Made by a program: the position numbers and the translations under genes. This document shows, one piece after another, positions 1 through 64,000 of a DNA stretch of 64,000 bases; the stretch's first letter is position 1, and every line of letters begins with the position of its first letter. Location: NCBI RefSeq assembly GCF_023273855.1, contig NZ_CP096884.1, positions 1,054,001 to 1,118,000 on the forward strand. Direction: 5' to 3'. The notes under the pieces were generated by a model. It had not been told where the DNA came from and searched no databases. It saw nothing but the letters and a program-made list of their open reading frames with translations. Origin of the DNA: Seonamhaeicola sp. ML3 (lineage in GTDB: Bacteria > Bacteroidota > Bacteroidia > Flavobacteriales > Flavobacteriaceae).

Positions 1-813
1 CCCTATTACAATGACTGGGACACCATAGGAGAACAATTTACCTGAGTGGCTAACCACAGTATTTTGAATTTCACCCAAAATCTTTTTAGCTTCCTCAACA
101 CCATTCACTTTTGTTAATACATCCAGTGCTTTCTGAGGTTGAGATTTTAATACTAAAGACCTTGGTGTATCAGGAACCATCAACAACATTAACAAGAATA
201 ATGTAGCCGGAATTGTTTCAGAAGCAAACATCCATCTCCAGCCAATGGTGTTTAACCAAGAATCGTCGCCTTGTTTTGCAATAAAATAGTTTACAAAATA
301 AACCACCAGCATACCAAAAATGATAGCAAACTGATTCATTGAAACTAGTTTCCCCCTGATTTTAGCAGGTGCAATTTCAGCAATATATAAAGGTGAAAGC
401 ATGGATGCGAGTCCAACACCAATGCCACCTATAATTCTATAAACAATGAAAATATAGATAAAAGTATGATTTGCCTCTCCTATAGGTTTAACGAGCATTT
501 CTGGCATGGCAGAGCCTAAAGCAGATAGTAAAAATAAAATGGCTGCCAAGATTAATCCATTCTTACGACCAAATTTTTTACTTATTATACCTCCTGAAAG
601 TCCACCAATGATACATCCTATTAATGCACTGGAAACAACTAAGCCTAAACGCGAATTTGCAGCTGTTTCTTCCAAACCAAATGGTAATACAAAGAAATGC
701 TCTAATGAACTTACGGTTCCAGAGATAACAGCTGTGTCATACCCAAAAAGTAATCCACCCAAGGTGGCCACCAGGGTTAGTTTAATCAAATACTTAGAAT
801 TAGTTGTTCCCAT
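1..813 (-). CDS. xylE: xylose:H+ symporter (MFS sugar porter), 3' end cut by window
   Basis: Partial gene: 271 codons are visible and the C-terminal half lies left of base 1. The ATG is on the complement of 811-813 and the protein begins MGTTNSKYLIKLT. The first membrane segment carries the FGYDTAVISGT signature of the E. coli XylE group, followed by the cytoplasmic GRK motif of sugar porters (MFS family 2.A.1.1) and several further hydrophobic helices. It starts 12 bases after the xylA stop, so it is the third gene of a xylB-xylA-xylE operon. Inference: inner-membrane uptake of D-xylose with protons. The close family includes galactose and glucose porters; the xylAB context makes xylose the best guess. 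Confidence 0.9.
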   Translation of the reverse strand, partial: MGTTNSKYLIKLTLVATLGGLLFGYDTAVISGTVSSLEHFFVLPFGLEETAANSRLGLVVSSALIGCIIGGLSGGIISKKFGRKNGLILAAILFLLSALGSAMPEMLVKPIGEANHTFIYIFIVYRIIGGIGVGLASMLSPLYIAEIAPAKIRGKLVSMNQFAIIFGMLVVYFVNYFIAKQGDDSWLNTIGWRWMFASETIPATLFLLMLLMVPDTPRSLVLKSQPQKALDVLTKVNGVEEAKKILGEIQNTVVSHSGKLFSYGVPVIVIG

Positions 814-825
814 AGTTTTAGTGTC

Positions 826-2133
826 TTATATGTATTGGTTGATAATATTTTCGAATAACTCTTGCTTACCACTGGTTAATGGTAATTCACCGTTTTCATT
901 GGCAATATTGTAAAGCGCTTTCATATCCAACTTACCATCTTCAAAATCTTTACCTTTTCCAGAATCGAAAGAACTGTAACGCGCTGTTCTTAAATTTTCA
1001 TACTGTGACGAAGATATAATTTTATCGGCAGTAATTAAAGCACGTGCAAATGTATCGGCACCACCAATATGTGCGTGGAACACATCTTCCATATCGGTAG
1101 AATTTCTTCTAATTTTAGCATCGAAATTCACACCACCGCCTTGTAGACCACCAGCTTTTAGGAACACCAACATCGCCTCTGTAGTTTCTTGAATGTTATT
1201 AGGGAATTGGTCTGTATCCCAGCCATTTTGGTAATCGCCACGGTTAGCATCAATACTTCCTAACATACCAGCATTGGCAGAAACCTCTAATTCATGTTGG
1301 AATGTGTGTTGTGCCAACGTAGCATGGTTTACCTCAATATTCATTTTAAAATCTTTATCAAGACCGTACTCTTTTAAGAATCCAATGGCTGTAGCAGCAT
1401 CGAAATCATATTGATGTTTCATTGGTTCCATTGGTTTTGGCTCTATAAAGAACGTACCGTTAAACCCTTGTCCTCTAGCATAGTCTCTTGCCATGGTTAA
1501 CAATTGTGCCATGTGGTCTAACTCACGCTTCATATCGGTATTTAATAACGACATGTAACCTTCACGACCTCCCCAGAACACATAGTTCTCACCACCTAAG
1601 GCAATGGTAGCATCTAGAGCTAATTTTATTTGAGCTCCTGCTCTAGCCACCACATTAAAATCTGGGTTAGTAGAAGCACCGTTCATATACCTAGGGTTTG
1701 AAAAACAGTTAGCCGTTCCCCAAAGTAATTTTTTACCGTACTCACTTTGTTTTCCTTTAAGGTAATCAACAATAGTTGCCAATCGTTTTTCAGATTCTGC
1801 AAATGTTGCTCCTTCTTGAACTAAATCGTAATCGTGGAAACAATAGTAATCGAATCCCATTTTAGAAATGAATTCGAAAGCCGCATCAGCTTTATCCTTT
1901 GCTGCCTGGATAGGGTCTGCCGCTTTATCCCAAGCAAAATTTTGAGTTCCAGGTCCGAATGGATCCGAACCTTGTCCGCAGAACGTATGCCAATAAGCAA
2001 TAGCAAACTTAAAATGCTCACGCATGGTTTTTCCAGCAACAACTTGATCTGGATTGTAGTACTTAAATGCTAAAGGATTGTCTGATTCTTTTCCTTCATA
2101 TTTTATAGCATCGATACCTTTAAAATATTCCAT
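826..2133 (-). CDS. xylA: xylose isomerase
   Basis: 435 residues, the usual length for the long (class II) xylose isomerases. It interconverts D-xylose and D-xylulose in the cytoplasm. The active-site segment CFHDYD (His100, Asp103) and the metal-binding [15 protein letters not shown] stretch are intact, as are the later EVNHA and DANRGD segments that supply metal ligands. It starts 7 bases after the xylB stop and is followed 12 bases later by the xylose porter, so the three are almost certainly co-transcribed. No truncation or odd codon use seen. Confidence 0.97.
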
Positions 2134-2140
2134 AGTAGTA

Positions 2141-3625
2141 TTATTTATTGTTTAGTATAATTTCTAATTCTTTTTTCCAGTTTTGATAAGCCTCTTGGTA
2201 AGGTTCTTTATTTTGAAGCGGCATGAAAGTCATAACATGATCATTTTTAGTGATCTTTTCACCAAATGTCTTGAAATCACCATCTGTTAATCCTGCAGCC
2301 CTGGCCGCACCAACTGCACCTGTAGTATTATAAATTTCAATTTCGTGACCAATTAGTGTTGCCACGGTATTAGAGAAAATTTCAGCTCTGAATAAATTAT
2401 CGTTCCCTGCTCGTATCACATTAATTTCGGCATTATCGTTCTTTAAAATTTCCATACCGTAAACAAACGCAAACGCAATACCCTCGAGGGCAGCTCTACA
2501 CAAATGGGCGTTATTATGAAGATTTAAATTGAAGTTTAAAAAATGGGCCCCAATATTCTTACTGTTCAGCATACGCTCTGCGCCGTTTCCGAAAGGAATA
2601 ATTGCTACACCATCTGAACCAATAGACACCTCTGCAGCTTTATTGTTCATGGCTTCGTAAGAATCAATACCAATATTATCTTTTAACCAGCGGTACATAA
2701 TTCCGCAGCTATTAATACACAATAATTTACCAACCGTAGTATTATCTGGCGTATAGTTTACGTGAATAAAATGGTTAATTCTTGAAGACTCTTTAGATTT
2801 TAAAGTATTGGTAACAGCGTATACCACACCAGATGTTCCACCAGTTGCAGCTACTTCGCCATGGTTAAATATATTTAAAGACAAGGCATTGTTTGGTTGA
2901 TCGCCAGCACGATATGTAACAGGCACGCCAGCTGGGATTCCGGTGTCTTCAAAAGCCTTTTCGTTAGTTATACCTTGATTAGTGAAATTTTCAACAATAT
3001 TAGGAGTTAAGTCTTTATCAATACCGTAATAATCTAATAAGGATTCTGCCAAAGTATCTTTTTTATAATCCCAAAGAATACCTTCAGATAGTCCGTTTTT
3101 AGTGGTATTCATTTCGCCAGTTAATTTATAGGCGATATAATCTCCGGGCAACATATACTTGTAAACCTGATTATAAATATCTGGTTCATTGTCTTTAACC
3201 CATTTTAACTTGGAAGCCGTAAAATTCCCGGGAGAATTCAACAAATGCTCGGCGCAAAAGTCTTCACCCAAGCCTTTATGAGCATCTTCTCCTATACCTA
3301 CTGCTCTACTATCGCACCAGATAATGGAATTTCGTAATGGCTTACCTACCTTATCTACAATCACCAATCCATGCATTTGATATGAAATACCAATGCCTAT
3401 AATTTTTGAAGCATCGACTTTAGTTTCGGCCAAAACCCGTTTTATAGCTTTGCAAACATACGTCCACCATAAGTCTGGGTCTTGCTCAGCCCAATCTTTT
3501 TGAAGAGCTGAAATTTCCATTTCTGTTTTAGGCTCGTTTAAGCTTAATATGTTTTCGCCAGAAGCCGAATTTACCAGTGCCACTTTAACCGAAGAGCTAC
3601 CAATATCTAATCCTATATAATACAA
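2141..3625 (-). CDS. xylB: xylulokinase (FGGY family)
   Basis: 494 residues. The N-terminus [11 protein letters not shown] is the phosphate-1 motif of FGGY carbohydrate kinases; SYQMHG and IIWCDSRA segments line the sugar site, and the C-terminal half has the ATPase-fold [13 protein letters not shown] region. It phosphorylates D-xylulose to xylulose 5-phosphate, feeding the pentose phosphate pathway. First gene of the xylBAE operon: 288 bases separate it from the GH88 gene upstream, and that gap holds two inverted repeats (3646-3678 and 3862-3875), so the operon promoter and operator probably lie there. Confidence 0.95.
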
Positions 3626-3645
3626 ATCTTAAATTTTATCTGAGA

Positions 3646-3678
3646 ATTTTGAACGTGAATGGGGAAGTTGTTCAAAAT
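3646..3678. promoter_or_regulatory. inverted repeat in the xylB upstream region
   Basis: ATTTTGAAC (3646-3654) and GTTCAAAAT (3670-3678) form a perfect 9-base inverted repeat around a 15-base spacer, 20 bases before the xylB start codon. As RNA it would be a hairpin in the xylB leader; as DNA it could be a repressor site. No U-run follows, so it is not a terminator. Confidence 0.45.
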
Positions 3679-3861
3679 CAATTTTATTCCAGCTTTAAAA
3701 GTATTTATTTATTGTTAATAATCTACATGACCACCAAAACAAAAGATCTTCTCATCCCCATTAATAGCTTAAAAATTATTCATTTAAAAAAACACATAAA
3801 CCACAAAAACATCAGTAATATCAACCTATTAAAGCGTGCTATGTTGCTTAAAAAAACCTTC

Positions 3862-3894
3862 AAGTAAATTTACTTAAACCTTTAAGTAAATTTT
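3862..3894. promoter_or_regulatory. candidate operator upstream of the xyl operon
   Basis: AAGTAAATTTACTT (3862-3875) is a perfect 14-base palindrome, and a second copy of its left part, TTAAGTAAATTTTA, follows at 3882-3894, about two helical turns away. A palindrome plus phased half-site between the GH88 gene and xylB suggests binding of a dimeric sugar-responsive regulator. The regulator is not in the window. Confidence 0.4.
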
Positions 3895-3913
3895 ATGGGT
3901 TTAATAAGCGGGT

Positions 3914-5119
3914 TTATTCATTAAGTGCAATGTACCTCAACAAAGCCTCTATGTAGTAATAGTCTGTGTAATTAATGGGTGAATCGACTTCGAGACCTTT
4001 TGGATGGAAGCCTACACTATGTTTCAAAATAAAAAAGTTATTCTCTCCTGTTTTAGCTAAATATTCTTCGCTAGAAAGTTTTGCTAGAATTTTTTCTGCA
4101 GCCAAATAATAGGTCGACTTATTAGGTTCCTCTACATATTGGCTTAACTCTAAAAAGCTGGAGGCTATGAGCGCAGCAGCCGAAGCATCTCTTTCGGTAT
4201 TTGGAATGTTAGGGGCATTAAAATCCCAATACGGGATTAAATCTTCTGGCAGATTAGGGTGATTCAATATAAAACCTGCAATTTTTTCAGCTTGTTCTAA
4301 ATATTTTGGGTCTTTGGTTTCGCGATAAACCAATGTGTATCCATACAGCCCCCAACTTTGCCCTCTGGCCCATGCAGAAGAATCGCTAGCGCCCTGAAAG
4401 GTACCTCTCCAGCGAATACTACCGTTTATGGTATCGTAATCTACAACATGGTAACAGCTATAATCTTCTCGGTAATGGTTTTTAATAGTTGTAGTGGCAT
4501 GAGTGGTAGCAATATCATAAAGTTCCTTGTTCCCGGTTTCTTTGGCCGCCCAAAATAGAAGCTCAAGATTCATCATATTATCAATAATTACAGGAAATTG
4601 CCAACCCATACGGGCGCCCCAACTCCACGAAAGCGTGGTTTTAGTCACCGGATTGTACCTACTAGCTAGTGTTTTAGCTCCTGTTTTTAGAATGTCTTTG
4701 TATTGCTCATTTCCAGTTAAGCGAAGTCCATTTCCAAAGCTACAGTATAACATAAAACCAATGTCGTGTGTACCTGTGTAGGTTTTTATAGTGTCTAGAG
4801 CCGCATTGGTGATTTCGGCCATGTCTCTAAACGTTTCGTCTTTAGAATAATCATATAAATACCAAAGCGACCCAGGGAAGAATCCACTAGTCCATCCGGT
4901 TGGTGGTGTCCAACGTGTTTTCCCATTTTTATGGGTACTCGTTGGGTATTTACCTCTATCTGGAATAGAATTATACATCAACTTGTACTGCACCAAGGCC
5001 GTATCTAAGGCTTGTTTAGCTTGATTTACTGAAAAAACTTGTTGCTTTTTAGAGGTAGTGCAAGAGCCCATCACCACAATTAAGGCTATGGCAATTGCAT
5101 AATGAAATATACTTTTCAT
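3914..5119 (-). CDS. GH88-family unsaturated glucuronyl/uronyl hydrolase lipoprotein
   Basis: 401 residues. The N-terminus has a hydrophobic stretch ending VVMGSC, a lipobox with the lipidated Cys at residue 20, so it is probably anchored in a membrane facing the periplasm or cell surface. The rest matches glycoside hydrolase family 88: the two catalytic Asp are seen in THDIGF (Asp119) and IIDNMMNL (Asp180). GH88 enzymes hydrate delta-4,5-unsaturated uronic acids at the ends of oligosaccharides left by polysaccharide lyases. Position upstream of xylBAE, same strand, suggests a link to breakdown of a uronate- and xylose-containing glycan (ulvan or glucuronoxylan are candidates). That link is inference. 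Confidence 0.88.
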   Translation of the reverse strand: MKSIFHYAIAIALIVVMGSCTTSKKQQVFSVNQAKQALDTALVQYKLMYNSIPDRGKYPTSTHKNGKTRWTPPTGWTSGFFPGSLWYLYDYSKDETFRDMAEITNAALDTIKTYTGTHDIGFMLYCSFGNGLRLTGNEQYKDILKTGAKTLASRYNPVTKTTLSWSWGARMGWQFPVIIDNMMNLELLFWAAKETGNKELYDIATTHATTTIKNHYREDYSCYHVVDYDTINGSIRWRGTFQGASDSSAWARGQSWGLYGYTLVYRETKDPKYLEQAEKIAGFILNHPNLPEDLIPYWDFNAPNIPNTERDASAAALIASSFLELSQYVEEPNKSTYYLAAEKILAKLSSEEYLAKTGENNFFILKHSVGFHPKGLEVDSPINYTDYYYIEALLRYIALNE

Positions 5120-5256
5120 GTCTGTTTAGTTGTTAATTTGGATTCTAAAAATAGTAAAATCCTCTCGAGAAAAACAAGGCTAAGTCATAGAAAAAAAATA
5201 AACCTCATTTCTCTAAGTTTTAAAGTTTTTTTTGAGGAGGTTTTAAATGAAGACAT

Positions 5257-5296
5257 AAAAAAAAAGGGATAAATCAAATAAATGATTTATCCCTTT
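5257..5296 (-). terminator. intrinsic terminator of tRNA-Leu
   Basis: Perfect 14-bp inverted repeat AAAGGGATAAATCA (5263-5276) / TGATTTATCCCTTT (5283-5296), loop of 6, followed on the minus strand by a run of T (complement of 5257-5265). It begins at the last base of the tRNA CCA end. Confidence 0.85.
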
Positions 5297-5380
5297 GGTA
5301 CTCAAGGTGGGAATCGAACCCACACTTCCGAAGAAACTGGATTTTGAATCCAGCGCGTCTACCAATTCCGCCACTTGAGC
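5296..5380 (-). tRNA. tRNA-Leu (anticodon CAA)
   Basis: Reading the minus strand, the acceptor arm GCTCAAG pairs with CTTGAGT, the anticodon arm is CTGGA-TTCAAAA-TCCAG giving anticodon CAA, a long variable arm (about 12 bases, GTTTCTTCGGAAG region) marks it as a class II tRNA, and the T arm is GTGGG-TTCGATT-CCCAC. The discriminator A and CCA are encoded (5299-5296). It reads UUG codons. Confidence 0.97.
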
Positions 5381-5464
5381 TTTTCGGACAGCAAAAATAG
5401 TTTTTTTTTCTATTTTACGCACAAAAATACTCTTGATTATACTTTTCAGGTTAAAATAAATGTA

Positions 5465-5472
5465 TAAATTTG
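5465..5472 (+). promoter_or_regulatory. -7 promoter element for prs-rplY
   Basis: TAAATTTG matches the Bacteroidota -7 consensus TAnnTTTG exactly and lies 51 bases before the prs start. A T-rich -33 region is present near 5440. Confidence 0.6.
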
Positions 5473-5523
5473 CACCTCGCTAAAAAAACGAGTGCTTAGA
5501 CACTATAAAACAACACGTTAACC

Positions 5524-6465
5524 ATGGCCATAGTTAATACCGAAGCTAAAATTTTTGCTTGTACACAAAGTGTGGAGTTAGGAGAAAAGATTGCTAAAGC
5601 TTTTGGTGAAGAATTAGGAAACGTGATTACTTCAACTTATAGTGATGGTGAATTTCAACCATCATATGAAGAATCTATCCGTGGGGCCAGGTTATTCATT
5701 ATTGGATCCACACATCCAGACCCAAGAAATTTAATGGAAATGTTGTTGATGATAGATGCTGCCAAGCGTGCTTCGGCAAGACATATTACAGCCGTAATGC
5801 CTTATTTTGGATGGGCAAGACAAGACAGGAAAGATAAACCAAGAGTACCAATTGCTGCCAAAATGATTGCTAAGATGTTGGAAGTTGCAGGTGCTACACG
5901 TATCATCACTATGGACTTGCATGCCGACCAAATACAAGGGTTCTTTGAAAAGCCTGTAGATCATCTGTTCGCCTCAACCATTTTCTTGCCGTATTTAAAA
6001 AGCCTAAACCTTGATAACCTAACTATTGCTTCTCCAGATATGGGAGGTTCTAAGAGAGCTTATGCTTATTCTAAAGCACTTGAAAGCGATGTAGTTATCT
6101 GTTATAAACAACGCGCTAAGGCCAATGTGATTTCGCACATGGAGCTTATAGGCGATGTTACTGGAAAAAATGTTGTGCTTGTAGATGACATGGTAGATAC
6201 AGCTGGAACATTGACCAAAGCTGCCGACTTAATGATGGAACGTGGCGCACTTAGTGTACGAGCAATTTGTACGCATCCTGTTTTATCTGGAAAAGCATAC
6301 GATAATTTAAAAAATTCAAAATTAGAAGAACTTATAGTAACAGACTCTATTCCTTTAACGCAAGAAAGCGATAAAGTTAGAGTATTGAGCTGTGCCGATT
6401 TATTTGCCGAAGTGATGCAGAAGGTACACAACAACCAAAGTATAAGTTCAAAATTTGTAATGTAA
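5524..6465 (+). CDS. prs: ribose-phosphate pyrophosphokinase (PRPP synthetase)
   Basis: 313 residues, full length for class I PRPP synthetases. It makes phosphoribosyl pyrophosphate from ribose 5-phosphate and ATP for nucleotide, His, Trp and NAD synthesis. Visible: the flexible-loop region PYFGWARQDRKDKPR, the Mg-binding signature DLHADQIQGFF, and the PRPP-binding loop VLVDDMVDTAGT. It starts at ATG 5524, 24 bases before rplY, with which it forms the common Bacteroidota prs-rplY pair. Confidence 0.98.
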   Translation: MAIVNTEAKIFACTQSVELGEKIAKAFGEELGNVITSTYSDGEFQPSYEESIRGARLFIIGSTHPDPRNLMEMLLMIDAAKRASARHITAVMPYFGWARQDRKDKPRVPIAAKMIAKMLEVAGATRIITMDLHADQIQGFFEKPVDHLFASTIFLPYLKSLNLDNLTIASPDMGGSKRAYAYSKALESDVVICYKQRAKANVISHMELIGDVTGKNVVLVDDMVDTAGTLTKAADLMMERGALSVRAICTHPVLSGKAYDNLKNSKLEELIVTDSIPLTQESDKVRVLSCADLFAEVMQKVHNNQSISSKFVM

Positions 6466-6489
6466 ATTAATAATTAAATATAAATAAAA

Positions 6490-7116
6490 ATGAAATCGAT
6501 TACAATCAACGGATCTCAAAGAGAAAGCGTGGGCAAGAAAGCAACAAAGGCCTTACGTAATGCTGGACAGGTTCCTTGCGTATTATACGGAGGGGATAAT
6601 CCAGTGCATTTCTCAGCACCTGAATTAGCCTTTTCTAAACTGGTTTATACGCCTAATGCGCATACAGTTGTAATTACTTTAGATAATGGTGATACATTCA
6701 ATGCTGTATTGCAAGACATTCAGTTTCACCCTGTAACTGATAGAATATTACATGTAGATTTCTACCAATTGTTCGAGGACAAAGAAATTGCATTAACTAT
6801 CCCTGTTAACCTTGTTGGTAACTCCAGAGGTGTTAAAAATGGTGGTGTATTAAGAAGAAACAACCGTAAACTACGTGTTAAAGCACTTCCTGCTAACTTA
6901 CCTGATTTTATCGAGGTTGATATTACACCTCTTAAAATTGGTGGAAAAGTATATGTTGGTGATTTACCAAGCGATGATTACAAATTCATGCACCCAGACA
7001 ACACCGTTGTTTGTCAAGTAAGAACGTCTAGAACTGCAGTTGCCGATGAAGATGAAGAGGAAGAAGCTACTGCTGAAGGAGCAGAAGCTCCAGCTGCTGA
7101 AGCTGCTCAAGAATAA
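6490..7116 (+). CDS. rplY: 50S ribosomal protein L25 / general stress protein Ctc
   Basis: 208 residues: an N-terminal L25 domain (about 1-95) that binds 5S rRNA, a C-terminal TL5-like beta domain (about 100-185), and an acidic, Ala-rich tail ([16 protein letters not shown]). The long CTC form is the usual one outside enterobacteria. Second gene of the prs-rplY unit and followed by a clear terminator. Confidence 0.97.
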
Positions 7117-7137
7117 AACACACGTTTTTATTATAAG

Positions 7138-7176
7138 AAAAGCATTCTGGTTTATTCAGGATGCTTTTTTATTTTT
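7138..7176 (+). terminator. terminator after rplY
   Basis: AAAAGCATTCTG (7138-7149) pairs with CAGGATGCTTTT (7157-7168) with one G-U pair and a 7-base loop, followed by TTATTTTT. Confidence 0.85.
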
Positions 7177-7195
7177 ACACAAATTGAGTTTGTAA

Positions 7196-7831
7196 ATGTT
7201 TGCGTTTTTACTGAATCTATTTAAAAAAAATGATTCGTCTTTTAAAGTTGAAGAAGAAAATCCTATGAAAAAATTTTTAATAGTTGGCCTTGGCAATATT
7301 GGTGCTAAATATGAAAACACCAGGCACAACATTGGTTTTAAAGTTTTGGATCATTTTGCAAAAAAAGAAGACCTTACATTCGAAACCTTAAAACTAGGAG
7401 ACCTCACAACATTTAAATTAAAAGGAAGAACATTCATTTTCCTTAAACCAAGCACCTATATGAATTTAAGCGGTAAAGCTGTTTTATATTGGCTTACTAA
7501 GGAAAAAATACCTTTAGAAAATTTACTTGTCATTACAGATGACTTAAACTTACCTTTCGGGAGCATTAGGCTTAAAACTAAAGGTAGTGATGGTGGTCAT
7601 AATGGTTTAAAAGATATACAGGACAAACTTAACACCACTAAATACAACCGCTTTAGGTTTGGTATTAGCGATGCTTTTAGCAAAGGAAGACAAGTAGATT
7701 ATGTACTTGGAGACTGGAATGATGAAGAAATTGCTAAGCTAGACGAAAGACTAGAACAATCCTGCGAACTCATAAAATCTTTTGCTTTATCTGGTGTCAG
7801 CAATACTATGAATAGTTTTAATGGGAAGTAA
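7196..7831 (+). CDS. pth: peptidyl-tRNA hydrolase
   Basis: 211 residues from ATG 7196. The canonical family start would be the internal ATG at 7265 (MKKFLIVGLGNIG), giving 189 residues. The extra 23 residues (MFAFLLNLFKKNDSSF...) are in frame and begin right after the rplY terminator, so either start is possible. The enzyme cleaves stalled peptidyl-tRNA to free tRNA. Catalytic His is in NTRHNIGF, the Asn-bearing KPSTYMNLSG and the DDLNLPFG and GSDGGHNGLK motifs are all present. It is probably transcribed on its own from the short gap after the terminator. Confidence 0.95.
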   Translation: MFAFLLNLFKKNDSSFKVEEENPMKKFLIVGLGNIGAKYENTRHNIGFKVLDHFAKKEDLTFETLKLGDLTTFKLKGRTFIFLKPSTYMNLSGKAVLYWLTKEKIPLENLLVITDDLNLPFGSIRLKTKGSDGGHNGLKDIQDKLNTTKYNRFRFGISDAFSKGRQVDYVLGDWNDEEIAKLDERLEQSCELIKSFALSGVSNTMNSFNGK

Positions 7832-7878
7832 CGCTTAATCTTTACACAAGCATGTTGGGCACAAGCTGAAAAAATCAA

Positions 7879-8418
7879 ATGGCGAAAAAAATTGGACTTT
7901 TAATATTAATCATAATTATCTCAATAATTCTCGCTTCGATTTACGGAATTTTGCACAATCAAGCTTCTTATAATATTTCAGAAGAATATTTCACAAATTT
8001 CAAATTTGACCAATTTGGACTTTGGGAAAACGGATATGGAGACGAAAGACTAAAAGTTTCAATAGTTGGTGTTTTATCAACTTGGTGGTTCGGACTAATA
8101 ATGGGAATCATTAATGGACTAATCGGAATTAATCAACAAACGATAAAATTAATGATTAAAGGTGTTGTCGGAGCAACTACTCGGATTTTAATATCTGCAT
8201 TTATATTCGGTATTTTAGGAGTTTTTGTCGGATATATTATACTCTCAAAATTACATTTTGACTGGAATATACCATCTGATTTAGTCGATCCAAGTAATTT
8301 TTTAGCAGTAGGAACAATGCATACACTCAGCTATCTTGGAGGAATGATAGGATTGATTTATGGAATTAAATATCAATTAAAAACAAAAAAAGCCAGTGAC
8401 CAACAAAGACGGCTGTAG
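7879..8418 (+). CDS. membrane protein of unknown function in cassette-like insert
   Basis: 179 residues; not recognised. An N-terminal hydrophobic helix (about 4-26), a loop of polar residues (30-60), then three hydrophobic segments (about 62-85, 95-122, 143-166) make it a four-helix membrane protein. The C-terminus is basic (KTKKASDQQRRL). It lies between a GTTGGGC box and an attC-like palindrome and its stop codon falls inside the palindrome, as expected for a cassette gene. Its T-rich, ATA/AAA-heavy codon use looks more AT-biased than that of neighbouring housekeeping genes, consistent with transfer. Confidence 0.7.
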   Translation: MAKKIGLLILIIIISIILASIYGILHNQASYNISEEYFTNFKFDQFGLWENGYGDERLKVSIVGVLSTWWFGLIMGIINGLIGINQQTIKLMIKGVVGATTRILISAFIFGILGVFVGYIILSKLHFDWNIPSDLVDPSNFLAVGTMHTLSYLGGMIGLIYGIKYQLKTKKASDQQRRL

Positions 8419-8482
8419 TTCATTACAGCAGAATTTCCTAATCGGTAATTCCTGCGGATTTTTCTGCAAAGAAACCATAGCC
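8411..8482. repeat. long imperfect palindrome (attC-like)
   Basis: Arms GGCTGTAGTT...GCAGAATTTCC (8411-8438) and GGATTTTTCTGC...ACCATAGCC (8456-8482) pair over most of their length: GGCT with AGCC, GCAGAA with TTCTGC, TCC with GGA, with a few extrahelical bases. A smaller internal hairpin GCTGTA/TACAGC (8412-8429) competes. It could also act as a terminator for the gene it follows, but has no T-run. Confidence 0.55.
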
Positions 8483-8489
8483 AAAAACG

Positions 8490-11400
8490 TTATCTAACAA
8501 CTAGTTTTCTGGTAATTTTTCTCAATCCATCGCTTACATTGAGTATATAAACGCCCGATGCAACAGATAATAATTCTATATTTTCTCTAAAATCCCCCAC
8601 ATCTACATACTCGCTTTTAAAGAGAAAGGCACCTGATATATCAAATACCTCTAAAATAACCGTTCGGTTTATAGATCCATTTAATTTTACAGTAAATGCT
8701 CCATTATTAGGATTTGGAAACACTACTAAATTTTCGAAACCAAACTCTTCAATATTAGCAGTTGGCACTATATTAAGCGTGTAATCTTCAACTTCACCAT
8801 CAACAGGATTTGTATTCGGCAATAATTCCGAACCTCCAGTAAACCCAGTTGCTACACGCATAACGGTATTACCTAATAGAGCTTCAACTGGAACAACAAC
8901 AGCTAATGGCGAATTTGCAGTGGGCTGATCGGTAACATTTGTCGCTTCACCCATATCGTACTCCTCACCAGAATCTGTAAATACTCCATTTTGGTTCCAA
9001 TCGATCCAAACCATGGTAGCCGTAGTAAAATTTCCATCTGTACTAACATTCACATTTAAATTGTAACTGCTGACTCTGTTTAAATCGGTCGAAATATTAG
9101 TAAAATCATTATAACCCTGAGTTTTCGTTGTGGCATTATCTATAGTGTTGATTTGTACTAAAGTGATTGAGGTATCAAATGCCGAATCAGGTAAAACATT
9201 TATGGTATAATCTTCTACTTCGCCGTCAAAACCATTTTCACAAGAGGTTACAATACCATCGTCTTTAAACTTTGTAGACACGCGCATTATGGTATTCCCT
9301 ATGGCCGCATCAAAAGGTACTTGTATGGATAGTGGTGAATTACCCGTTGGCCCATTAGGAACATTCGAAGCATCTCCCAAATTGTATTCCTCGCCGGGGT
9401 CATCGAAACTACAATTCTGGTTCCAGTCTATCCAAACCTTGGTATTGGTTATAAAATTACCATCTGTATTTACATTAACCGATAAATCGTAAGCTATATT
9501 ACGGTTAACATCGGTCTGTACATCTGTATAATCACTATAGCCTGATGGCTTTCCTGAGGATTGGCTTATCGTGTTAAATTGTACTAAAGTGGTACTTGTG
9601 TTAAAGTCAGTATTTCCTATCGATTGACAAACACTATTAAAAAATGGTAATTCTATATTTTTATTTTTTGTTATTGTTGATGCATTTCCAACGATATCAA
9701 AATTATAATTGCCCTGTGGGACATTTTGTAAATTAGAAATACTTAGTGTAATCGGACCCGAAACGCTTGTACTAGCTGGCGAAAATGTCACCACACTTCC
9801 TACAGGATGACCACTTGCGCTGAAGGTAACTTCTTCTGAAAAGCCATTTGCAGTAACATAATCGAAACTAAGAGTTACTACATTATCTCCACAACCTATT
9901 GGATTTAAAGTTTCATTAACCATAAAGAAATCAGCATCTGAAGAAATGGAAAAATCGAAATCGGATACATCATAAAAGATGTTATCTGCAGCTTCAACCA
10001 ATAATCTAGCCTGATCTGTATCGGGAATAGCAGGTACGGTATAACCAAACGACCCGTTATTGGGAACATTAGATGCTATCACCGTTGAAAACGTAGAGCC
10101 GCCATCAGTCGATAGCAGGATATTCACATTCTGGCAATTTATTGTGGCGTTAGTTGTCTCCCCAACCTCCCAACTGATAGTTTGAGAACTACCTTGAGCC
10201 CAAGATACTGGATTTTCTATAGTAAACGGCATTACATCTTCAACTATAATTTGCATGGTATCGAAACTAGATTGACCGCCTGCAGCGTTGTTGGGTGAGC
10301 GATCTCTAACAGTTAATGCCCAATTTAAAGATCTGGCTACGCTAGACACAGTTTCCCAATCACTACCCAATGTTGGGTTTATTTGTTCAATATTACCCGC
10401 CAATACACTACGCAGCCTTGGAATATAGCGATTAGGTGAATTAGTGGGTGGCAAAGACCTATTCATGGGTCCTGATGGTAAAGATGGCCCAAAGTTTAAA
10501 TAATTGGTAACACCGCTATCTATCTGTTCCCAACAATAGGTGAGGTTATCACCACTATCGGCATCAGAGGCAGCGCCTTTTAAAACATAAGGTGTTCCTT
10601 TAGGGATGTTGAAATTACTCCCTGCATCGGCAAGTGGTGGATTATTTGCAATAACCTCGGTTGTCTGGCAACTCTTTCCTGATAGGTTTTCTAAAATCTG
10701 TTTTACACTGTAGTAATGAAAATAATCATCACCATTAAGCTCTACATTATTGGCACCTTCAATACCTGCATATCCCATTATTGTGGAACCACTGCCGGGT
10801 TCTACGTTCACTCCTGTACCTTCACTTTCGAAAGCCCAAGTATGGTTTGCTCCCATTTGGTGACCAATTTCGTGAGACACGAAATCCAAATCAAATAAAT
10901 CGCCCTCTGGCACACCATTCGATGGTGAAGTAAAAGCACTACCTTTAGAATTGTCTGTACAAACACAACCAATACACCCTGCATTACCTCCACCTCCCGA
11001 AGCTCCAAAAAGATGCCCTATATCGTAATTGGCTTCTCCGATCACACTTGTTAAAGTAGATTGCACTTCACCAGACCAAGCGCCATTTACACCAGTGCCA
11101 GCCGGTGAATACGGATCAGTACCTGCATTGGTATAAACTACCAAATCGTTATTTGCAATTAGCTGAAATGTAACGGCCATATCCGTTTCAAATATTTCAT
11201 TTACTCGGGTTAGAGTCGCATTGATTGCTGCTAGGGCATCTGCAACTGTTCCCCCGTGATATGCTGTATATTCTCCTGTTACCGATATGGCTATTCTAAA
11301 CTTTTGAAGGGTTTGGTCATTAGCCCCACCTTCATTAATTTTAGATGTCACCCCTTTGTTGTTATGGGCTTCATGAAATTCGTTGTGAGTTTCACAAAAT

Positions 11401-11945
11401 AGCTTCTTAGACAAACCTCTATGGCTTTTTTTGTTATAGATTACATAAGTGTTAGAGCCCCTTTCTATAGGTTGCATAAATACATTGGGCTTATCTACAT
11501 AGGATATCATGGTTTGTATCCCATGGGGGGAGACACTCATTCTCAACCTAGCTCCGGGAGTATCTAAACCAAATCCTATATAGGACTTAATCTCCGGGTA
11601 TTTTTCGGCTAACTCTGGTGCAAAAACTGGTGCATAAAAAATCTCAAAACGTTCTGAGCGATTTGAAACCCCCGGAAGCGAAACGACAACAGCTTCTTTT
11701 TTTTGTTTAGAAAACCTTGTGTTTACACCTCGTAAACTCTCATGGAATTCTGTATTATTAAATTGAAAAAAAGATACTTCTTCTTCGTTTATGTCTAATT
11801 TAGAGAAGATTTCAGACTCATCTAAAGCATTTAGTTTTTGCCAAGGCGTGTTTTGAGAAATAGCTGAAAATGCTGTTAAAAACATTGCTATTGAAAAAAC
11901 ATAACGTAGCTTTGCTTTCATAATAATAAAGGGCAATTTTTTCAT
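8490..11945 (-). CDS. secreted reprolysin-type zinc metalloprotease with GEVED repeats and T9SS sorting domain
   Basis: 1151 residues from the first ATG. The Met at residue 9 begins a better signal peptide (MKAKLRYVFSIAMFLTAFSAISQ), so the true start may be 11921. Order: signal peptide, propeptide-like region to about 205, M12B-like catalytic domain about 210-430 with HEIGHQMGANH (His358, Glu359, His362, His368), a Cys-rich CIGCVC insert near 324-329, beta-sandwich domains, two GEVED domains (about 795-930 and 935-1065; each has VWIDWNQN and DGEVEDYT), and a C-terminal type A T9SS sorting domain starting VFPNPNNG. Inference: exported through the type IX secretion system as an extracellular protease for feeding on protein. 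It is divergent from ribF. Confidence 0.92.
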   Translation of the reverse strand: MKKLPFIIMKAKLRYVFSIAMFLTAFSAISQNTPWQKLNALDESEIFSKLDINEEEVSFFQFNNTEFHESLRGVNTRFSKQKKEAVVVSLPGVSNRSERFEIFYAPVFAPELAEKYPEIKSYIGFGLDTPGARLRMSVSPHGIQTMISYVDKPNVFMQPIERGSNTYVIYNKKSHRGLSKKLFCETHNEFHEAHNNKGVTSKINEGGANDQTLQKFRIAISVTGEYTAYHGGTVADALAAINATLTRVNEIFETDMAVTFQLIANNDLVVYTNAGTDPYSPAGTGVNGAWSGEVQSTLTSVIGEANYDIGHLFGASGGGGNAGCIGCVCTDNSKGSAFTSPSNGVPEGDLFDLDFVSHEIGHQMGANHTWAFESEGTGVNVEPGSGSTIMGYAGIEGANNVELNGDDYFHYYSVKQILENLSGKSCQTTEVIANNPPLADAGSNFNIPKGTPYVLKGAASDADSGDNLTYCWEQIDSGVTNYLNFGPSLPSGPMNRSLPPTNSPNRYIPRLRSVLAGNIEQINPTLGSDWETVSSVARSLNWALTVRDRSPNNAAGGQSSFDTMQIIVEDVMPFTIENPVSWAQGSSQTISWEVGETTNATINCQNVNILLSTDGGSTFSTVIASNVPNNGSFGYTVPAIPDTDQARLLVEAADNIFYDVSDFDFSISSDADFFMVNETLNPIGCGDNVVTLSFDYVTANGFSEEVTFSASGHPVGSVVTFSPASTSVSGPITLSISNLQNVPQGNYNFDIVGNASTITKNKNIELPFFNSVCQSIGNTDFNTSTTLVQFNTISQSSGKPSGYSDYTDVQTDVNRNIAYDLSVNVNTDGNFITNTKVWIDWNQNCSFDDPGEEYNLGDASNVPNGPTGNSPLSIQVPFDAAIGNTIMRVSTKFKDDGIVTSCENGFDGEVEDYTINVLPDSAFDTSITLVQINTIDNATTKTQGYNDFTNISTDLNRVSSYNLNVNVSTDGNFTTATMVWIDWNQNGVFTDSGEEYDMGEATNVTDQPTANSPLAVVVPVEALLGNTVMRVATGFTGGSELLPNTNPVDGEVEDYTLNIVPTANIEEFGFENLVVFPNPNNGAFTVKLNGSINRTVILEVFDISGAFLFKSEYVDVGDFRENIELLSVASGVYILNVSDGLRKITRKLVVR

Positions 11946-11991
11946 AACAAATCTAGCCTTTTTAAGTTAAACGAACAATTTCGCCTATTTA

Positions 11992-12927
11992 ATGAGTAGG
12001 GTAAAGGATATTTCAGCTTACAAATCTTTAAAACCAACTGTGGTAACCATTGGTACTTTTGATGGCGTTCATATTGGTCATAAAAAAATAATAACACGTT
12101 TAGTAAATACAGGGAAGCAAGAAGATTTAAAATCTGTGATACTAACGTTTTTCCCACACCCCAGAATGGTGCTTCAAAAAGATTCTAATATTAAATTAAT
12201 AAACACGATTGCTGAAAGGCGTGCGATTTTAGAATCTTTAGGACTGGATTATTTACTCATAAAAGAATTTACCCAAGAGTTTTCTAGACTAACTGCTAAA
12301 GCGTTTGTTCAAGATTTATTGGTAGATAAATTGAATGCCAAAAAAGTGATTATTGGTTATGACCATAGATTTGGACGCAATAGGAATGCCGATATTGAAG
12401 ATTTAAAACGTTATGGGGAAATCTTTGATTTTGAAGTTGAAGAAATATCTGCTCAAGATATTGATGATGTTGCCGTAAGCTCCACTAAAATTAGAAAAGC
12501 TCTTGACGAGGGTGATATCGAAAAGGCTAATGCGTATTTAGGGTATTCTTTTATGCTAAATGGTACAGTTACCAAAGGTAAAGGACTAGGTAGACAAATA
12601 GATTACCCTACCGCAAATATTCAAATTGAGGAGGATTACAAACTAATTCCAAAACAAGGGGCCTACATCGTTCAGAGTAATATCGATGGTGTTATTGTTT
12701 ATGGGATGATGAATATAGGAACCAATCCAACTGTAAATGGCGATAGACAAACCATTGAAGTTCATTTTTTCGATTTCAACAAAGATATTTATAACAAACC
12801 CCTCGAAATTGAACTTTTAAAACGCCTTAGAGACGAACAGAAATTCGACTCTCTGGATGTCTTAAAAGCACAATTAAAAAAAGACAAAGAAACCGCTTTT
12901 GCTTTCATAGAAAATCGTCGTGATTAA
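11992..12927 (+). CDS. ribF: bifunctional riboflavin kinase / FAD synthetase
   Basis: 311 residues. The N-terminal FAD synthetase half has the nucleotidyltransferase motifs GTFDGVHIGHKKI and SSTKIR; the C-terminal flavokinase half has GKGLGRQIDYPTANI. It makes FMN then FAD from riboflavin. The start at 11992 leaves 46 bases to the divergent protease gene, too little for an FMN riboswitch. Its 3' end overlaps the next gene by 8 bases, so the two are translationally linked. Confidence 0.97.
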   Translation: MSRVKDISAYKSLKPTVVTIGTFDGVHIGHKKIITRLVNTGKQEDLKSVILTFFPHPRMVLQKDSNIKLINTIAERRAILESLGLDYLLIKEFTQEFSRLTAKAFVQDLLVDKLNAKKVIIGYDHRFGRNRNADIEDLKRYGEIFDFEVEEISAQDIDDVAVSSTKIRKALDEGDIEKANAYLGYSFMLNGTVTKGKGLGRQIDYPTANIQIEEDYKLIPKQGAYIVQSNIDGVIVYGMMNIGTNPTVNGDRQTIEVHFFDFNKDIYNKPLEIELLKRLRDEQKFDSLDVLKAQLKKDKETAFAFIENRRD

Positions 12928-14236
12928 TACATGGTTATTTAAACATATTGATAATTCTGGGCTTATAGTTTTCAGAATCTTCTTTGGTTTACTTTGCTTT
13001 TTAGAATCTGTAGGAGCCATTTTTACTGGTTGGATAAAAGCCACCTTAATTGACCCTAAATTCACGTTTTCATTTATTGGCTTTGAGTGGCTACAACCCC
13101 TACCCGGAAACGGTATGTATTTTTATTATGCGATTATGGGCTTATTTGGCTTACTGGTCATGATTGGATACAAATACAGATTTAGCATGTTTGCATTCGC
13201 CGTGCTGTGGTCTGGCACTTATCTCATGCAAAAGTCCTCGTACAACAATCATTATTACTTACTAATGCTGTTAAGTACCATTATGATTTTTCTGCCTGCA
13301 AATCGCTATGCTTCTCTAGATGCCAAACAAAACCCTGATTTAAAGCGTTACTCCATGCCATTATGGTGCAAGCAGATTTTTGTTTTACAGCTCTTAATCG
13401 TCTACACCTACGCCTCTGTGGCTAAATTGTATCCCGATTGGTTAGACACCTCGGTGATTGCCTTAATGATGAAATCTAAGTCACATTTTGTTTTGGTAGG
13501 CGATATTCTGCAAGAAAAGTGGTTGCACTATGCTTTGGCCTACGGCGGAATTCTTTTCGACGGATTGATTATTCCGTTGTTACTTTTTAAACCGACAAGG
13601 AAATATGCTCTTATAGTTTCTATTTTCTTTCACCTTTTTAATTCGTTTATATTCCATATTGGTATTTTCCCGTATTTATCCTTGGCTTTTTCGTTGTTCT
13701 TTTTTGAACCTAAAACCATACAAAGGCTATTCTTAAAAAAGAAACCGTTTTACGACGCTGAAGACATTAAAGTGCCCAAATACAAACCATTACTTCTTGG
13801 TGTATTTGGCCTGTATTTTATAGTACAAATACTCTTGCCTTTACGACATCATATCATAGAAGACAATGTACTTTGGACCGAAGAGGGGCATCGGCTTTCA
13901 TGGCGTATGATGCTTAGAACACGCTATGGAAAGGCAACCTTCAAAATCAAGGACAAAGAAACGGGAGTTAGTAAGGTAATAGATTTAAACAACTATTTAA
14001 CCAAAAAGCAAAAACATCAAGTTAGTTCTAAACCCGATTTTATGTGGCAATTTTCAAAGTATCTTAAAAATAAATTTCAGGAAGAAGGTCAAGATATTTC
14101 CGTATTTATTACTTGTAAAGTTAGTATTAACGGAAAGCCTGCCCAGCAATTTATAAATCCTAATGTGGACATAGCCAGTTTAGATTGGGAGCCCTTTAAA
14201 CATGGCCGTTGGATTTTACCTTCAAAACTGGATTAA
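12920..14236 (+). CDS. HTTM-domain membrane protein (vitamin K carboxylase-like)
   Basis: 438 residues with an N-terminal block of hydrophobic helices to about 300 (HTTM, horizontally transferred transmembrane domain, related to vitamin K-dependent gamma-carboxylase) and a soluble C-terminal part. The segments LMQKSSYNNHYYLLML and LPANRYASLD are typical of the family. Bacterial members have no settled function; carboxylation of Glu has been proposed for some but cannot be read from this sequence. It overlaps ribF by 8 bases. A cofactor link to the flavin enzyme is possible but unproven. Confidence 0.85.
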   Translation: MINTWLFKHIDNSGLIVFRIFFGLLCFLESVGAIFTGWIKATLIDPKFTFSFIGFEWLQPLPGNGMYFYYAIMGLFGLLVMIGYKYRFSMFAFAVLWSGTYLMQKSSYNNHYYLLMLLSTIMIFLPANRYASLDAKQNPDLKRYSMPLWCKQIFVLQLLIVYTYASVAKLYPDWLDTSVIALMMKSKSHFVLVGDILQEKWLHYALAYGGILFDGLIIPLLLFKPTRKYALIVSIFFHLFNSFIFHIGIFPYLSLAFSLFFFEPKTIQRLFLKKKPFYDAEDIKVPKYKPLLLGVFGLYFIVQILLPLRHHIIEDNVLWTEEGHRLSWRMMLRTRYGKATFKIKDKETGVSKVIDLNNYLTKKQKHQVSSKPDFMWQFSKYLKNKFQEEGQDISVFITCKVSINGKPAQQFINPNVDIASLDWEPFKHGRWILPSKLD

Positions 14237-14388
14237 TCCTCTTTCTAATTTGTTGATTTTCTTCAGTAAAAAACTAAACTTTGCATTACCATAAATTCAA
14301 AATTTAGCTTTACTTCAAACTCCTCTTTGTTAGTCCATAATTTTGTTTCATTTAGTTTTTAAGAAACCTAAAAATGAAAAAAATCATG

Positions 14389-14396
14389 TACTTTTG
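14389..14396 (+). promoter_or_regulatory. -7 promoter element for serS
   Basis: TACTTTTG fits TAnnTTTG exactly. It lies 20 bases before ATG 14416, so transcription must start only a few bases before it. This rules out the longer in-frame start at 14374, which lies upstream of the promoter. Confidence 0.65.
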
Positions 14397-14415
14397 TCGC
14401 TTTAATTTTCAAGAC

Positions 14416-15687
14416 ATGTTACAAGTACCTTTTATTAGAGAACATAAAGATTTGGTAATAGAACGCTTAGCAAAACGAAATATAGATGCTAATGAAGATA
14501 TCAACCAAGTTCTTACTTTAGATGAAGAACGACGAGCGCTTCAAACTAAATTAGACAATGCTTTAGCAGAAGGTAATAAACTGTCTAAAGAAATTGGTGG
14601 CTTGTTCAAATCTGGCGACATTGAAAAAGCTAATCTTTTAAAAGCTAAAACGAGTCAGTTAAAAATTGATTCCAAAGAATTAACCGAAGAATTAAACAAC
14701 AAGGCCGATGCTTTAAGTCAGCTTTTGTATAAAATCCCCAATATTCCTAACGATATTGTCCCAGCAGGGAATACCGAAGATGACAACGAGGAAGTCTTTA
14801 GAGAAGGTGATATTCCTGTGTTGGAAGATGGTGCCCTGCCACATTGGGAGCTTGCCAAAAAATACGACATTATAGATTTTGAACTTGGCAACAAAATTAC
14901 TGGTGCTGGATTTCCGGTTTATAAAGGTAAAGGGGCAAGACTACAACGTGCTTTAATTAGTTATTTTCTAGATAAAAATACAGAAGCGGGTTATACCGAA
15001 TTCCAATTACCGCATTTGGTGAACGAAGCCTCTGGATTGGGGACCGGTCAGCTGCCAGACAAAGAAGGCCAAATGTACCATGTTACTGGAGACAATTTGT
15101 ATTTAATACCAACGGCAGAGGTTCCCGGAACAAATATTTTTAGAAATACTGTTCTCAACGAAGCCGATTTACCAGTTGCTATAACTGGGTATACACCCTG
15201 TTTTAGAAGAGAAGCTGGTAGTTACGGGGCACATGTAAGAGGCCTTAACAGGTTACACCAATTCGATAAGGTAGAAATTATTAGAGTAGAACACCCAACG
15301 AAATCTTATGAGGCTCTGGATAGCATGGTTGCCCATGTTAAAACCATTCTTCAAGAATTAAAATTACCTTATAGAATTTTAAGACTCTGTGGTGGTGATT
15401 TGGGCTTTACTTCAGCTTTGACTTACGATTTCGAAGTGTTTTCTACTGCGCAGGACAGATGGCTGGAAATTTCATCGGTATCTAACTTTGAAACCTTTCA
15501 AGCTAATCGCTTAAAACTTCGTTTTAAAAACAGTAACGGTAAGAACGAATTGGCTCATACTCTTAATGGTAGCTCTCTAGCATTGCCAAGAGTACTTGCC
15601 GGAATTTTAGAAAACTATCAGACAAAAGATGGTGTTTTGGTTCCAGAAGTATTACAACCTTACACTGGTTTTAAAATAATAGATTAG
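14416..15687 (+). CDS. serS: seryl-tRNA synthetase
   Basis: 423 residues from ATG 14416 (MLQVPFIREHKD), the usual N-terminus. A 14-residue longer reading frame from 14374 exists but starts upstream of the likely promoter (14389-14396). The N-terminal coiled coil (about 25-100) holds the long arm of tRNA-Ser; the class II catalytic core has motif 2 (TPCFRREAGSYG) and motif 3 (ELAHTLNGSSLALPR). It charges tRNA-Ser in the cytoplasm. A terminator follows at 15716. Confidence 0.97.
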   Translation: MLQVPFIREHKDLVIERLAKRNIDANEDINQVLTLDEERRALQTKLDNALAEGNKLSKEIGGLFKSGDIEKANLLKAKTSQLKIDSKELTEELNNKADALSQLLYKIPNIPNDIVPAGNTEDDNEEVFREGDIPVLEDGALPHWELAKKYDIIDFELGNKITGAGFPVYKGKGARLQRALISYFLDKNTEAGYTEFQLPHLVNEASGLGTGQLPDKEGQMYHVTGDNLYLIPTAEVPGTNIFRNTVLNEADLPVAITGYTPCFRREAGSYGAHVRGLNRLHQFDKVEIIRVEHPTKSYEALDSMVAHVKTILQELKLPYRILRLCGGDLGFTSALTYDFEVFSTAQDRWLEISSVSNFETFQANRLKLRFKNSNGKNELAHTLNGSSLALPRVLAGILENYQTKDGVLVPEVLQPYTGFKIID

Positions 15688-15715
15688 TCCCAACATAAAA
15701 CATATTAAAACAGAA

Positions 15716-15753
15716 ACAAAATCTTACAAATTTATGTAAGACTTTGTTTTTTT
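15716..15753 (+). terminator. terminator after serS
   Basis: ACAAAATCTTACA (15716-15728) pairs with TGTAAGACTTTGT (15735-15747) with one mismatch, loop of 6, then a T-run. Confidence 0.85.
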
Positions 15754-15865
15754 ATCGATTAAATACCATAATCTCATGCTGTTTAACGATTATTGGTCGA
15801 TTTTCTTTGTTTTTCTAGATTTAATCTGGAAGTTAGCTTTACCAAATTTATCAAACCTACTGACC

Positions 15866-15988
15866 ATGAAAAATTTAAAGCGCTTTGTTATTTTGATTGC
15901 GCTCATTTTTGTAGCTGGTAAAGTGTTATTCTCAGACTTTGAAATCATAAAACCTGACAATAATGCAACTGCAATTGTGAGCGAATAG
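15866..15988 (+). CDS. small single-pass membrane protein, hypothetical
   Basis: 40 residues from ATG 15866: basic start MKNLKRF, a hydrophobic helix (VILIALIFVAGKVLF) and a short polar tail. A longer in-frame start at 15776 adds 30 residues, but the short form has the normal layout of a membrane-anchored microprotein. It sits alone between two terminators (15716 and 16123), so it would be a monocistronic transcript with a 134-base 3' tail. Function unknown. Confidence 0.45.
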   Translation: MKNLKRFVILIALIFVAGKVLFSDFEIIKPDNNATAIVSE

Positions 15989-16122
15989 GAAATAAGACTT
16001 TTACTGGACCTTTTATAAGATTTAACGTTTTTGTACGTTTAAAAGTTGTTCCCAATCTTAATAGTATCGTGATTTTTAATTTTACGGTAATTAATGGAAC
16101 ATTTATTTTTGGTTGGTTAGTG

Positions 16123-16151
16123 TGCCCGAATTTTTATTCGGGCATTTTTTT
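16123..16151 (+). terminator. strong intrinsic terminator
   Basis: TGCCCGAAT (16123-16131) / ATTCGGGCA (16136-16144), loop of 4, followed by seven T. It ends whatever is transcribed from 15760-16120: the small membrane protein and possibly a non-coding tail. Confidence 0.88.
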
Positions 16152-16199
16152 ATAAAAATATTTAGATTGTCTCCCTACCACATTTGTTATATTTACACT

Positions 16200-17978
16200 A
16201 TGAGAGTGGTTTTTGTACTTTGTTTTTTTATATCCTTCAACGTGTTTGCTCAGGATGCAAACCTAGCCATGGATTATTTTAAAAAAGGAGATTATGAAAA
16301 AGCGCTGCACGAGTATAAAAAATTATACGCTAAAAATGCTTCGAATATTAGTTATATCAATCAAATTATTGCCTCCTATCAACAATTAGAACAATACGAT
16401 AACGCCGAGGTATTTCTCTTAAAACTAATTTCTAAATTAAAACATTATCCAGCTTTTCTTGTAGAATTAGGATTCAACTATCAACTTAAAAATGATATGG
16501 AGAATGCTAACCTTTATTACAACAAAGCACTAGACCACCTAACAGTTAATCCCAGTCATGTATTTACTATTGGCAGAAGTTTCCAAAAACATACGCTTTT
16601 AAACCAAGCTATTTTAGCTTACGAGAAAGCTATGGCACTTAAACCAGACTATAACTTTAATATCCAATTAGCGCAATTGTATGGCGAACAAGGGCAAATT
16701 GAAAAAATGTTTAATGGGTATCTTGATTTTGCCGAAACCAACCCAGTGGCAATACCAGATGTTAAAAGACGTATTAACGGTTTTTTAGGTGATAGCGGTG
16801 AAGCCGAAAATAATATGCTTTTCCGTAAAATCTTGTTAAAAAAGATGCAGCAGGAACCGCATGTTTTATGGAACCAAATGTTAAGCTGGTTATTTATTCA
16901 ACAAAAGGACTTAAAAAAGGCATTTATCCAGGAAAAAGCCATCTTTAACAGAAAGCCCGAAAGTTTAGATAGAATAAAAGAACTCGCATTAATTTCTGTA
17001 GATGAAGGCAAAAATGATATCGCCAAAGACATCTACAACTATATTATCAATACAGCTCAAGATATTGACACAAAACTAGAAGCTCATTTTCAATTAATTC
17101 AAATTGAAACTTCAGAGAGTACCAAAGATGAGTATGACAGTATCAATGAAAAATACTTAGCGCTTTTTGAGGAGTTTGGAAGTTTTGCGCAAACATTGGA
17201 ACTTCAAATTGCCTATGGTCATTTCTTGGCTTTTTATATGGATAGACCACAAGATGCTACCAAACTTCTTGAAAAATCTTTAGACCTACCTATTTCACAA
17301 TTACAAAAGGCTCAAGTTAAATTAGCACTTGGCGATATTCTGGTTTTACAAGAAAAATTTAATCAAGCGCTAATCTATTACACCCAAATTCAACGTAACC
17401 TCAAAAACAGCACCGTATCGCAAGAAGCTCGATTTAGAGTTGCCAAAACCAGTTACTTTAAAGGTGATTTTAAATGGGCCGAATCCCAATTAAAAGTTCT
17501 AAAAGCATCTACATCACAATTAATCGCGAACGATGCCCTAGATTTAAAACTCCTAATTTCTGATAATAAATATGAGGACTCCCTACATACTGCCCTAAAG
17601 CTATACGCTAAGGCAGACTTTTTATCCTTTCAAAATAAAACCAATGACGCCATTATGCTTTTAAAAAGAATACTAACAGAGCATAAAACCGAACCAATTA
17701 TTGCACAGGCCCTATTTAGGCTTGGGATATTGTATAAAGAAAAAGGAGAGGTGAGTTTGGCGGTATTACATCTTGAAAAACTTATTGAAAATTACAGGGA
17801 TGGTATTCTGGTTGATGATGGTTATTACCACTTAGCCCAGATTTATGAAAAAGATTTAGTACAACCCGAAAAAGCCAAAGCCCTTTATGAGCAGATAATT
17901 TTTAATCATGCCGACAGCATTTATTTTGTTGAAGCCAGAAAACGGTATCGAGCTCTTAGGGGAGATGCTATAAACTAA
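16200..17978 (+). CDS. secreted tetratricopeptide-repeat protein
   Basis: 592 residues from ATG 16200. A longer frame from 16113 would start inside the terminator at 16123-16151 and is unlikely. Signal peptide MRVVFVLCFFISFNVFAQ, then TPR-like helix pairs through the whole length (for example MDYFKKGDYEKALHEYKKLY, YNKALDHL, AILAYEKAMALKPDYNF, LYEQIIFNHADSIYF). The end resembles YbgF/BamD-type repeats. Probably a periplasmic or outer-membrane scaffold; partner unknown. It is followed closely by a DUF4286 gene. Confidence 0.88.
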   Translation: MRVVFVLCFFISFNVFAQDANLAMDYFKKGDYEKALHEYKKLYAKNASNISYINQIIASYQQLEQYDNAEVFLLKLISKLKHYPAFLVELGFNYQLKNDMENANLYYNKALDHLTVNPSHVFTIGRSFQKHTLLNQAILAYEKAMALKPDYNFNIQLAQLYGEQGQIEKMFNGYLDFAETNPVAIPDVKRRINGFLGDSGEAENNMLFRKILLKKMQQEPHVLWNQMLSWLFIQQKDLKKAFIQEKAIFNRKPESLDRIKELALISVDEGKNDIAKDIYNYIINTAQDIDTKLEAHFQLIQIETSESTKDEYDSINEKYLALFEEFGSFAQTLELQIAYGHFLAFYMDRPQDATKLLEKSLDLPISQLQKAQVKLALGDILVLQEKFNQALIYYTQIQRNLKNSTVSQEARFRVAKTSYFKGDFKWAESQLKVLKASTSQLIANDALDLKLLISDNKYEDSLHTALKLYAKADFLSFQNKTNDAIMLLKRILTEHKTEPIIAQALFRLGILYKEKGEVSLAVLHLEKLIENYRDGILVDDGYYHLAQIYEKDLVQPEKAKALYEQIIFNHADSIYFVEARKRYRALRGDAIN

Positions 17979-18049
17979 ATCACAAACCCTAAACAACAAA
18001 TTTCAAAAGTCCGTATTTTGGAATTTTTATAATTGGAATTTTTATTACT

Positions 18050-18379
18050 ATGATAATATATAACGTAACCGCAAACATTGACGAATCTATACACGAAGAA
18101 TGGTTGGTTTGGATCAAAGAGCATATCCCACAAGTATTGGGAACTGGCAAATTTGATAAAGCCACGCTTACCCGTGTTTTAGTTGAAGAAGATATGGGAG
18201 GTGTTACCTACTCTATTCAATACAGGGCTTTTTCTCGTGAAGCCTTAGACGCTTATTACAGAGAAGATGCTGAAAGATTAAGAGCCGATGGTTTAAAAAG
18301 ATTCGCAGACAAAATGTTAGCATTCAGAACAGAGTTGGAAATGGTGGATGAGTATTTTGTAAATATTAATCCTAATTAA
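18050..18379 (+). CDS. DUF4286 family protein
   Basis: 109 residues, full length for this small Bacteroidota family: it starts MIIYNVTANIDESIHEEWLVW and has the SIQYRAFSREALDAYY segment. A ferredoxin-like alpha/beta fold of the dimeric-barrel kind is likely. Function unknown. It follows the TPR gene by 71 bases. Confidence 0.85.
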   Translation: MIIYNVTANIDESIHEEWLVWIKEHIPQVLGTGKFDKATLTRVLVEEDMGGVTYSIQYRAFSREALDAYYREDAERLRADGLKRFADKMLAFRTELEMVDEYFVNINPN

Positions 18380-18394
18380 CAAGAAACAGAACTT

Positions 18395-18476
18395 TGTCAT
18401 ATCGACAGAACGAAGTATGAGCGACGAGATATCTCATTGATAAGAGATTCCTCATCGTTCCTCGTTCGGAATGACA
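18395..18476. repeat. intergenic imperfect-palindrome repeat, member 1
   Basis: Begins TGTCATATCGACAGAACGAA and ends CGTTCGGAATGACA; the two ends pair, with inner GAGATATCTC and GAGATTCCTC segments also pairing. Related pieces occur at 21242-21269 and 25586-25690. This type of dispersed TGTCATTCCGA / TCGGAATGACA element is familiar from Flavobacteriaceae intergenic spaces. Confidence 0.65.
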
Positions 18477-18500
18477 TGTTAGATAAAACACTACAACCCG

Positions 18501-18932
18501 ATGACTATAACAGAATTAGAAAGTGTAACCGATGACGTTATAAATGCTTTTGAAAATTTAATTCCTCAGCTGTCTTCATCTAGTCCATTACCCTCAAAGG
18601 AGGATCTAGAAACCATTGTTAATTCTGATACTACTAAACTATTTGTAGCTAAAGAAGGTAATGACATTGTTGGTACCTTGACCTTAGTTTTCAATAAAAT
18701 CCCAACCGGAGAAAAGGCTTGGATAGAAGATGTTGTGGTTAGCGGAAGTGTTAGAGGTAAAGGCGTCGGTAAACGTTTAACACAATTTGCAATAGATTAT
18801 GCTCTAGACAAAGGCATAACAAAAATAGATTTAACCTCAAGCCCAGAACGGATTGCCGCTAACAAACTATATCAAAAACTAGGCTTTAAAAAAAGGGTTA
18901 CCAACGTATACAGGTATTTCATTAATACATAA
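18501..18932 (+). CDS. GNAT-family N-acetyltransferase
   Basis: 143 residues. The acetyl-CoA binding loop is seen as VRGKGVGKRLTQF (V..R.KGVG.), preceded by the beta4 strand AWIEDVVVSG and followed by KLYQKLGFKKR, the usual GNAT C-terminal signature. Substrate unknown. It stands alone between two palindromic intergenic repeats. Confidence 0.9.
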   Translation: MTITELESVTDDVINAFENLIPQLSSSSPLPSKEDLETIVNSDTTKLFVAKEGNDIVGTLTLVFNKIPTGEKAWIEDVVVSGSVRGKGVGKRLTQFAIDYALDKGITKIDLTSSPERIAANKLYQKLGFKKRVTNVYRYFINT

Positions 18933-18938
18933 ATTTAC

Positions 18939-19026
18939 ATTCCTGTGTCACACTTAGTATTACTGAAAATAAAATATATTTTATTTGAAAGTAGCTAGCG
19001 AAACTAGTCTAAGTGCAATCAGGAAT
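18939..19026. repeat. intergenic inverted repeat with nested palindrome
   Basis: Outer arms ATTCCTG...CACTTAG (18939-18957) and CTAAGTG...CAGGAAT (19009-19026) pair. The centre holds a perfect 20-base AT palindrome (18967-18986, AAATAAAATA and its complement). It may be a diverged relative of the TGTCA-type repeats (it contains TGTCACACTTAG and CTAAGTGCAATC). It would fold into a cruciform or RNA hairpin just before rsmA. Confidence 0.55.
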
Positions 19027-19051
19027 TCATTCTTAAAACATTCTCGTAATC

Positions 19052-19846
19052 GTGGCCAATAATTCTAACCAACATCAAGTAAAAGCCAAAAAACATTTAG
19101 GACAACATTTTTTAAAAGACGAAAATATTGCCCGTAAAATAGCTGACACGCTTACCTTAAAAGGCTATAAGAAAGTTTTAGAAATTGGGCCAGGTATGGG
19201 CGTTCTCACTAAATATCTTTTAGAAAAAGATGTGGAAACATATGTCATAGAGATTGATACAGAGTCGGTTGAATACCTTCAGGCAAACTACCTCAACCTA
19301 GCCCAAAGAATTATCGAACAGGATTTCTTAAAATACGATTTAACTACGGTCTTTGGTAACGAACCTTTTGCAATCACCGGAAACTTCCCTTATAATATTT
19401 CATCTCAAATAGTGTTTAAGGCTTTAGATATGAGATATCAAATACCTGAATTCACTGGGATGTTTCAAAAAGAAGTCGCTCAGCGTATTTGTTCCAAAGA
19501 AGGCAGTAAAGTTTATGGTATTTTGTCTGTACTTACCCAAGCATTTTACGATGCCGAATATTTATTTACGGTACCACCCTCGGTTTTTAATCCACCACCC
19601 AAAGTAGATTCTGGTGTTTTAAGACTTATTAGGAAACAAAATTATACACTGCCCTGTAATGAAAAGCTGTTCTTTAGGGTTGTAAAGCAAGGCTTCCAAC
19701 AACGCCGAAAAACACTTCGTAACAGTTTAAAAACATTCAATTTATCCGATAATTTAAAAGCAAATAGTATATTTGGCATGCGTCCAGAACAATTAACAGT
19801 TCAAGAGTTTATAGAACTTACTGCTTTAATTGAAAACGATGCATAA
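19052..19846 (+). CDS. rsmA: 16S rRNA dimethyladenosine transferase
   Basis: 264 residues using a GTG start at 19052 ([21 protein letters not shown]). The [10 protein letters not shown] opening is the family hallmark. The SAM site is [11 protein letters not shown] and the catalytic motif IV is NFPYNIS. It dimethylates two adjacent adenines near the 3' end of 16S rRNA. The mgtE gene begins 18 bases later, so the two are co-transcribed. Confidence 0.96.
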
Positions 19847-19864
19847 CCGTTTAACGCTTTCAAT

Positions 19865-21238
19865 TTGTCTGAAGAAAAGGAAAATATTCATTTTGAGCTT
19901 ACCGAAGAACTTTTAGAGCAGGTTAAATTACTTGTTGACGAACAAAAAGACAAAGAACTTCAAAAGCTCTTAAAAGAGTTTCATTATGCCGATATAGCCG
20001 AAATTCTAGATGAACTTAATCTAGAGGAGGCTATTTATGTAATTAAACTACTTGATTCTGAAACGACATCAGATATTCTGATGGAGCTTGATGAAGACAA
20101 TCGTGAAAAGGTTTTAAGGAATTTATCGGCAAAAGAAATTGCAGAAGAGGTTGAAGAACTCGATACCGATGATGCTGCCGATATGATTAGTGAGCTTCCT
20201 GAGGAACGTCAACAGGAAGTAATTTCAAAGATAGAAGACGAAGAGCATAAAGAGGAAATACGTGAGCTACTTGCCTACGAAGATGGTACTGCTGGAGCAC
20301 TTATGGCAAAGGAGTTGGTTAAAGTTTATGAAACTTGGACCGTTGCTGGATGTTTACGACGTATAAGAGGGCAAGCTGAAGAAGTAACTAGGGTTCACTC
20401 CATTTATGTAGTGACTAAGGAGGAAAAACTTATTGGACGCCTATCTCTAAAAGATTTAATTGTTGCCAAGAACGACCAAAAAATAGCCGATATCTATATT
20501 TCTAATGTGGATTACGTAACGGTAGATGAAGAGGATGAAGAAGTGGCCAAAGTTATGGCCAAATATGATTTAGAAGCTATTCCTGTTGTCGATGAAAATA
20601 AAACCCTATTAGGCAGAATTACCATTGATGATATCGTTGATGTTATGAAAGAAGAAGCCGAAAGAGATTATCAAATGGCAGCGGGTATTACAGGTGATGT
20701 AGATTCTGATGATAGCATTTTTGAACTCACCAAAGCACGTTTGCCTTGGTTATTTTTAGGATTAATTGGAGGTGTTGGTGCTTTTTTAATTATGGAAGGT
20801 TTTAAGGGACTATTTGTAGAAAAGGCGGTTATACTATTCTTTTTTACACCTTTAATAGCAGCAATGGCAGGTAATGTAGGCGTGCAATCTAGTGCTATTA
20901 TTGTCCAGGGCTTAGCTAACGATGATGTAAGAGGAAGTATCAATAGTCGTCTTTTAAAAGAAATGCTTTTAGCAGCACTTAACGGATTTGTACTGGCTAT
21001 TTTCTTGTTTTTGTTCGTTTTTTTATTTGAAAGCAGAGTAGATTTAGCTCTGGCTATATCGGTTTCGCTAGTTGCCGTTATAATAGTAGCTGGCCTAATA
21101 GGCACTTTTGTACCATTGTTCCTTAATAAAAGGGGAATAGATCCTGCTATCGCAACAGGGCCATTTATAACTACAAGCAATGATATTCTTGGCATATTAC
21201 TTTATTTCTGGATTGCCAAACTTATTCTTGGTATTTGA
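19865..21238 (+). CDS. mgtE: magnesium transporter MgtE
   Basis: 457 residues from a TTG start at 19865 (MSEEKENIHFEL); no ATG fits as well. Order: MgtE N-domain superhelix (about 15-125), paired CBS domains (about 130-260) that sense cytoplasmic Mg2+, and a C-terminal membrane part (about 285-457) with five helices, including the pore segment FFTPLIAAMAGNVGVQSS. It is a Mg2+ channel that the CBS domains close when Mg2+ is high. Lies directly behind rsmA. Confidence 0.96.
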   Translation: MSEEKENIHFELTEELLEQVKLLVDEQKDKELQKLLKEFHYADIAEILDELNLEEAIYVIKLLDSETTSDILMELDEDNREKVLRNLSAKEIAEEVEELDTDDAADMISELPEERQQEVISKIEDEEHKEEIRELLAYEDGTAGALMAKELVKVYETWTVAGCLRRIRGQAEEVTRVHSIYVVTKEEKLIGRLSLKDLIVAKNDQKIADIYISNVDYVTVDEEDEEVAKVMAKYDLEAIPVVDENKTLLGRITIDDIVDVMKEEAERDYQMAAGITGDVDSDDSIFELTKARLPWLFLGLIGGVGAFLIMEGFKGLFVEKAVILFFFTPLIAAMAGNVGVQSSAIIVQGLANDDVRGSINSRLLKEMLLAALNGFVLAIFLFLFVFLFESRVDLALAISVSLVAVIIVAGLIGTFVPLFLNKRGIDPAIATGPFITTSNDILGILLYFWIAKLILGI

Positions 21239-21241
21239 TTT

Positions 21242-21269
21242 TGTCATACTGAACTTGTTTCAGCATCTC
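21242..21269. repeat. fragment of intergenic repeat family
   Basis: TGTCATACTGAACTTGTTTC followed by AGCATCTC. It is the left arm only of a TGTCAT-type repeat, without the matching right arm, between mgtE and the dehydrogenase gene. Confidence 0.5.
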
Positions 21270-21345
21270 TTTATGTCTACTTTTGGACTTTATTAATTCT
21301 AAAAACAGAAAGTCTTTTCATTTGGAAAGGATTTAGGATAGGCCA

Positions 21346-22281
21346 ATGAAAGTCCTGCACTTAGATACCAATCACGAATTATTAATAAATCAACTAAACG
21401 ATTTAGGCTTCACAAACCATGAAGATTATAGTTCTTCAAAAGAGGACGTTGAGGCTAAAATTTCTGAATACGATGGTATTGTTATCCGTAGTAGGTTTAC
21501 CATAGACAAACAATTCCTTAATGCTGCTACTAACCTCAAGTTTATAGGAAGAGTTGGTGCCGGACTAGAAAATATAGATTGTGATTATGCCAAAACTAAA
21601 GGTGTTTATTTGATTTCGGCGCCCGAGGGCAACAGAAATGCTGTGGGCGAACACACCTTAGGAATGTTATTATCCCTTTTCAACAAACTAAATAAGGCCA
21701 ATAAAGAAGTATGTTCTGGTAAATGGTTAAGGGAAGAAAACCGCGGTATAGAACTAGACGGAAAAACGGTAGGGCTTATAGGTTATGGTAACATGGGTAA
21801 AGCCTTTGCAAAAAAGCTTAGAGGTTTTGATGTCTATGTGCTATGCTATGATATTAAACAAAATGTTGAAGATGCTAATGCAAAACAAGTAAGCCTGGAA
21901 GAATTTCAAGAAAAGGTAGATGTAGTAAGTTTGCATACCCCTCAAACGCCTCAAACTTTAAATATGGTTAACAAAAGGTTTATTCAGGCCTTTAAAAAAC
22001 CTTTTTGGTTAATTAACACTGCAAGAGGTAAAAGTGTGGTGACTGAAGATTTGGTTTCTGCCTTAAAATCGGGTAAAATTCTAGGAGCGGGATTAGATGT
22101 TTTAGAATATGAAAAATCATCTTTCGAAAGTTTGTTTTCTTCTAAAATGCCATTAGCATTTCAATATTTAATTGACGCTGAAAATGTTTTATTATCGCCT
22201 CATGTCGCTGGATGGACCGTTGAAAGCAAAATAAAACTCGCCCAGACCATTGTAGATAAAATTAAGGCAAAATTTTGTTAA
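21346..22281 (+). CDS. D-2-hydroxyacid dehydrogenase (phosphoglycerate dehydrogenase-like)
   Basis: 311 residues, lacking the C-terminal ACT domain of classic SerA. The NAD-binding motif is GLIGYGNMGKAF; the catalytic Arg is in INTARGKSV and the His in LSPHVAGWT. It oxidises or reduces a 2-hydroxy acid with NAD. The substrate cannot be told: phosphoglycerate, glyoxylate or hydroxypyruvate are all possible. Followed 42 bases later by the DUF1801 gene on the same strand. Confidence 0.9.
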   Translation: MKVLHLDTNHELLINQLNDLGFTNHEDYSSSKEDVEAKISEYDGIVIRSRFTIDKQFLNAATNLKFIGRVGAGLENIDCDYAKTKGVYLISAPEGNRNAVGEHTLGMLLSLFNKLNKANKEVCSGKWLREENRGIELDGKTVGLIGYGNMGKAFAKKLRGFDVYVLCYDIKQNVEDANAKQVSLEEFQEKVDVVSLHTPQTPQTLNMVNKRFIQAFKKPFWLINTARGKSVVTEDLVSALKSGKILGAGLDVLEYEKSSFESLFSSKMPLAFQYLIDAENVLLSPHVAGWTVESKIKLAQTIVDKIKAKFC

Positions 22282-22323
22282 CTTTAGAGTTCATCTGTAT
22301 CCTCTAAAAGTAATATCGAAATA

Positions 22324-22788
22324 ATGCAATCTAACGCCACTACGCCACAACAGTATTTAGATGAACTTCCAGAAGACAGAAAAGCACCTATCCAAAATTT
22401 AAGGCAACAGATTTTAGATAACTTACCAGAAGGCATTGTAGAAACCATGGGCTATGGCATGCTAGGCTATGTTATCCCACACTCGGTATACCCAGAAGGA
22501 TATCATTGTGATCCTAAATTACCATTGCCTTTTATGAATTTGGCTTCGCAGAAAAATTTTATTGCCGTTTACAGCATGGCCATTTACGCCAAAAAAGGAC
22601 TTTACGACTGGTTTATTTCAGAATACGCCAAACGCTGTAAGTACAAGTTAGACATGGGCAAAAGTTGTATACGATTAAAACGTATGGACGATATCCCTTA
22701 TGAATTAATTGGAGAGCTTACAGCTAAAATAAGTGCTGAAGAGTGGATTGAAATTTACGAAGACTCTATTAAAAGTAGAAAAAAATGA
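22324..22788 (+). CDS. DUF1801 domain protein
   Basis: 154 residues: TPQQYLDELPEDRKAPIQNLRQ, the ETMGYGMLGY segment and MGKSCIRLKRMDDIP are typical of DUF1801 (YdhG-like fold). Function unknown. Its TGA overlaps the ATG of the next small frame (ATGA at 22785-22788), a pattern of translational coupling. Confidence 0.88.
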   Translation: MQSNATTPQQYLDELPEDRKAPIQNLRQQILDNLPEGIVETMGYGMLGYVIPHSVYPEGYHCDPKLPLPFMNLASQKNFIAVYSMAIYAKKGLYDWFISEYAKRCKYKLDMGKSCIRLKRMDDIPYELIGELTAKISAEEWIEIYEDSIKSRKK

Positions 22789-22907
22789 AACGAGCATTAA
22801 CAGATTTTGAAAACACATTCGCCAAAGAGAATGTATTAAAATTTGTAATGGGAGAACGAACTGGTTGCAAGCGTTCTCAATTTTATATTATAATTAATAA
22901 AATTTAA
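22785..22907 (+). CDS. 40-residue coupled small ORF, hypothetical
   Basis: MKRALTDFENTFAKENVLK, then ...GERTGCKRSQF...NKI, 40 residues. It starts at the ATGA overlap with the DUF1801 gene and stops 4 bases before the GTG of the VOC gene, so it fills the gap exactly between two co-directional genes. Not recognised. It could be a real microprotein, a decayed gene remnant, or a chance frame in a leader. Confidence 0.35.
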   Translation: MKRALTDFENTFAKENVLKFVMGERTGCKRSQFYIIINKI

Positions 22908-22911
22908 ACGT

Positions 22912-23298
22912 GTGAAAAAACGAGTTACGGGTATTGGCGGATTGTTTTTTAAAACTAAAAACCCCAAAGCCACAAAAGATTGGTATAAGAAACACCTTGG
23001 TTTTAATACTGATGACTATGGATGTACGTTTTGGTGGAAAGACAATTCGGGTAAAGATTCCTCTACACAATGGAGCCCTTTTTCAAAGGATACGAATTAT
23101 TTCGAACCATCAAAGAAAGACTTTATGTTCAATTACCGGGTAGATAATTTACACGACCTTATAAACACTTTAAAAGAGGAAGGTGTTACTGTTGTTGGAA
23201 ATATCGAAGAATACGACTATGGTAAATTTGGTTGGGTTCTTGACAACGATGGAAATAAAATAGAGCTTTGGGAACCGGTGGACGACGCCTTTAAATAA
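22912..23298 (+). CDS. VOC-family (glyoxalase/bleomycin resistance) protein
   Basis: 128 residues from GTG 22912. One vicinal-oxygen-chelate module: GIGGLFFKTKNPKATKDWYKKHLGF at the start, the FNYRVDNLHDL middle and NDGNKIELWEP at the end, where the Glu is the usual metal ligand. Substrate unknown. It ends 5 bases before the next gene, so it forms an operon with the TSUP permease. Confidence 0.88.
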   Translation: MKKRVTGIGGLFFKTKNPKATKDWYKKHLGFNTDDYGCTFWWKDNSGKDSSTQWSPFSKDTNYFEPSKKDFMFNYRVDNLHDLINTLKEEGVTVVGNIEEYDYGKFGWVLDNDGNKIELWEPVDDAFK

Positions 23299-23303
23299 AC
23301 AAT

Positions 23304-24068
23304 GTGTCATTAAGCGATATACTTCAGTCTTTTAATTTATCAGATTTAAAATGGTTTGCAATAGGTTTTGCAGCCTTTGTTTTGGGTATTTCCAAATCCG
23401 GAATTAAGGGTATTGGCATCATTATCATACTGATTCTTGCCTTTGTTTTTGGAGAAAAAGCCTCTACCGGTGTGTTATTACCCATGCTTATAAGTGCCGA
23501 TATCTTAGCTGTAAGTTATTATAACAGGCACACCCAATGGCGTTTTATTAAAAAACTTTTACCATGGATGGTTGTTGGTGTTTTGGTTGGGGTCTGGGTA
23601 GGCGATTCTATTTCAGAAGACGTTTTTAAACGGGTTATGGCCCTTATCATTATTGGGTCTATTTTCATTATGTGGTATTTTGAAAAAAGAAAATCGGTTA
23701 GCGTACCTCAAAATAAATTATTCTCGAGTTCTACTGGGTTCTTAGCGGGTTTTACTACCATGATAGGAAACCTAGCGGGGCCTATTTCCAATATTTATTT
23801 TCTAGCTATGCGATTACCAAAAAATGAATTTATAGGTACTGCAGCATGGTTGTTTTTTATAATTAACGTGTTCAAATTACCGTTTCATTTTTTTGTTTGG
23901 AAAACGGTTTCAAAAGAAACCCTAGTACTTAATTTAACCTTATTTCCTCTGGTAGCCTTGGGTTTCTTTATAGGAGCTAAATTGGTAAAACGCATATCTA
24001 ATGCTAATTATAGGCGCTTTATAATTATTGTTACGGCTATTGGTGGTTTAATTATGTTATTCCGCTAA
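23304..24068 (+). CDS. TSUP-family (TauE/SafE) permease
   Basis: 254 residues from GTG 23304; the overlapping ATG at 23302 is out of frame and stops at once. About eight hydrophobic helices in two similar halves, with GFAAFVLGISKSGIKG in the first and GFLAGFTTMIGNLAGP in the second, as in the sulfite exporter TauE/SafE family. The transported anion is not evident. Confidence 0.9.
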   Translation: MSLSDILQSFNLSDLKWFAIGFAAFVLGISKSGIKGIGIIIILILAFVFGEKASTGVLLPMLISADILAVSYYNRHTQWRFIKKLLPWMVVGVLVGVWVGDSISEDVFKRVMALIIIGSIFIMWYFEKRKSVSVPQNKLFSSSTGFLAGFTTMIGNLAGPISNIYFLAMRLPKNEFIGTAAWLFFIINVFKLPFHFFVWKTVSKETLVLNLTLFPLVALGFFIGAKLVKRISNANYRRFIIIVTAIGGLIMLFR

Positions 24069-24166
24069 CAATGAAGTTTTTGTAACATAATTAAAATTTA
24101 ATATACATATCATGTAAAGTGATTTATAATTTTTAAATTTAATGTCTAACCATAATTCAAAATAAA

Positions 24167-24631
24167 ATGTCTGACGAGAAAAGTTTAAGCGACGACCTAA
24201 ATGACATGTTAGGTGACGCCAAAGAAGGTGCTAAAAAAGCGGCCGATAAAGCCGGAGAAATAGCTGGGGAAGCCAAAGAAAAAGCAAAAGAGTTTGCAAG
24301 TGAAGCTAAGGAAACTGCCTCTGAGTTTGCTGACAGCGCAAAAGAAACTTTTGAGGAAGTTACAGGAGAAAATAAAAAAGTTGTTGCCGGAATTCTAGGA
24401 ATTTTTTTAGGATGGACTGGTGCTCATAAGTTTATTCTTGGCTATAAGAAAGAAGGGCTTATTTTACTTAGTATTTTTCTAATATCTATCCCTCTTACAT
24501 GCCTTATAATTGGTGCCTTTACAATTTACATACCTGTAATAATAGGAATAATTGAAGGCATTATTTACCTCACTAAATCTGATGAAGAATTTTATAACAC
24601 CTACCAAGTTGGAAAAAAACCTTGGTTCTAA
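24167..24631 (+). CDS. TM2-domain protein with helical Lys/Ala/Glu repeat
   Basis: 154 residues. The N-terminal 65 residues are a charged amphipathic repeat (KEGAKKAADKAGEIAGEAKEK) of the LEA/apolipoprotein kind. The C-terminal half is a TM2 domain: GILGIFLGWTGAHKFILGYKK, a turn, and a second helix, ending TKSDEEFYNTYQ. Probably a membrane-associated protein with a surface-binding helix; role unknown. Followed by its own terminator. Confidence 0.88.
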   Translation: MSDEKSLSDDLNDMLGDAKEGAKKAADKAGEIAGEAKEKAKEFASEAKETASEFADSAKETFEEVTGENKKVVAGILGIFLGWTGAHKFILGYKKEGLILLSIFLISIPLTCLIIGAFTIYIPVIIGIIEGIIYLTKSDEEFYNTYQVGKKPWF

Positions 24632-24644
24632 AATATATTTTAGG

Positions 24645-24680
24645 AAAAGTCAAAATTATACAGTTTGGCTTTTTTCTTTT
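24645..24680 (+). terminator. terminator after TM2 gene
   Basis: AAAAGTCAAA (24645-24654) pairs with TTTGGCTTTT (24664-24673) with one G-U pair, then TTT-C-TTTT. Confidence 0.7.
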
Positions 24681-24694
24681 ATTTTAATATCGTA

Positions 24695-24706
24695 ATATTG
24701 CAATAT
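24695..24706. promoter_or_regulatory. candidate ArsR operator
   Basis: ATATTGCAATAT, a perfect 12-base palindrome inside a longer imperfect one (ATATCGTAATATTGCAATATAT), 11 bases before the arsR start. ArsR/SmtB repressors bind AT-rich dyads of this kind over their own promoter. Confidence 0.6.
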
Positions 24707-24716
24707 ATAAATAACA

Positions 24717-25040
24717 ATGGGAATAACTAAATCACAAATATTTACGCAAAGACAAAACAACCTAGCTCATTTTTTTAAAGTTCTAGGGCACCCTGCTCGT
24801 GTGGCCATCCTTCAATATATTAGCAAGCAAAATGCCTGTATTTGCAATGATTTAGTTGAAGAAATCGGACTCGCTCAGGCTACTATTTCACAACATTTAA
24901 AAGAACTAAAAAGTATTGGATTATTAAAAGGTGAAATAGAGGGAAAAAGTATGTGCTACTGCATAAATGTAGAACGCTGGGAAGAAATTCAAAATGAACT
25001 GAATACGTTTTTCAATAACACCAAAACGAACTGCTGTTAG
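24717..25040 (+). CDS. ArsR/SmtB-family transcriptional repressor
   Basis: 107 residues with a winged helix-turn-helix: LGHPARVAILQYIS, the recognition helix LAQATISQHLKELK, and the wing LLKGEIEGKSMCYCI. Cys41 and Cys43 (NACICNDLV) sit at the start of the HTH where arsenite-sensing ArsR proteins carry CxC-type ligands, and a C-terminal CC is also present. It probably represses this operon and lets go on binding As(III) or Sb(III). A palindrome lies just upstream. Confidence 0.9.
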   Translation: MGITKSQIFTQRQNNLAHFFKVLGHPARVAILQYISKQNACICNDLVEEIGLAQATISQHLKELKSIGLLKGEIEGKSMCYCINVERWEEIQNELNTFFNNTKTNCC

Positions 25041-25085
25041 TCCATAATAAGCATACGGTTGCTAACCCAAATAAAAAATAGACAC

Positions 25086-25580
25086 ATGAAAACACAAGAA
25101 TTATTTAACATACTGGAACAGAATCAAGGTAAATCACTATGCTTTGAATATGCACCCAATCTCATGGTAGGAACCAATTACCACATTACCGAAGTTAAAC
25201 ATATCGCTGTAGAATCTGTGGATTGTGGGGCCAATGCCGATAGTTGGAATGAAACCATTATTCAATTATGGGAAAGCCCAAGCGAGATTGAAAAAACAAA
25301 TTACATGTCTGTTTATAAGGCATTGGGCATTCTTAAAAAAGTAGGCAAAATGAAATCGTATCGATTAGATGCCGAAGTTAAATTTGAATATAGTAACGAA
25401 ACCTTCCATACAGCTCAATTATTTGTTAACGATTACGAAATACAGGGCACTAACTTAATATTTAAATTAGCCGTTGAGAAAACCGATTGCAAAGCAAAAG
25501 AAACTTGTGGTATTCCAGAAGACAAACTAACTATGGAGCCTACAAACGCTTGTTGCTCGCCAAGCAGTGGTTGTTGTTAA
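25086..25580 (+). CDS. DUF6428 family protein of arsenic operons
   Basis: 164 residues from ATG 25086; an upstream in-frame TTG at 25059 is less likely. Not enzymatically characterised, but this family (start MKTQELFNILE, middle CGANADSWNETIIQLWE) is regularly found between arsR and an ArsC-like gene in Bacteroidota. The C-terminus is Cys-rich (NACCSPSSGCC), which could bind a soft metal or metalloid. It is 45 bases downstream of arsR. Confidence 0.75.
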   Translation: MKTQELFNILEQNQGKSLCFEYAPNLMVGTNYHITEVKHIAVESVDCGANADSWNETIIQLWESPSEIEKTNYMSVYKALGILKKVGKMKSYRLDAEVKFEYSNETFHTAQLFVNDYEIQGTNLIFKLAVEKTDCKAKETCGIPEDKLTMEPTNACCSPSSGCC

Positions 25581-25585
25581 ACCAA

Positions 25586-25690
25586 TGTCATTCTGAGTTT
25601 TTCTCTGAAAAACGTGAGAATCTACCTGTTTAAATAAATAGATTCCCGCTGAAGTGTATCTTGCGAGATAGTCAAAAGACGGGAATAACA
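25586..25690. repeat. intergenic imperfect-palindrome repeat, member 3
   Basis: TGTCATTCTGAG at the left edge pairs with the GGGAATAACA right edge; inner GAATCTA (25619 region) pairs with TAGATTC. It lies inside the arsenic gene set, between the DUF6428 and ArsC-like genes. Confidence 0.6.
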
Positions 25691-25700
25691 AAAATATTAT

Positions 25701-26321
25701 ATGAATAAAACACTATTTAAAGAAGTTTCAAAAACTATAGAATCATTAGACATAAACTCAGTTTCTGATGAAAGAAGAAATATACTTACTCCATTAGTTG
25801 ATTATTTAAAGGAAAAGACAGAAGCCAATGACCCCATTCGATTAAACTTTATTTGTACGCACAACTCCAGGAGAAGCCATTTATCGCAAATATGGGCACA
25901 GACCATGGCTGCTTATTTTAATATCGATAAGGTTTCATGTTATTCGGGTGGTACCGAAGCCACCGCTATGTTTCCAAAAGTAGGTGAAACTTTAGTGAAT
26001 CAAGGGTTTAAGATTAATAAACTTTCTGAAGGCAACAATCCTGTTTATAGTGTTAAGTATTCGCAAAACGAACCTGCTGTGATTGCATTTTCAAAAACGT
26101 ATGGAGATACTTTTAATCCAACTTCAGAATTTGCAGCAATTATGACCTGTTCTTCTGCAGATGAAGGTTGCCCTATGGTTTTTGGTTGTGATAAACGTGT
26201 TGCAATAACTTACGAAGACCCAAAAAAATCTGATGGCACACCACAACAAACCGAAACCTATTTTAATAGAAGTTTAGAAATTGCTACCGAGATGAAATTT
26301 ATTTTTTCTTCTTTAGATTAA
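25701..26321 (+). CDS. ArsC-like low-molecular-weight phosphatase / arsenate reductase
   Basis: 206 residues. The phosphate loop CTHNSRR (Cys52 to Arg58, CX5R) is intact. Thioredoxin-type arsenate reductases also use a pair of Cys spaced CX6C; here Cys150 and Cys157 (CSSADEGC) fit, with Cys163 behind. The extra Cys seen in the loop of S. aureus ArsC (CTGNSCR) is replaced by Arg. An N-terminal extension of about 45 residues precedes the core. Together with ArsR and DUF6428 it points to arsenate reduction, but a phosphatase role is not excluded. Its 3' end overlaps the convergent gene by 23 bases. Confidence 0.82.
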   Translation: MNKTLFKEVSKTIESLDINSVSDERRNILTPLVDYLKEKTEANDPIRLNFICTHNSRRSHLSQIWAQTMAAYFNIDKVSCYSGGTEATAMFPKVGETLVNQGFKINKLSEGNNPVYSVKYSQNEPAVIAFSKTYGDTFNPTSEFAAIMTCSSADEGCPMVFGCDKRVAITYEDPKKSDGTPQQTETYFNRSLEIATEMKFIFSSLD

Positions 26322-27339
26322 GAAATTCAAAGCCATAATCTAAGGGAAGTAAATCTCCAAAACGTCTGCTTCCCATATGTCCTGAAAATATTATGTTTTC
26401 AACCTCTGAGTAATTTCCATAGATATCCAATAGGAAGTAAGGAGCCAATATTTGAATACTAGAAGCCTGTTTATATTTGAACACAACAGTAACAGGTTTT
26501 TCTTTCTCCGGACTCATTTTTTTTATGGCAGTATCATTAAAAAATTTTGAATTAAAAATAGTATCTGGATTTAACTCAATGCTCTTTTGATATAACCTAA
26601 AGTTCTCTTTTTTTAACCTACCTGCATATAAGGCACGCATGAAATGAAGTATTGAACCCTCAAAAGCCTTTTTTCTGCTTTTACGGGCTTTCTTTCCATC
26701 AAAATTTGAAATGTTCTGGTAAAAAGGATTGCCTCTAAATCCTATAGATTTCACTTCAAAACCGTTTCTTTTAGGATTAACATTAGTAAACTCGGCCCAA
26801 AAAGTATTGAGTTCGTAAGTGATTTTATATTGGAGTGCTCTGTTTTCTATCTGCAACGGTGCAGAGGCGTGTGCGACTAGCTTACGTTCCTTCTTTAAGT
26901 ATCTAATTATTAATGCGTCTTCATTAAGTATCTCACAGGATCTACCAAACTTAGATGTCCCCAGAAATTCTTTTCTGAATACTTTTAGTTTTTCTTCTCT
27001 AGCTAAACCATCATTAGTATTAATGAGGACCTCATCTAACTGCTCATGACTTTCCTCGAGATATATGGTATATGAATTTTGCGTTCTGTAATCTGTAATA
27101 AGTTGTTTTTCGTATCCTAAGAAGGAAATAACCAAAGGAGACTGAATAGCCTCAGAATAATCAATAGAAAAATGTCCCTCTGCGTTTGTTATAGTGCCTT
27201 TAGTTGTATTATCGAAGTATACAACCGCTGTCTCAATAGGTTTTTGGGTCTTGGCATCTAAAACAATTCCTGTAATGGTTTGGGAATATCCCAAAAAACC
27301 CAAAAAATAAATCAAAATGCAAAGGCATTTAATTCTCAT
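26299..27339 (-). CDS. CarboxypepD_reg-like domain protein, secreted
   Basis: 346 residues. A signal peptide (to about GYSQ) is followed by a carboxypeptidase regulatory-like beta domain (GIVLDAKTQKPIETAVVYFDNT, ending YLEES), the same module that opens many TonB-dependent receptors. The rest has no barrel and is unrecognised. Probably periplasmic or at the outer membrane. Last gene of a minus-strand run; its start overlaps the upstream acyltransferase by 11 bases. Confidence 0.8.
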   Translation of the reverse strand: MRIKCLCILIYFLGFLGYSQTITGIVLDAKTQKPIETAVVYFDNTTKGTITNAEGHFSIDYSEAIQSPLVISFLGYEKQLITDYRTQNSYTIYLEESHEQLDEVLINTNDGLAREEKLKVFRKEFLGTSKFGRSCEILNEDALIIRYLKKERKLVAHASAPLQIENRALQYKITYELNTFWAEFTNVNPKRNGFEVKSIGFRGNPFYQNISNFDGKKARKSRKKAFEGSILHFMRALYAGRLKKENFRLYQKSIELNPDTIFNSKFFNDTAIKKMSPEKEKPVTVVFKYKQASSIQILAPYFLLDIYGNYSEVENIIFSGHMGSRRFGDLLPLDYGFEFLNLKKKK

Positions 27340-29155
27340 TGTTTTCCGTTAGTTTTTGTTCTAATTCGGCTTGAAATTCTTCCATGACGGGTCTTACGGT
27401 ACTTTCGGGTAAATCGGCAATTTTAATGTACATAAGCCCATCGACCGAGTTATTGAACAACGGATCTACATTAAAGGCCACCAAACGCGCATTTTGCTTT
27501 ATGTATTTTTTTAGAAGCACTGGAAGTCTTAAGGCCCCGGGTTCTATTTCGTCAATAATTTTGTCGAACTTATTTAAATCAGCTTCGGTTTCATCGAAAA
27601 CAAAGTCCTTATCGGCATCTTTAAGCTTAACTTTAAATTCTTTTTTAGGCCTTACATATTGTGCCAAATAAGGATCGTAATAATGTGATTTCATAAACTC
27701 TATCATCAACGACTTAGAGAATTTAGAAAACTGATTGCTAATACTTACGCCCCCTATTAAATAATTGTGCTCAGGATAACGAAGTGTGGTATGCACAATA
27801 CCTTTCCAAAGTAAAAATAAAGGCATTGGTTTTTGTTGATAGGCTTTAATAATGAACGCTCTGCCCATTTCTATAGACTCGCTCATCATTTTATACAATT
27901 CTGGTTCGAACCTAAATAAATCCTGTAAATAAAAGCCATCTATACCATATCGTGCAAATATTTTAGAACCGAGCCCCATACGGTAAGCTCCAGCTATGAG
28001 CTTCTTGTCATTATCCCACAAAAACATGTGGTGGTAATAGGTATCAAAAGCATCTAGATCTATAGCTTCATTGGTTCCTTCGCCAACTTCCCTAAAAGTG
28101 ATTTCTCGCAACCTTCCAATTTCCCTAAGAATATTAGGAATCTTATCGGCAGGCGCCAAATACACTTCGTAATTTTTACTTTCCAGAAGCCTATAATCTT
28201 CCTGTTTAAGAGTCTTGACTTCGGACTCCATAACACTCGTTTCTATAGGCGTAACAATACGCTTTGGAGGTTTAATGGTTTTTAAAGAGGAAGGTATTTT
28301 ATCTAGTATTTTAGATTTGTCTTCGAAAGAATTAGACAGCATATAAGTCTTCTTTCTTATAAACTCTGAAAACTCTTCAAGAGACTTATACTCCTTTTGG
28401 TCTTTGACCAAAATTGGCCTACCTATCCTAACTTTTATTACTCTTCGTTTTTGTGTCAATAATTCCGAAGGCAGCTTTGCCGTTCTAAACGTATCGCTAA
28501 TTTTCGAAAGTTTATAAAACAGCTTACTGTTCTTGGCGTGAAAGTAAATAGGCACGACAGGTACTTGAGCTTTCATCACTAATTTCATGGCGGCTTCTTC
28601 CCAAGGTCTGTCTACGACCAATTTACCATCGCGATAAGTGGATACTTCACCTGCGGGAAATATACCTAGGGGATGTCCTTCTCGTAAATGTAAAATTGAA
28701 TTCTTGAACCCAGCAATACTAGAGGCTGCATCCTTTCGGTCTTCAAAAGGATTAACCGGCATAATGTAAGGTTTTAGAGGTGCTATTCTGTGTAATAAAA
28801 AATTAGCGATAATTTTAAAGTCGCTTCGTTGCTCCAACATTAACTTTAATAGCAAAATACCATCAATTCCTCCAAGCGGATGGTTAGAAATGGTAATGTA
28901 AGCACCATCTTTTGGTAAACGTTTTAAATCTTCTTCTGGAATTTCAAATTTTATTTGAAAATCGTCTAGAATACCATTCAAAAAATCTAAATCGCTTAAA
29001 TGCTTATTACGTTTATAAATTTTATTTAATGTAGATATCTTAAGAACCTTCATTAAAATCCAACCGATAAAAGTACCCAAAAAGCCATACTTATCTAACT
29101 GAATGGCTTTTGCAACCTCTTTGGCAGATACTAATCCGGAATCTTGTTGTCTCAT
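27329..29155 (-). CDS. bifunctional ornithine-lipid acyltransferase, OlsF type
   Basis: 608 residues, a fusion. The N-terminal half (about 40-300) is a PlsC-like O-acyltransferase with SNHPLGGIDG (His92, Asp98) and FPAGEVSTY. The C-terminal half (about 330-560) is an OlsB-like GNAT N-acyltransferase with REITFREVGEG, the YRMGLG loop and IEMGRAFI. This layout matches OlsF of Serratia and Flavobacterium, which makes ornithine lipids (or other aminoacyl lipids) in one polypeptide. The gene shares an operon with lysC (25-base gap) and the CarboxypepD_reg-like gene (overlap). Confidence 0.85.
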   Translation of the reverse strand: MRQQDSGLVSAKEVAKAIQLDKYGFLGTFIGWILMKVLKISTLNKIYKRNKHLSDLDFLNGILDDFQIKFEIPEEDLKRLPKDGAYITISNHPLGGIDGILLLKLMLEQRSDFKIIANFLLHRIAPLKPYIMPVNPFEDRKDAASSIAGFKNSILHLREGHPLGIFPAGEVSTYRDGKLVVDRPWEEAAMKLVMKAQVPVVPIYFHAKNSKLFYKLSKISDTFRTAKLPSELLTQKRRVIKVRIGRPILVKDQKEYKSLEEFSEFIRKKTYMLSNSFEDKSKILDKIPSSLKTIKPPKRIVTPIETSVMESEVKTLKQEDYRLLESKNYEVYLAPADKIPNILREIGRLREITFREVGEGTNEAIDLDAFDTYYHHMFLWDNDKKLIAGAYRMGLGSKIFARYGIDGFYLQDLFRFEPELYKMMSESIEMGRAFIIKAYQQKPMPLFLLWKGIVHTTLRYPEHNYLIGGVSISNQFSKFSKSLMIEFMKSHYYDPYLAQYVRPKKEFKVKLKDADKDFVFDETEADLNKFDKIIDEIEPGALRLPVLLKKYIKQNARLVAFNVDPLFNNSVDGLMYIKIADLPESTVRPVMEEFQAELEQKLTENNEN

Positions 29156-29180
29156 AATTAGGGTAAATGTAATAAATACT

Positions 29181-30431
29181 TTACTTAGTTACTATTTGTA
29201 CTGTTTGTTCTGTTAATTGTTTAAGTAAAACTTGTTTATCCTTTTCAATATTGTCAATAGCTGATTGCGTATAATGCCGAATCGTGTACAAAGAAACATT
29301 TTCGTAATAAGTCACACTAAATTTAGCACGTAACTGCTGTAATAACTTTTCTAAATTATTATAGATATTATCAATACATACCGAAAAACTAATTGCCGAG
29401 TTTTGAATCATATCTACTTTCATTTTATGAGTATCCAATAAATTAAAAATATCTCTAATATTATCTTCTACGATATATGAAAAATCTAATGACGCTATCG
29501 CTATTAAAACTTGATTTTGCTTTAGCATAAAACAGGGTACCGCCGGTTCTAATGGCAGCCCCTTACCAATTCTAGTCCCCGATTGATCTGGGTTTAAAAA
29601 CGATTTTACATAAAGAGGTATTTCTTTACGCTGCAATGGCTGCAGTGTTTTGGGATGTATAACCGAGGCCCCATAAAAAGCTAACTCTATGGCTTCTTGA
29701 TACGATATTTTCTTTAAAAGCTGGGTGTTTTCAAAATACCTTGGATCTGCGTTTAGCACCCCAGGAACATCTTTCCAAACTGTAACACTTTGTGCATTTA
29801 GACAATACGCTAAAATAGCAGCCGTGTAATCGCTTCCCTCTCTCCCTAACGTAGTTGTAAAATTATTGGAATCGCTTGCTATAAACCCCTGCGTAACATT
29901 TAAAACCGAATTGTCAATTGAAGACACAATAGCTTTACGTGTAGCATCCCAATTAACATTTGCTTTTCTATAATATGAATCTGTCTTAATAAGCGCTCTA
30001 ATATCAACCCAATTATTATGTATGCCTTGGTGATTTAAATACTCGAAAATTATCGTAGTGGATAATAGTTCCCCATAACTGACAATTTGATCGTAAACAA
30101 AATCGTAGTTTGGTGATTTGTTAACCTTAATAAAGGTTCTAATTTCTTCGAATAGGAGTTTTATCTTATTAAAAACCTGATGATTTTCTTTTTCGAATAA
30201 ATCGAACAGAATGTCATTGTGGAATTTGAAAACCTCTTGTATTGAGCTTTGTAGTTCAGATTTATTGTCAAAATAATTAAAAACGACTCGCTCTAATGCA
30301 TTGGTGGTTTTAGCCATGGCAGACACAATAACCACTCCTTTAGTGTAGCCAACTTTTTTTAGTACTAGGGCTAAGTTCCTAACGCCATCGGCATCTTTAA
30401 CCGAGGCGCCGCCAAACTTAAATATCTGCAT
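29181..30431 (-). CDS. lysC: aspartate kinase
   Basis: 416 residues, monofunctional. The FKFGGASVKDADGV opening is the kinase signature, LGREGSDYTAAILA is the aspartate/ATP site, and paired ACT-type regulatory segments fill the last 120 residues (IASLDFSYIVEDN and VSLYTIRHYT). It phosphorylates aspartate as the first step to lysine, threonine and methionine. Overlaps the upstream GNAT gene by 14 bases. Confidence 0.92.
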   Translation of the reverse strand: MQIFKFGGASVKDADGVRNLALVLKKVGYTKGVVIVSAMAKTTNALERVVFNYFDNKSELQSSIQEVFKFHNDILFDLFEKENHQVFNKIKLLFEEIRTFIKVNKSPNYDFVYDQIVSYGELLSTTIIFEYLNHQGIHNNWVDIRALIKTDSYYRKANVNWDATRKAIVSSIDNSVLNVTQGFIASDSNNFTTTLGREGSDYTAAILAYCLNAQSVTVWKDVPGVLNADPRYFENTQLLKKISYQEAIELAFYGASVIHPKTLQPLQRKEIPLYVKSFLNPDQSGTRIGKGLPLEPAVPCFMLKQNQVLIAIASLDFSYIVEDNIRDIFNLLDTHKMKVDMIQNSAISFSVCIDNIYNNLEKLLQQLRAKFSVTYYENVSLYTIRHYTQSAIDNIEKDKQVLLKQLTEQTVQIVTK

Positions 30432-30912
30432 GATTTAATTTGGCTATATAGTTGTCTATACTTTCTTTACTCATTTGCACCACATCCCAATCTCGCATAA
30501 CCTTGGCGCCTTTACTTTCGTAAAACGCTATGGCGGGCTCGTTCCAATCTAATACCTCCCAATTAATACGTTTTACGCCTAATCTATGGCTATGCTTCAC
30601 GATTTCATCTAATAGTGCAGACCCTAGTCCCAATCCTCTAAAACTCTTATTGATTATTAAATCTTCTAAATGAATTGCTTTTCCTTTCCAAGTGGAGTAG
30701 CGGTTGTAACCTAGGGCAATACCTTCTACTTGTCCTTCAATTTCGGCTACATAGCAAAAAAATGCTGGGTTTTTTCCAAAACCATCACGTTCTAAATCTT
30801 TAACAGTAACCTCCACAGCTTCAGGTTCTTTCTCAAATTCGGCCAACTGTTTAATCAATTCTAAAACACGTGGCATATCTGTTATAGTCGCTTTTCTAAT
30901 TTTATAATCCAT
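30418..30912 (-). CDS. GNAT N-acetyltransferase (diamine/thialysine acetyltransferase-like)
   Basis: 164 residues. The start IRKATITDMPRVLELIKQLAEFEK, the loop FRGLGLGSALLDEI and the end NEPAIAFYESKGAKVMRDW resemble spermidine/thialysine N-acetyltransferases. First gene of the minus-strand operon with lysC and the OlsF-like gene; a -7 element lies 18 bases upstream. Confidence 0.88.
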   Translation of the reverse strand: MDYKIRKATITDMPRVLELIKQLAEFEKEPEAVEVTVKDLERDGFGKNPAFFCYVAEIEGQVEGIALGYNRYSTWKGKAIHLEDLIINKSFRGLGLGSALLDEIVKHSHRLGVKRINWEVLDWNEPAIAFYESKGAKVMRDWDVVQMSKESIDNYIAKLNHADI

Positions 30913-30929
30913 GACCTAAATATTCTAAT

Positions 30930-30937
30930 CAAAAATA
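30930..30937 (-). promoter_or_regulatory. -7 promoter element of the GNAT-lysC-olsF operon
   Basis: TATTTTTG on the minus strand fits TAnnTTTG exactly, 18 bases before the GNAT start codon. Confidence 0.5.
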
Positions 30938-31090
30938 ATTTAAAAAATTGTTTTTTAGCTTTTTAAAAATAAGTTTAGTTTAAGTATAAGAAATTAATAA
31001 ATCCTGTAAACAAACCTACTTTCTTTGACGAAAACGTTGTAGTTGCCATAAAATTAACAGATATTTGCGTTAAACTAACACAACATTTTT

Positions 31091-32107
31091 ATGTCCAACA
31101 AAAAGCAAACATTAGGTGAATTTATAATCGAAAATCAAACGTCGTTTAAATATTCGTCTGGTGAATTATCGAGCCTCTTAAATTCCATCCGACTAGCGGC
31201 AAAAGTTGTAAATCATGAAGTAAACAAAGCAGGTCTAGTTGATATTATTGGTGCTGCTGGCGACACAAACATACAAGGTGAGGACCAGCAAAAATTGGAT
31301 GTTTATGCCAATGAAAAATTTATTCAAACACTTACTAAAAGAAACATTGTTTGTGGAATTGCCAGTGAAGAAGAAGATGATTACATAACCATCAACAGCC
31401 AAGATGAAAACCATCAAAATAAATACGTGGTTTTAATAGATCCCTTAGATGGATCTTCTAATATTGATGTGAATGTTTCGGTTGGGACAATCTTTTCTAT
31501 ATACAGAAGAATAACACCTATAGGAACACCTGTGCAATTAGAAGACTTTTTACAAAAAGGTAGTGAGCAAGTTGCAGCAGGTTATGTCGTTTATGGAACG
31601 TCGACCATGTTAGTTTATACAACTGGAGATGGGGTAAATGGATTTACGCTTAACCCTGCAATTGGGTCTTTTTATTTATCGCACCCTAGTATGGAGTTCC
31701 CTGTAGATGGTAATATTTACTCTGTTAACGAGGGTAATTATGTGCATTTCCCACAAGGTGTAAAAAATTATATTAAGTATTGCCAAGAAGAAGTTGACGA
31801 CAGACCTTATACCTCAAGATACATTGGGTCTCTAGTTTCAGATTTCCATAGAAATATGATTAAAGGTGGAATTTATCTTTACCCTCAGAGTTCAAAAAAT
31901 CCTAACGGAAAGCTGCGTTTACTATACGAATGTAATCCAATGGCGTTTTTAGCAGAACAAGCCAATGGTAAAGCCAGTGATGGTTTTACTAGAATTATGG
32001 ATATTGAGCCAACGGAACTTCACCAACGTGTACCTTTTATTTGTGGTAGTAAAAATATGGTAGAAAAAGCTGAGGAGTTTATGCACAAGTCTAGATATAG
32101 CGTTTAG
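31091..32107 (+). CDS. fbp: fructose-1,6-bisphosphatase, class I
   Basis: 338 residues. Metal-binding segments ASEEEDDY and [12 protein letters not shown] are intact, as is the sugar-phosphate site [14 protein letters not shown]. It removes the 1-phosphate from fructose 1,6-bisphosphate in gluconeogenesis. Stands alone on the plus strand with a shared terminator behind it. Confidence 0.97.
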
Positions 32108-32129
32108 ACTATTTAAACACACTACTTAA

Positions 32130-32168
32130 AAATAAAAAAGCGAACTATTAAGGTTCGCTTTTCTTATT
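32130..32168. terminator. bidirectional terminator between fbp and gltD
   Basis: Perfect AAAAGCGAAC (32136-32145) / GTTCGCTTTT (32153-32162) stem with a 7-base loop; A-run on the left and T-run on the right serve both converging genes. Confidence 0.85.
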
Positions 32169-32185
32169 ATATAACTTATTGTTTT

Positions 32186-33649
32186 CTAAAGTGCCACTAA
32201 ATCACCTGCTTCATTTTTAGTAGGAAGGTCAGATTTACCCATTAGGTAAATATCGACTTGGCGTGCTGCCTCTCTACCTTCTGAAATAGCCCAAACAATT
32301 AGTGATTGTCCGCGACGCATATCGCCAGCTGTGAATATATTAGGGATATTGGTTTGATACTTTCCGTATTCTGCTTTGTAGTTAGAACGGGCATCTCTCT
32401 CAATACCTAACTTATCTGCTAATGTACTTTCCGGACCTGTAAATCCAAGAGCCAATAATGCTAAATCGCATGGCCATGTTTTCTCAGTACCTTCAACTTC
32501 GACCAATTTAGGACGCTGACCAGGAACCATTTCCCATTCAACATTTACAGTTTTAAGCGCCACTAATTTACCTTTATCATCTGTAACAAACTCCTTAGTA
32601 TTGATTAACCAGTTTCGTTCTACACCTTCTTGATGAGAAGAAGACGTCTTTAACTGTAATGGCCAATATGGCCAAGGTGTTGTTGGTGAACGATGTCCTG
32701 GTGGCTTTGGCATAATTTCGAAATTGGTAACCGATTTAGCACCCTGACGATTAGAAGTTCCTATACAATCTGAACCTGTATCTCCACCTCCAATAACAAC
32801 AACATCTTTTCCAGTTGCTAAAACTTGGTCTTTAACTTCTTTTCCAAAAACCACTTTGGTTTGTTGCGTTAAGAAATCCATAGCTTGTACTACACCATCG
32901 GCATCAATACCTGGTGTTGGTAAGCTACGTCTTTCTGTAGCACCACCACAAAGCACAATGGCATCGAAAGATTTTAACGCCTCAACATCATAATTTACAC
33001 CAACATTAACGTTGGTTTTAAATGTGATACCTTCTGCTTCTAAAATGGCTACACGACGGTCTATGATTTCCTTTTCCATTTTAAAGTTAGGAATACCATA
33101 ACGTAAAAGCCCACCTATTTCATCATCTCTTTCAAAAACAGTAACGGTGTGTCCCGCTCTATTTAATTGTTGTGCAGTTGCTAATCCTGCAGGTCCAGAA
33201 CCTACCACAGCAACAGATTTTTCTGTTCTAACCTTTGGAGGTTGAGGCTTAATCCAACCCTCTGCAAAAGCACGCTCAACAATGTTCTTTTCTATATTTT
33301 CGATAGATACTGGATCTTCGATAATTCCTAATACACATGATTTTTCACATGGAGCAGGACATAAACGTCCAGTAAACTCAGGGAAATTATTTGTTGAATG
33401 TAAAATCCATGATGCTTTTTGCCACTCCCCTTGGTGTACCATATGGTTAAAATCTGGTATTAGATTCCCCAATGGACAACCACTGTGACAAAACGGAATA
33501 CCACAGTCCATACAACGTGATCCTTGTTTTGTAATTTCTTCCTCAGATAAAGGAACAGTAAACTCTTTATAGTGTTTTACACGGTCTGTTACCGGTTTAT
33601 AAGACTCATCCTGTCTGTCAAATTCTTTAAATCCTGTTACTTTTCCCAT
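32186..33649 (-). CDS. gltD: glutamate synthase, small (beta) subunit
   Basis: 487 residues. The N-terminal Cys clusters (CMDCGIPFCHSGCP and CPAPCEKSC) bind the 4Fe-4S centres; an FAD site (VVGSGPAGLATAQQL) and an NADPH site (VVIGGGDTGSDC) follow. It passes electrons from NADPH to GltB. Begins 4 bases after the gltB stop, so translation is coupled. Confidence 0.97.
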   Translation of the reverse strand: MGKVTGFKEFDRQDESYKPVTDRVKHYKEFTVPLSEEEITKQGSRCMDCGIPFCHSGCPLGNLIPDFNHMVHQGEWQKASWILHSTNNFPEFTGRLCPAPCEKSCVLGIIEDPVSIENIEKNIVERAFAEGWIKPQPPKVRTEKSVAVVGSGPAGLATAQQLNRAGHTVTVFERDDEIGGLLRYGIPNFKMEKEIIDRRVAILEAEGITFKTNVNVGVNYDVEALKSFDAIVLCGGATERRSLPTPGIDADGVVQAMDFLTQQTKVVFGKEVKDQVLATGKDVVVIGGGDTGSDCIGTSNRQGAKSVTNFEIMPKPPGHRSPTTPWPYWPLQLKTSSSHQEGVERNWLINTKEFVTDDKGKLVALKTVNVEWEMVPGQRPKLVEVEGTEKTWPCDLALLALGFTGPESTLADKLGIERDARSNYKAEYGKYQTNIPNIFTAGDMRRGQSLIVWAISEGREAARQVDIYLMGKSDLPTKNEAGDLVAL

Positions 33650-33653
33650 GACC

Positions 33654-36600
33654 TTATGCTATTTCTAATTCTTCAACCATTGGCTCTTCGTTAGCAATTC
33701 TTTCTAACGCTACCTTATATTCTTTTGGCATTACTTTTACAAACTTAGGTAAGTAATTATCCCAGTCGGCTAAAATTTCTTTACCTCTGTTACTGTTTGT
33801 ATAAGCTACATGATTTGTTATCAATTCTTTTAATTCGGCTTCATCGGCATCAGTAATTGGGTCAAAATCAATAGTCTCTTCGTTACATAGACCATTAGTA
33901 AATTGTCCTGATTCATTTAATACAAATGCATAACCACCACTCATACCGGCAGCAAAGTTTCTACCTGTTTTACCAAGAACAACAATTTTTCCACCCGTCA
34001 TATACTCACAACAGTGATCACCAACACCTTCTACTACCGCTGTAGCTCCAGAATTACGAACTGCAAAACGCTCTCCTGCAATACCGTTAATGTAAGCCTC
34101 CCCGTGAACGGCTCCGAATAAACAAACATTACCAACTATAATATTGTTTTCTGCAATGAAATCTGCTGTTACAGGTTTTTTAACAATAAGTTTAGCTCCA
34201 GAAAGTCCTTTTCCGAGGTAATCGTTTGTATTACCCTCTAGAGTAAAGGTTAAACCATGAGCTCCAAAGGCTCCAAAACTCTGACCTGCAGAACCTGTAA
34301 AGTTTATATTTAACGTATCTTCTGGTAAACCTAAATGTCCGTAAATTTTAGAGATTTCATTACTTACAATGGCGCCCACCGTTCTATCTACATTTTTGAT
34401 AGGATACGCTAAGTTCATTTTCTCTTTTCTATAAAGTGCACGATGTGAATCTTTAAGAATCGTGAAATCGATTACTTCTTCTAAGTTATGATCTTGTTTC
34501 TCTGTGTTTCTTATGGTAAGATCATGATACTCGGCTGGTCTGTGTAAAATACTTGATAAATCCAACCCTTTAGCCTTGTAATGCTTGATGGCTTTATTGG
34601 CATTGATTTTTTGAGTCTGACCTACCATTTCCTCAACAGTTCTAAACCCTAACTGCGCCATGATTCCTCTTAATTCTTCAGCTACATAATAGAAGAAATT
34701 AATAACGTGCTCTGGTGTTCCTTTAAAATTTTTACGTAACTCTTTATCTTGAGTAGCAACACCTACGGGACATGTATTTAAGTGACATTTGCGCATCATA
34801 ATACAACCAGAAGCAACTAATGGCGCCGTTGCAAAACCGAATTCCTCAGCACCTAATAGAGCTGCAATGGCAACATCACGACCAGTTTTTAACTGTCCGT
34901 CGCATTCTACAACAATTCTACTTCTTAAGTCATTAAGCACTAAAGTCTGTTGTGCTTCAGATAAACCAAGCTCCCAAGGTAAACCAGCATGCTTTAATGA
35001 TGTTAATGGTGACGCCCCTGTACCGCCATCGAAACCTGATATTAATACAACATCAGCTTTAGCTTTGGCAACACCAGCAGCAATAGTACCCACGCCAACC
35101 TCAGATACTAATTTTACATTAATTCTAGCTTCGCGATTCGCATTCTTTAAATCGTATATTAACTGAGCTAAATCCTCGATAGAGTAAATATCGTGATGCG
35201 GCGGTGGCGAAATCAATCCTACGAAAGGCGTGGAGTTTCTGGCATCTGCAATCCATGGTAATACTTTTTCACCTGGAAGCTGTCCACCTTCACCTGGCTT
35301 AGCACCTTGAGCCATTTTAATTTGAATCTCTTGAGCGTTCGATAAGTAATGTGATGTTACACCAAAACGACCAGAAGCTACCTGTTTAATGGCAGAGTTT
35401 CTACTATCTCCGTTAACGTCTTTTTGGAAACGGCGTCTGTCTTCACCACCTTCACCAGAATTGGATTTTCCTCCAATACGGTTCATGGCAATGGCCAAAT
35501 TTTCATGGGCTTCACGAGAAATAGACCCGTAAGACATCGCACCAGTTTTAAAGCGCTTAACAATTTCTGTCCAAGGTTCTACCTCTTCTAATGGAATTGG
35601 GTCTAATCTATCAAACTCAAACAATCCACGAATGGTCATTAATTTTTCAGACTGCTCGTTTATAGTTTTAGAATAAATATCGTAGCTATTCTGATCACTC
35701 AACCTAACGGCTTGCTGTAATTTAGCAACGGTTGTTGGATTAAACATGTGGCGCTCACCATTACGTCTCCATCTGTAATCCCCACCAATATTTAATCCTA
35801 AGCGATTTTTAATTTGAGTATCTGGATAAGCGTATTTATAACGCTCGTTAATTTCTTTTTCTATCTCGTATAATCCAATACCTTCAATCCTAGAAGCTGT
35901 ATACGGGAAATATTTTTCTACAAACTGTGAATTGAAACCAACAATTTCGAATATTTGAGAACCTCTGTAAGAATGTAATGTTGAAATTCCAATCTTATTC
36001 ATAATTTTCAACAAGCCTTTACCGATGGCTTTATTGAAATTCTCAACGGCTTCTTCTTCGTTTAAATCACTAATAAAGCCTTCCTTAACCTGCATTCTAA
36101 TAATCTCGTTCACCATATAAGGATTAATAGCCGAAGCACCGTATCCAAATAGGGTTGCAAAATGATGTGGCTCACGAGGTTCTGCAGATTCGATAATAAT
36201 ATCGAAATAAGAACGCTTGCGTAAACGGTTTAATTGGTGATTTACATAAGAACAAGCTAATAATGCAGGAATGGGCGCAAAATCTTTATTTACACCTCTA
36301 TCGGAAAGAATAATGATATTTGTTTTTCTATCTAAAGCCTTTTCAACTTGTCTTACAATATCTTCTAAAGCATCTTCCAATCCGTTTAAACCTTGCGCTT
36401 TTGGATAAAGCATTTGGATGGTTTCTGCCTTAAAACTTTCTACTTGAATGGTTCTAATCTTTTCGAGGTCTCCATTAGAGATTACAGGGTTCTGAATACG
36501 TAGCTTTCTACATTGTCTTTCGGTAATACTGAAAATATTACGATCCTTACCAAGATTTAAACTAATATCTGTTACAATTTCTTCACGGATACCATCTAAT

Positions 36601-38174
36601 GGCGGATTGGTTACCTGTGCGAATAATTGTTTAAAGTAATTTGAAATTAACTGAGGTCTATCTGACAGTACTGCCAAAGGTGTATCTATACCCATAGAGC
36701 CCAGGGCTTCCTTGCCTTTTTGAGCCATTGGGGTAATCACCTCCTGAATGTCCTCGATAGTATAATTGAATAAACGCTGACGTGTTTTAATGTCGATAGT
36801 TTCTATAGGACACGTTTCGTTAGTGTAAGGTACATCTCTTAAATGTAATCTCGTTTTGTTTAACCATTCTTTATATGGTCTTTCAGAAACTACTTTACTT
36901 TTTATTTCTTCGTCATCGATAATACGTCCTTCGTTCATATCAACTAAGAACATCTTACCTGGCTCTAATCTACCATGTAATTCTACATCGGCTGGGTCAA
37001 CATCAACCACACCAACTTCAGATGACATGATCAATTTACCACTCTTAGTTAATGTATATCTAGAAGGTCTTAAACCGTTTCTGTCTAATAATGCACCAAT
37101 ATAATCGCCGTCAGTGAACGGAATAGATGCAGGACCATCCCAAGGCTCCATAATACAACAGTTGTATTCATAGAATGCCTTTTTCTCTTCACTCATGGTT
37201 TTGTGTTTTTCCCATGCTTCAGGAATCATCATCATCATGATTTCCGGTAAAGAACGATCGGTATGTGTTAGTAATTCCACTACCATATCCATAGAAGCAG
37301 AATCTGATTTACCTGGAAGTACTATTGGGAATAACTTATCGATTTGCGGACCGAAAACATCACTCTTCATTATCTCTTCGCGCACACGCATTCTACTTAC
37401 GTTTCCACGAAGGGTATTAATCTCACCATTCTGACACATAAAACGGAAAGGCTGAGCCAATTCCCAAGCAGGCATGGTATTGGTAGAAAAACGTTGGTGT
37501 ACCAAAGCCAATCTAGTCACTAAGTCTTTTTGCTGTAAATCTGTGTAATAAGGCCCTATATCTTCTGGCATGATAATACCTTTATATATAAGGGTGGTTG
37601 TAGATAAACTAGGAATGTAAAAATAATCGCTTTGCGAAATCTTAGACAATCTTATTTCATGCTCTGTAATCTTTCTAGCTGCGTACAACTTTGCCTTGAA
37701 TGTAGCCTCGCTAATATCTTCTGTTTTACCAACAAACAACTGCTCTATGGTAGGCTCTGAAGCCTTTGCAATTTGCCCTAGTTGGGAAGAATCTACCGGT
37801 ACATCTCGCCACCCAAGGATTTTTAAGCCCTGCGCTTTAATTTCTTTCTCGAAAGTATCTTTACAAAACTCGTACTGATTGTAAACTTTTGGCAAGAAAA
37901 CCATACCTACAGCATACTCTCTTTGAGCTGGTATTTCAAAATCACAAACACGTTTAAAGTAATCGTGAGGGATATCAATTAACAAACCAGCACCATCTCC
38001 TGTTTTTCCATCGGCACTAACGCCTCCACGGTGCTCTAATTTTACCAAAATCTCTAATGCATCATGGATGATTTGATTTGTCTTTTCTCCTTTAAGATTA
38101 CAAATAAAACCGGCACCACAATTCTCATGTTCAAATTCTGGCGAATACATTCCTTGTTTCTTCAGCATAATCAA
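33654..38174 (-). CDS. gltB: glutamate synthase, large (alpha) subunit
   Basis: 1506 residues. The class II amidotransferase domain starts at NCGAGF, where the Cys becomes the N-terminal nucleophile after removal of the short lead. Met at residue 1, 3 or 9 could each be the start. Then come the central domain, the FMN/synthase domain ([15 protein letters not shown]; 3Fe-4S Cys in [15 protein letters not shown]) and the C-terminal beta-helix (GGYAFVLN). It turns glutamine and 2-oxoglutarate into two glutamates. Divergent from the porin-Amt genes, which argues for shared nitrogen control across the 450-base spacer. Confidence 0.97.
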
Positions 38175-38624
38175 CTAATTATATTGGTTTAAAACGTGAC
38201 TAAGTAAGCGAAGATAGTTATACATTTTAAATTAATAATAATGTGGTTTTCATTATTTCGATTTTAACGACGAAGTGGAACTAAATTTAATTATATATCA
38301 ATATTCCCGGGGTTTTTTAATAAATATTCAATCGTTAAAATATAGTAATAAATGAGGATATCTGAATTAATATTAAATATAGTTAACATTCTTAAAAAGA
38401 ATAATACGAAAATTTAGAAAATACTGACAATTTTTCAATTAAAGGAGTTAATGAAAAATCAAAAAATCATAAAAATTCACGAATACCTCTAAAAAAATGG
38501 GGTAAAAATTAAAATATCTACAAAAATAACCCAATACCCCCTCTTTTTTATGGGGGTTAAAACTTTTTAACATAGTTTTGACTCGTTCTTAAGGAAAATT
38601 AACTAATAAAAATTAATCTTAAAA
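38175..38624. promoter_or_regulatory. 450-base divergent regulatory spacer, gltBD / porin-amt
   Basis: No gene seen. On the minus strand TATCTTCG (38209-38216) is one base off the -7 consensus and lies 35 bases before gltB. The middle is AT-rich without clear signals. On the plus side are ACCCCC (38536-38541) and GGGGGT (38552-38557) arms, a GTTAAAAC/TTTTTAAC dyad (38556-38571) and a perfect -7 element (38573-38580). Confidence 0.55.
38556..38580 (+). promoter_or_regulatory. promoter and dyad of the porin-amt unit
   Basis: TAGTTTTG (38573-38580) matches TAnnTTTG. Immediately upstream GTTAAAACTTTTTAAC (38556-38571) is a 16-base dyad with one mismatch, placed between the -33 and -7 regions where a repressor or activator could act. 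Start codon follows 44 bases later. Confidence 0.6.
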
Positions 38625-39638
38625 ATGAAAACAATCATGAAAAAATTATTTACTCTTACAATGCTTTTAGTAGCATCTGTTATGTTTGCTCAAGATGAAG
38701 AGAAATCACCACTAACGGTTTCTGGTAGTGTTGATGCTTATCACCAAACTTACTTAACAGCTCCAGACAACGAAGGTGTTTCTTTCGGAACTGCTTTTGC
38801 AGACCAAACTGGATTTGCTTTAGGTATGGCTAACTTAGTTGTAAGCTACGAAGGAGAAAAAGTAGGTGCTGTTATCGATTTAGTAACTGGACCAAGAGGT
38901 GCTGGTGCAACTTTTAACACAGATATCGTAGACGGTATCGTAAACCAGGCTTATGTATACTGGAATGTGTCTGAGAGCACTACCTTAACTTTTGGTAGAT
39001 GGAACACGTTCTTAGGATATGAGGTTATCGCTCCTGCAGCTAACTTCAACTACAGCTGTTCTTACCTATTCTCTAACGGACCTTTCTCGCATGTAGGTTT
39101 AAAAGCTGACTTTGCTTTATCTGATGATGTAAGCTTAATGTTAGCTGTAACTAACCCATGGGATACTAACAATATCTCTATGACTGGTGAGTACGGTCTT
39201 GGAGCTCAGTTAGGTCTTTACGGACAATACATCAACCTATACTACGATAGTGGTAACAACGGAGGTTTAGGTTTTGAAATCGACTATACTGGTGGATTCG
39301 ACTTATCTGATTCTTTCTTCTTAGGAATCAACGCTGCTTACAACGATAACGATGGTTCTGGTTTCTACGGTGCTGCGTTATACCCACAAGTAGCTGCTTC
39401 TGATACTTTCTCTATTGGTTTAAGAGGTGAGTTCTTCGGTTTACACGGAGATGCTAACCCAGCTGAGGAAAGTGTATTTGCTACAACTTTAACTGGTAGT
39501 ATTACTGTAGATAACTTAATCATCAAGCCAGAAATTAGATTAGATTCTTGGTCTGATGCTATGCCTTACATCGATAACGACGGGGCTGCTGCAGATAACT
39601 TAGCAGCGTTTACTTTAGCCGCAATCTACGCATTCTAA
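38625..39638 (+). CDS. outer-membrane beta-barrel porin
   Basis: 337 residues; a second Met at residue 5 is an equally good start. Signal peptide to MFAQ, then alternating strands rich in Gly, Asn and aromatic residues, ending in Phe (AIYAF), the terminal residue recognised for barrel assembly. About 14-16 strands could be fitted. This porin type is often encoded in front of amt in Bacteroidota, so ammonium or small nitrogen compounds are likely cargo (inference). A strong hairpin follows it. Confidence 0.85.
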   Translation: MKTIMKKLFTLTMLLVASVMFAQDEEKSPLTVSGSVDAYHQTYLTAPDNEGVSFGTAFADQTGFALGMANLVVSYEGEKVGAVIDLVTGPRGAGATFNTDIVDGIVNQAYVYWNVSESTTLTFGRWNTFLGYEVIAPAANFNYSCSYLFSNGPFSHVGLKADFALSDDVSLMLAVTNPWDTNNISMTGEYGLGAQLGLYGQYINLYYDSGNNGGLGFEIDYTGGFDLSDSFFLGINAAYNDNDGSGFYGAALYPQVAASDTFSIGLRGEFFGLHGDANPAEESVFATTLTGSITVDNLIIKPEIRLDSWSDAMPYIDNDGAAADNLAAFTLAAIYAF

Positions 39639-39652
39639 ATACATCAAATATT

Positions 39653-39683
39653 ACTTACGCATCCTTCAGAAGGATGCGTAAGT
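39653..39683 (+). promoter_or_regulatory. stable intercistronic hairpin, porin/amt
   Basis: ACTTACGCATCC (39653-39664) / GGATGCGTAAGT (39672-39683), perfect 12-bp stem with a 7-base loop (TTCAGAA). No T-run follows, so it is more likely an RNA-stability or partial read-through element than a full terminator. Confidence 0.6.
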
Positions 39684-39719
39684 GCTTAAATTAATTACTA
39701 ACCATAAAATATAAATATT

Positions 39720-40988
39720 ATGTCGTTACTTAATATGCCCCTTTTTATTCAAGACACCGCCGCAATAGAAGGCGATATGGGAATGTTATGGATGCTTATT
39801 TCTGGTATCCTAGTATTCTTAATGCAAGCAGGATTCACATTAGTTGAGTCTGGAATGACACGTTCTAAGAACGTGGTTAACATCGCAATGAAAAACGTAC
39901 TTGATATCGCTGTTGGATCTTTGGTCTACTGGTTTGTTGGGTATTCTTTAATGTATGGAGAAACTGGCGGATGGATTGGCTGGAGTGGTTTAATGTACAA
40001 CCAAGGCCCTGCTGATTTATTCTTCCAAACAGTTTTCTGTGCTACTGCTGCTACTATTGTTTCTGGAGCGGTTGCTGGTAGAACCAAGTACAACACGTAC
40101 ATCGTTTTCTCTATAGTAATGACTGCATTTATCTATCCTATCGCAGGTGGATGGCAATGGAACGGTGATGGATGGTTAGCTCAAATGGGCTTCATTGATT
40201 TCGCTGGTTCTTCAATTGTACACGCTGTAGGTGGATGGGCTGCTTTAATAGGCGCTGCTTTAGTTGGTCCTAGATTAGGAAAATATACTGCAGACGGTAA
40301 AGCTGTTAACCTTCCAGGTCATAACAAATTATTAGCTGCCTTAGGTGTATTCATCCTTTGGTTCGGATGGTTCGGATTCAACGGTGGTTCTCAATTAGCT
40401 TGGGGTGGTGACGATGCTGTAGGTGCTTCTATGGTAGTTCTTGTTACTAACTTAGCTGCTTCTGCTGGTGCTGTTGGTGCTTTAGCGCTTTCTTGGATCA
40501 AATACAAAAAACCAAATATCGATATGACACTTAACGGTGCTTTAGCTGGTCTTGTTAGTATTACAGCTGGTTGTGGTAACATGAGCGAAGTTGGAGCAAT
40601 TGCTGCTGGTTTCATTGGTGGTATTATCGTAGTTTACTCTATGGAAATCGTTGAGCAAAAACTTAAAATTGATGATGCTGTTGGTGCATTCTCTGTACAC
40701 GGTCTTGCTGGTGCTTGGGGAACAATTGTTATTGGTCTTTGGGGAATTAGTGGAGATGAAGGTATTGGTATCTTCAACGGTGGAGGATCTGAGCAATTAA
40801 TGACTCAGTTAGCTGGTACTGCTGCTTATGCCATTTGGGCCGTAGTTATCTCGTTCATCTTCTTCTTTATTCTTAAGAAAACTATGGGACTTAGAGTTTC
40901 TGAAAAAGTTGAGATTGAAGGTCTTGATTTATCAGAGCACGGTGCTCTAGCTTACCCAGGTAAGAGACAAAGAGAAATTGAAGAATAA
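39720..40988 (+). CDS. amt: ammonium transporter Amt (first copy)
   Basis: 422 residues, eleven hydrophobic helices. The twin pore His are in HAVGGWAAL and HGLAGAWGT; the FGWFGFNGGS segment is the Amt signature. It carries NH4+/NH3 through the inner membrane. The N-terminus (MSLLNMPLFIQDTAAIEGDMG) is a short lead before helix 1. Terminator follows at 41028, so P-II and the second Amt may be transcribed apart. Confidence 0.96.
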   Translation: MSLLNMPLFIQDTAAIEGDMGMLWMLISGILVFLMQAGFTLVESGMTRSKNVVNIAMKNVLDIAVGSLVYWFVGYSLMYGETGGWIGWSGLMYNQGPADLFFQTVFCATAATIVSGAVAGRTKYNTYIVFSIVMTAFIYPIAGGWQWNGDGWLAQMGFIDFAGSSIVHAVGGWAALIGAALVGPRLGKYTADGKAVNLPGHNKLLAALGVFILWFGWFGFNGGSQLAWGGDDAVGASMVVLVTNLAASAGAVGALALSWIKYKKPNIDMTLNGALAGLVSITAGCGNMSEVGAIAAGFIGGIIVVYSMEIVEQKLKIDDAVGAFSVHGLAGAWGTIVIGLWGISGDEGIGIFNGGGSEQLMTQLAGTAAYAIWAVVISFIFFFILKKTMGLRVSEKVEIEGLDLSEHGALAYPGKRQREIEE

Positions 40989-41027
40989 TAAAATATTCTG
41001 ATACAATAGAATACACAAAATAATTTC

Positions 41028-41066
41028 CAGATGCCTTTAGAATTTGACTAAAGGCATCTGTTTTTA
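41028..41066 (+). terminator. terminator after first amt
   Basis: CAGATGCCTTTAG (41028-41040) / CTAAAGGCATCTG (41048-41060), perfect 13-bp stem, then TTTTTA. Confidence 0.88.
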
Positions 41067-41145
41067 TAAAAACCCTAGGCTTACACTTTTGCTTAAGTCT
41101 TATAAAATTTGTTTCTTTCAGAACAAATTAGAAAACTATCAAATT

Positions 41146-41484
41146 ATGAAGAAAATTGAAGCAATTATTCGAAAATCCAAATACAGAGCAGTTAAGGAGG
41201 CTTTGCATGCTGTTGGAGTAAATTTCTTTTCCTACTGGGATGTTACCGGTTTAGGGAACGAAAAAGAGGGACACGTTTACAGAGGGGTATCTTATAGTAC
41301 CAGTGACATTCAACGTAGATACTTATCTATTGTTGTAAATGACGATTTTGAAGAAGTTACTATCAAAGCCCTTTTAGACTCTGCAGCAACTGGAGAAGTA
41401 GGAGACGGAAAAATCTTTGTTTCTGATGTTTCGGAAGTATATAGAATACGAACTGGTGAAAAAGGTAGCGACACGCTAAAATAA
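41146..41484 (+). CDS. glnK: P-II nitrogen regulatory protein
   Basis: 112 residues from ATG 41146 (MKKIEAIIRKSKYRAVKEAL), the normal P-II start; a frame open from 41044 begins inside the terminator. The T-loop region is GNEKEGHVYRGVSYS and the C-terminal part RTGEKGSD. P-II trimers bind ATP/ADP and 2-oxoglutarate and plug Amt channels when nitrogen is plentiful. Set between two amt genes, its likely partners. Confidence 0.95.
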   Translation: MKKIEAIIRKSKYRAVKEALHAVGVNFFSYWDVTGLGNEKEGHVYRGVSYSTSDIQRRYLSIVVNDDFEEVTIKALLDSAATGEVGDGKIFVSDVSEVYRIRTGEKGSDTLK

Positions 41485-41523
41485 AAACACATACTAACTA
41501 ACACACACAACTCATAAATTATT

Positions 41524-42762
41524 ATGGAAGGATTATTTACTGCAAATAACGTATGGATGATGATCTGTACGGCACTTGTTTTCTTTATGCATACAGGTTT
41601 TGCATTTTTAGAAATTGGATTAACAAGACAAAAAAACACAATCAATATATTATTTAAAAACATCTTCATCATCACAGTTGGTTTATTACTATACTACATC
41701 TTAGGATTTAATTTGATGTATCCTGGTTTTGAAGAAGGATCTGCTGGATTTTTCGAATTTGCAGGATTTGGAATCGCTCCACCTGAAGGAGGAATGACTC
41801 CTGAATATGCAGATGGTGGTTATACCTGGTGGACAGATTTCCTTTTTCAAGGTATGTTTGCTGCAACCGCAGCAACCATTGTATCTGGAGCTGTTGCTGA
41901 ACGTATGAAAATTGGACCATTTATGTTATTTACTGTTCTTTATGTAGGTATCGTATATCCGCTTGCCGGTTCTTGGAAATGGGGTGGTGGTTTCTTAGAT
42001 ATGAGAGAAACTCCTTTTTATGACTTTGCTGGCTCTACTTTAGTACACTCTGTTGGAGGTTGGGCTGCTTTAGTAGCTGTTTGGTTATTAGGATCTAGAA
42101 TTGGAAAATTCAAAGACGGTAAACCTCAGGCTATACCAGGACATAGTATTCCTATGGCGACTGCTGGTGTACTAATACTTTGGTTAGGATGGTTTGGTTT
42201 TAATGGAGGTTCTGTACTATCTGCAGATCCAGAATTGACTTCATTAACCTTAGTAACAACATGTTTAGCTGCTGCCGCAGGTGGTGTTGTATCTGCTTTT
42301 GTTTCTTTCCTAAAATATAAAAACCTGGACCTTACCATGTTCTTAAATGGTATTTTGGGAGGATTAGTTGGAATCACGGCTGGAGCAGATCAAATGAGCC
42401 CTGAAAATGCTATTGTAATTGGTGCCATTGCAGGTGCTCTAATTGTATTCGCAGTAGCTTTTATTGATGCTATTAAACTAGATGATCCTGTTGGTGCTAT
42501 TGCTGTACACCTAATTTGTGGAATCTGGGGTACTTTAGCAGTAGGTCTATTTGGAAAATTAGCTGGTGTAGACCAATTTGTAAGCCAGTTGGTAGGCGTT
42601 TTATCTTATGCTGCTATTTGCGTGCCTTCTGCTTTTATCATTTTCTTTTTAATGAAGAAAACAGTAGGAATACGTGTTTCTGAAAAAGAAGAACTAGAAG
42701 GTTTAGATGCACACGAACATGGTATGGATGCATATCCTGATTTCCGTTTGAATGAGCATTAA
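41524..42762 (+). CDS. amt: ammonium transporter Amt (second copy)
   Basis: 412 residues. Pore His in HSVGGWAALVA and HLICGIWGT; signature LGWFGFNGGS. Sequence differs clearly from the first copy (for example the EFAGFGIAPPEGGMTPEYADGG loop), so it is an old paralogue rather than a recent duplicate. It follows glnK by 39 bases and should be co-transcribed with it. A terminator follows. Confidence 0.96.
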   Translation: MEGLFTANNVWMMICTALVFFMHTGFAFLEIGLTRQKNTINILFKNIFIITVGLLLYYILGFNLMYPGFEEGSAGFFEFAGFGIAPPEGGMTPEYADGGYTWWTDFLFQGMFAATAATIVSGAVAERMKIGPFMLFTVLYVGIVYPLAGSWKWGGGFLDMRETPFYDFAGSTLVHSVGGWAALVAVWLLGSRIGKFKDGKPQAIPGHSIPMATAGVLILWLGWFGFNGGSVLSADPELTSLTLVTTCLAAAAGGVVSAFVSFLKYKNLDLTMFLNGILGGLVGITAGADQMSPENAIVIGAIAGALIVFAVAFIDAIKLDDPVGAIAVHLICGIWGTLAVGLFGKLAGVDQFVSQLVGVLSYAAICVPSAFIIFFLMKKTVGIRVSEKEELEGLDAHEHGMDAYPDFRLNEH

Positions 42763-42794
42763 AATATAAAACAAATACTTTTAAGTAAAGTTTT

Positions 42795-42827
42795 AAAGGG
42801 CGTCTGATTTAGACGCCCTTTTTTTAT
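42795..42827 (+). terminator. terminator after second amt
   Basis: AAAGGGCGTCT (42795-42805) / AGACGCCCTTT (42811-42821), perfect stem, 5-base loop, T-run. Confidence 0.9.
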
Positions 42828-43002
42828 ACAAAGCCAACGTCCAATTGAACTTCTATAAACTTTCATGAAGTCGGTTTACCTTTTACAATACCATAATTTA
42901 AAGTGAGTTAGATCTAATTTTTTTATTGAACTTTAGGCTATTCTTTGATATGGATTTATACTGAACTCACGCTAATTTATTTGCTCCTGAAAACTAAAAC
43001 AC

Positions 43003-43038
43003 ATAAAAAAACCAGTTATACATTATATAACTGGTTTT
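43003..43038 (-). terminator. terminator of ppc
   Basis: AAAACCAGTTATA (43008-43020) / TATAACTGGTTTT (43026-43038), perfect stem, T-run on the minus strand from the A-run at 43005-43011. Confidence 0.88.
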
Positions 43039-43060
43039 AAGTATATCGATAAAATATATT

Positions 43061-45652
43061 TTAAGCCGAGTTTCGACTCGCATTGATATTTCCAAATAAC
43101 GAACGTGTTACTATCTTTTCAAAAATCAATCGTTCTGGATCATCTTTCGCCACGCCTGCTTTATCAAATTCCTGAACCTTTTTAAGGGCGTATTGCTGGA
43201 TAGTCAATAATGGCAACACTATAGATTCTCTAACTTGAATAGACGCTTTGCCAGCTGGCTCGTTTTCCATTAACTCTTTGTAACCTGTTAGTTTAAGAAG
43301 CAGTCTTTGCGTTACTTCATATTCATTGAAAATAATCTGCCAGAACTCACCAAATTCTTCGTCTTTCGCCATGTATTTGGTTAAATCGAAGAACGATTTA
43401 GTCAAGGACATCATACTATTTTCCAGTAATGTTTTAAAGAACTTAGAATTGTTGTAAAGTTGAACAACTTTGTCCCACTCTCCTCTATCCTCATACATCT
43501 TTAATGCTGTACCTACACCATAGAAACCAGGAACGTTTTGCTTTAACTGACTCCAAGATCCTACAAAAGGAATCGCTCTTAAATCTGAAAATACTAGTTT
43601 ATCAGATTTACCACGCTTAGATGGTCTACTTCCAATATTGGTTTTAGCATAGTATTTCAAGGTACTCATGCGTTCCAAATATGGAATAAAGCATTCATGA
43701 CTCTTAAAATCTTTATACGTTTGGTAACTGGTTTCAGCCAAATCATTCATTACCGCTCTATCTTCATCAGACAATAGATTCTTTTCGCCATCAATTCTGT
43801 TTTTTATTCCAGAACTAATTAATTGCTCTAAGTTATATTGCGAAGAATCGTTGGTTCCAAAATTAGAACTTACGGTCTGACCTTGAATAGTAATTTGTAC
43901 TTCCTTGTCTTCTATTGTTGGCCCTAAAGAAGAATAGAAGTTATGTGTTTTTCCACCGCCACGTGCTGGTGGTCCACCACGACCATCAAAGAATATTACT
44001 GTGATATCATATTTTCTAGACATCGCTGTAAGCAATTCCTTTGCCTTGTATATTCCCCAGTTAGCCATTAAGTAACCACCATCTTTTGTTCCATCTGAAA
44101 ACCCTAACATGATGTGTTGTTTGTTACCTCTAGCTTCTAAATGGGCTCTATATTGTGGGTTTTGGTACAACTGTTCCATAACACCGGGAGCATTTTCTAA
44201 ATCTGGAATGGTCTCAAATAGCGGTGCGATATCAACGGTTAAATCGTCTTTAAAAGACACCATTTTTAGCATACCATACAACTGCATTACGTTTAATGCT
44301 GTTTGGTTATTACTAATTATGTAACGATTCGCTCCACGTTCTCCGTTAGCTTTTTGAATATCCTTGATAATAGAAATAGTCTTAAGGGTATTCCTTACCA
44401 TTTCATCTTCAAAATCATCTAAATCGCCAACATCATCGGTTGCTTTAGAAAGAATCTCAATTTGCTCTGCTTCGCTTAAATCATGGTAATTATCTGGGAA
44501 GGACGAACCCCCTTTAGCAATTAAAGAGTCTATTACCGTTGTAAAAACACTATGGTGTATTCTACTGTCTTGTCTAATATCTAAAGACGCAAATCTGTAA
44601 TCGAAAAGGTGAATTCTGTTAATTAAATCATTTATTTCGTTTACATATAAAGACTGGTGTTGTTCTATAATAAGATCCCTAATACTTAAAAGCTCTTTTC
44701 TAAGCTCTCTAGCACTAATAGCCTTTTTGGTCTTTAAGTTTATACTGTAATCGTACATCATGGTTTCAAGACGAATAATACGATCTTCAACACCTCTAAA
44801 AGTCAATTTCTTTCTTAAATCCCTTAAATCTTGATAGTATTTTTTAAGAATGGCCTTTTTAAGTTTTTTAGCAACTTTTAAAGTTGTTTCTGGCTTAACA
44901 AATGGGTTTCCATCTCGGTCTCCTCCAGGCCAGAATCCGATATTTATAATATCGTTATGTCTTTTGCCATCATCAAAAATATTAGACTGAATGTAATTGT
45001 ATATATCGCCAAACGTTTTGTAGAATACATTCTCTAAATACCAGATTAAACTTTTCGCTTCTTGGTAAGGCGTTGGTTTCTTGTGTTTAAAGAACGGAGT
45101 TTTACCTAATTGGCCAAATAGATTATTAATGCCATTAAGGTCGTTTTTCTTAATCGCTTCTGTTAAATTGGTAATGATACCTAAAACCGATCCAGGATAA
45201 AACTGTGTAGGGTGCGCCGTTAAAACAATACGAACCTTAAATTCTTCAAGAAATTCTTTAAGTTCATCTAATTTACCTTCAGATCTTGCATTACCCTTAA
45301 GGTTTCTTAAAGTACCTACACCATCCATATTATTCACAATAGGGAAGGCGGCATCTTCTATAGCATCAAACAATACAACTTGTCTTTCGATGTATTGAAT
45401 AAATCTGAATAATAAATTTATTTGACTTTGTTTATTTCGACGTGCCTGATATTTTTCAAAAAATGTATTTACAATGGTTGTTGGGTCATCTCCGTTTTCA
45501 AATCCTTTTTCACATGTTTCATGAAACAACGGAAGTAAAACTCCAGTTTTAGTAACAGCATCAAAAGGCAAAGTCATGAATATACTATTGTATATTTGGT
45601 ATTTTGACAAAACCGTTTGATTGAATCGAGTTAACTTAGGTTCTACAGACAT
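43061..45652 (-). CDS. ppc: phosphoenolpyruvate carboxylase
   Basis: 863 residues. Catalytic segments are present with family variations: LTAHPTQFYPG (usually TAHPTE), FFDGRGGPPARGGG (usually FHGRGG..GRGGG), MLGFSDGTKDGG, and GSRPSKRG. The divergent TAHPT and GRGG boxes are typical of Bacteroidota PEPC. It adds bicarbonate to PEP to give oxaloacetate, refilling the TCA cycle. Convergent with the Amt genes, so it closes the nitrogen block by supplying carbon for 2-oxoglutarate. Confidence 0.94.
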   Translation of the reverse strand: MSVEPKLTRFNQTVLSKYQIYNSIFMTLPFDAVTKTGVLLPLFHETCEKGFENGDDPTTIVNTFFEKYQARRNKQSQINLLFRFIQYIERQVVLFDAIEDAAFPIVNNMDGVGTLRNLKGNARSEGKLDELKEFLEEFKVRIVLTAHPTQFYPGSVLGIITNLTEAIKKNDLNGINNLFGQLGKTPFFKHKKPTPYQEAKSLIWYLENVFYKTFGDIYNYIQSNIFDDGKRHNDIINIGFWPGGDRDGNPFVKPETTLKVAKKLKKAILKKYYQDLRDLRKKLTFRGVEDRIIRLETMMYDYSINLKTKKAISARELRKELLSIRDLIIEQHQSLYVNEINDLINRIHLFDYRFASLDIRQDSRIHHSVFTTVIDSLIAKGGSSFPDNYHDLSEAEQIEILSKATDDVGDLDDFEDEMVRNTLKTISIIKDIQKANGERGANRYIISNNQTALNVMQLYGMLKMVSFKDDLTVDIAPLFETIPDLENAPGVMEQLYQNPQYRAHLEARGNKQHIMLGFSDGTKDGGYLMANWGIYKAKELLTAMSRKYDITVIFFDGRGGPPARGGGKTHNFYSSLGPTIEDKEVQITIQGQTVSSNFGTNDSSQYNLEQLISSGIKNRIDGEKNLLSDEDRAVMNDLAETSYQTYKDFKSHECFIPYLERMSTLKYYAKTNIGSRPSKRGKSDKLVFSDLRAIPFVGSWSQLKQNVPGFYGVGTALKMYEDRGEWDKVVQLYNNSKFFKTLLENSMMSLTKSFFDLTKYMAKDEEFGEFWQIIFNEYEVTQRLLLKLTGYKELMENEPAGKASIQVRESIVLPLLTIQQYALKKVQEFDKAGVAKDDPERLIFEKIVTRSLFGNINASRNSA

Positions 45653-45916
45653 AATTTTGCTTTAGTATAAATTAGACGTAAAAATACTAAAGGATTATGA
45701 AAGCCCCTAAGCAGTTTAAAGATTTATTAATTTTTGTGCTTTGCTAAGTCCTAATTATGAAAAATTAAAGAAACCACAGGTATCGTTCAATTATTATAAC
45801 CTTACACCTTGCCAAATCAACATCGTAACTTTTAGAGTCAAACAAACAATCTTTAATTCACTATGATAAATGTCATGTTCTAAAAAGTACATTAAAGATA
45901 TGTTTACCCTTTTTTT

Positions 45917-47731
45917 ATGCAACAACCTCATTCTTTTCACATCCCGGTAATGGGTATTGGATTCACCATAGACACGCCATTAAAAGTAGCACAATACGGT
46001 ATTGATTCAGCAATTTCTTTAGTAGATGATATTTTAATTGAAAAACTACGGAAAATGTACTGCGATAAATTTGAAATCCCGTATACCGAAATCACCAATA
46101 AAATAGAAGATTTTAGGTCAAAACGAATTACTTCTTACCTAAACTTATTACAAGATTTAGCACACGAAAAGTTCGAGGCGCTTAAAAATATTTCTATTGA
46201 TAAAGGTGATGCAATTAAAGCCTATCTCCATATGCTACCCAATGGGGAATTTCTAAAAAAGGAGTTCATCAAACTTACAGAAAACGGTTTTAATACGTTT
46301 GAAATTAAGAACTGGCTTAACAAAACATTGCGTATGGGCAATATTGATGTTAACATTATGACCAAGGTGGACAAGGACAACTATTTTAAAAAAGAAAAGT
46401 TGCCAACCGAGTATAATGATGCTCATGCAGCGCTTAGAGGCTTTGCAGAAAGTAATGTAAATGCATCGGTCATTCTTTCGGCAGGATTAAACCCTAGGTT
46501 ATATTCTTATATGGCAGAATTCGATGACTTTTATCCTGATGAAAATGGAACTTTTAAAAAGAAAATTATCTTAAAAGTAAGCGATTATAGGTCGGCATTA
46601 ATTCAGGGTAAATTTCTTGCCAAACGCGGATTATGGGTTTCGGAATACCGTATAGAATCTGGATTAAATTGCGGTGGACACGCCTTTGCCACAGAAGGAC
46701 ATCTTTTGGGCCCCGTTTTAGCTGAATTTAAAGACAAACGAGAGGAATTAAGAAAATCTATTGAATCTTTATTAATCAAAGCACTTGAAAGTTCCGACAA
46801 AGTTATTCCACGTGAACCATTAGAACTAAAGATTTCGGCTCAAGGTGGTGTTGGCACAAACGAAGAACACGATTTTCTGTTAAATACATTTAGTCTAGAC
46901 TCTGTGGGTTGGGGCAGCCCTTTTTTATTGGTTCCAGAAGCTACCACCGTAGACGAGGATACTTTAAAAACACTAGTTAAAGCAAAAGAACAGGATTTAT
47001 ATCTCAGTAATATTTCTCCCCTGGGCGTTCCTTTTAACAGTATAAAAAACAATACCAAAGACCTTGAAAAAGAGGTGTACATTAAAAAAGGAAGACCGGG
47101 CAGTTCTTGTCCCAAAAAGTTTGTTGCACTCAATAAAGAATTTAATGATAAAGGCATGTGTACTGCCTCTAGAGAATATCAACACTTAAAACTAAAGGAA
47201 CTCGAATTAAAAAACCTGCCTAAAGAAGAATATCAAAATCAATTCAATATTATAACCGAGAAATCCTGCACCTGTGTTGGTTTGGGTACTTCGGCATTGC
47301 TCAAGTATAATTTAGACACCAAAACAGAGGGCGAGGGTGTTTCTGTATGCCCAGGGCCAAATATGGCTTATTACTCTAAAATAATGACTCTTAAAAATAT
47401 CACTGACCATATTTATGGTAGGGATAACGTGATATCTCGAACAGACAGACCAAACATGTTTGTAAAGGAACTTAATATCTACATCGATCATTTAAAAAAT
47501 AAAATAGATGGCCTAAAACTTCCCTTTAGTGAAAGAGACATAAAACAACTCTTTTCATTTTCAAAAAATATGCTTTCGGGAATAGACTTCTACACAAACC
47601 TTTTCAGTGAAACCTATGATTTTTTCAATGATACAAAAACAGAAATCTTAAATCATTTAAAACAAGGAGAAGCTCGAATTAAAAGTCTTCAAACAAGAAT
47701 AGAATATCTCTCAATACCTGTTGGCGTTTAA
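45917..47731 (+). CDS. conserved Cys-rich protein of unknown function, possible TIM-barrel flavin/Fe-S enzyme
   Basis: 604 residues, cytoplasmic, not recognised. The start HIPVMGIGFTIDTPLKVA resembles the opening strand of FMN-dependent barrels. SGLNCGGHAFATEG (Cys252, His255) and SAQGGVGTNEEHDFLL (308-322) look like phosphate/flavin or active-site loops, the latter reminiscent of glutamate synthase-type barrels. Cys398, Cys415, Cys451, Cys453 (KSCTCVGLG) and Cys478 (SVCPGPN) are close enough in the C-terminal third to hold an Fe-S cluster. Single gene between divergent ppc and co-directional nadA. The fold and cofactor are inference. Confidence 0.65.
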   Translation: MQQPHSFHIPVMGIGFTIDTPLKVAQYGIDSAISLVDDILIEKLRKMYCDKFEIPYTEITNKIEDFRSKRITSYLNLLQDLAHEKFEALKNISIDKGDAIKAYLHMLPNGEFLKKEFIKLTENGFNTFEIKNWLNKTLRMGNIDVNIMTKVDKDNYFKKEKLPTEYNDAHAALRGFAESNVNASVILSAGLNPRLYSYMAEFDDFYPDENGTFKKKIILKVSDYRSALIQGKFLAKRGLWVSEYRIESGLNCGGHAFATEGHLLGPVLAEFKDKREELRKSIESLLIKALESSDKVIPREPLELKISAQGGVGTNEEHDFLLNTFSLDSVGWGSPFLLVPEATTVDEDTLKTLVKAKEQDLYLSNISPLGVPFNSIKNNTKDLEKEVYIKKGRPGSSCPKKFVALNKEFNDKGMCTASREYQHLKLKELELKNLPKEEYQNQFNIITEKSCTCVGLGTSALLKYNLDTKTEGEGVSVCPGPNMAYYSKIMTLKNITDHIYGRDNVISRTDRPNMFVKELNIYIDHLKNKIDGLKLPFSERDIKQLFSFSKNMLSGIDFYTNLFSETYDFFNDTKTEILNHLKQGEARIKSLQTRIEYLSIPVGV

Positions 47732-47949
47732 TTTCTTGCATCTTGGCGTTTCCTTTTTGTTAATTAATTAAGTAATTGCTTAACAAAAGTTTAATGAATT
47801 AATAAAAAGATTATTGGTTTTCAATTCGGTTTCTTTTTTTAAGGTAATCCTATTTCAATAATAATTTTAATTAGGATATTTGTACGGCAAAAATTGTGTT
47901 GAATATAACCAATAGTTGCTTTTTGATTATTTAAAAGACGGGAGTTGTA

Positions 47950-48876
47950 ATGGATTTAGTAAAAGAAATAAACCGATTAAGAAAAGAAAAGAACGCTGTG
48001 ATTTTGGCCCACTACTACCAAGAGGGTGCCATTCAGGATATTGCAGACTATGTTGGTGATAGTTTAGGTTTATCTCAAAAAGCTGCTGAAACCGATGCCG
48101 ACATTATTGTATTTGCCGGTGTTCATTTTATGGCAGAAACAGCAAAAATTTTAAATCCAACCAAAAAAGTAGTTTTACCAGATTTAGACGCAGGATGCTC
48201 ATTAGCAGACTCCTGTCCTCCAGAGTCATTCAAAGCCTTTAGAGAACAACATCCAGACCACGTGGTGATTACCTATGTAAACTGTTCTGCCGAGATAAAA
48301 GCCTTGAGCGATATAGTTTGTACATCATCTAATGCCTTAAAAATTGTAAACTCTATCCCAAAGGAAACACCTATCATTTTTGCTCCTGACAAAAACTTAG
48401 GACGATACATCATAAAAGAAACCGGAAGGGATATGTTATTATGGGACGGTAGTTGTGTGGTTCATGAAGCCTTCTCTATGGATAAGTTAATTGAGCTTCA
48501 TAAAAAACACCCCGAATACAAGATTATTGCGCACCCAGAGTCTGAAGAACACATTTTAAATACGGCTACGTACATAGGGTCTACTTCGGGAATGATCAAT
48601 TACGTAAAGGAGCATCAGGATGAGAAATTCATTGTTGCAACCGAAGCTGGTATTCTTCACAAAATGCAATTGGAAATGCCAAATACAGAATTGATTCCTG
48701 CTCCTGCGGTAGAAGACAATACCTGTGCCTGTAGCGAATGCCATTTCATGAAAATGAACACCATGCAAAAACTTTATGAGTGTTTATTAAATGAAAGTCC
48801 AAGCATAGATGTACCTGAGCCATTACGATCTAAAGCGTTATTACCAATAGAGCGTATGTTAGAATTATCTAAGTAA
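47950..48876 (+). CDS. nadA: quinolinate synthase
   Basis: 308 residues. The three 4Fe-4S ligands are seen in [10 protein letters not shown] or YVNCSAEIK (mid), IVCTSSNA and [28 protein letters not shown] is the first substrate loop. It condenses iminoaspartate with dihydroxyacetone phosphate to quinolinate. nadB begins 3 bases after its stop. Confidence 0.96.
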
Positions 48877-48879
48877 GAC

Positions 48880-50442
48880 ATGCTAGATACCAATTACTTA
48901 GTTATAGGATCGGGTGTCGCTGGTTTAACCTTCGCTGTTAAAATAGCCGAAACCTTTCCCGAACGTAATGTTGTTATTGTAACTAAGGACAGTGAAGACG
49001 AATCTAACACCAAATACGCCCAAGGCGGTATGGCGGTGGTTCTCAACAAAGAAGAAGATTCTTTTAAAAAACACATTCAGGACACTTTAATCGCCGGTGA
49101 TGGTTTATGCGATAAAGACGTTGTAGAAATGGTTATAGAAGAAGGTCCGCAACGCCTTAGCGAACTTATCGAGTGGGGTGCAAATTTTGACGAAGACCAT
49201 GATGGAAATTTAGACCTCGGGAAAGAAGGCGGTCACTCAGAATATCGTATTGTACACCATAAAGATTTAACGGGAGCAGAAATTGAACGCACGCTTATAA
49301 AACGTGTTCATCAACTCCAAAATATCACTTTATTACCGCATCATTTTGCCATAGACTTAGTAACTAATCACCATATTGAAGGTGTAGATGAAACCGAGTT
49401 GGTATGTTATGGTGCCTACGTTCTTAATGAAAAATCGGGTGATATTTTTACCATAAAAGCAGATGCGACCCTGCTGGCATCTGGTGGTATTGGCTGTGTA
49501 TATGGACATACTACAAATCCAATTATTGCCACTGGAGATGGTATTGCTATGGCTTACAGAGCCAAAGCAAGAATTAGAGATATGGAATTTGTGCAATTCC
49601 ACCCAACAGCGCTTTATCAAAGAAAAGGAGAATCGGCATTTTTAATCTCTGAAGCCGTGAGGGGCTATGGTGCATACCTTAGAACTAGAAAAGGTAAACG
49701 CTTTATGCTAGATTACGACGATAGAGCAGAATTGGCCTCGAGAGATATTGTATCTCAAAGTATAGATGCCGAAATGAAAAAGGCTGGAGATAGCCATGTA
49801 TTTCTAGACTGCACCCATTTAGATATTGAAGGATTTAAAAAACACTTTCCAACAATCTACAATAAGTGTTTATCCCTTCATATAGATGTTGAAAAAGATT
49901 GGATACCAGTAGTACCAGCTTCACATTATTTATGTGGTGGTGTTGAAGTTGATAAAAACGGAAAAACTACCGTAGAAAACCTATTTGCTTGTGGGGAATG
50001 TTCTAAAACAGGTTTACATGGTGCCAATAGGCTTGCTTCGAATTCGTTGTTAGAAGCCTTGGTCTATGCCCACAATATTTACAAGCACCTATCTTTAAAC
50101 AACTACAAAAAGCAAGATGTGGTTATTCCAGAATGGAATGATGAAGGTACGACCATTACCGAAGAGCATATTCTTATAAGACATAGTCTTAAAAGTTTAC
50201 AAGCCTTAATGCGCGATTATGTGGGTATTGTACGCAGCAATAAACGTTTAAAGCGCGCTATAAGACACCTAGACCTCATCTATAAAGAAGTTGAAGATTT
50301 ATATCGCGAATCTAAGATTACGGCATCGCTCTGCGAACTTCGCAATATGGTAAATATCGCTCACCTTATCATTGGCCAATCTTTAGAACGCAAAGAAAAT
50401 AAGGGTGGGTATTTTAACAAGGATAATGTTAAAAAACATTAA
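48880..50442 (+). CDS. nadB: L-aspartate oxidase
   Basis: 520 residues. FAD motif VIGSGVAGLTFAVK, the NTKYAQGGMAVV loop, active-site HPTALYQ region and the ANRLASNSLLEALV C-terminal FAD segment are intact. It oxidises aspartate to iminoaspartate and hands it to NadA. Coupled to nadA; nadC is not in the window. Confidence 0.96.
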   Translation: MLDTNYLVIGSGVAGLTFAVKIAETFPERNVVIVTKDSEDESNTKYAQGGMAVVLNKEEDSFKKHIQDTLIAGDGLCDKDVVEMVIEEGPQRLSELIEWGANFDEDHDGNLDLGKEGGHSEYRIVHHKDLTGAEIERTLIKRVHQLQNITLLPHHFAIDLVTNHHIEGVDETELVCYGAYVLNEKSGDIFTIKADATLLASGGIGCVYGHTTNPIIATGDGIAMAYRAKARIRDMEFVQFHPTALYQRKGESAFLISEAVRGYGAYLRTRKGKRFMLDYDDRAELASRDIVSQSIDAEMKKAGDSHVFLDCTHLDIEGFKKHFPTIYNKCLSLHIDVEKDWIPVVPASHYLCGGVEVDKNGKTTVENLFACGECSKTGLHGANRLASNSLLEALVYAHNIYKHLSLNNYKKQDVVIPEWNDEGTTITEEHILIRHSLKSLQALMRDYVGIVRSNKRLKRAIRHLDLIYKEVEDLYRESKITASLCELRNMVNIAHLIIGQSLERKENKGGYFNKDNVKKH

Positions 50443-50627
50443 TATAATTAAAATTATTCTTTTAGAATATAAAGTTCCTACAATCAAAAGATAATAAACT
50501 ACAAATAATCTGGTATTTCAATTTTTTACTTAAAATTAAAATCAGAAATTTAAAAATATGACCATTTATTACATCAATCTAGTCAAACAATTATAAATAA
50601 AGCACTTTTAGTCCTTAAGAAATAAGG

Positions 50628-51134
50628 ATGACAATACATAATAAAATTTTTTTGAGACTTTTATCAACTTATAGTACCTTTTTGATTTTCAGTTGCACAC
50701 CAAAGAATATTCAAGCGAATGATGAATATAGTATCAATCTGTCTTTAACAAAAGAGAATGACTGGAAAATGTCTAGAGGAGTATTCGAATTGATTAATGA
50801 TTACCGAAACAGTAAGAATAAATTACAGCTTAAAATAGATAGTTCTTATGCCTCTGCACTAGCTGTAAAACATAGCAAATATATGATGTCTAATAATATA
50901 GTCAATCATAATAACTTCTTTTGGAGAAAAGAAATTCTACAAGAAAAAGGAGCTATTAAAATAGCAGAAAACATCGCATACGGATATACAACGCCAAACA
51001 CAGTTGTAGAAGCTTGGCTTAAAAGCGAAGAACACGTATCAGTTATCCTTGGGGATTATACACACATTGGCTTCGGAATATTAACCAATGCTAATAATAA
51101 TCGAAAATATTACACTACTATTTATTACAAATAA
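50628..51134 (+). CDS. CAP-domain (SCP/PR1) lipoprotein
   Basis: 168 residues. N-terminal hydrophobic stretch ending FLIFSCT (lipobox, Cys near 23). The CAP fold residues are visible: His in AVKHSKYM, Glu in IAENIAYG, and Glu-His in SEEHVSVILGDYTHIGFG. CAP proteins are secreted; some bind lipids or sterols. Convergent with the DUF3050 operon, 14 bases apart. Confidence 0.82.
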   Translation: MTIHNKIFLRLLSTYSTFLIFSCTPKNIQANDEYSINLSLTKENDWKMSRGVFELINDYRNSKNKLQLKIDSSYASALAVKHSKYMMSNNIVNHNNFFWRKEILQEKGAIKIAENIAYGYTTPNTVVEAWLKSEEHVSVILGDYTHIGFGILTNANNNRKYYTTIYYK

Positions 51135-51148
51135 AGTTATCTGAATTT

Positions 51149-51946
51149 TTAATAAGAACACTTTTTCTTTGTCAAATTAATTTCATACAATATACCATCC
51201 CATAGCTCCACTCTCTTAATCAGAGCTTGCTTTGAGACTTCTAAAGCTTCATCCCATTTTTTATCAGAACTCCCACATAGTTCAGAAAGTAATTCTATTG
51301 CGATAGGTCCGTGAAAATCTCCGTCTAACTCAACATGACGCTCCAAGTAATATTGGAATTTTGGATAGGAAACACCTCTTTGCCTTTTAATTTTATCAAG
51401 AACATGTAAAAAAATATCAGGCAATAAATCTTCCCTACCAAATGTAAAAATGGCGGCTATTTTATGAATTTCATTAGTATTGATAACATTAAAAGTAAAA
51501 TTAAGAAAGCTCTTTAACCAATTTCTTAACTTTGATTTATTAATATGGGCATGTATACTATTCATGTCTGATACACCATTTACAAATCTTAAAATTTTCG
51601 TAGTATCAGCCCCAACCTCAAGCATAGCTTCAATGTACATTTCGTAATGACTTAATGGAGTTGATTTATTCCCAATATCACTTTCTTCTGCTAGAACCAA
51701 TTCATTTATAAATCGTACTGTTTTTGCGTTTGATAAAGGTTTCCAGGGAACTACAATATTAGTAAGGTTTGTTTGTAGTCCCTTCAATATCGACATGAAG
51801 TCCCACACAGAAAAAACATGATTTTCCATAAATATTTTAACATTGTTGACATCATCTAGCATTGAGTATACCGGGTGATTTTTCAATGTCATTTTCAGAC
51901 CCTTTAGTTCTTCATGTATTAACTCAATTTTTGCTTTCTTTTCCAA
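51149..51946 (-). CDS. DUF3050 family protein (heme-oxygenase-like fold candidate)
   Basis: 265 residues, nearly all helical. Matches DUF3050: LKNHPVYSMLDDV, HVFSVWDFMSILKGLQ, SHYEMYIEAM, FTFGREDLLPDIF and YYLERHVELDGDFHGPI. Acidic and His residues at Glu88, His100, Glu172, His204, Asp208 and His212 have spacing like ligands in heme-oxygenase-like diiron oxidases; this is inference. Third gene of an operon with two LuxR-HTH-like proteins (9-base gap upstream), suggesting it makes or modifies a small molecule that the others or the adjacent two-component system respond to. Confidence 0.78.
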   Translation of the reverse strand: MEKKAKIELIHEELKGLKMTLKNHPVYSMLDDVNNVKIFMENHVFSVWDFMSILKGLQTNLTNIVVPWKPLSNAKTVRFINELVLAEESDIGNKSTPLSHYEMYIEAMLEVGADTTKILRFVNGVSDMNSIHAHINKSKLRNWLKSFLNFTFNVINTNEIHKIAAIFTFGREDLLPDIFLHVLDKIKRQRGVSYPKFQYYLERHVELDGDFHGPIAIELLSELCGSSDKKWDEALEVSKQALIKRVELWDGILYEINLTKKKCSY

Positions 51947-51955
51947 AATAATTAT

Positions 51956-52759
51956 TTAAATGTTTAAATCGAACAGCTTTAAAAAAGACAGTTCTAAATC
52001 AATATAAAAACTTAATATTTTTTTTTTAAATTCTAATCTTACATTCTCGGCATCATATATATTATCAAGACTTTTTATTTCCTCAATTATGCAACTTGAA
52101 TGCTTACTTAATGTTTTTTTATTGGTGACATTATCTAAATCTAGTGCAGATAGATAGTGAATATTAAAAAAAAAAATCGCAGAGTTAAAACTATTTTCAG
52201 CTCTACAAAAACCCTTTACTTTTGTCTCAATAGTTTTATATCCGTCTTTAAAATAAGATGATTTATTACTCACAAAAAACTGGTTATCTTCTTGTAATTT
52301 TTGATATAAACAGGAAAAATAAGCTTCTCCTATTCTATTGGTCTTTTTGAAATTCATATTTTGATTTGACTCTTTCAAAAAACTACATAGAATGTTTTGT
52401 ACTTCATAATATGATAAACCACCTTTGTTTTTTAGAATATTATATAATCTTTTACCATATTTGTCGGCGTTTCGCTTTATACTTAAATGAAGAAAATCTT
52501 GCATTTTAAGAATTCCCAAATCAAAAGACTTTATTAAAGCCTGATATAAAGTTTTGACATTTAATTCACAATTTATTCTGTTGGCCAGAAAATCGTAAGC
52601 AGACAAATCTAAATTAAGAAATTCCTCTACTTCAGATTTGGAGTAATTTAGGGCATGTAACCTTAAAAAGTATATAGATTCATTACAAAGGCTAATAGTA
52701 TTCTTGTAATTTGATACTTTTTTAGTCTGTTTAAACTCATTGCTTATCATAAACACCAA
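51956..52759 (-). CDS. unknown protein with one LuxR-like HTH segment (paralogue of upstream gene)
   Basis: 267 residues; Met at residue 4 may be the start. The N-terminal part (about 37-84, LNYSKSEVEEFLNLDLSAYDFL...LYQALIKSFDLGIL) aligns with the first repeat of the upstream gene and has the spacing of a LuxR/FixJ helix-turn-helix (S..E...FL......, then ALxxxxxLGIL). The remainder is helical, Phe/Asn-rich and unrecognised. Its start lies 23 bases inside the upstream gene. AT-rich, Asn/Lys-heavy codon use sets it apart from the housekeeping genes. Confidence 0.6.
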   Translation of the reverse strand: MVFMISNEFKQTKKVSNYKNTISLCNESIYFLRLHALNYSKSEVEEFLNLDLSAYDFLANRINCELNVKTLYQALIKSFDLGILKMQDFLHLSIKRNADKYGKRLYNILKNKGGLSYYEVQNILCSFLKESNQNMNFKKTNRIGEAYFSCLYQKLQEDNQFFVSNKSSYFKDGYKTIETKVKGFCRAENSFNSAIFFFNIHYLSALDLDNVTNKKTLSKHSSCIIEEIKSLDNIYDAENVRLEFKKKILSFYIDLELSFLKLFDLNI

Positions 52760-53537
52760 ACTTTAGGAATTCTAATTTTATAACCATTTCTAATATTTCA
52801 TGATATATAGACAGTTTTATATCTGAATTTACTGCTTGCTTATCAGACAGAAATTCAAAAAGTTTTGCTTTAGCTTCATTGATATGTAACTGTATTAGAT
52901 TCCCACCACTCTTTTTGTCTGCTATTAATTTATACTGCAATGCCTTCCTTAAAGTACCAAACCAATTATTTGCTCCTACTTTCCCAAATATACTGTACTC
53001 CATAATCTTGAAAGCCTGAAAAGGGAAAGCTCGTTCTAGCTCTTTTGTTGAAATTTCTCCAAGCACATAATCATAATGTAGTTGGATTAATTCTAATTCA
53101 GAATCGCTCAAAACATCTTTATCTAAGCAATCGTAGTACTTGTGAAAAGCTGTTATTTCATTAGAAAAATGAAAATTCCTCAATAAATCTGAAATCTTTT
53201 CATCTCTTAAATTCAAATCCTTATCAGCTTCTATAGCTTGAAAAAAAGAATCGATAAATTGGACAGTTTTTGATTTAAGGTTACAGTTTACATAGTCCTC
53301 ATACTTTATCAACCCCCTAGCAGTTAAAACCTCAAATAATTTAAACCAATTATTTGTTCCAAAGAGGGCGTGGATTCGATTTTTGATTTCATGCAACTGG
53401 GGCTCACTAACATTTAGAAATCTTAATATCTCAGCATCGCTAAAATCGAGTAGATATATTCTTGCATATATGATGTCAATATTGTGGGGTGTAATTATTT
53501 CACTCTCATTGTTCTTTTCTGTAAATGTCCTTGGCAT
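52737..53537 (-). CDS. unknown protein with two LuxR-like HTH segments
   Basis: 266 residues. Two internal repeats: about 30-77 (LDFSDAEILRFLNVS...GTNNWFKLFEVLTARGLI) and about 159-205 (GEISTKELERAF...GANNWFGTLRKALQYKLI). Both have the pattern of LuxR-type DNA-binding HTH ends, and the shared GxNNWF box is unusual. First gene of the three-gene operon. Could be a two-headed DNA-binding protein or an HTH-derived adaptor. No sensor or enzyme domain seen. Upstream gap to the response regulator is 171 bases and likely holds the promoter. Confidence 0.6.
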   Translation of the reverse strand: MPRTFTEKNNESEIITPHNIDIIYARIYLLDFSDAEILRFLNVSEPQLHEIKNRIHALFGTNNWFKLFEVLTARGLIKYEDYVNCNLKSKTVQFIDSFFQAIEADKDLNLRDEKISDLLRNFHFSNEITAFHKYYDCLDKDVLSDSELELIQLHYDYVLGEISTKELERAFPFQAFKIMEYSIFGKVGANNWFGTLRKALQYKLIADKKSGGNLIQLHINEAKAKLFEFLSDKQAVNSDIKLSIYHEILEMVIKLEFLKFGVYDKQ

Positions 53538-53708
53538 TTTTTTTTGTAAATTTCACAGTTGCAAATTCAAAAACCAATTATTATGTAATAAGTGAAAAAA
53601 ATTTGATAATAGTGTGCTCTAGACACGATAAGTGGATTAATAATGTTTTTTTCTTAAATGGATAAGGCGCTACTTGATTTGCTTTAGCCTAGAAATAAGT
53701 GTTTGAGT

Positions 53709-54446
53709 TTAATAAGATAGACAAAGTAAATCTTGTAATTTTCTTAGCCTTCGCTTTGCGACTGGAAGAGTAATGTTATTAACAATTAACTCGCAATAAA
53801 ACCCACTTGATTTATTAATAGCTTTAATATAAACTACATTAACTAAATACTTATGGTGTATTCTAAAAAAAACATTGGAGCCTTCTAACCTTTTCTCATA
53901 TTCTCCAATATTTGTAGAAGCTACCTTTTTTTGTTTGTTTCTAAGATGAAAAGTTGTATACCTGCCTTCGGCCTCTAAGTAAAGTATGTCTACGAATTTA
54001 ATAAGTTCAATCTTTTCCATTCCAACAACAGCAATAGCTTCAATATTCAATTGCTCATATCCCCCCTTAATATTCGTGTTTGTCTCAACGCACTTCTTAA
54101 CTGCTCTTACTAAATCAACATAACCAATTGGCTTTACTAAATAACTTGAAATATTGTAATTATTTACCGCTGGAATAGCATATTGGGGATATGCAGTACA
54201 GAAGATTATTTTCGTATTGGATGGTTTTATAATATCTAAAAAATCAAACGTTGTATCTTTCCCCTCCAAATGTATATCTAATATGAATATGTCTACTTGG
54301 GTTTTTAAATGATAACTTAAAGCCTGCTCAATATTCACAGCTTTAAAAATCTCTCCAATAGTGTCGCAGTATTTTTTTATGTAAAGACTTAATAAATCTA
54401 AATTATCTAAGTCGTCATCTAAAATCAAAACATTAAACTTTTTCAT
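53709..54446 (-). CDS. LytTR-family response regulator
   Basis: 245 residues. Receiver domain: acidic pocket LILDDD (Asp10-12), phospho-Asp57 in IFILDIHLEG, Thr84 (FCTAYPQ), Lys105 (LVKP). C-terminal LytTR DNA-binding domain from about 137: VDILYLEAEGRYTTFHL and RIHHKYLVNVVYI. It sits 45 bases after the histidine kinase gene and upstream of the HTH-like/DUF3050 operon, its probable target. Confidence 0.93.
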   Translation of the reverse strand: MKKFNVLILDDDLDNLDLLSLYIKKYCDTIGEIFKAVNIEQALSYHLKTQVDIFILDIHLEGKDTTFDFLDIIKPSNTKIIFCTAYPQYAIPAVNNYNISSYLVKPIGYVDLVRAVKKCVETNTNIKGGYEQLNIEAIAVVGMEKIELIKFVDILYLEAEGRYTTFHLRNKQKKVASTNIGEYEKRLEGSNVFFRIHHKYLVNVVYIKAINKSSGFYCELIVNNITLPVAKRRLRKLQDLLCLSY

Positions 54447-54491
54447 TTACCAAACAAATTTTGTTAACATTTAAATTGTTCTCTTGTATAG

Positions 54492-55262
54492 TCATGGAGT
54501 TGTTTTATTAATTCGGATTTCTACCTGATGGATTCGATTTTCAATATTTTTGAAGACAAATTTGACTTTTAGTGTTTGCAAGAGTTTCTTTGATATACCA
54601 ATACCAAAGCCATAACTTTCTTGATTTAAAATGTTACTCTTGGAGTTTTCTTTGTTAGAATATGGTAAGATATTTTTACTTCCAAATGTATTACTTATCA
54701 CTAACAAATGGTGACTAGGATTATCACAAACAATTATTTCTATTGTACCACCAGGGTTTGTATATTTCATGGCGTTTTCAATAAGATTTTTTATTATGAT
54801 TCTGAAAAAATTCAAATCAGAAAAAACGACAGTATTGATATCTCCTGAAATTTTAAGATTTTGATTGTTTTTTTTAATGAATATTTGTAGAGAATCAACA
54901 ACCTCATGAACAAGTTTTACAATATGAAAAAAATTATTTTCGACTTCATAACCTTCTCGATTCAATTTAACCCACACCAATACATTGTTCAATAAATTAT
55001 GACTTTTTGTTAACTTGTATAGTAAAATCTCCAGATACTCCAGTCTTTCTTCATCTTTGAGAGTATGATAATTTTCTAAAAACTCATTACCAAAACCTAA
55101 CATAACACTATATGGGCCTATTAAGTCGTGTGCTAGCACGGTTAACAATTCATTTTTTACTGCAGATTCCTTTTTAGCATTAATCTCACTTTTTTTTGAT
55201 ATTGAAAATACAACAGCATTAAGTACAATACAAATAGCAAAAAGAATAACCAGTATATCCAT
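54492..55262 (-). CDS. short membrane histidine kinase with degenerate ATP lid
   Basis: 256 residues. One N-terminal helix (about 2-22), no periplasmic sensor. H-box VLAHDLIGPYSVML (His45), N-box NLIENAMKYTNPGG (Asn159/163), G2 box GFGIGIS (218-224). The G1 DxGxG motif is missing: the equivalent place reads VISNTFGSKNI. Either activity is altered or it works as a phosphatase or signal-blind partner. With the LytTR gene it makes a two-component pair; the cue is not encoded in the kinase itself. Confidence 0.9.
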   Translation of the reverse strand: MDILVILFAICIVLNAVVFSISKKSEINAKKESAVKNELLTVLAHDLIGPYSVMLGFGNEFLENYHTLKDEERLEYLEILLYKLTKSHNLLNNVLVWVKLNREGYEVENNFFHIVKLVHEVVDSLQIFIKKNNQNLKISGDINTVVFSDLNFFRIIIKNLIENAMKYTNPGGTIEIIVCDNPSHHLLVISNTFGSKNILPYSNKENSKSNILNQESYGFGIGISKKLLQTLKVKFVFKNIENRIHQVEIRINKTTP

Positions 55263-55805
55263 TAAGTTTTTTGGTTTTTAGGCTTAGGAAACAAAATAGA
55301 TTTTGAGGAGGTAAATGAACGCACGAAATTAGGTTTTTAAATTTTTCATTTCAATTGGTGTAGACCATACCCTTATAAGTATAGATGAACTGCAATTACA
55401 TATCGACTTCAGGTCTTTTAAGAAAATAGGGGCAATAAATGCCCCTATCAGTCCCCAAATCTTAAATCAATAGTATAAGTAAGCTATTAATCATTTTAAG
55501 ATGAAACAAATGTATTTAAAGAAAGTCTGTATGCAAGAACTCATTAAATAAGTGGTAACAATTTATACATAAACGTAGTTCATTAAGCAATACTAAAAGT
55601 AACTATGTGAATTTTAAAATTTTCTATCTTTAATTGTAAGACTTATACTAAATACTTACCACTTTTAATCAAAAAACACCAATTATTACATAAAGATTTA
55701 CACACAGTAACGGTTTTTGTTATTTGTGTTGTGAAGATAAATAGTTTGCACATTTTGTTCCTCAAACCAAGATCCTGAGCAAACAATAACAACAAATAAG
55801 TAATA
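55263..55805. other. 543-base intergenic region with one hairpin
   Basis: No convincing gene. It holds a perfect hairpin ATAGGGGCA/TGCCCCTAT (55426-55448) with a modest T-run on the minus strand, and a -33-like TTTTTG (near 55709) ahead of TAAATAGTTTG (55740 region), which could be a promoter for the small peptide gene at 55806. Confidence 0.5.
55426..55448 (-). terminator. possible minus-strand terminator with no assigned gene
   Basis: ATAGGGGCA (55426-55434) / TGCCCCTAT (55440-55448), loop ATAAA. On the minus strand it is followed by TTTTCTT. It could end the transcript of the 55908 membrane gene after a long tail, or an unannotated small RNA. Confidence 0.45.
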
Positions 55806-55928
55806 ATGAAAATAAAAAGAAATAAACTTGAACACTGCTGGCAAGTTTCTTGCAGTATAACTGAATTGATTGTTTTTCTCTTATCTGTAGCAGCCCTTAC
55901 TCTAGTATTATTTGCTTTCTGTTATTAA
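55806..55928 (+). CDS. putative 40-residue hydrophobic peptide
   Basis: ATG 55806 opens a 40-codon frame: basic start MKIKRNKLEHCWQVSC, then a hydrophobic helix (LIVFLLSVAALTLVLFAF) ending CY. It is preceded by promoter-like sequence and lies next to a two-component system, as small membrane or signal peptides often do. Three Cys (11, 16, 39) are notable. The stop overlaps the convergent membrane gene by 21 bases. Unproven. Confidence 0.4.
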   Translation: MKIKRNKLEHCWQVSCSITELIVFLLSVAALTLVLFAFCY

Positions 55929-56297
55929 TGCTGTTAAGTAAACAATCTCTCTACTCGACAATGTTGTTATGTTTGTAACAAATTTGTCTTTATTTTTCAT
56001 TGTAATAACAAGTAAATCTTTACCAATAGTTTCACAGTTCTCAATATCACACCTTCTTAATTTTATACATTTTTCATCTATTAGTTTTAAATAGATAGCT
56101 CTTCTAGAGAAAGTTATTACATTGGGCAACCTAAAATTTACTGCTTTTGTGTAAAAAAAAAGATATAAAATTAACAGGATGAACATATATCCTATGAAAA
56201 TTAATCTTGACGGAAGTAGCAGATAACCAATAATTGAATTAAGCAGAAAAATAATCAAATTAAAGGGAGATATTTCCTTAACTATAAGTTTTTTCAT
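55908..56297 (-). CDS. small membrane protein, hypothetical
   Basis: 129 residues: two hydrophobic helices (about 13-30 and 34-50) then a soluble beta-rich part (AIYLKLIDEKCIKLRRCDIENCETIGKDLLVITM) that looks like a PH-type domain, as in bacterial YdbS/YcxB-like proteins. Function unknown. Alone on the minus strand beside a large gene-poor stretch. Confidence 0.65.
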   Translation of the reverse strand: MKKLIVKEISPFNLIIFLLNSIIGYLLLPSRLIFIGYMFILLILYLFFYTKAVNFRLPNVITFSRRAIYLKLIDEKCIKLRRCDIENCETIGKDLLVITMKNKDKFVTNITTLSSREIVYLTALITESK

Positions 56298-56893
56298 TTA
56301 ATGAAATTAACTTAGTTATTCGCAATAAACAGAAAAGACGTAATAACTGGTTGGTTTTGTCAATAAATGAATAATAATTTTTTATTTCACAAGGACTTTC
56401 CTCTTATTTCCTTTAAGGTTCAATAATTCAAAAAATCTATAACTTAGAAAATTCGCTATTACAATCCTTTGAATATTAACTTAGTTTAAGATTCGTAAAA
56501 ACACATGCATATTGTTTATTATCAATATCCTTTTGTAATGATCATAAAGATGTTTAAACTTAAGGTTACTAAGAATTTCTAACAACATTTTGTTAATGAT
56601 ATTAATACAGAATTACAGCAGTCGCAAAAATTTCGGTAAGGTTAATATCCCATACATAAACATCATAATAATTACTCACATATTATAGCCTTACTGTTTT
56701 CTTAATAAAAAATCTATTCAATACCCGAAATATATTAAATTAACAATCTAGTTGTGAGAAACTATAAAGTGAACCACAGCACTGTAATGTTATGTTAAAA
56801 AATAAGCTCTCGAGGTTTTTTTCAAATTGATTTTAAGAATAGTAGTCTGCTAAAAAGGATTTACCACATAAATAAGATACTCTCTTTTTTTAA
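56298..56893. other. 596-base AT-rich region without visible genes
   Basis: Read on both strands: no long frame, tRNA or strong hairpin. Short runs such as TTAACTTAGTT recur. Probably decayed or regulatory DNA at the edge of the accessory island. Confidence 0.45.
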
Positions 56894-57226
56894 TCACTTA
56901 CTAAGCATTAATAATTCATTACAAAGTATTTCGGTTACATAGCGCTTCTCTCCTGCTTTGGTTTCGTAACTTCTATTGGTCAATTTACCTTCTACAGCAA
57001 TTTCTTTTCCTTTGGAAATATAGTTTTCCACGACATTTACCAATCCGCCTTTAACGATAATGTTGTGCCAATAGGCGCGTTCTACTTTATTACCGTTTTT
57101 GTCTTTGTAACTATCGTCTGTGGCAAGTGTAAATTTTGCCATTTTGTTACCATCAGAGAAGTTAATAATTTCTGGGTCTTGCCCTAATCTACCAATCAAC
57201 TGTACTTTGTTTCTAAGTGCGTTCAT
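56894..57226 (-). CDS. ssb: accessory single-stranded DNA-binding protein
   Basis: 110 residues: a complete OB fold (LRNKVQLIGRLGQDPE, YWHNIIVKGGLV, GKEIAVEGKLTNRSYE) but without the Gly/Pro linker and acidic C-terminal tip that recruit partner proteins in the housekeeping SSB. This short form is typical of secondary or element-borne SSBs. Divergent from the gene at 57428, with phased TTTGTA repeats between. Confidence 0.92.
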   Translation of the reverse strand: MNALRNKVQLIGRLGQDPEIINFSDGNKMAKFTLATDDSYKDKNGNKVERAYWHNIIVKGGLVNVVENYISKGKEIAVEGKLTNRSYETKAGEKRYVTEILCNELLMLSK

Positions 57227-57356
57227 AATTTTAAATTTTTGTGTTAAACAATTGATACTATCGAGTTCTTTATTACTGAAACGAGTCCAGCATTAATTCG
57301 ACACTGCAAATATGAAACAGCTTCCAAATATTATTCGGTTATTACTTATTTAAAAT

Positions 57357-57388
57357 CGTTTGTAAATGTTTGTAGTCGTTTGTAAATG
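57357..57388. promoter_or_regulatory. phased TTTGTA repeats between ssb and 57428
   Basis: CGTTTGTAAATG occurs at 57357-57368 and 57377-57388, with another TTTGTAG at 57369-57375, so three TTTGTA units are spaced 10 bases apart, one helical turn. Looks like a multi-site operator or UP-like element in the divergent promoter region. Confidence 0.5.
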
Positions 57389-57427
57389 GATAAATTCTTA
57401 TATTAGCATTCTAACATGTTTGAATAA

Positions 57428-58069
57428 ATGAAGAAATTCATATTAATAATTACAATTCTATTTTTCAATCTGACTTTCGGACAGGATAAAAATGACCCAA
57501 CGGAATCAATAATCACAGAATTTAAGTCAAAAATGAAAGAGAATAATGTTACTGACTTTTTTATGGTTAAACACGTAACTTATGGAACTGCTAGAGTAAT
57601 TGACTTGAAAGACCCTGATAGCTGTATCGGTAATGGAAATTATTTCTGGATGTACGGATTTTGGAAAAATGGTAATGAAACTTGGGTTAAGAAATATGAT
57701 AATTGTGGTGGATTCAACGCCGTAAAGCTGACCAATTCAAAACCTATAAAATTTTTCAAAAAAAATATTGAGACTTTAAAAAAAGACAAAGTTGAGATAT
57801 ATAAGGTTAAACCAGATAGAATTGTAAACGGAAGAAAATTATCATACTTCTCAGGTCAGTCTCATACTCCTCAAAGGTATTTTTGGTTTTTCCAAAATTA
57901 TACTCTGTTTGAGAACTATTTTGACAAATATAATTTGGAAACAGAAGAGGACAATAAAAACCTTAATTACACATCAAATAATAATCTATCAATCGTGAAA
58001 TTAAATTCTCTTTGTGAAGAGATAATTTATGAATTGGAAGAAAAGAAAAGTTTTAACCGATTGAAATAA
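57428..58069 (+). CDS. secreted hypothetical protein
   Basis: 213 residues with a clean signal peptide (MKKFILIITILFFNLTFGQ). The mature part (FFMVKHVTYGTARVIDLKDPDSC, KYDNCGGF) is not recognised; three Cys could form disulphides in the periplasm. AT-rich Asn/Lys codon use suggests an accessory gene. Confidence 0.7.
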   Translation: MKKFILIITILFFNLTFGQDKNDPTESIITEFKSKMKENNVTDFFMVKHVTYGTARVIDLKDPDSCIGNGNYFWMYGFWKNGNETWVKKYDNCGGFNAVKLTNSKPIKFFKKNIETLKKDKVEIYKVKPDRIVNGRKLSYFSGQSHTPQRYFWFFQNYTLFENYFDKYNLETEEDNKNLNYTSNNNLSIVKLNSLCEEIIYELEEKKSFNRLK

Positions 58070-58091
58070 AAAGCCTGATAGAACCAGAAAT

Positions 58092-58099
58092 TACTTTTG
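58092..58099 (+). promoter_or_regulatory. -7 promoter element for dinB-like gene
   Basis: TACTTTTG, exact TAnnTTTG match, 12 bases before the start codon at 58111, implying a very short leader. Confidence 0.5.
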
Positions 58100-58110
58100 T
58101 ACGAACCAAC

Positions 58111-58620
58111 ATGAATACTTTAGAAATAATAAACAAACTGAATCAAAACCAATCCGTTTTCAAATCTCTTTTAGAAAGTAAAACAGAATCCGAATATTCT
58201 TGGCGACCAAGTCCAGAGAAATGGAATCTAAAAGAAATTGTCTGCCATTTGTTAGATGAAGAAATTCTCGATTTCGGGTTTAGAACCAATCACACCTTAG
58301 ATACTCCTCTTGAGACCTTACCACCTATAGACCCCGAAGGTTGGGTTATCTCCCATGATTATGCTTCAAAAGATTATCATAAAACGCTAAGCGAATTTTT
58401 AGAAGCCCGTTCAAAATCGGTATCATGGTTAAAACATCAAACTCATAGTAATTGGAATAACGTATGCAAACATCCTACACTAGGCGATATTTCTGCAAAA
58501 GCATTTTTAAATAATTGGTTAGCGCACGATTACTTACACCTTAGACAAATAATACGATATGAATACCAGTATTTACAAACTAAAACAGATACAAGTTTAA
58601 ATTACGCTGGGAACTGGTAA
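58111..58620 (+). CDS. DinB-family metal-binding helical protein
   Basis: 169 residues, four-helix DinB/YfiT fold. Metal His are visible in IVCHLLDEE (first) and HDYLHLRQI (second pair). WRPSPEKWNLKEIVCHL is the family start. Probably a thiol-dependent (bacillithiol-type) transferase or a metal-binding protein of unknown substrate. 11 bases upstream of the zinc-ribbon gene. Confidence 0.88.
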   Translation: MNTLEIINKLNQNQSVFKSLLESKTESEYSWRPSPEKWNLKEIVCHLLDEEILDFGFRTNHTLDTPLETLPPIDPEGWVISHDYASKDYHKTLSEFLEARSKSVSWLKHQTHSNWNNVCKHPTLGDISAKAFLNNWLAHDYLHLRQIIRYEYQYLQTKTDTSLNYAGNW

Positions 58621-58631
58621 AACATAAAACT

Positions 58632-58982
58632 ATGGAAAAACAATGTTTAGAATGCGGTGCAAAAATTGTTGGTAGAATAGATAAAAAGTTCTGTAGCGAT
58701 GCCTGCCGAAATGCTTACAACAATAAAATAAATAAGGATAGTAAAAATTTAATACGAAACACCAATAACAGGCTCAGGAAAAATTACAGGATTTTAGAAA
58801 GCCTCAATCCCAATGAAAAAACAAAAGTTTCTCGGGCTAAACTTATAGAAAAAGGTTTCGACTTTAATTATTTCACCAGTATTTACAAAACTAAAGTCGG
58901 TACTGTTTATTATTTCATTTACGACCAAGGTTACCTCCCTTTAGAAGGTGATTTTTATGCACTGGTAAAACGAAAAAGTTAG
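58632..58982 (+). CDS. zinc-ribbon protein, hypothetical
   Basis: 116 residues. CLECGAK...KKFCSDACRNAYN gives four Cys (5, 8, 21, 25) for one zinc. The rest is basic and helical and ends YLPLEGDFYALVKRKS. Likely nucleic-acid or protein binding. Co-transcribed with the DinB gene. Confidence 0.75.
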   Translation: MEKQCLECGAKIVGRIDKKFCSDACRNAYNNKINKDSKNLIRNTNNRLRKNYRILESLNPNEKTKVSRAKLIEKGFDFNYFTSIYKTKVGTVYYFIYDQGYLPLEGDFYALVKRKS

Positions 58983-59050
58983 ACTGTAACAAAATACATA
59001 TTTTGTAAACTCATATTATACACCTAATTATTCTTATCACACTCAACTTA

Positions 59051-59731
59051 ATGGATACACTCATTCCCTTTCTTATTATTGCTGGACTTATAATCTTCGG
59101 AATATCAAGTTATTACTTTGGCAGAAAACAAACCTTGCTAAGAAAACTTTCGAAGTTTAATTTTAAACATATCACACAATTCCGTTCTAATGAGTTAACA
59201 AAAATTACTGGTAAAGTACTCCATGTTCATGAGCCTTTTGTAGCTCCCTTTAGCAAAAGAAAATGCGTAGCTTATGTTATTAAAATAGAACAGAAGAAAA
59301 GCACAGGTAAAAACTCCTACTGGAAAACCCTGGTGGAACAAGAAAACATTCAAGATTTCTTTATCGAAGACAAAGGCGAAGTAGCTATTATAAAACCTGT
59401 TAAAGTACCCAAAAACTATTTTAACTATTTTGAGGAAGATAAAAGTGTGTCATCAGGATTTTTAAACGACCCCTCACCTGAATTTAAAAAAGTATTGGAC
59501 TACTATAATATCAATAGCGAAAACTTTTTGGGTTTTAATAAAAAACTGCGCTATTCTGAGCGTATAATTGAAGTAGGCGAAACCATTACAGTAGCAGGCA
59601 TAGCCAAATGGAAATCGGTTAAAGAACCCATTTCTGGCTATAACTATTCTAAGATTGCGGCGCTAGAAAGTAGTCCGGAACACAAACTTATAATTACAGA
59701 TTTACCCAAAGCTAGAAGAAGCAGGGCTTAA
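59051..59731 (+). CDS. membrane protein with GIDE-like domain
   Basis: 226 residues. One N-terminal helix (about 5-24) then a beta-rich domain like that of GIDE (mitochondrial E3 ligase) homologues in bacteria: ITGKVLHVHEPFVAPFSKRKCVAYVIKI, ENIQDFFIEDKGEVAIIKP and RIIEVGETITVAGIAKW. No RING finger. Function unknown. Convergent with the CBS gene, 1 base between stops. Confidence 0.78.
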   Translation: MDTLIPFLIIAGLIIFGISSYYFGRKQTLLRKLSKFNFKHITQFRSNELTKITGKVLHVHEPFVAPFSKRKCVAYVIKIEQKKSTGKNSYWKTLVEQENIQDFFIEDKGEVAIIKPVKVPKNYFNYFEEDKSVSSGFLNDPSPEFKKVLDYYNINSENFLGFNKKLRYSERIIEVGETITVAGIAKWKSVKEPISGYNYSKIAALESSPEHKLIITDLPKARRSRA

Positions 59732-59732
59732 A

Positions 59733-60203
59733 TTACTTCCACCAATTCCTGCCCTTTAAAGTCATTGCAGCTTTAAGAACATCTTTTTGGCTAATTTGCC
59801 CTACCAACTTACCATTTTCTATAATTGGAAAACGACGGCGTTTGGCATTTAAGAATTTGTTGGCCGCATCAAAAATATTCATGTTTCCATCTATAGTTTC
59901 GATATCTGTAGCCATATGTTTGCCTATAGTCTTATCCTGCATAGGCATATTGTAGTATCGGCTTTCGCTTATTTGCTTAATACAATCTCCTTCAGAAATA
60001 ATACCTACCAACTCATGCTTTTCATTGACCACCGGGCCACCCGAAATTCTGTTTTTTATCAAAGCCTGCATAACGCTTTCTATCGTTTGGTCTGGAGTAA
60101 ACGTTATTAAGTTTCGGGTCATATAGTCACTTACCTTTAATGGTGTACTGTCTGCTGTATTTGCTTGCTGCCTTCTGGCTCCTTGAAAACTCTTTATTCC
60201 CAT
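59733..60203 (-). CDS. CBS-pair domain protein
   Basis: 156 residues, two CBS motifs and little else (MTRNLITFTPDQTIESVMQAL and HMATDIETIDGNMNIFDAANKFL). Such pairs bind adenine nucleotides and regulate partner enzymes. A 16-base palindrome lies 10 bases upstream of the start. Confidence 0.9.
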   Translation of the reverse strand: MGIKSFQGARRQQANTADSTPLKVSDYMTRNLITFTPDQTIESVMQALIKNRISGGPVVNEKHELVGIISEGDCIKQISESRYYNMPMQDKTIGKHMATDIETIDGNMNIFDAANKFLNAKRRRFPIIENGKLVGQISQKDVLKAAMTLKGRNWWK

Positions 60204-60213
60204 AGTTCTTTCG

Positions 60214-60229
60214 TTTAGTTTAAACTAAA
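60214..60229. promoter_or_regulatory. 16-base palindrome before the CBS gene
   Basis: TTTAGTTTAAACTAAA, perfect dyad just before the CBS gene start codon at 60203. Candidate operator. Confidence 0.4.
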
Positions 60230-60292
60230 TGTAAAAATTTTTTTTGAGTTTTCCTAAAAGTAACAACGGTAACCAAGCAATAATCTGTCACA

Positions 60293-60300
60293 TAGTTTTG
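60293..60300 (+). promoter_or_regulatory. -7 element upstream of the 60417 gene
   Basis: TAGTTTTG, exact consensus. The surrounding CATAGTTTTGGCTCG differs by one base from CATAGTTTTGACTCG at the porin promoter (38571-38585). Confidence 0.55.
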
Positions 60301-60416
60301 GCTCGATTTATGTATTAATGCAAAACAACTACGGTCTGAACATAAAATAATTAGCATTCTTTTAAGACTTTAGATGTTAATTTTTTATAGTTTTAGGCCC
60401 ATTAAAATTTAAGATA

Positions 60417-61136
60417 ATGCAAAGATTACTTTTAGGATTGGTTTTATTGTGCAGCGGTTTTGCTGTGCACGCTCAAACCAACGAGACATTAATTGCTCAT
60501 TACGAAGCGTATTATAAACAAATGAAAAAACAAGGGGATGTTCAGGGCATCATAAATGCCATGACACACCTAAATGTCTTAGCGCCTTCGCAAGCAAGAA
60601 AAGACACCCTTGCCTATTTATACCTAGACCAAGGCAGAAATAACCAAGCTATAAACACTATAGGTTTCGAACAAAATGCTAACGATTCTGACGTTGCCAT
60701 ACAAGTAAAGGCTTTAGGACTAAAAGCGTTGAAGCAACCTGCAATGGCCATTCCCTTTTTCGAGGAAATGTTTAAAAGAACACCTAGTCCGCATATTGCT
60801 TACGAGCTGGCCGAACTAAACTTGCAAACCTCAAAATTAGCAGAAGCAGAGAAACATATTATATATGGTCTTGCAAATTCTAAAGAAGATATGAAGAAAG
60901 CATTTTTTGAAAGACAGACCCCTTATGAGGTTGCTCTAAAATCTGCTTTTATGTATCTAAATGCCCTTACCATTTACAACAAAGACCCTAAAGCGAATAT
61001 CGACGCCGCTGTTGATATTTTAGACGCTGCCTTAAAAGCTTCGCCTAACTTTAATATGATTCAAATTACCAAAACCGAGTTATTAAGACAAAAACAGGCA
61101 TTGCAACAAGTAGAAGCCTCACAAACAAAAAACTAA
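60417..61136 (+). CDS. secreted TPR-like protein
   Basis: 239 residues. Signal peptide to VHAQ; helical hairpins (HYEAYYKQMKKQGDVQGIINAM, AYELAELNLQTSKLAEAEKHI, AVDILDAALKASPNF) resemble TPR repeats. Periplasmic helper of unknown partner. Own promoter and bidirectional terminator. Confidence 0.8.
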   Translation: MQRLLLGLVLLCSGFAVHAQTNETLIAHYEAYYKQMKKQGDVQGIINAMTHLNVLAPSQARKDTLAYLYLDQGRNNQAINTIGFEQNANDSDVAIQVKALGLKALKQPAMAIPFFEEMFKRTPSPHIAYELAELNLQTSKLAEAEKHIIYGLANSKEDMKKAFFERQTPYEVALKSAFMYLNALTIYNKDPKANIDAAVDILDAALKASPNFNMIQITKTELLRQKQALQQVEASQTKN

Positions 61137-61163
61137 AAAAAAAGCGCTTAAAGCGCTTTTTTT
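61137..61163. terminator. bidirectional terminator
   Basis: A-run plus GCGC, loop TTAAA, GCGC plus T-run, serving the TPR gene and the convergent lipoprotein gene. Confidence 0.85.
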
Positions 61164-61168
61164 AGTTT

Positions 61169-61681
61169 TTAAGGTTTATTGACATTTTGATTGTCGAATT
61201 CTACTTTCTTGTTGATTTGAAGATTGAGATAAGAAAATGCCACCAAAACATCTTTGGTTAATTGTAATAGCTCCTCTTTTGATGGGGCGTTTAAGTTATA
61301 GTAGCTTTCAAGTTTAAGAAACTTGGTTTCAAAGGCTAACATCCTAGCTTGTATTGCGGGCGAATTTATCACTTCTGGTATCTCTTCCTTAAGATTTTCT
61401 AAGGTTAGTTTTGTAGCTTCCTTATTGTCGATAAGATAACTAAAATCACCTTTTCTCATATTACCCAATTCCTCGCTCAATTCTTTGTATTCTGGCCAAT
61501 CGGAAACATAGGTCTCACTCTTTTCGTCTAGCAAGAACTCGGTATAATCAATTTTAGAAATATCTTTTTCTGTTATCTGTTGCGCTTCACTACCCTTAGT
61601 CTCTGTACTGTCGTTTTCTACTTTTTTACAAGAAATCACTAGGAATGAAAAACATAAAAGCCCTAAAAACAATCTTTTCAT
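61169..61681 (-). CDS. lipoprotein, hypothetical
   Basis: 170 residues from ATG at 61681 (MKRLFLGLLCFSFLVISCKK); the longer frame from 61705 adds 8 residues before the signal and is unlikely. Lipobox Cys near residue 18, then a charged linker and helical part (YKELSEELGNMRKGDF). Not recognised. Confidence 0.75.
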   Translation of the reverse strand: MKRLFLGLLCFSFLVISCKKVENDSTETKGSEAQQITEKDISKIDYTEFLLDEKSETYVSDWPEYKELSEELGNMRKGDFSYLIDNKEATKLTLENLKEEIPEVINSPAIQARMLAFETKFLKLESYYNLNAPSKEELLQLTKDVLVAFSYLNLQINKKVEFDNQNVNKP

Positions 61682-61752
61682 AAAATGGTTTTTATTGTAA
61701 CGCAAATATATGCGAATAGTTTATTTTTTAATGAACTAATAAAAAAATCCTG

Positions 61753-61760
61753 TACTTTTG
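61753..61760 (+). promoter_or_regulatory. -7 promoter element for hupE-like gene
   Basis: TACTTTTG, exact TAnnTTTG match, 26 bases before the start codon at 61786. Confidence 0.6.
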
Positions 61761-61785
61761 GTAACACCCCTAAAACCTAATTTAA

Positions 61786-62379
61786 ATGCTAGAAGATTTT
61801 TGGTTTAACGTTGAGTACGGCATGAATCACGTACTTGATATTAACGCTTACGACCATGTTTTATTTCTAATTGTTTTAACTGTTCCTTATCTTTTCAATA
61901 ACTGGAAAAGGGTATTAATATTAGTGTCTACCTTTACCTTAGGGCATACTTTATCACTGGTTTTGGCTGCTTACGGCGTTGTAAAAGTTAATCCTCAAAT
62001 TGTTGAATTCTTAATTCCTGTTACCATTTTAATTGTTGCTGTTTTTAATGTTTTTACTGCAGGAAAAAATAGCCAAAAAGAAAAAATCGGAATCGTATTT
62101 CTATCAACCTTAAGTTTTGGTTTAATACATGGGCTGGGTTTTGCCCGCGAATTCCATATGATGTTTGGAGACTCTGATAACAAATTATTGTTACTGTTGG
62201 AATTTGCACTGGGAATAGAAGTTGCACAGGTGGTTGTTGTTTTCGTTGTACTCTTCCTAGGATACCTATCGCAAACCATATTCAGGTTTTCTAAAAGAGA
62301 TTGGGTTATGGTAGTTTCTGCTATAGTTATTGGTTTGGTTATTCCTATGATACTTAATAGTGATCTGCTGGCTTATTAA
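61786..62379 (+). CDS. HupE/UreJ-family membrane protein
   Basis: 197 residues, six hydrophobic helices. MNHVLDINAYDHVLFL, TLGHTLSLV and GLIHGLGFAREF carry the His residues of the HupE/UreJ family, linked to nickel or other metal uptake. No hydrogenase or urease genes are near, so the metal is open. Confidence 0.85.
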   Translation: MLEDFWFNVEYGMNHVLDINAYDHVLFLIVLTVPYLFNNWKRVLILVSTFTLGHTLSLVLAAYGVVKVNPQIVEFLIPVTILIVAVFNVFTAGKNSQKEKIGIVFLSTLSFGLIHGLGFAREFHMMFGDSDNKLLLLLEFALGIEVAQVVVVFVVLFLGYLSQTIFRFSKRDWVMVVSAIVIGLVIPMILNSDLLAY

Positions 62380-62552
62380 GCCTTAACTTTTATAAAACTT
62401 TTAACTTCCAACGGTTGTAATTAAAATACCAAGCAATTATCTTCGTTAATAGGTTTTAGCGTGATATTAAGCTCTTGAAACATAAGAATAGAATGAATGC
62501 GTAGATTCTTTCCTTAAATTTATTAGCCCATATTATTATCCAATACATTAAA

Positions 62553-62984
62553 ATGCCAAAAGAAAAACAACTAAAATACGACAAAGCCTATCTAAGAATG
62601 GCTCAAGAATGGGGCAAACTATCTTATTGTAAACGTAGGCAGGTAGGTGCTATTATTGTTAAGGATAGGATGATTATATCTGATGGATATAATGGTACAC
62701 CAACGGGTTTTGAAAATTTTTGCGAAGACGACGAGGGTTACACAAAATGGTATGTGTTACATGCCGAGGCCAATGCCATATTAAAGGTTGCCGCATCTAC
62801 ACAGTCTTGCAAAGGCGCTACCCTTTATGTTACACTTTCCCCTTGTAAGGAGTGTAGCAAATTAATTCACCAATCTGGTATAGTTAGGGTTGTTTTTTTA
62901 ACCCGCTACAAAGATGACTCTGGACTTAAATTTCTCGAAAAGGCCGGAGTTAAAGTTGAACACATTGAGAATCTAACAGCCTAG
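62553..62984 (+). CDS. deoxycytidylate deaminase (ComEB type)
   Basis: 143 residues. Zinc site HAEANAI and LSPCKECSK; the loop VGAIIVKDRMIISDGYNGTPTGF is typical of dCMP deaminase. It makes dUMP for dTTP synthesis. Its TAG overlaps the GTG of the next gene by one base (TAGTG). Confidence 0.94.
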   Translation: MPKEKQLKYDKAYLRMAQEWGKLSYCKRRQVGAIIVKDRMIISDGYNGTPTGFENFCEDDEGYTKWYVLHAEANAILKVAASTQSCKGATLYVTLSPCKECSKLIHQSGIVRVVFLTRYKDDSGLKFLEKAGVKVEHIENLTA

Positions 62985-64000
62985 TGTCTTATCAAAAAAA
63001 ATATCTGCCATTAATTTTGGGCGTAGCTATAGCCGCAGGTATTTTTATTGGCGGTAAATTAAATTTTAGCGATACACCAGACCGATTGTTTTCTACAAAT
63101 AGCAAAAAAGACAAACTCAACAGACTTATAGACTACATAGATTACGATTATGTTGAAGATATAAATACCGATAGTATTGTTGATGTAACCGTTAATGGTA
63201 TTTTAAATAATCTAGACCCACATTCGGTTTACATCCCCAAGGAAGACCTACAGCGTGTAACCGAAAATATGAAGGGGGACTTTGTTGGTATTGGAGTAAG
63301 TTTCTATACTTATAGAGATACCATTACGGTAATTAAAACTATAGAGGGTGGTCCTAGCGAAAAAGCGGGCATAAAAGGTGGCGATAGAATATTAATGGCC
63401 AACGGAGACTCCCTTTACGGAAAAGGTTTTAATGATAACGAACTCGTAAAAAGCCTAAAGGGTCCAATAAATTCTAAAGTAGATTTAACCATTTACAGAA
63501 AAGGAGAGCCTAAGCTCTTAAACTTTACGCTAAAACGCGGCATTATTCCTATAAAAAGTGTGGATGCTTGCTACATGTTAACCGAAAAATTGGGTTACAT
63601 TAAAGTAAATCGATTTGCCGAATCCACCTATAAAGAATTTAAAAAAGGTTTGGATAAATTAGTGGATTTAGGAGCCACCGAAATCGCCCTTGACTTAAGG
63701 GGCAACCCCGGAGGTTTTTTATCTATAGCCGAACAAATAGTAGATGAATTTTTAGGCAAAGGCAAACTCATATTATTCACAAAAAACAAACGCGGTGATA
63801 TTGAGGAAAGTTATGCCACTCGAAAAGGAGATTTTGAAGACAACAAAGTCTATGTCTTAATAGACGAAAACTCGGCCTCTGCAAGTGAGATTGTTGCTGG
63901 AGCACTTCAAGATAATGATAAAGGTACTATTGTAGGTAGACGTTCTTACGGCAAAGGACTCGTACAACGCGAAATGGATTTAGGCGATGGCAGTGCTGTT
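62984..64000 (+). CDS. S41-family C-terminal processing peptidase, 3' end cut by window
   Basis: 339 codons visible from GTG 62984 (MSYQKKYLPLILGVAIAAG). One N-terminal membrane helix, a short helical region, a PDZ domain (about 90-185, GDFVGIGVSF...GGPSEKAGIKGGDRI) and the S41 core with LDLRGNPGGFL, the nucleophile Ser in ENSASASEIVAG and the Lys in SYGKGLVQ. A CtpA/Prc-type periplasmic protease. Coupled to the dCMP deaminase gene. Confidence 0.93.
   Translation, partial: MSYQKKYLPLILGVAIAAGIFIGGKLNFSDTPDRLFSTNSKKDKLNRLIDYIDYDYVEDINTDSIVDVTVNGILNNLDPHSVYIPKEDLQRVTENMKGDFVGIGVSFYTYRDTITVIKTIEGGPSEKAGIKGGDRILMANGDSLYGKGFNDNELVKSLKGPINSKVDLTIYRKGEPKLLNFTLKRGIIPIKSVDACYMLTEKLGYIKVNRFAESTYKEFKKGLDKLVDLGATEIALDLRGNPGGFLSIAEQIVDEFLGKGKLILFTKNKRGDIEESYATRKGDFEDNKVYVLIDENSASASEIVAGALQDNDKGTIVGRRSYGKGLVQREMDLGDGSAV

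Follow-up and report, generated by a model that had tools for sequence, protein, structure and literature searches.

The genes lying between nadB and ssb in Seonamhaeicola sp. ML3 are best explained, tentatively, as a species-specific regulatory island, with a DUF3050 protein and perhaps a CAP-domain protein as its outputs. The parts are recognisable: an ordinary sensor/response pair, two unusual double HTH proteins and a common iron-type enzyme. The island reading is drawn from the modelled tandem GerE fold of the HTH pair, the profile relation of their family to GerE loci and the presence of LytTR genes at four of seven HTH loci, together with the adjoining relatives of regulator and kinase at one other locus (G015) and the absence of the whole block from the congeners at a single site.

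The block without counterpart in the congeners occupies positions 50443..56893 of the window, the 64,000-nucleotide stretch of DNA that was analysed. It was delimited by comparison of the nadB–ssb gap and by GC content, the names of the two flanking genes being a by-eye reading of the sequence. The gap measures 6451 bp here, compared with 48, 66, 74 and 120 bp in four of the six congeners; in the remaining two it is 767 and 2551 bp long and contains different genes. The GC content of the block is low (0.26–0.31, against 0.31–0.40 in the flanking intervals). The boundary of the preliminary description, which took in five genes, was too narrow, as two further genes share the block that the congeners lack. 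One encodes a CAP/SCP-domain (YkwD-like) protein, predicted by eye to be a lipoprotein (50628..51134, plus strand; Pfam CAP, 58.5 bits), and is convergent with the putative operon described below. The other is a 129-aa ORF with a hydrophobic N-terminal half, judged by eye, and no Pfam match (55908..56297, minus strand). Repeats flanking the block are as in shuffled sequences (longest common 9 bases direct, 10 inverted), and no motif common to the regions upstream of the CAP gene, HTH1, the kinase gene and the 129-aa ORF rises above chance (best 11 bases, equalled in 24 of 200 shuffles). Promoter-like sequences occur at chance level (45 found, 41.8 expected), a consensus for the Bacteroidetes promoter has six matches in the window, where 7.9 would be expected by chance, and none in the block, and the sole Rfam match is a tRNA far away.

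All five minus-strand genes described earlier are confirmed in the ORF list, with intact reading frames, and each has homologues elsewhere. They encode a histidine kinase (HK, 256 aa, 54492-55262), a LytTR response regulator (245 aa, 53709-54446) and, beyond a gap of 171 bp, HTH protein 1 (HTH1, 266 aa, 52737-53537), HTH protein 2 (HTH2, 267 aa, 51956-52759) and, as the final gene of this tight group, the DUF3050 protein (265 aa, 51149-51946). The 23-base overlap between HTH1 and HTH2 and the 9-base gap that follows were correctly given for the longest ORFs; the overlap, however, hinges on a TTG start, and an in-frame ATG at 52750, the likely HTH2 start, reduces it to 14 bases. The longest ORF of the DUF3050 gene has a TTG start.

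The regulator contains a LytTR domain and a receiver domain, both above the Pfam cut-offs (58.5 and 42.1 bits, respectively), and residues D57 and K105 are present. With these domains, and with the kinase gene directly upstream, the pair resembles LytTR two-component systems of the BtsR/LytR type; it differs from them in that the kinase is of the HisKA/HATPase type and has no sensor domain detected by Pfam. LytTR regulators are usually paired with a LytS-type kinase. The Pfam scores of HK are below the cut-offs (HATPase_c, 25.3 bits against 26.4; HisKA, 14.0 bits against 26.9), as are its matches to many NCBIfam kinase models; the H, N and G boxes are readable at residues 45, 159 and 218. The protein is short, with an N-terminal hydrophobic stretch, seen by eye, followed by the H-box and ATPase regions. 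Its best match in the stretches searched is the kinase at G015 (69 bits; 27% over 233 aa), and the best relative of the regulator (41% identity) is encoded about 400 bp downstream of that same kinase.

As modelled, HTH1 and HTH2 each consist of two tandem GerE/LuxR-type HTH units of the DNA-binding type. The preliminary description matched the two proteins to no recognised family; this stands in so far as neither has a Pfam match above cut-off, but AF2 models and Foldseek comparisons place them as tandem GerE/LuxR-type HTH proteins. Both model with DNA-binding-type HTH units and not as unrelated folds, and they are indeed paralogous, if distantly (23% over 79 aa, E 4e-5). The HTH1 model (mean pLDDT 78.9) comprises two four-helix units, so that both halves model as HTH units; in HTH2 (mean pLDDT 77.3) the second half is poorly modelled and the HTH unit is less clear there. 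The closest structural matches include DegU (7x1k, TMt 0.78) and VraR (7ve4, TMt 0.80) for HTH1 and GerE (1fse_D, TMt 0.89, rmsd 1.1 over 63 columns) for HTH2. For both proteins the Foldseek probabilities to VraR, DegU and LiaR domains are 0.93–1.00, with E-values that are not significant (none ≤ 0.001); in the HTH1 ranking LuxR-type domains appear from rank 5, and the four rows with the best E-values are unrelated low-probability proteins. Against solved VraR, DegU, LiaR and GerE domains the TMt is 0.75–0.80 for HTH1 and 0.76–0.89 for HTH2, the comparison of HTH1 with GerE 6jqs giving only 0.59. Weak matches of HTH2 to MsrA and to KtrA (E 0.006 each) were set aside because the HTH2 model gives them no support.

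The tandem organization is also seen in the family alignment, the N-terminal half of which matches the C-terminal half in hhalign with E 7e-10. Pfam makes no GerE call in either window protein; among nine family or fragment proteins scanned, one passes the GerE cut-off, four fall below it and four have no match, the relative L006 scoring 25.6 against the cut-off of 23.5. A profile of the nine-member family matches three of the nine GerE loci fetched by Pfam from the same genome (L023, E 3e-8; L026, 3e-6; L022, 1e-5) and leaves the other six unmatched. In two largely overlapping sets of genomes (64 of 118 and 65 of 119) it also matches short stretches of HTH length, with known members included and the others being profile matches alone. 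The single units share the four-helix fold of GerE/LuxR-type regulators (PF00196; GerE, VraR, DegU, LiaR), whereas the chains differ from these in carrying two HTH units with helical pairs. Pfam and the models give no recognisable receiver or autoinducer/ligand domain, and no PAS domain is recognisable.

Clear members of the HTH family are sparse: of 397 family genomes, 6 (the present one included) have a full-length member and one more has a split one. HTH1 has no match in the six congeners, so that one of seven genus genomes, its own, contains it, and no HTH1 relatives were found on plasmids. A LytTR gene is located no more than about 6 kb from the HTH gene at four of seven distinct loci (the window, G071, G245:C5 = G396:C12 and G333), a small number to be set against a chance expectation of about 3% per locus, calculated from the eight LytTR genes in the 3.47 Mb of the present genome. 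At three of these four the gap between the two genes is 16–171 bases; the loci with no LytTR gene nearby are G225, G245:C2 = G396:C19 and G253. For the best relatives of the regulator, 23 loci were fetched (its own excluded); 20 of them have no HTH-family gene, and the other three (G333:C5, G396:C12 and G245:C5) had been fetched for their HTH gene in the first place.

The DUF3050 protein scores 301 bits in Pfam (cut-off 22.2) and matches PDB 9vwb_A with E 3e-51; the literature searched gave no mention of 9VWB. The earlier proposal of a diiron oxygenase fold agrees with this match and with PMC4520260, which point to a family of heme-oxygenase-fold di-metal oxidases. The window protein keeps all 31 columns in which conservation reaches at least 95% (letters H, E, D, Y, R, K, W, N, C, Q), and in the sequence alignment every conserved H/E/D column, the candidates for a 3-His/3-carboxylate ligand set; these include H204-D208-H212, the spacing of which is that of CADD 207-211-215 in the same paper. 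It resembles the DUF3050 branch of the heme-oxygenase-like di-metal oxidases (MgoB; PDB 9vwb) in its family match and in its H-x3-D-x3-H and E/H columns, with an identity of about 50% at most to any relative found. The grouping of the window copy with regulators sets it apart from the other loci examined. DUF3050 genes are widespread, being present in 159 of 395 family genomes. At 110 other DUF3050 loci, which comprise the 30 best of the family-genome search, with 1.5-kb flanks, and the 80 best of 129, with up to 6 kb, there is no relative of the HTH family, of the LytTR regulator or of CAP. The co-occurrence of the five genes, on which the earlier idea of a system depended, was thus not found in the genomes and loci searched, and a conserved five-gene system is rejected. 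Regulation as the likely theme of the cassette is supported, so that the earlier interpretation holds in part. An anti-phage island was rejected, as its PADLOC matches were limited to the kinase and the regulator (two matches, E 0.002 and 0.01). Phage cargo was likewise rejected: PHROGs has matches for the DUF3050 protein, regulator, kinase and CAP protein and none for the HTH proteins, and viral contigs contain no HTH1 relative.

In the proposed mechanism, a kinase anchored in the membrane and lacking any recognisable sensor domain would phosphorylate the LytTR regulator, which would act at the promoter of a co-transcribed HTH1-HTH2-DUF3050 operon and perhaps also at that of the convergent CAP gene. 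HTH1 and HTH2 would bind DNA and co-regulate their own operon and genes for surface or secreted proteins. The DUF3050 protein would be a recruited, active di-metal oxidase that serves as a metabolic output of the operon, and not as its signal. Several of the results given above speak against this reading: the 20 regulator-relative loci that have no HTH-family gene, the upstream motifs and promoter-like sequences at chance level, the non-significant Foldseek E-values, the missing Pfam GerE calls in the window proteins, the weak other matches of HTH2, the six GerE loci that the profile leaves unmatched and the small number of LytTR-linked loci.

It is quite possible, if somewhat doubtful, that the nadB–ssb gap is instead a hot spot of unrelated genes, and that the kinase/LytTR pair, the HTH-HTH-DUF3050 group and the CAP gene are separate acquisitions with no common function. 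In G199 the gap is occupied by a 7TMR-DISM hybrid kinase, in G203 by an HRDC-domain ORF and in G245, where nadB and ssb were also read by eye, by a CAP gene (L255); the five genes were not found together elsewhere, and CAP relatives are widespread, occurring at E ≤ 1e-12 in 232 of 355 family genomes. The tight packing of HTH1-HTH2-DUF3050 and the recurrence of LytTR genes near HTH-family genes argue against separate acquisition, as does G333, where a CAP relative (L040) is convergent with an HTH-family gene as in the window. It is unlikely that the genes are decaying or newly arrived and that the kinase was once a larger sensor kinase, now truncated. HK does begin right at the hydrophobic stretch, while the G015 kinase has about 190 extra residues ahead of the common part; the DUF3050 end branch is long (1.71 against a median of 0.15), and divergence is very high in the HTH proteins. 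However, the frames are all intact, the DUF3050 columns are fully retained, and tblastn of a 1.7-kb stretch upstream of and around the HK start against ORFs of 20 related loci gave only E 0.013–0.93, a result on which a sensor remnant upstream of HK was rejected.

The preliminary description had proposed that the DUF3050 protein makes or modifies a small signal to which the HTH pair and the LytTR regulator respond, which we regard as improbable. The proposal has parallels in the Pvf/mgo/ham signal clusters of Proteobacteria. We take HamA and PvfA to be DUF3050 proteins. HamA, annotated as a haem-containing oxygenase, belongs to the valdiazen cluster and its counterpart PvfA to the Pvf cluster, and the mgo operon, which is needed for mangotoxin production, encodes MgoB, a member of DUF3050 (PMC3298696); the retained catalytic columns also fit. 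It is also reported, however, that an mgoB mutant still makes mangotoxin, at a lower level (PMC3298696), and that a hamA mutant fed an intermediate still makes fragin and valdiazen. The HTH proteins and kinase, moreover, have no detected domain for receiving such a signal (ligand, receiver or sensor), and many DUF3050 genes adjoin genes of metabolic or housekeeping look. The Pvf/mgo/ham clusters also have an NRPS and an AurF-like N-oxygenase, whereas the longest ORF at 47–60 kb of the window is 604 aa and there is therefore no complete NRPS there. Very improbable is a self-contained signalling island, in which tandem-LuxR pairs would be a new phospho-independent regulator class wired to LytTR systems, one pair having taken over a divergent DUF3050 oxidase, with feedback of its product on the regulators.

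The regulatory island preferred here gives a tandem GerE HTH identity to a protein family left unplaced by Pfam and NCBIfam scans, and suggests a link between this family and LytTR regulators in several Flavobacteriaceae. In the window, the common orphan oxidase DUF3050 is naturally grouped with dedicated regulators, which may offer a handle on the substrate of the family.

The five minus-strand ORFs of the preliminary description are present between nadB and ssb: a histidine kinase (HK, 54492-55262), a LytTR regulator (53709-54446), two HTH-like proteins of 266 and 267 residues (HTH1, 52737-53537; HTH2, 51956-52759) and a DUF3050 protein (51149-51946). ORF calling also reproduces the 23-base overlap between HTH1 and HTH2 (14 bases if the ATG at 52750 is the start) and the 9-base gap between HTH2 and DUF3050. 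Three of the five genes are named by Pfam (DUF3050; LytTR with a receiver domain; a weak histidine kinase); HK and the LytTR regulator both hit many NCBIfam models at scores under the cut-offs and retain their motif residues. The block (50443-56893) also holds a CAP-domain gene and, at 55908-56297, a 129-aa ORF whose N-terminal half is hydrophobic and which Pfam does not match. Pfam detects no integrase or transposase among the block's seven main ORFs.

The nadB gene was located in all seven genomes of the genus (nadB and ssb were named by eye). Four of the six congeners have a nearly empty nadB-ssb gap (48, 66, 74 and 120 bp); it measures 767 bp in G203, where it contains an HRDC-domain ORF, 2551 bp in G199, where a 7TMR-DISM hybrid kinase occupies it, and 6451 bp in the window. 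From these differing lengths and contents it follows that the site is variable in the genus and that the present gene set is specific to Seonamhaeicola sp. ML3 among the seven genomes. The GC content of the block is 0.26-0.31, compared with 0.31-0.40 in its surroundings, and no repeat common to its outer gaps exceeds chance expectation.

HTH1 and HTH2 match no family above cut-off, and their proposed HTH-like nature is supported by the predicted structures. For HTH1, AlphaFold predicts two units of four helices with a helical pair after each (mean pLDDT 78.9); in the model of HTH2 (mean pLDDT 77.3) the first unit is clear while the second is poorly modelled (residues 156-167 below 50). Foldseek places single units of both proteins on LuxR-type DNA-binding domains. 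For HTH1 these begin at rank 5, below four unrelated low-probability rows (VraR 4gvp, rmsd 2.2 over 68 columns; DegU, TMt 0.78); for HTH2, GerE, DegU and VraR top the list (6jqs, TMt 0.86; at rank 38, 1fse_D, TMt 0.89, rmsd 1.1 over 63). No match of either protein reaches an E-value of 0.001, so the assignment is carried by probability and TM-score. The sequence evidence agrees with this predicted GerE/LuxR placement: within the family alignment, the N-terminal half aligns to the C-terminal half (hhalign E 7e-10, probability 96.5), and a nine-member family profile matches three of nine Pfam-fetched GerE loci in the ML3 genome (E 3e-8 to 1e-5). Among nine family or fragment proteins scanned, one (L006) lies above the Pfam GerE cut-off, four more have GerE below it and four have no GerE match. 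In G253 (L043, 9296-10122), the tandem-HTH profile hits both of two neighbouring ORFs, 136 and 139 aa long, as though a single protein had been divided. HTH2 is 15% identical to HTH1 and 19-24% identical to relatives elsewhere, so a recent duplication does not seem to be the origin of the pair.

Searched as a single sequence, HTH1 finds matches in 2 of 199 family genomes, its own included, in its own genome only among the seven of the genus, and in none of 84,980 species, a scan that detects close relatives only. A three-row profile matches 14 of 397 family genomes: six contain full-length members (ML3, G071, G225, G245, G333 and G396), G253 has the split form, and the remaining seven give weak or interrupted matches, which may be ordinary LuxR-type proteins. 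Neighbourhoods were compared at nine fetched stretches, each G245/G396 pair being counted once, giving seven distinct loci with the window; the weak match in G137, where a LytTR gene is absent, was excluded. A LytTR-domain gene lies within ~6 kb of the HTH-family gene at four of the seven (the window, G071, G245:C5 = G396:C12 and G333) and at none of the other three (G225, G245:C2 = G396:C19 and G253). By our arithmetic, the chance expectation is ~3% per locus from the 8 LytTR genes of the 3.47-Mb ML3 genome, and would be higher in denser genomes. The surroundings of G245:C5 also include, at a distance of 7-9 kb, a PorP/SprF protein and a type IX secretion-signal protein.

Against such a link, among 23 loci that carry the best-matching relatives of the LytTR regulator (the window not counted), 20 lack an HTH-family gene, and the remaining three had been fetched because of theirs. 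Phmmer finds an HK relative at three of the 20, and many of the others have an adjoining ORF of about 900-1070 aa. In G333 (L040) and G225 (L202), a LytTR regulator lies near proteins bearing, by eye, an N-terminal VGIGT/VGVGT motif and near a further shared protein, thioredoxin-like in G333; the HTH-family gene adjoins only in G333.

The suggestion that DUF3050 may have a diiron oxygenase fold is strengthened by published modelling on CADD, which assigns DUF3050 to the heme-oxygenase-fold di-metal oxidases (PMC4520260); there is also a solved relative named DUF3050 (9vwb_A, E 3e-51). In an alignment with 110 relatives, every one of the 31 columns with >=95% conservation (for the letters examined) is retained in the window protein, H204-D208-H212 among them. 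It is at most about 50% identical to the relatives found, and its branch length is 1.71 against a median of 0.15 (tree of 67 rows, position unsure). DUF3050 occurs widely, in 159 of 395 family genomes, the window copy being the only match in ML3. At the 30 best loci, where neighbours were named by eye and some loci fall into two classes, the neighbours are acyl-CoA dehydrogenase-like (16), methionine aminopeptidase-like plus methyltransferase-like on the flanks (7) or ferredoxin-like (6). Co-occurrence of the five genes, raised in the preliminary description, was not borne out: the set was found in a single genome, and no HTH-family, LytTR-regulator or CAP relative occurs at 110 other DUF3050 loci (the 30 best of 159, taken with flanks of 1.5 kb, and the 80 best of 129, whose flanks reach up to 6 kb), one of which (L137) has an HK relative.

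The CAP-domain gene (50628-51134), outside the boundary first drawn, is convergent with DUF3050 and ends 14 bases from its stop. In G333 a CAP gene 43-46% identical is convergent with the HTH-family gene, and in G245 (L255) one sits, by eye, between nadB and ssb. Relatives of CAP are widespread, occurring in 232 of 355 family genomes at E <= 1e-12; at 29 loci examined (L252-L280) the usual neighbours are of 3-hydroxyanthranilate dioxygenase type (24) and asparaginase type (23), Pfam having been used to check a single gene of either type, and an HTH-family neighbour occurs only in G333. CAP is thus not generally tied to the kinase/LytTR/HTH/DUF3050 set; the dioxygenase-type neighbours and the nadB-ssb position in G245 suggest a possible link to quinolinate/NAD genes.

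The likeliest reading of the set is a regulatory island in which the kinase would act through the LytTR regulator on the HTH1-HTH2-DUF3050 operon, the tandem LuxR-type proteins serving as putative further DNA-binding regulators and DUF3050 as the output enzyme. The analysis shows the content of the block, the predicted folds, the catalytic columns and how the site departs from its counterparts in congeners; we infer every regulatory step, and shared upstream motifs were sought and none found. The earlier proposal, that DUF3050 makes or modifies a small signal and the HTH pair and LytTR regulator control the response, has a precedent: MgoB of the mgo operon is, like the window protein, a DUF3050 protein (PMC3298696), and HamA/PvfA are located in signal clusters (PMC11659414, PMC10194917). 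However, PMC3298696 describes mangotoxin as still produced by an mgoB mutant, at a lower level; ORF calling finds no NRPS-sized ORF near the set, in 47-60 kb of the window, and neither HTH1 nor HTH2 shows a ligand domain. The chemistry of heme-oxygenase-like di-metal oxidases (HDO) is covered in PMC13185094 and PMC13108848, neither of which contains the term DUF. The set is real and, although most of its parts are ordinary, it has one unusual element, the tandem-GerE regulators, and one unusual combination, that of these regulators with DUF3050, seen in a single genome.
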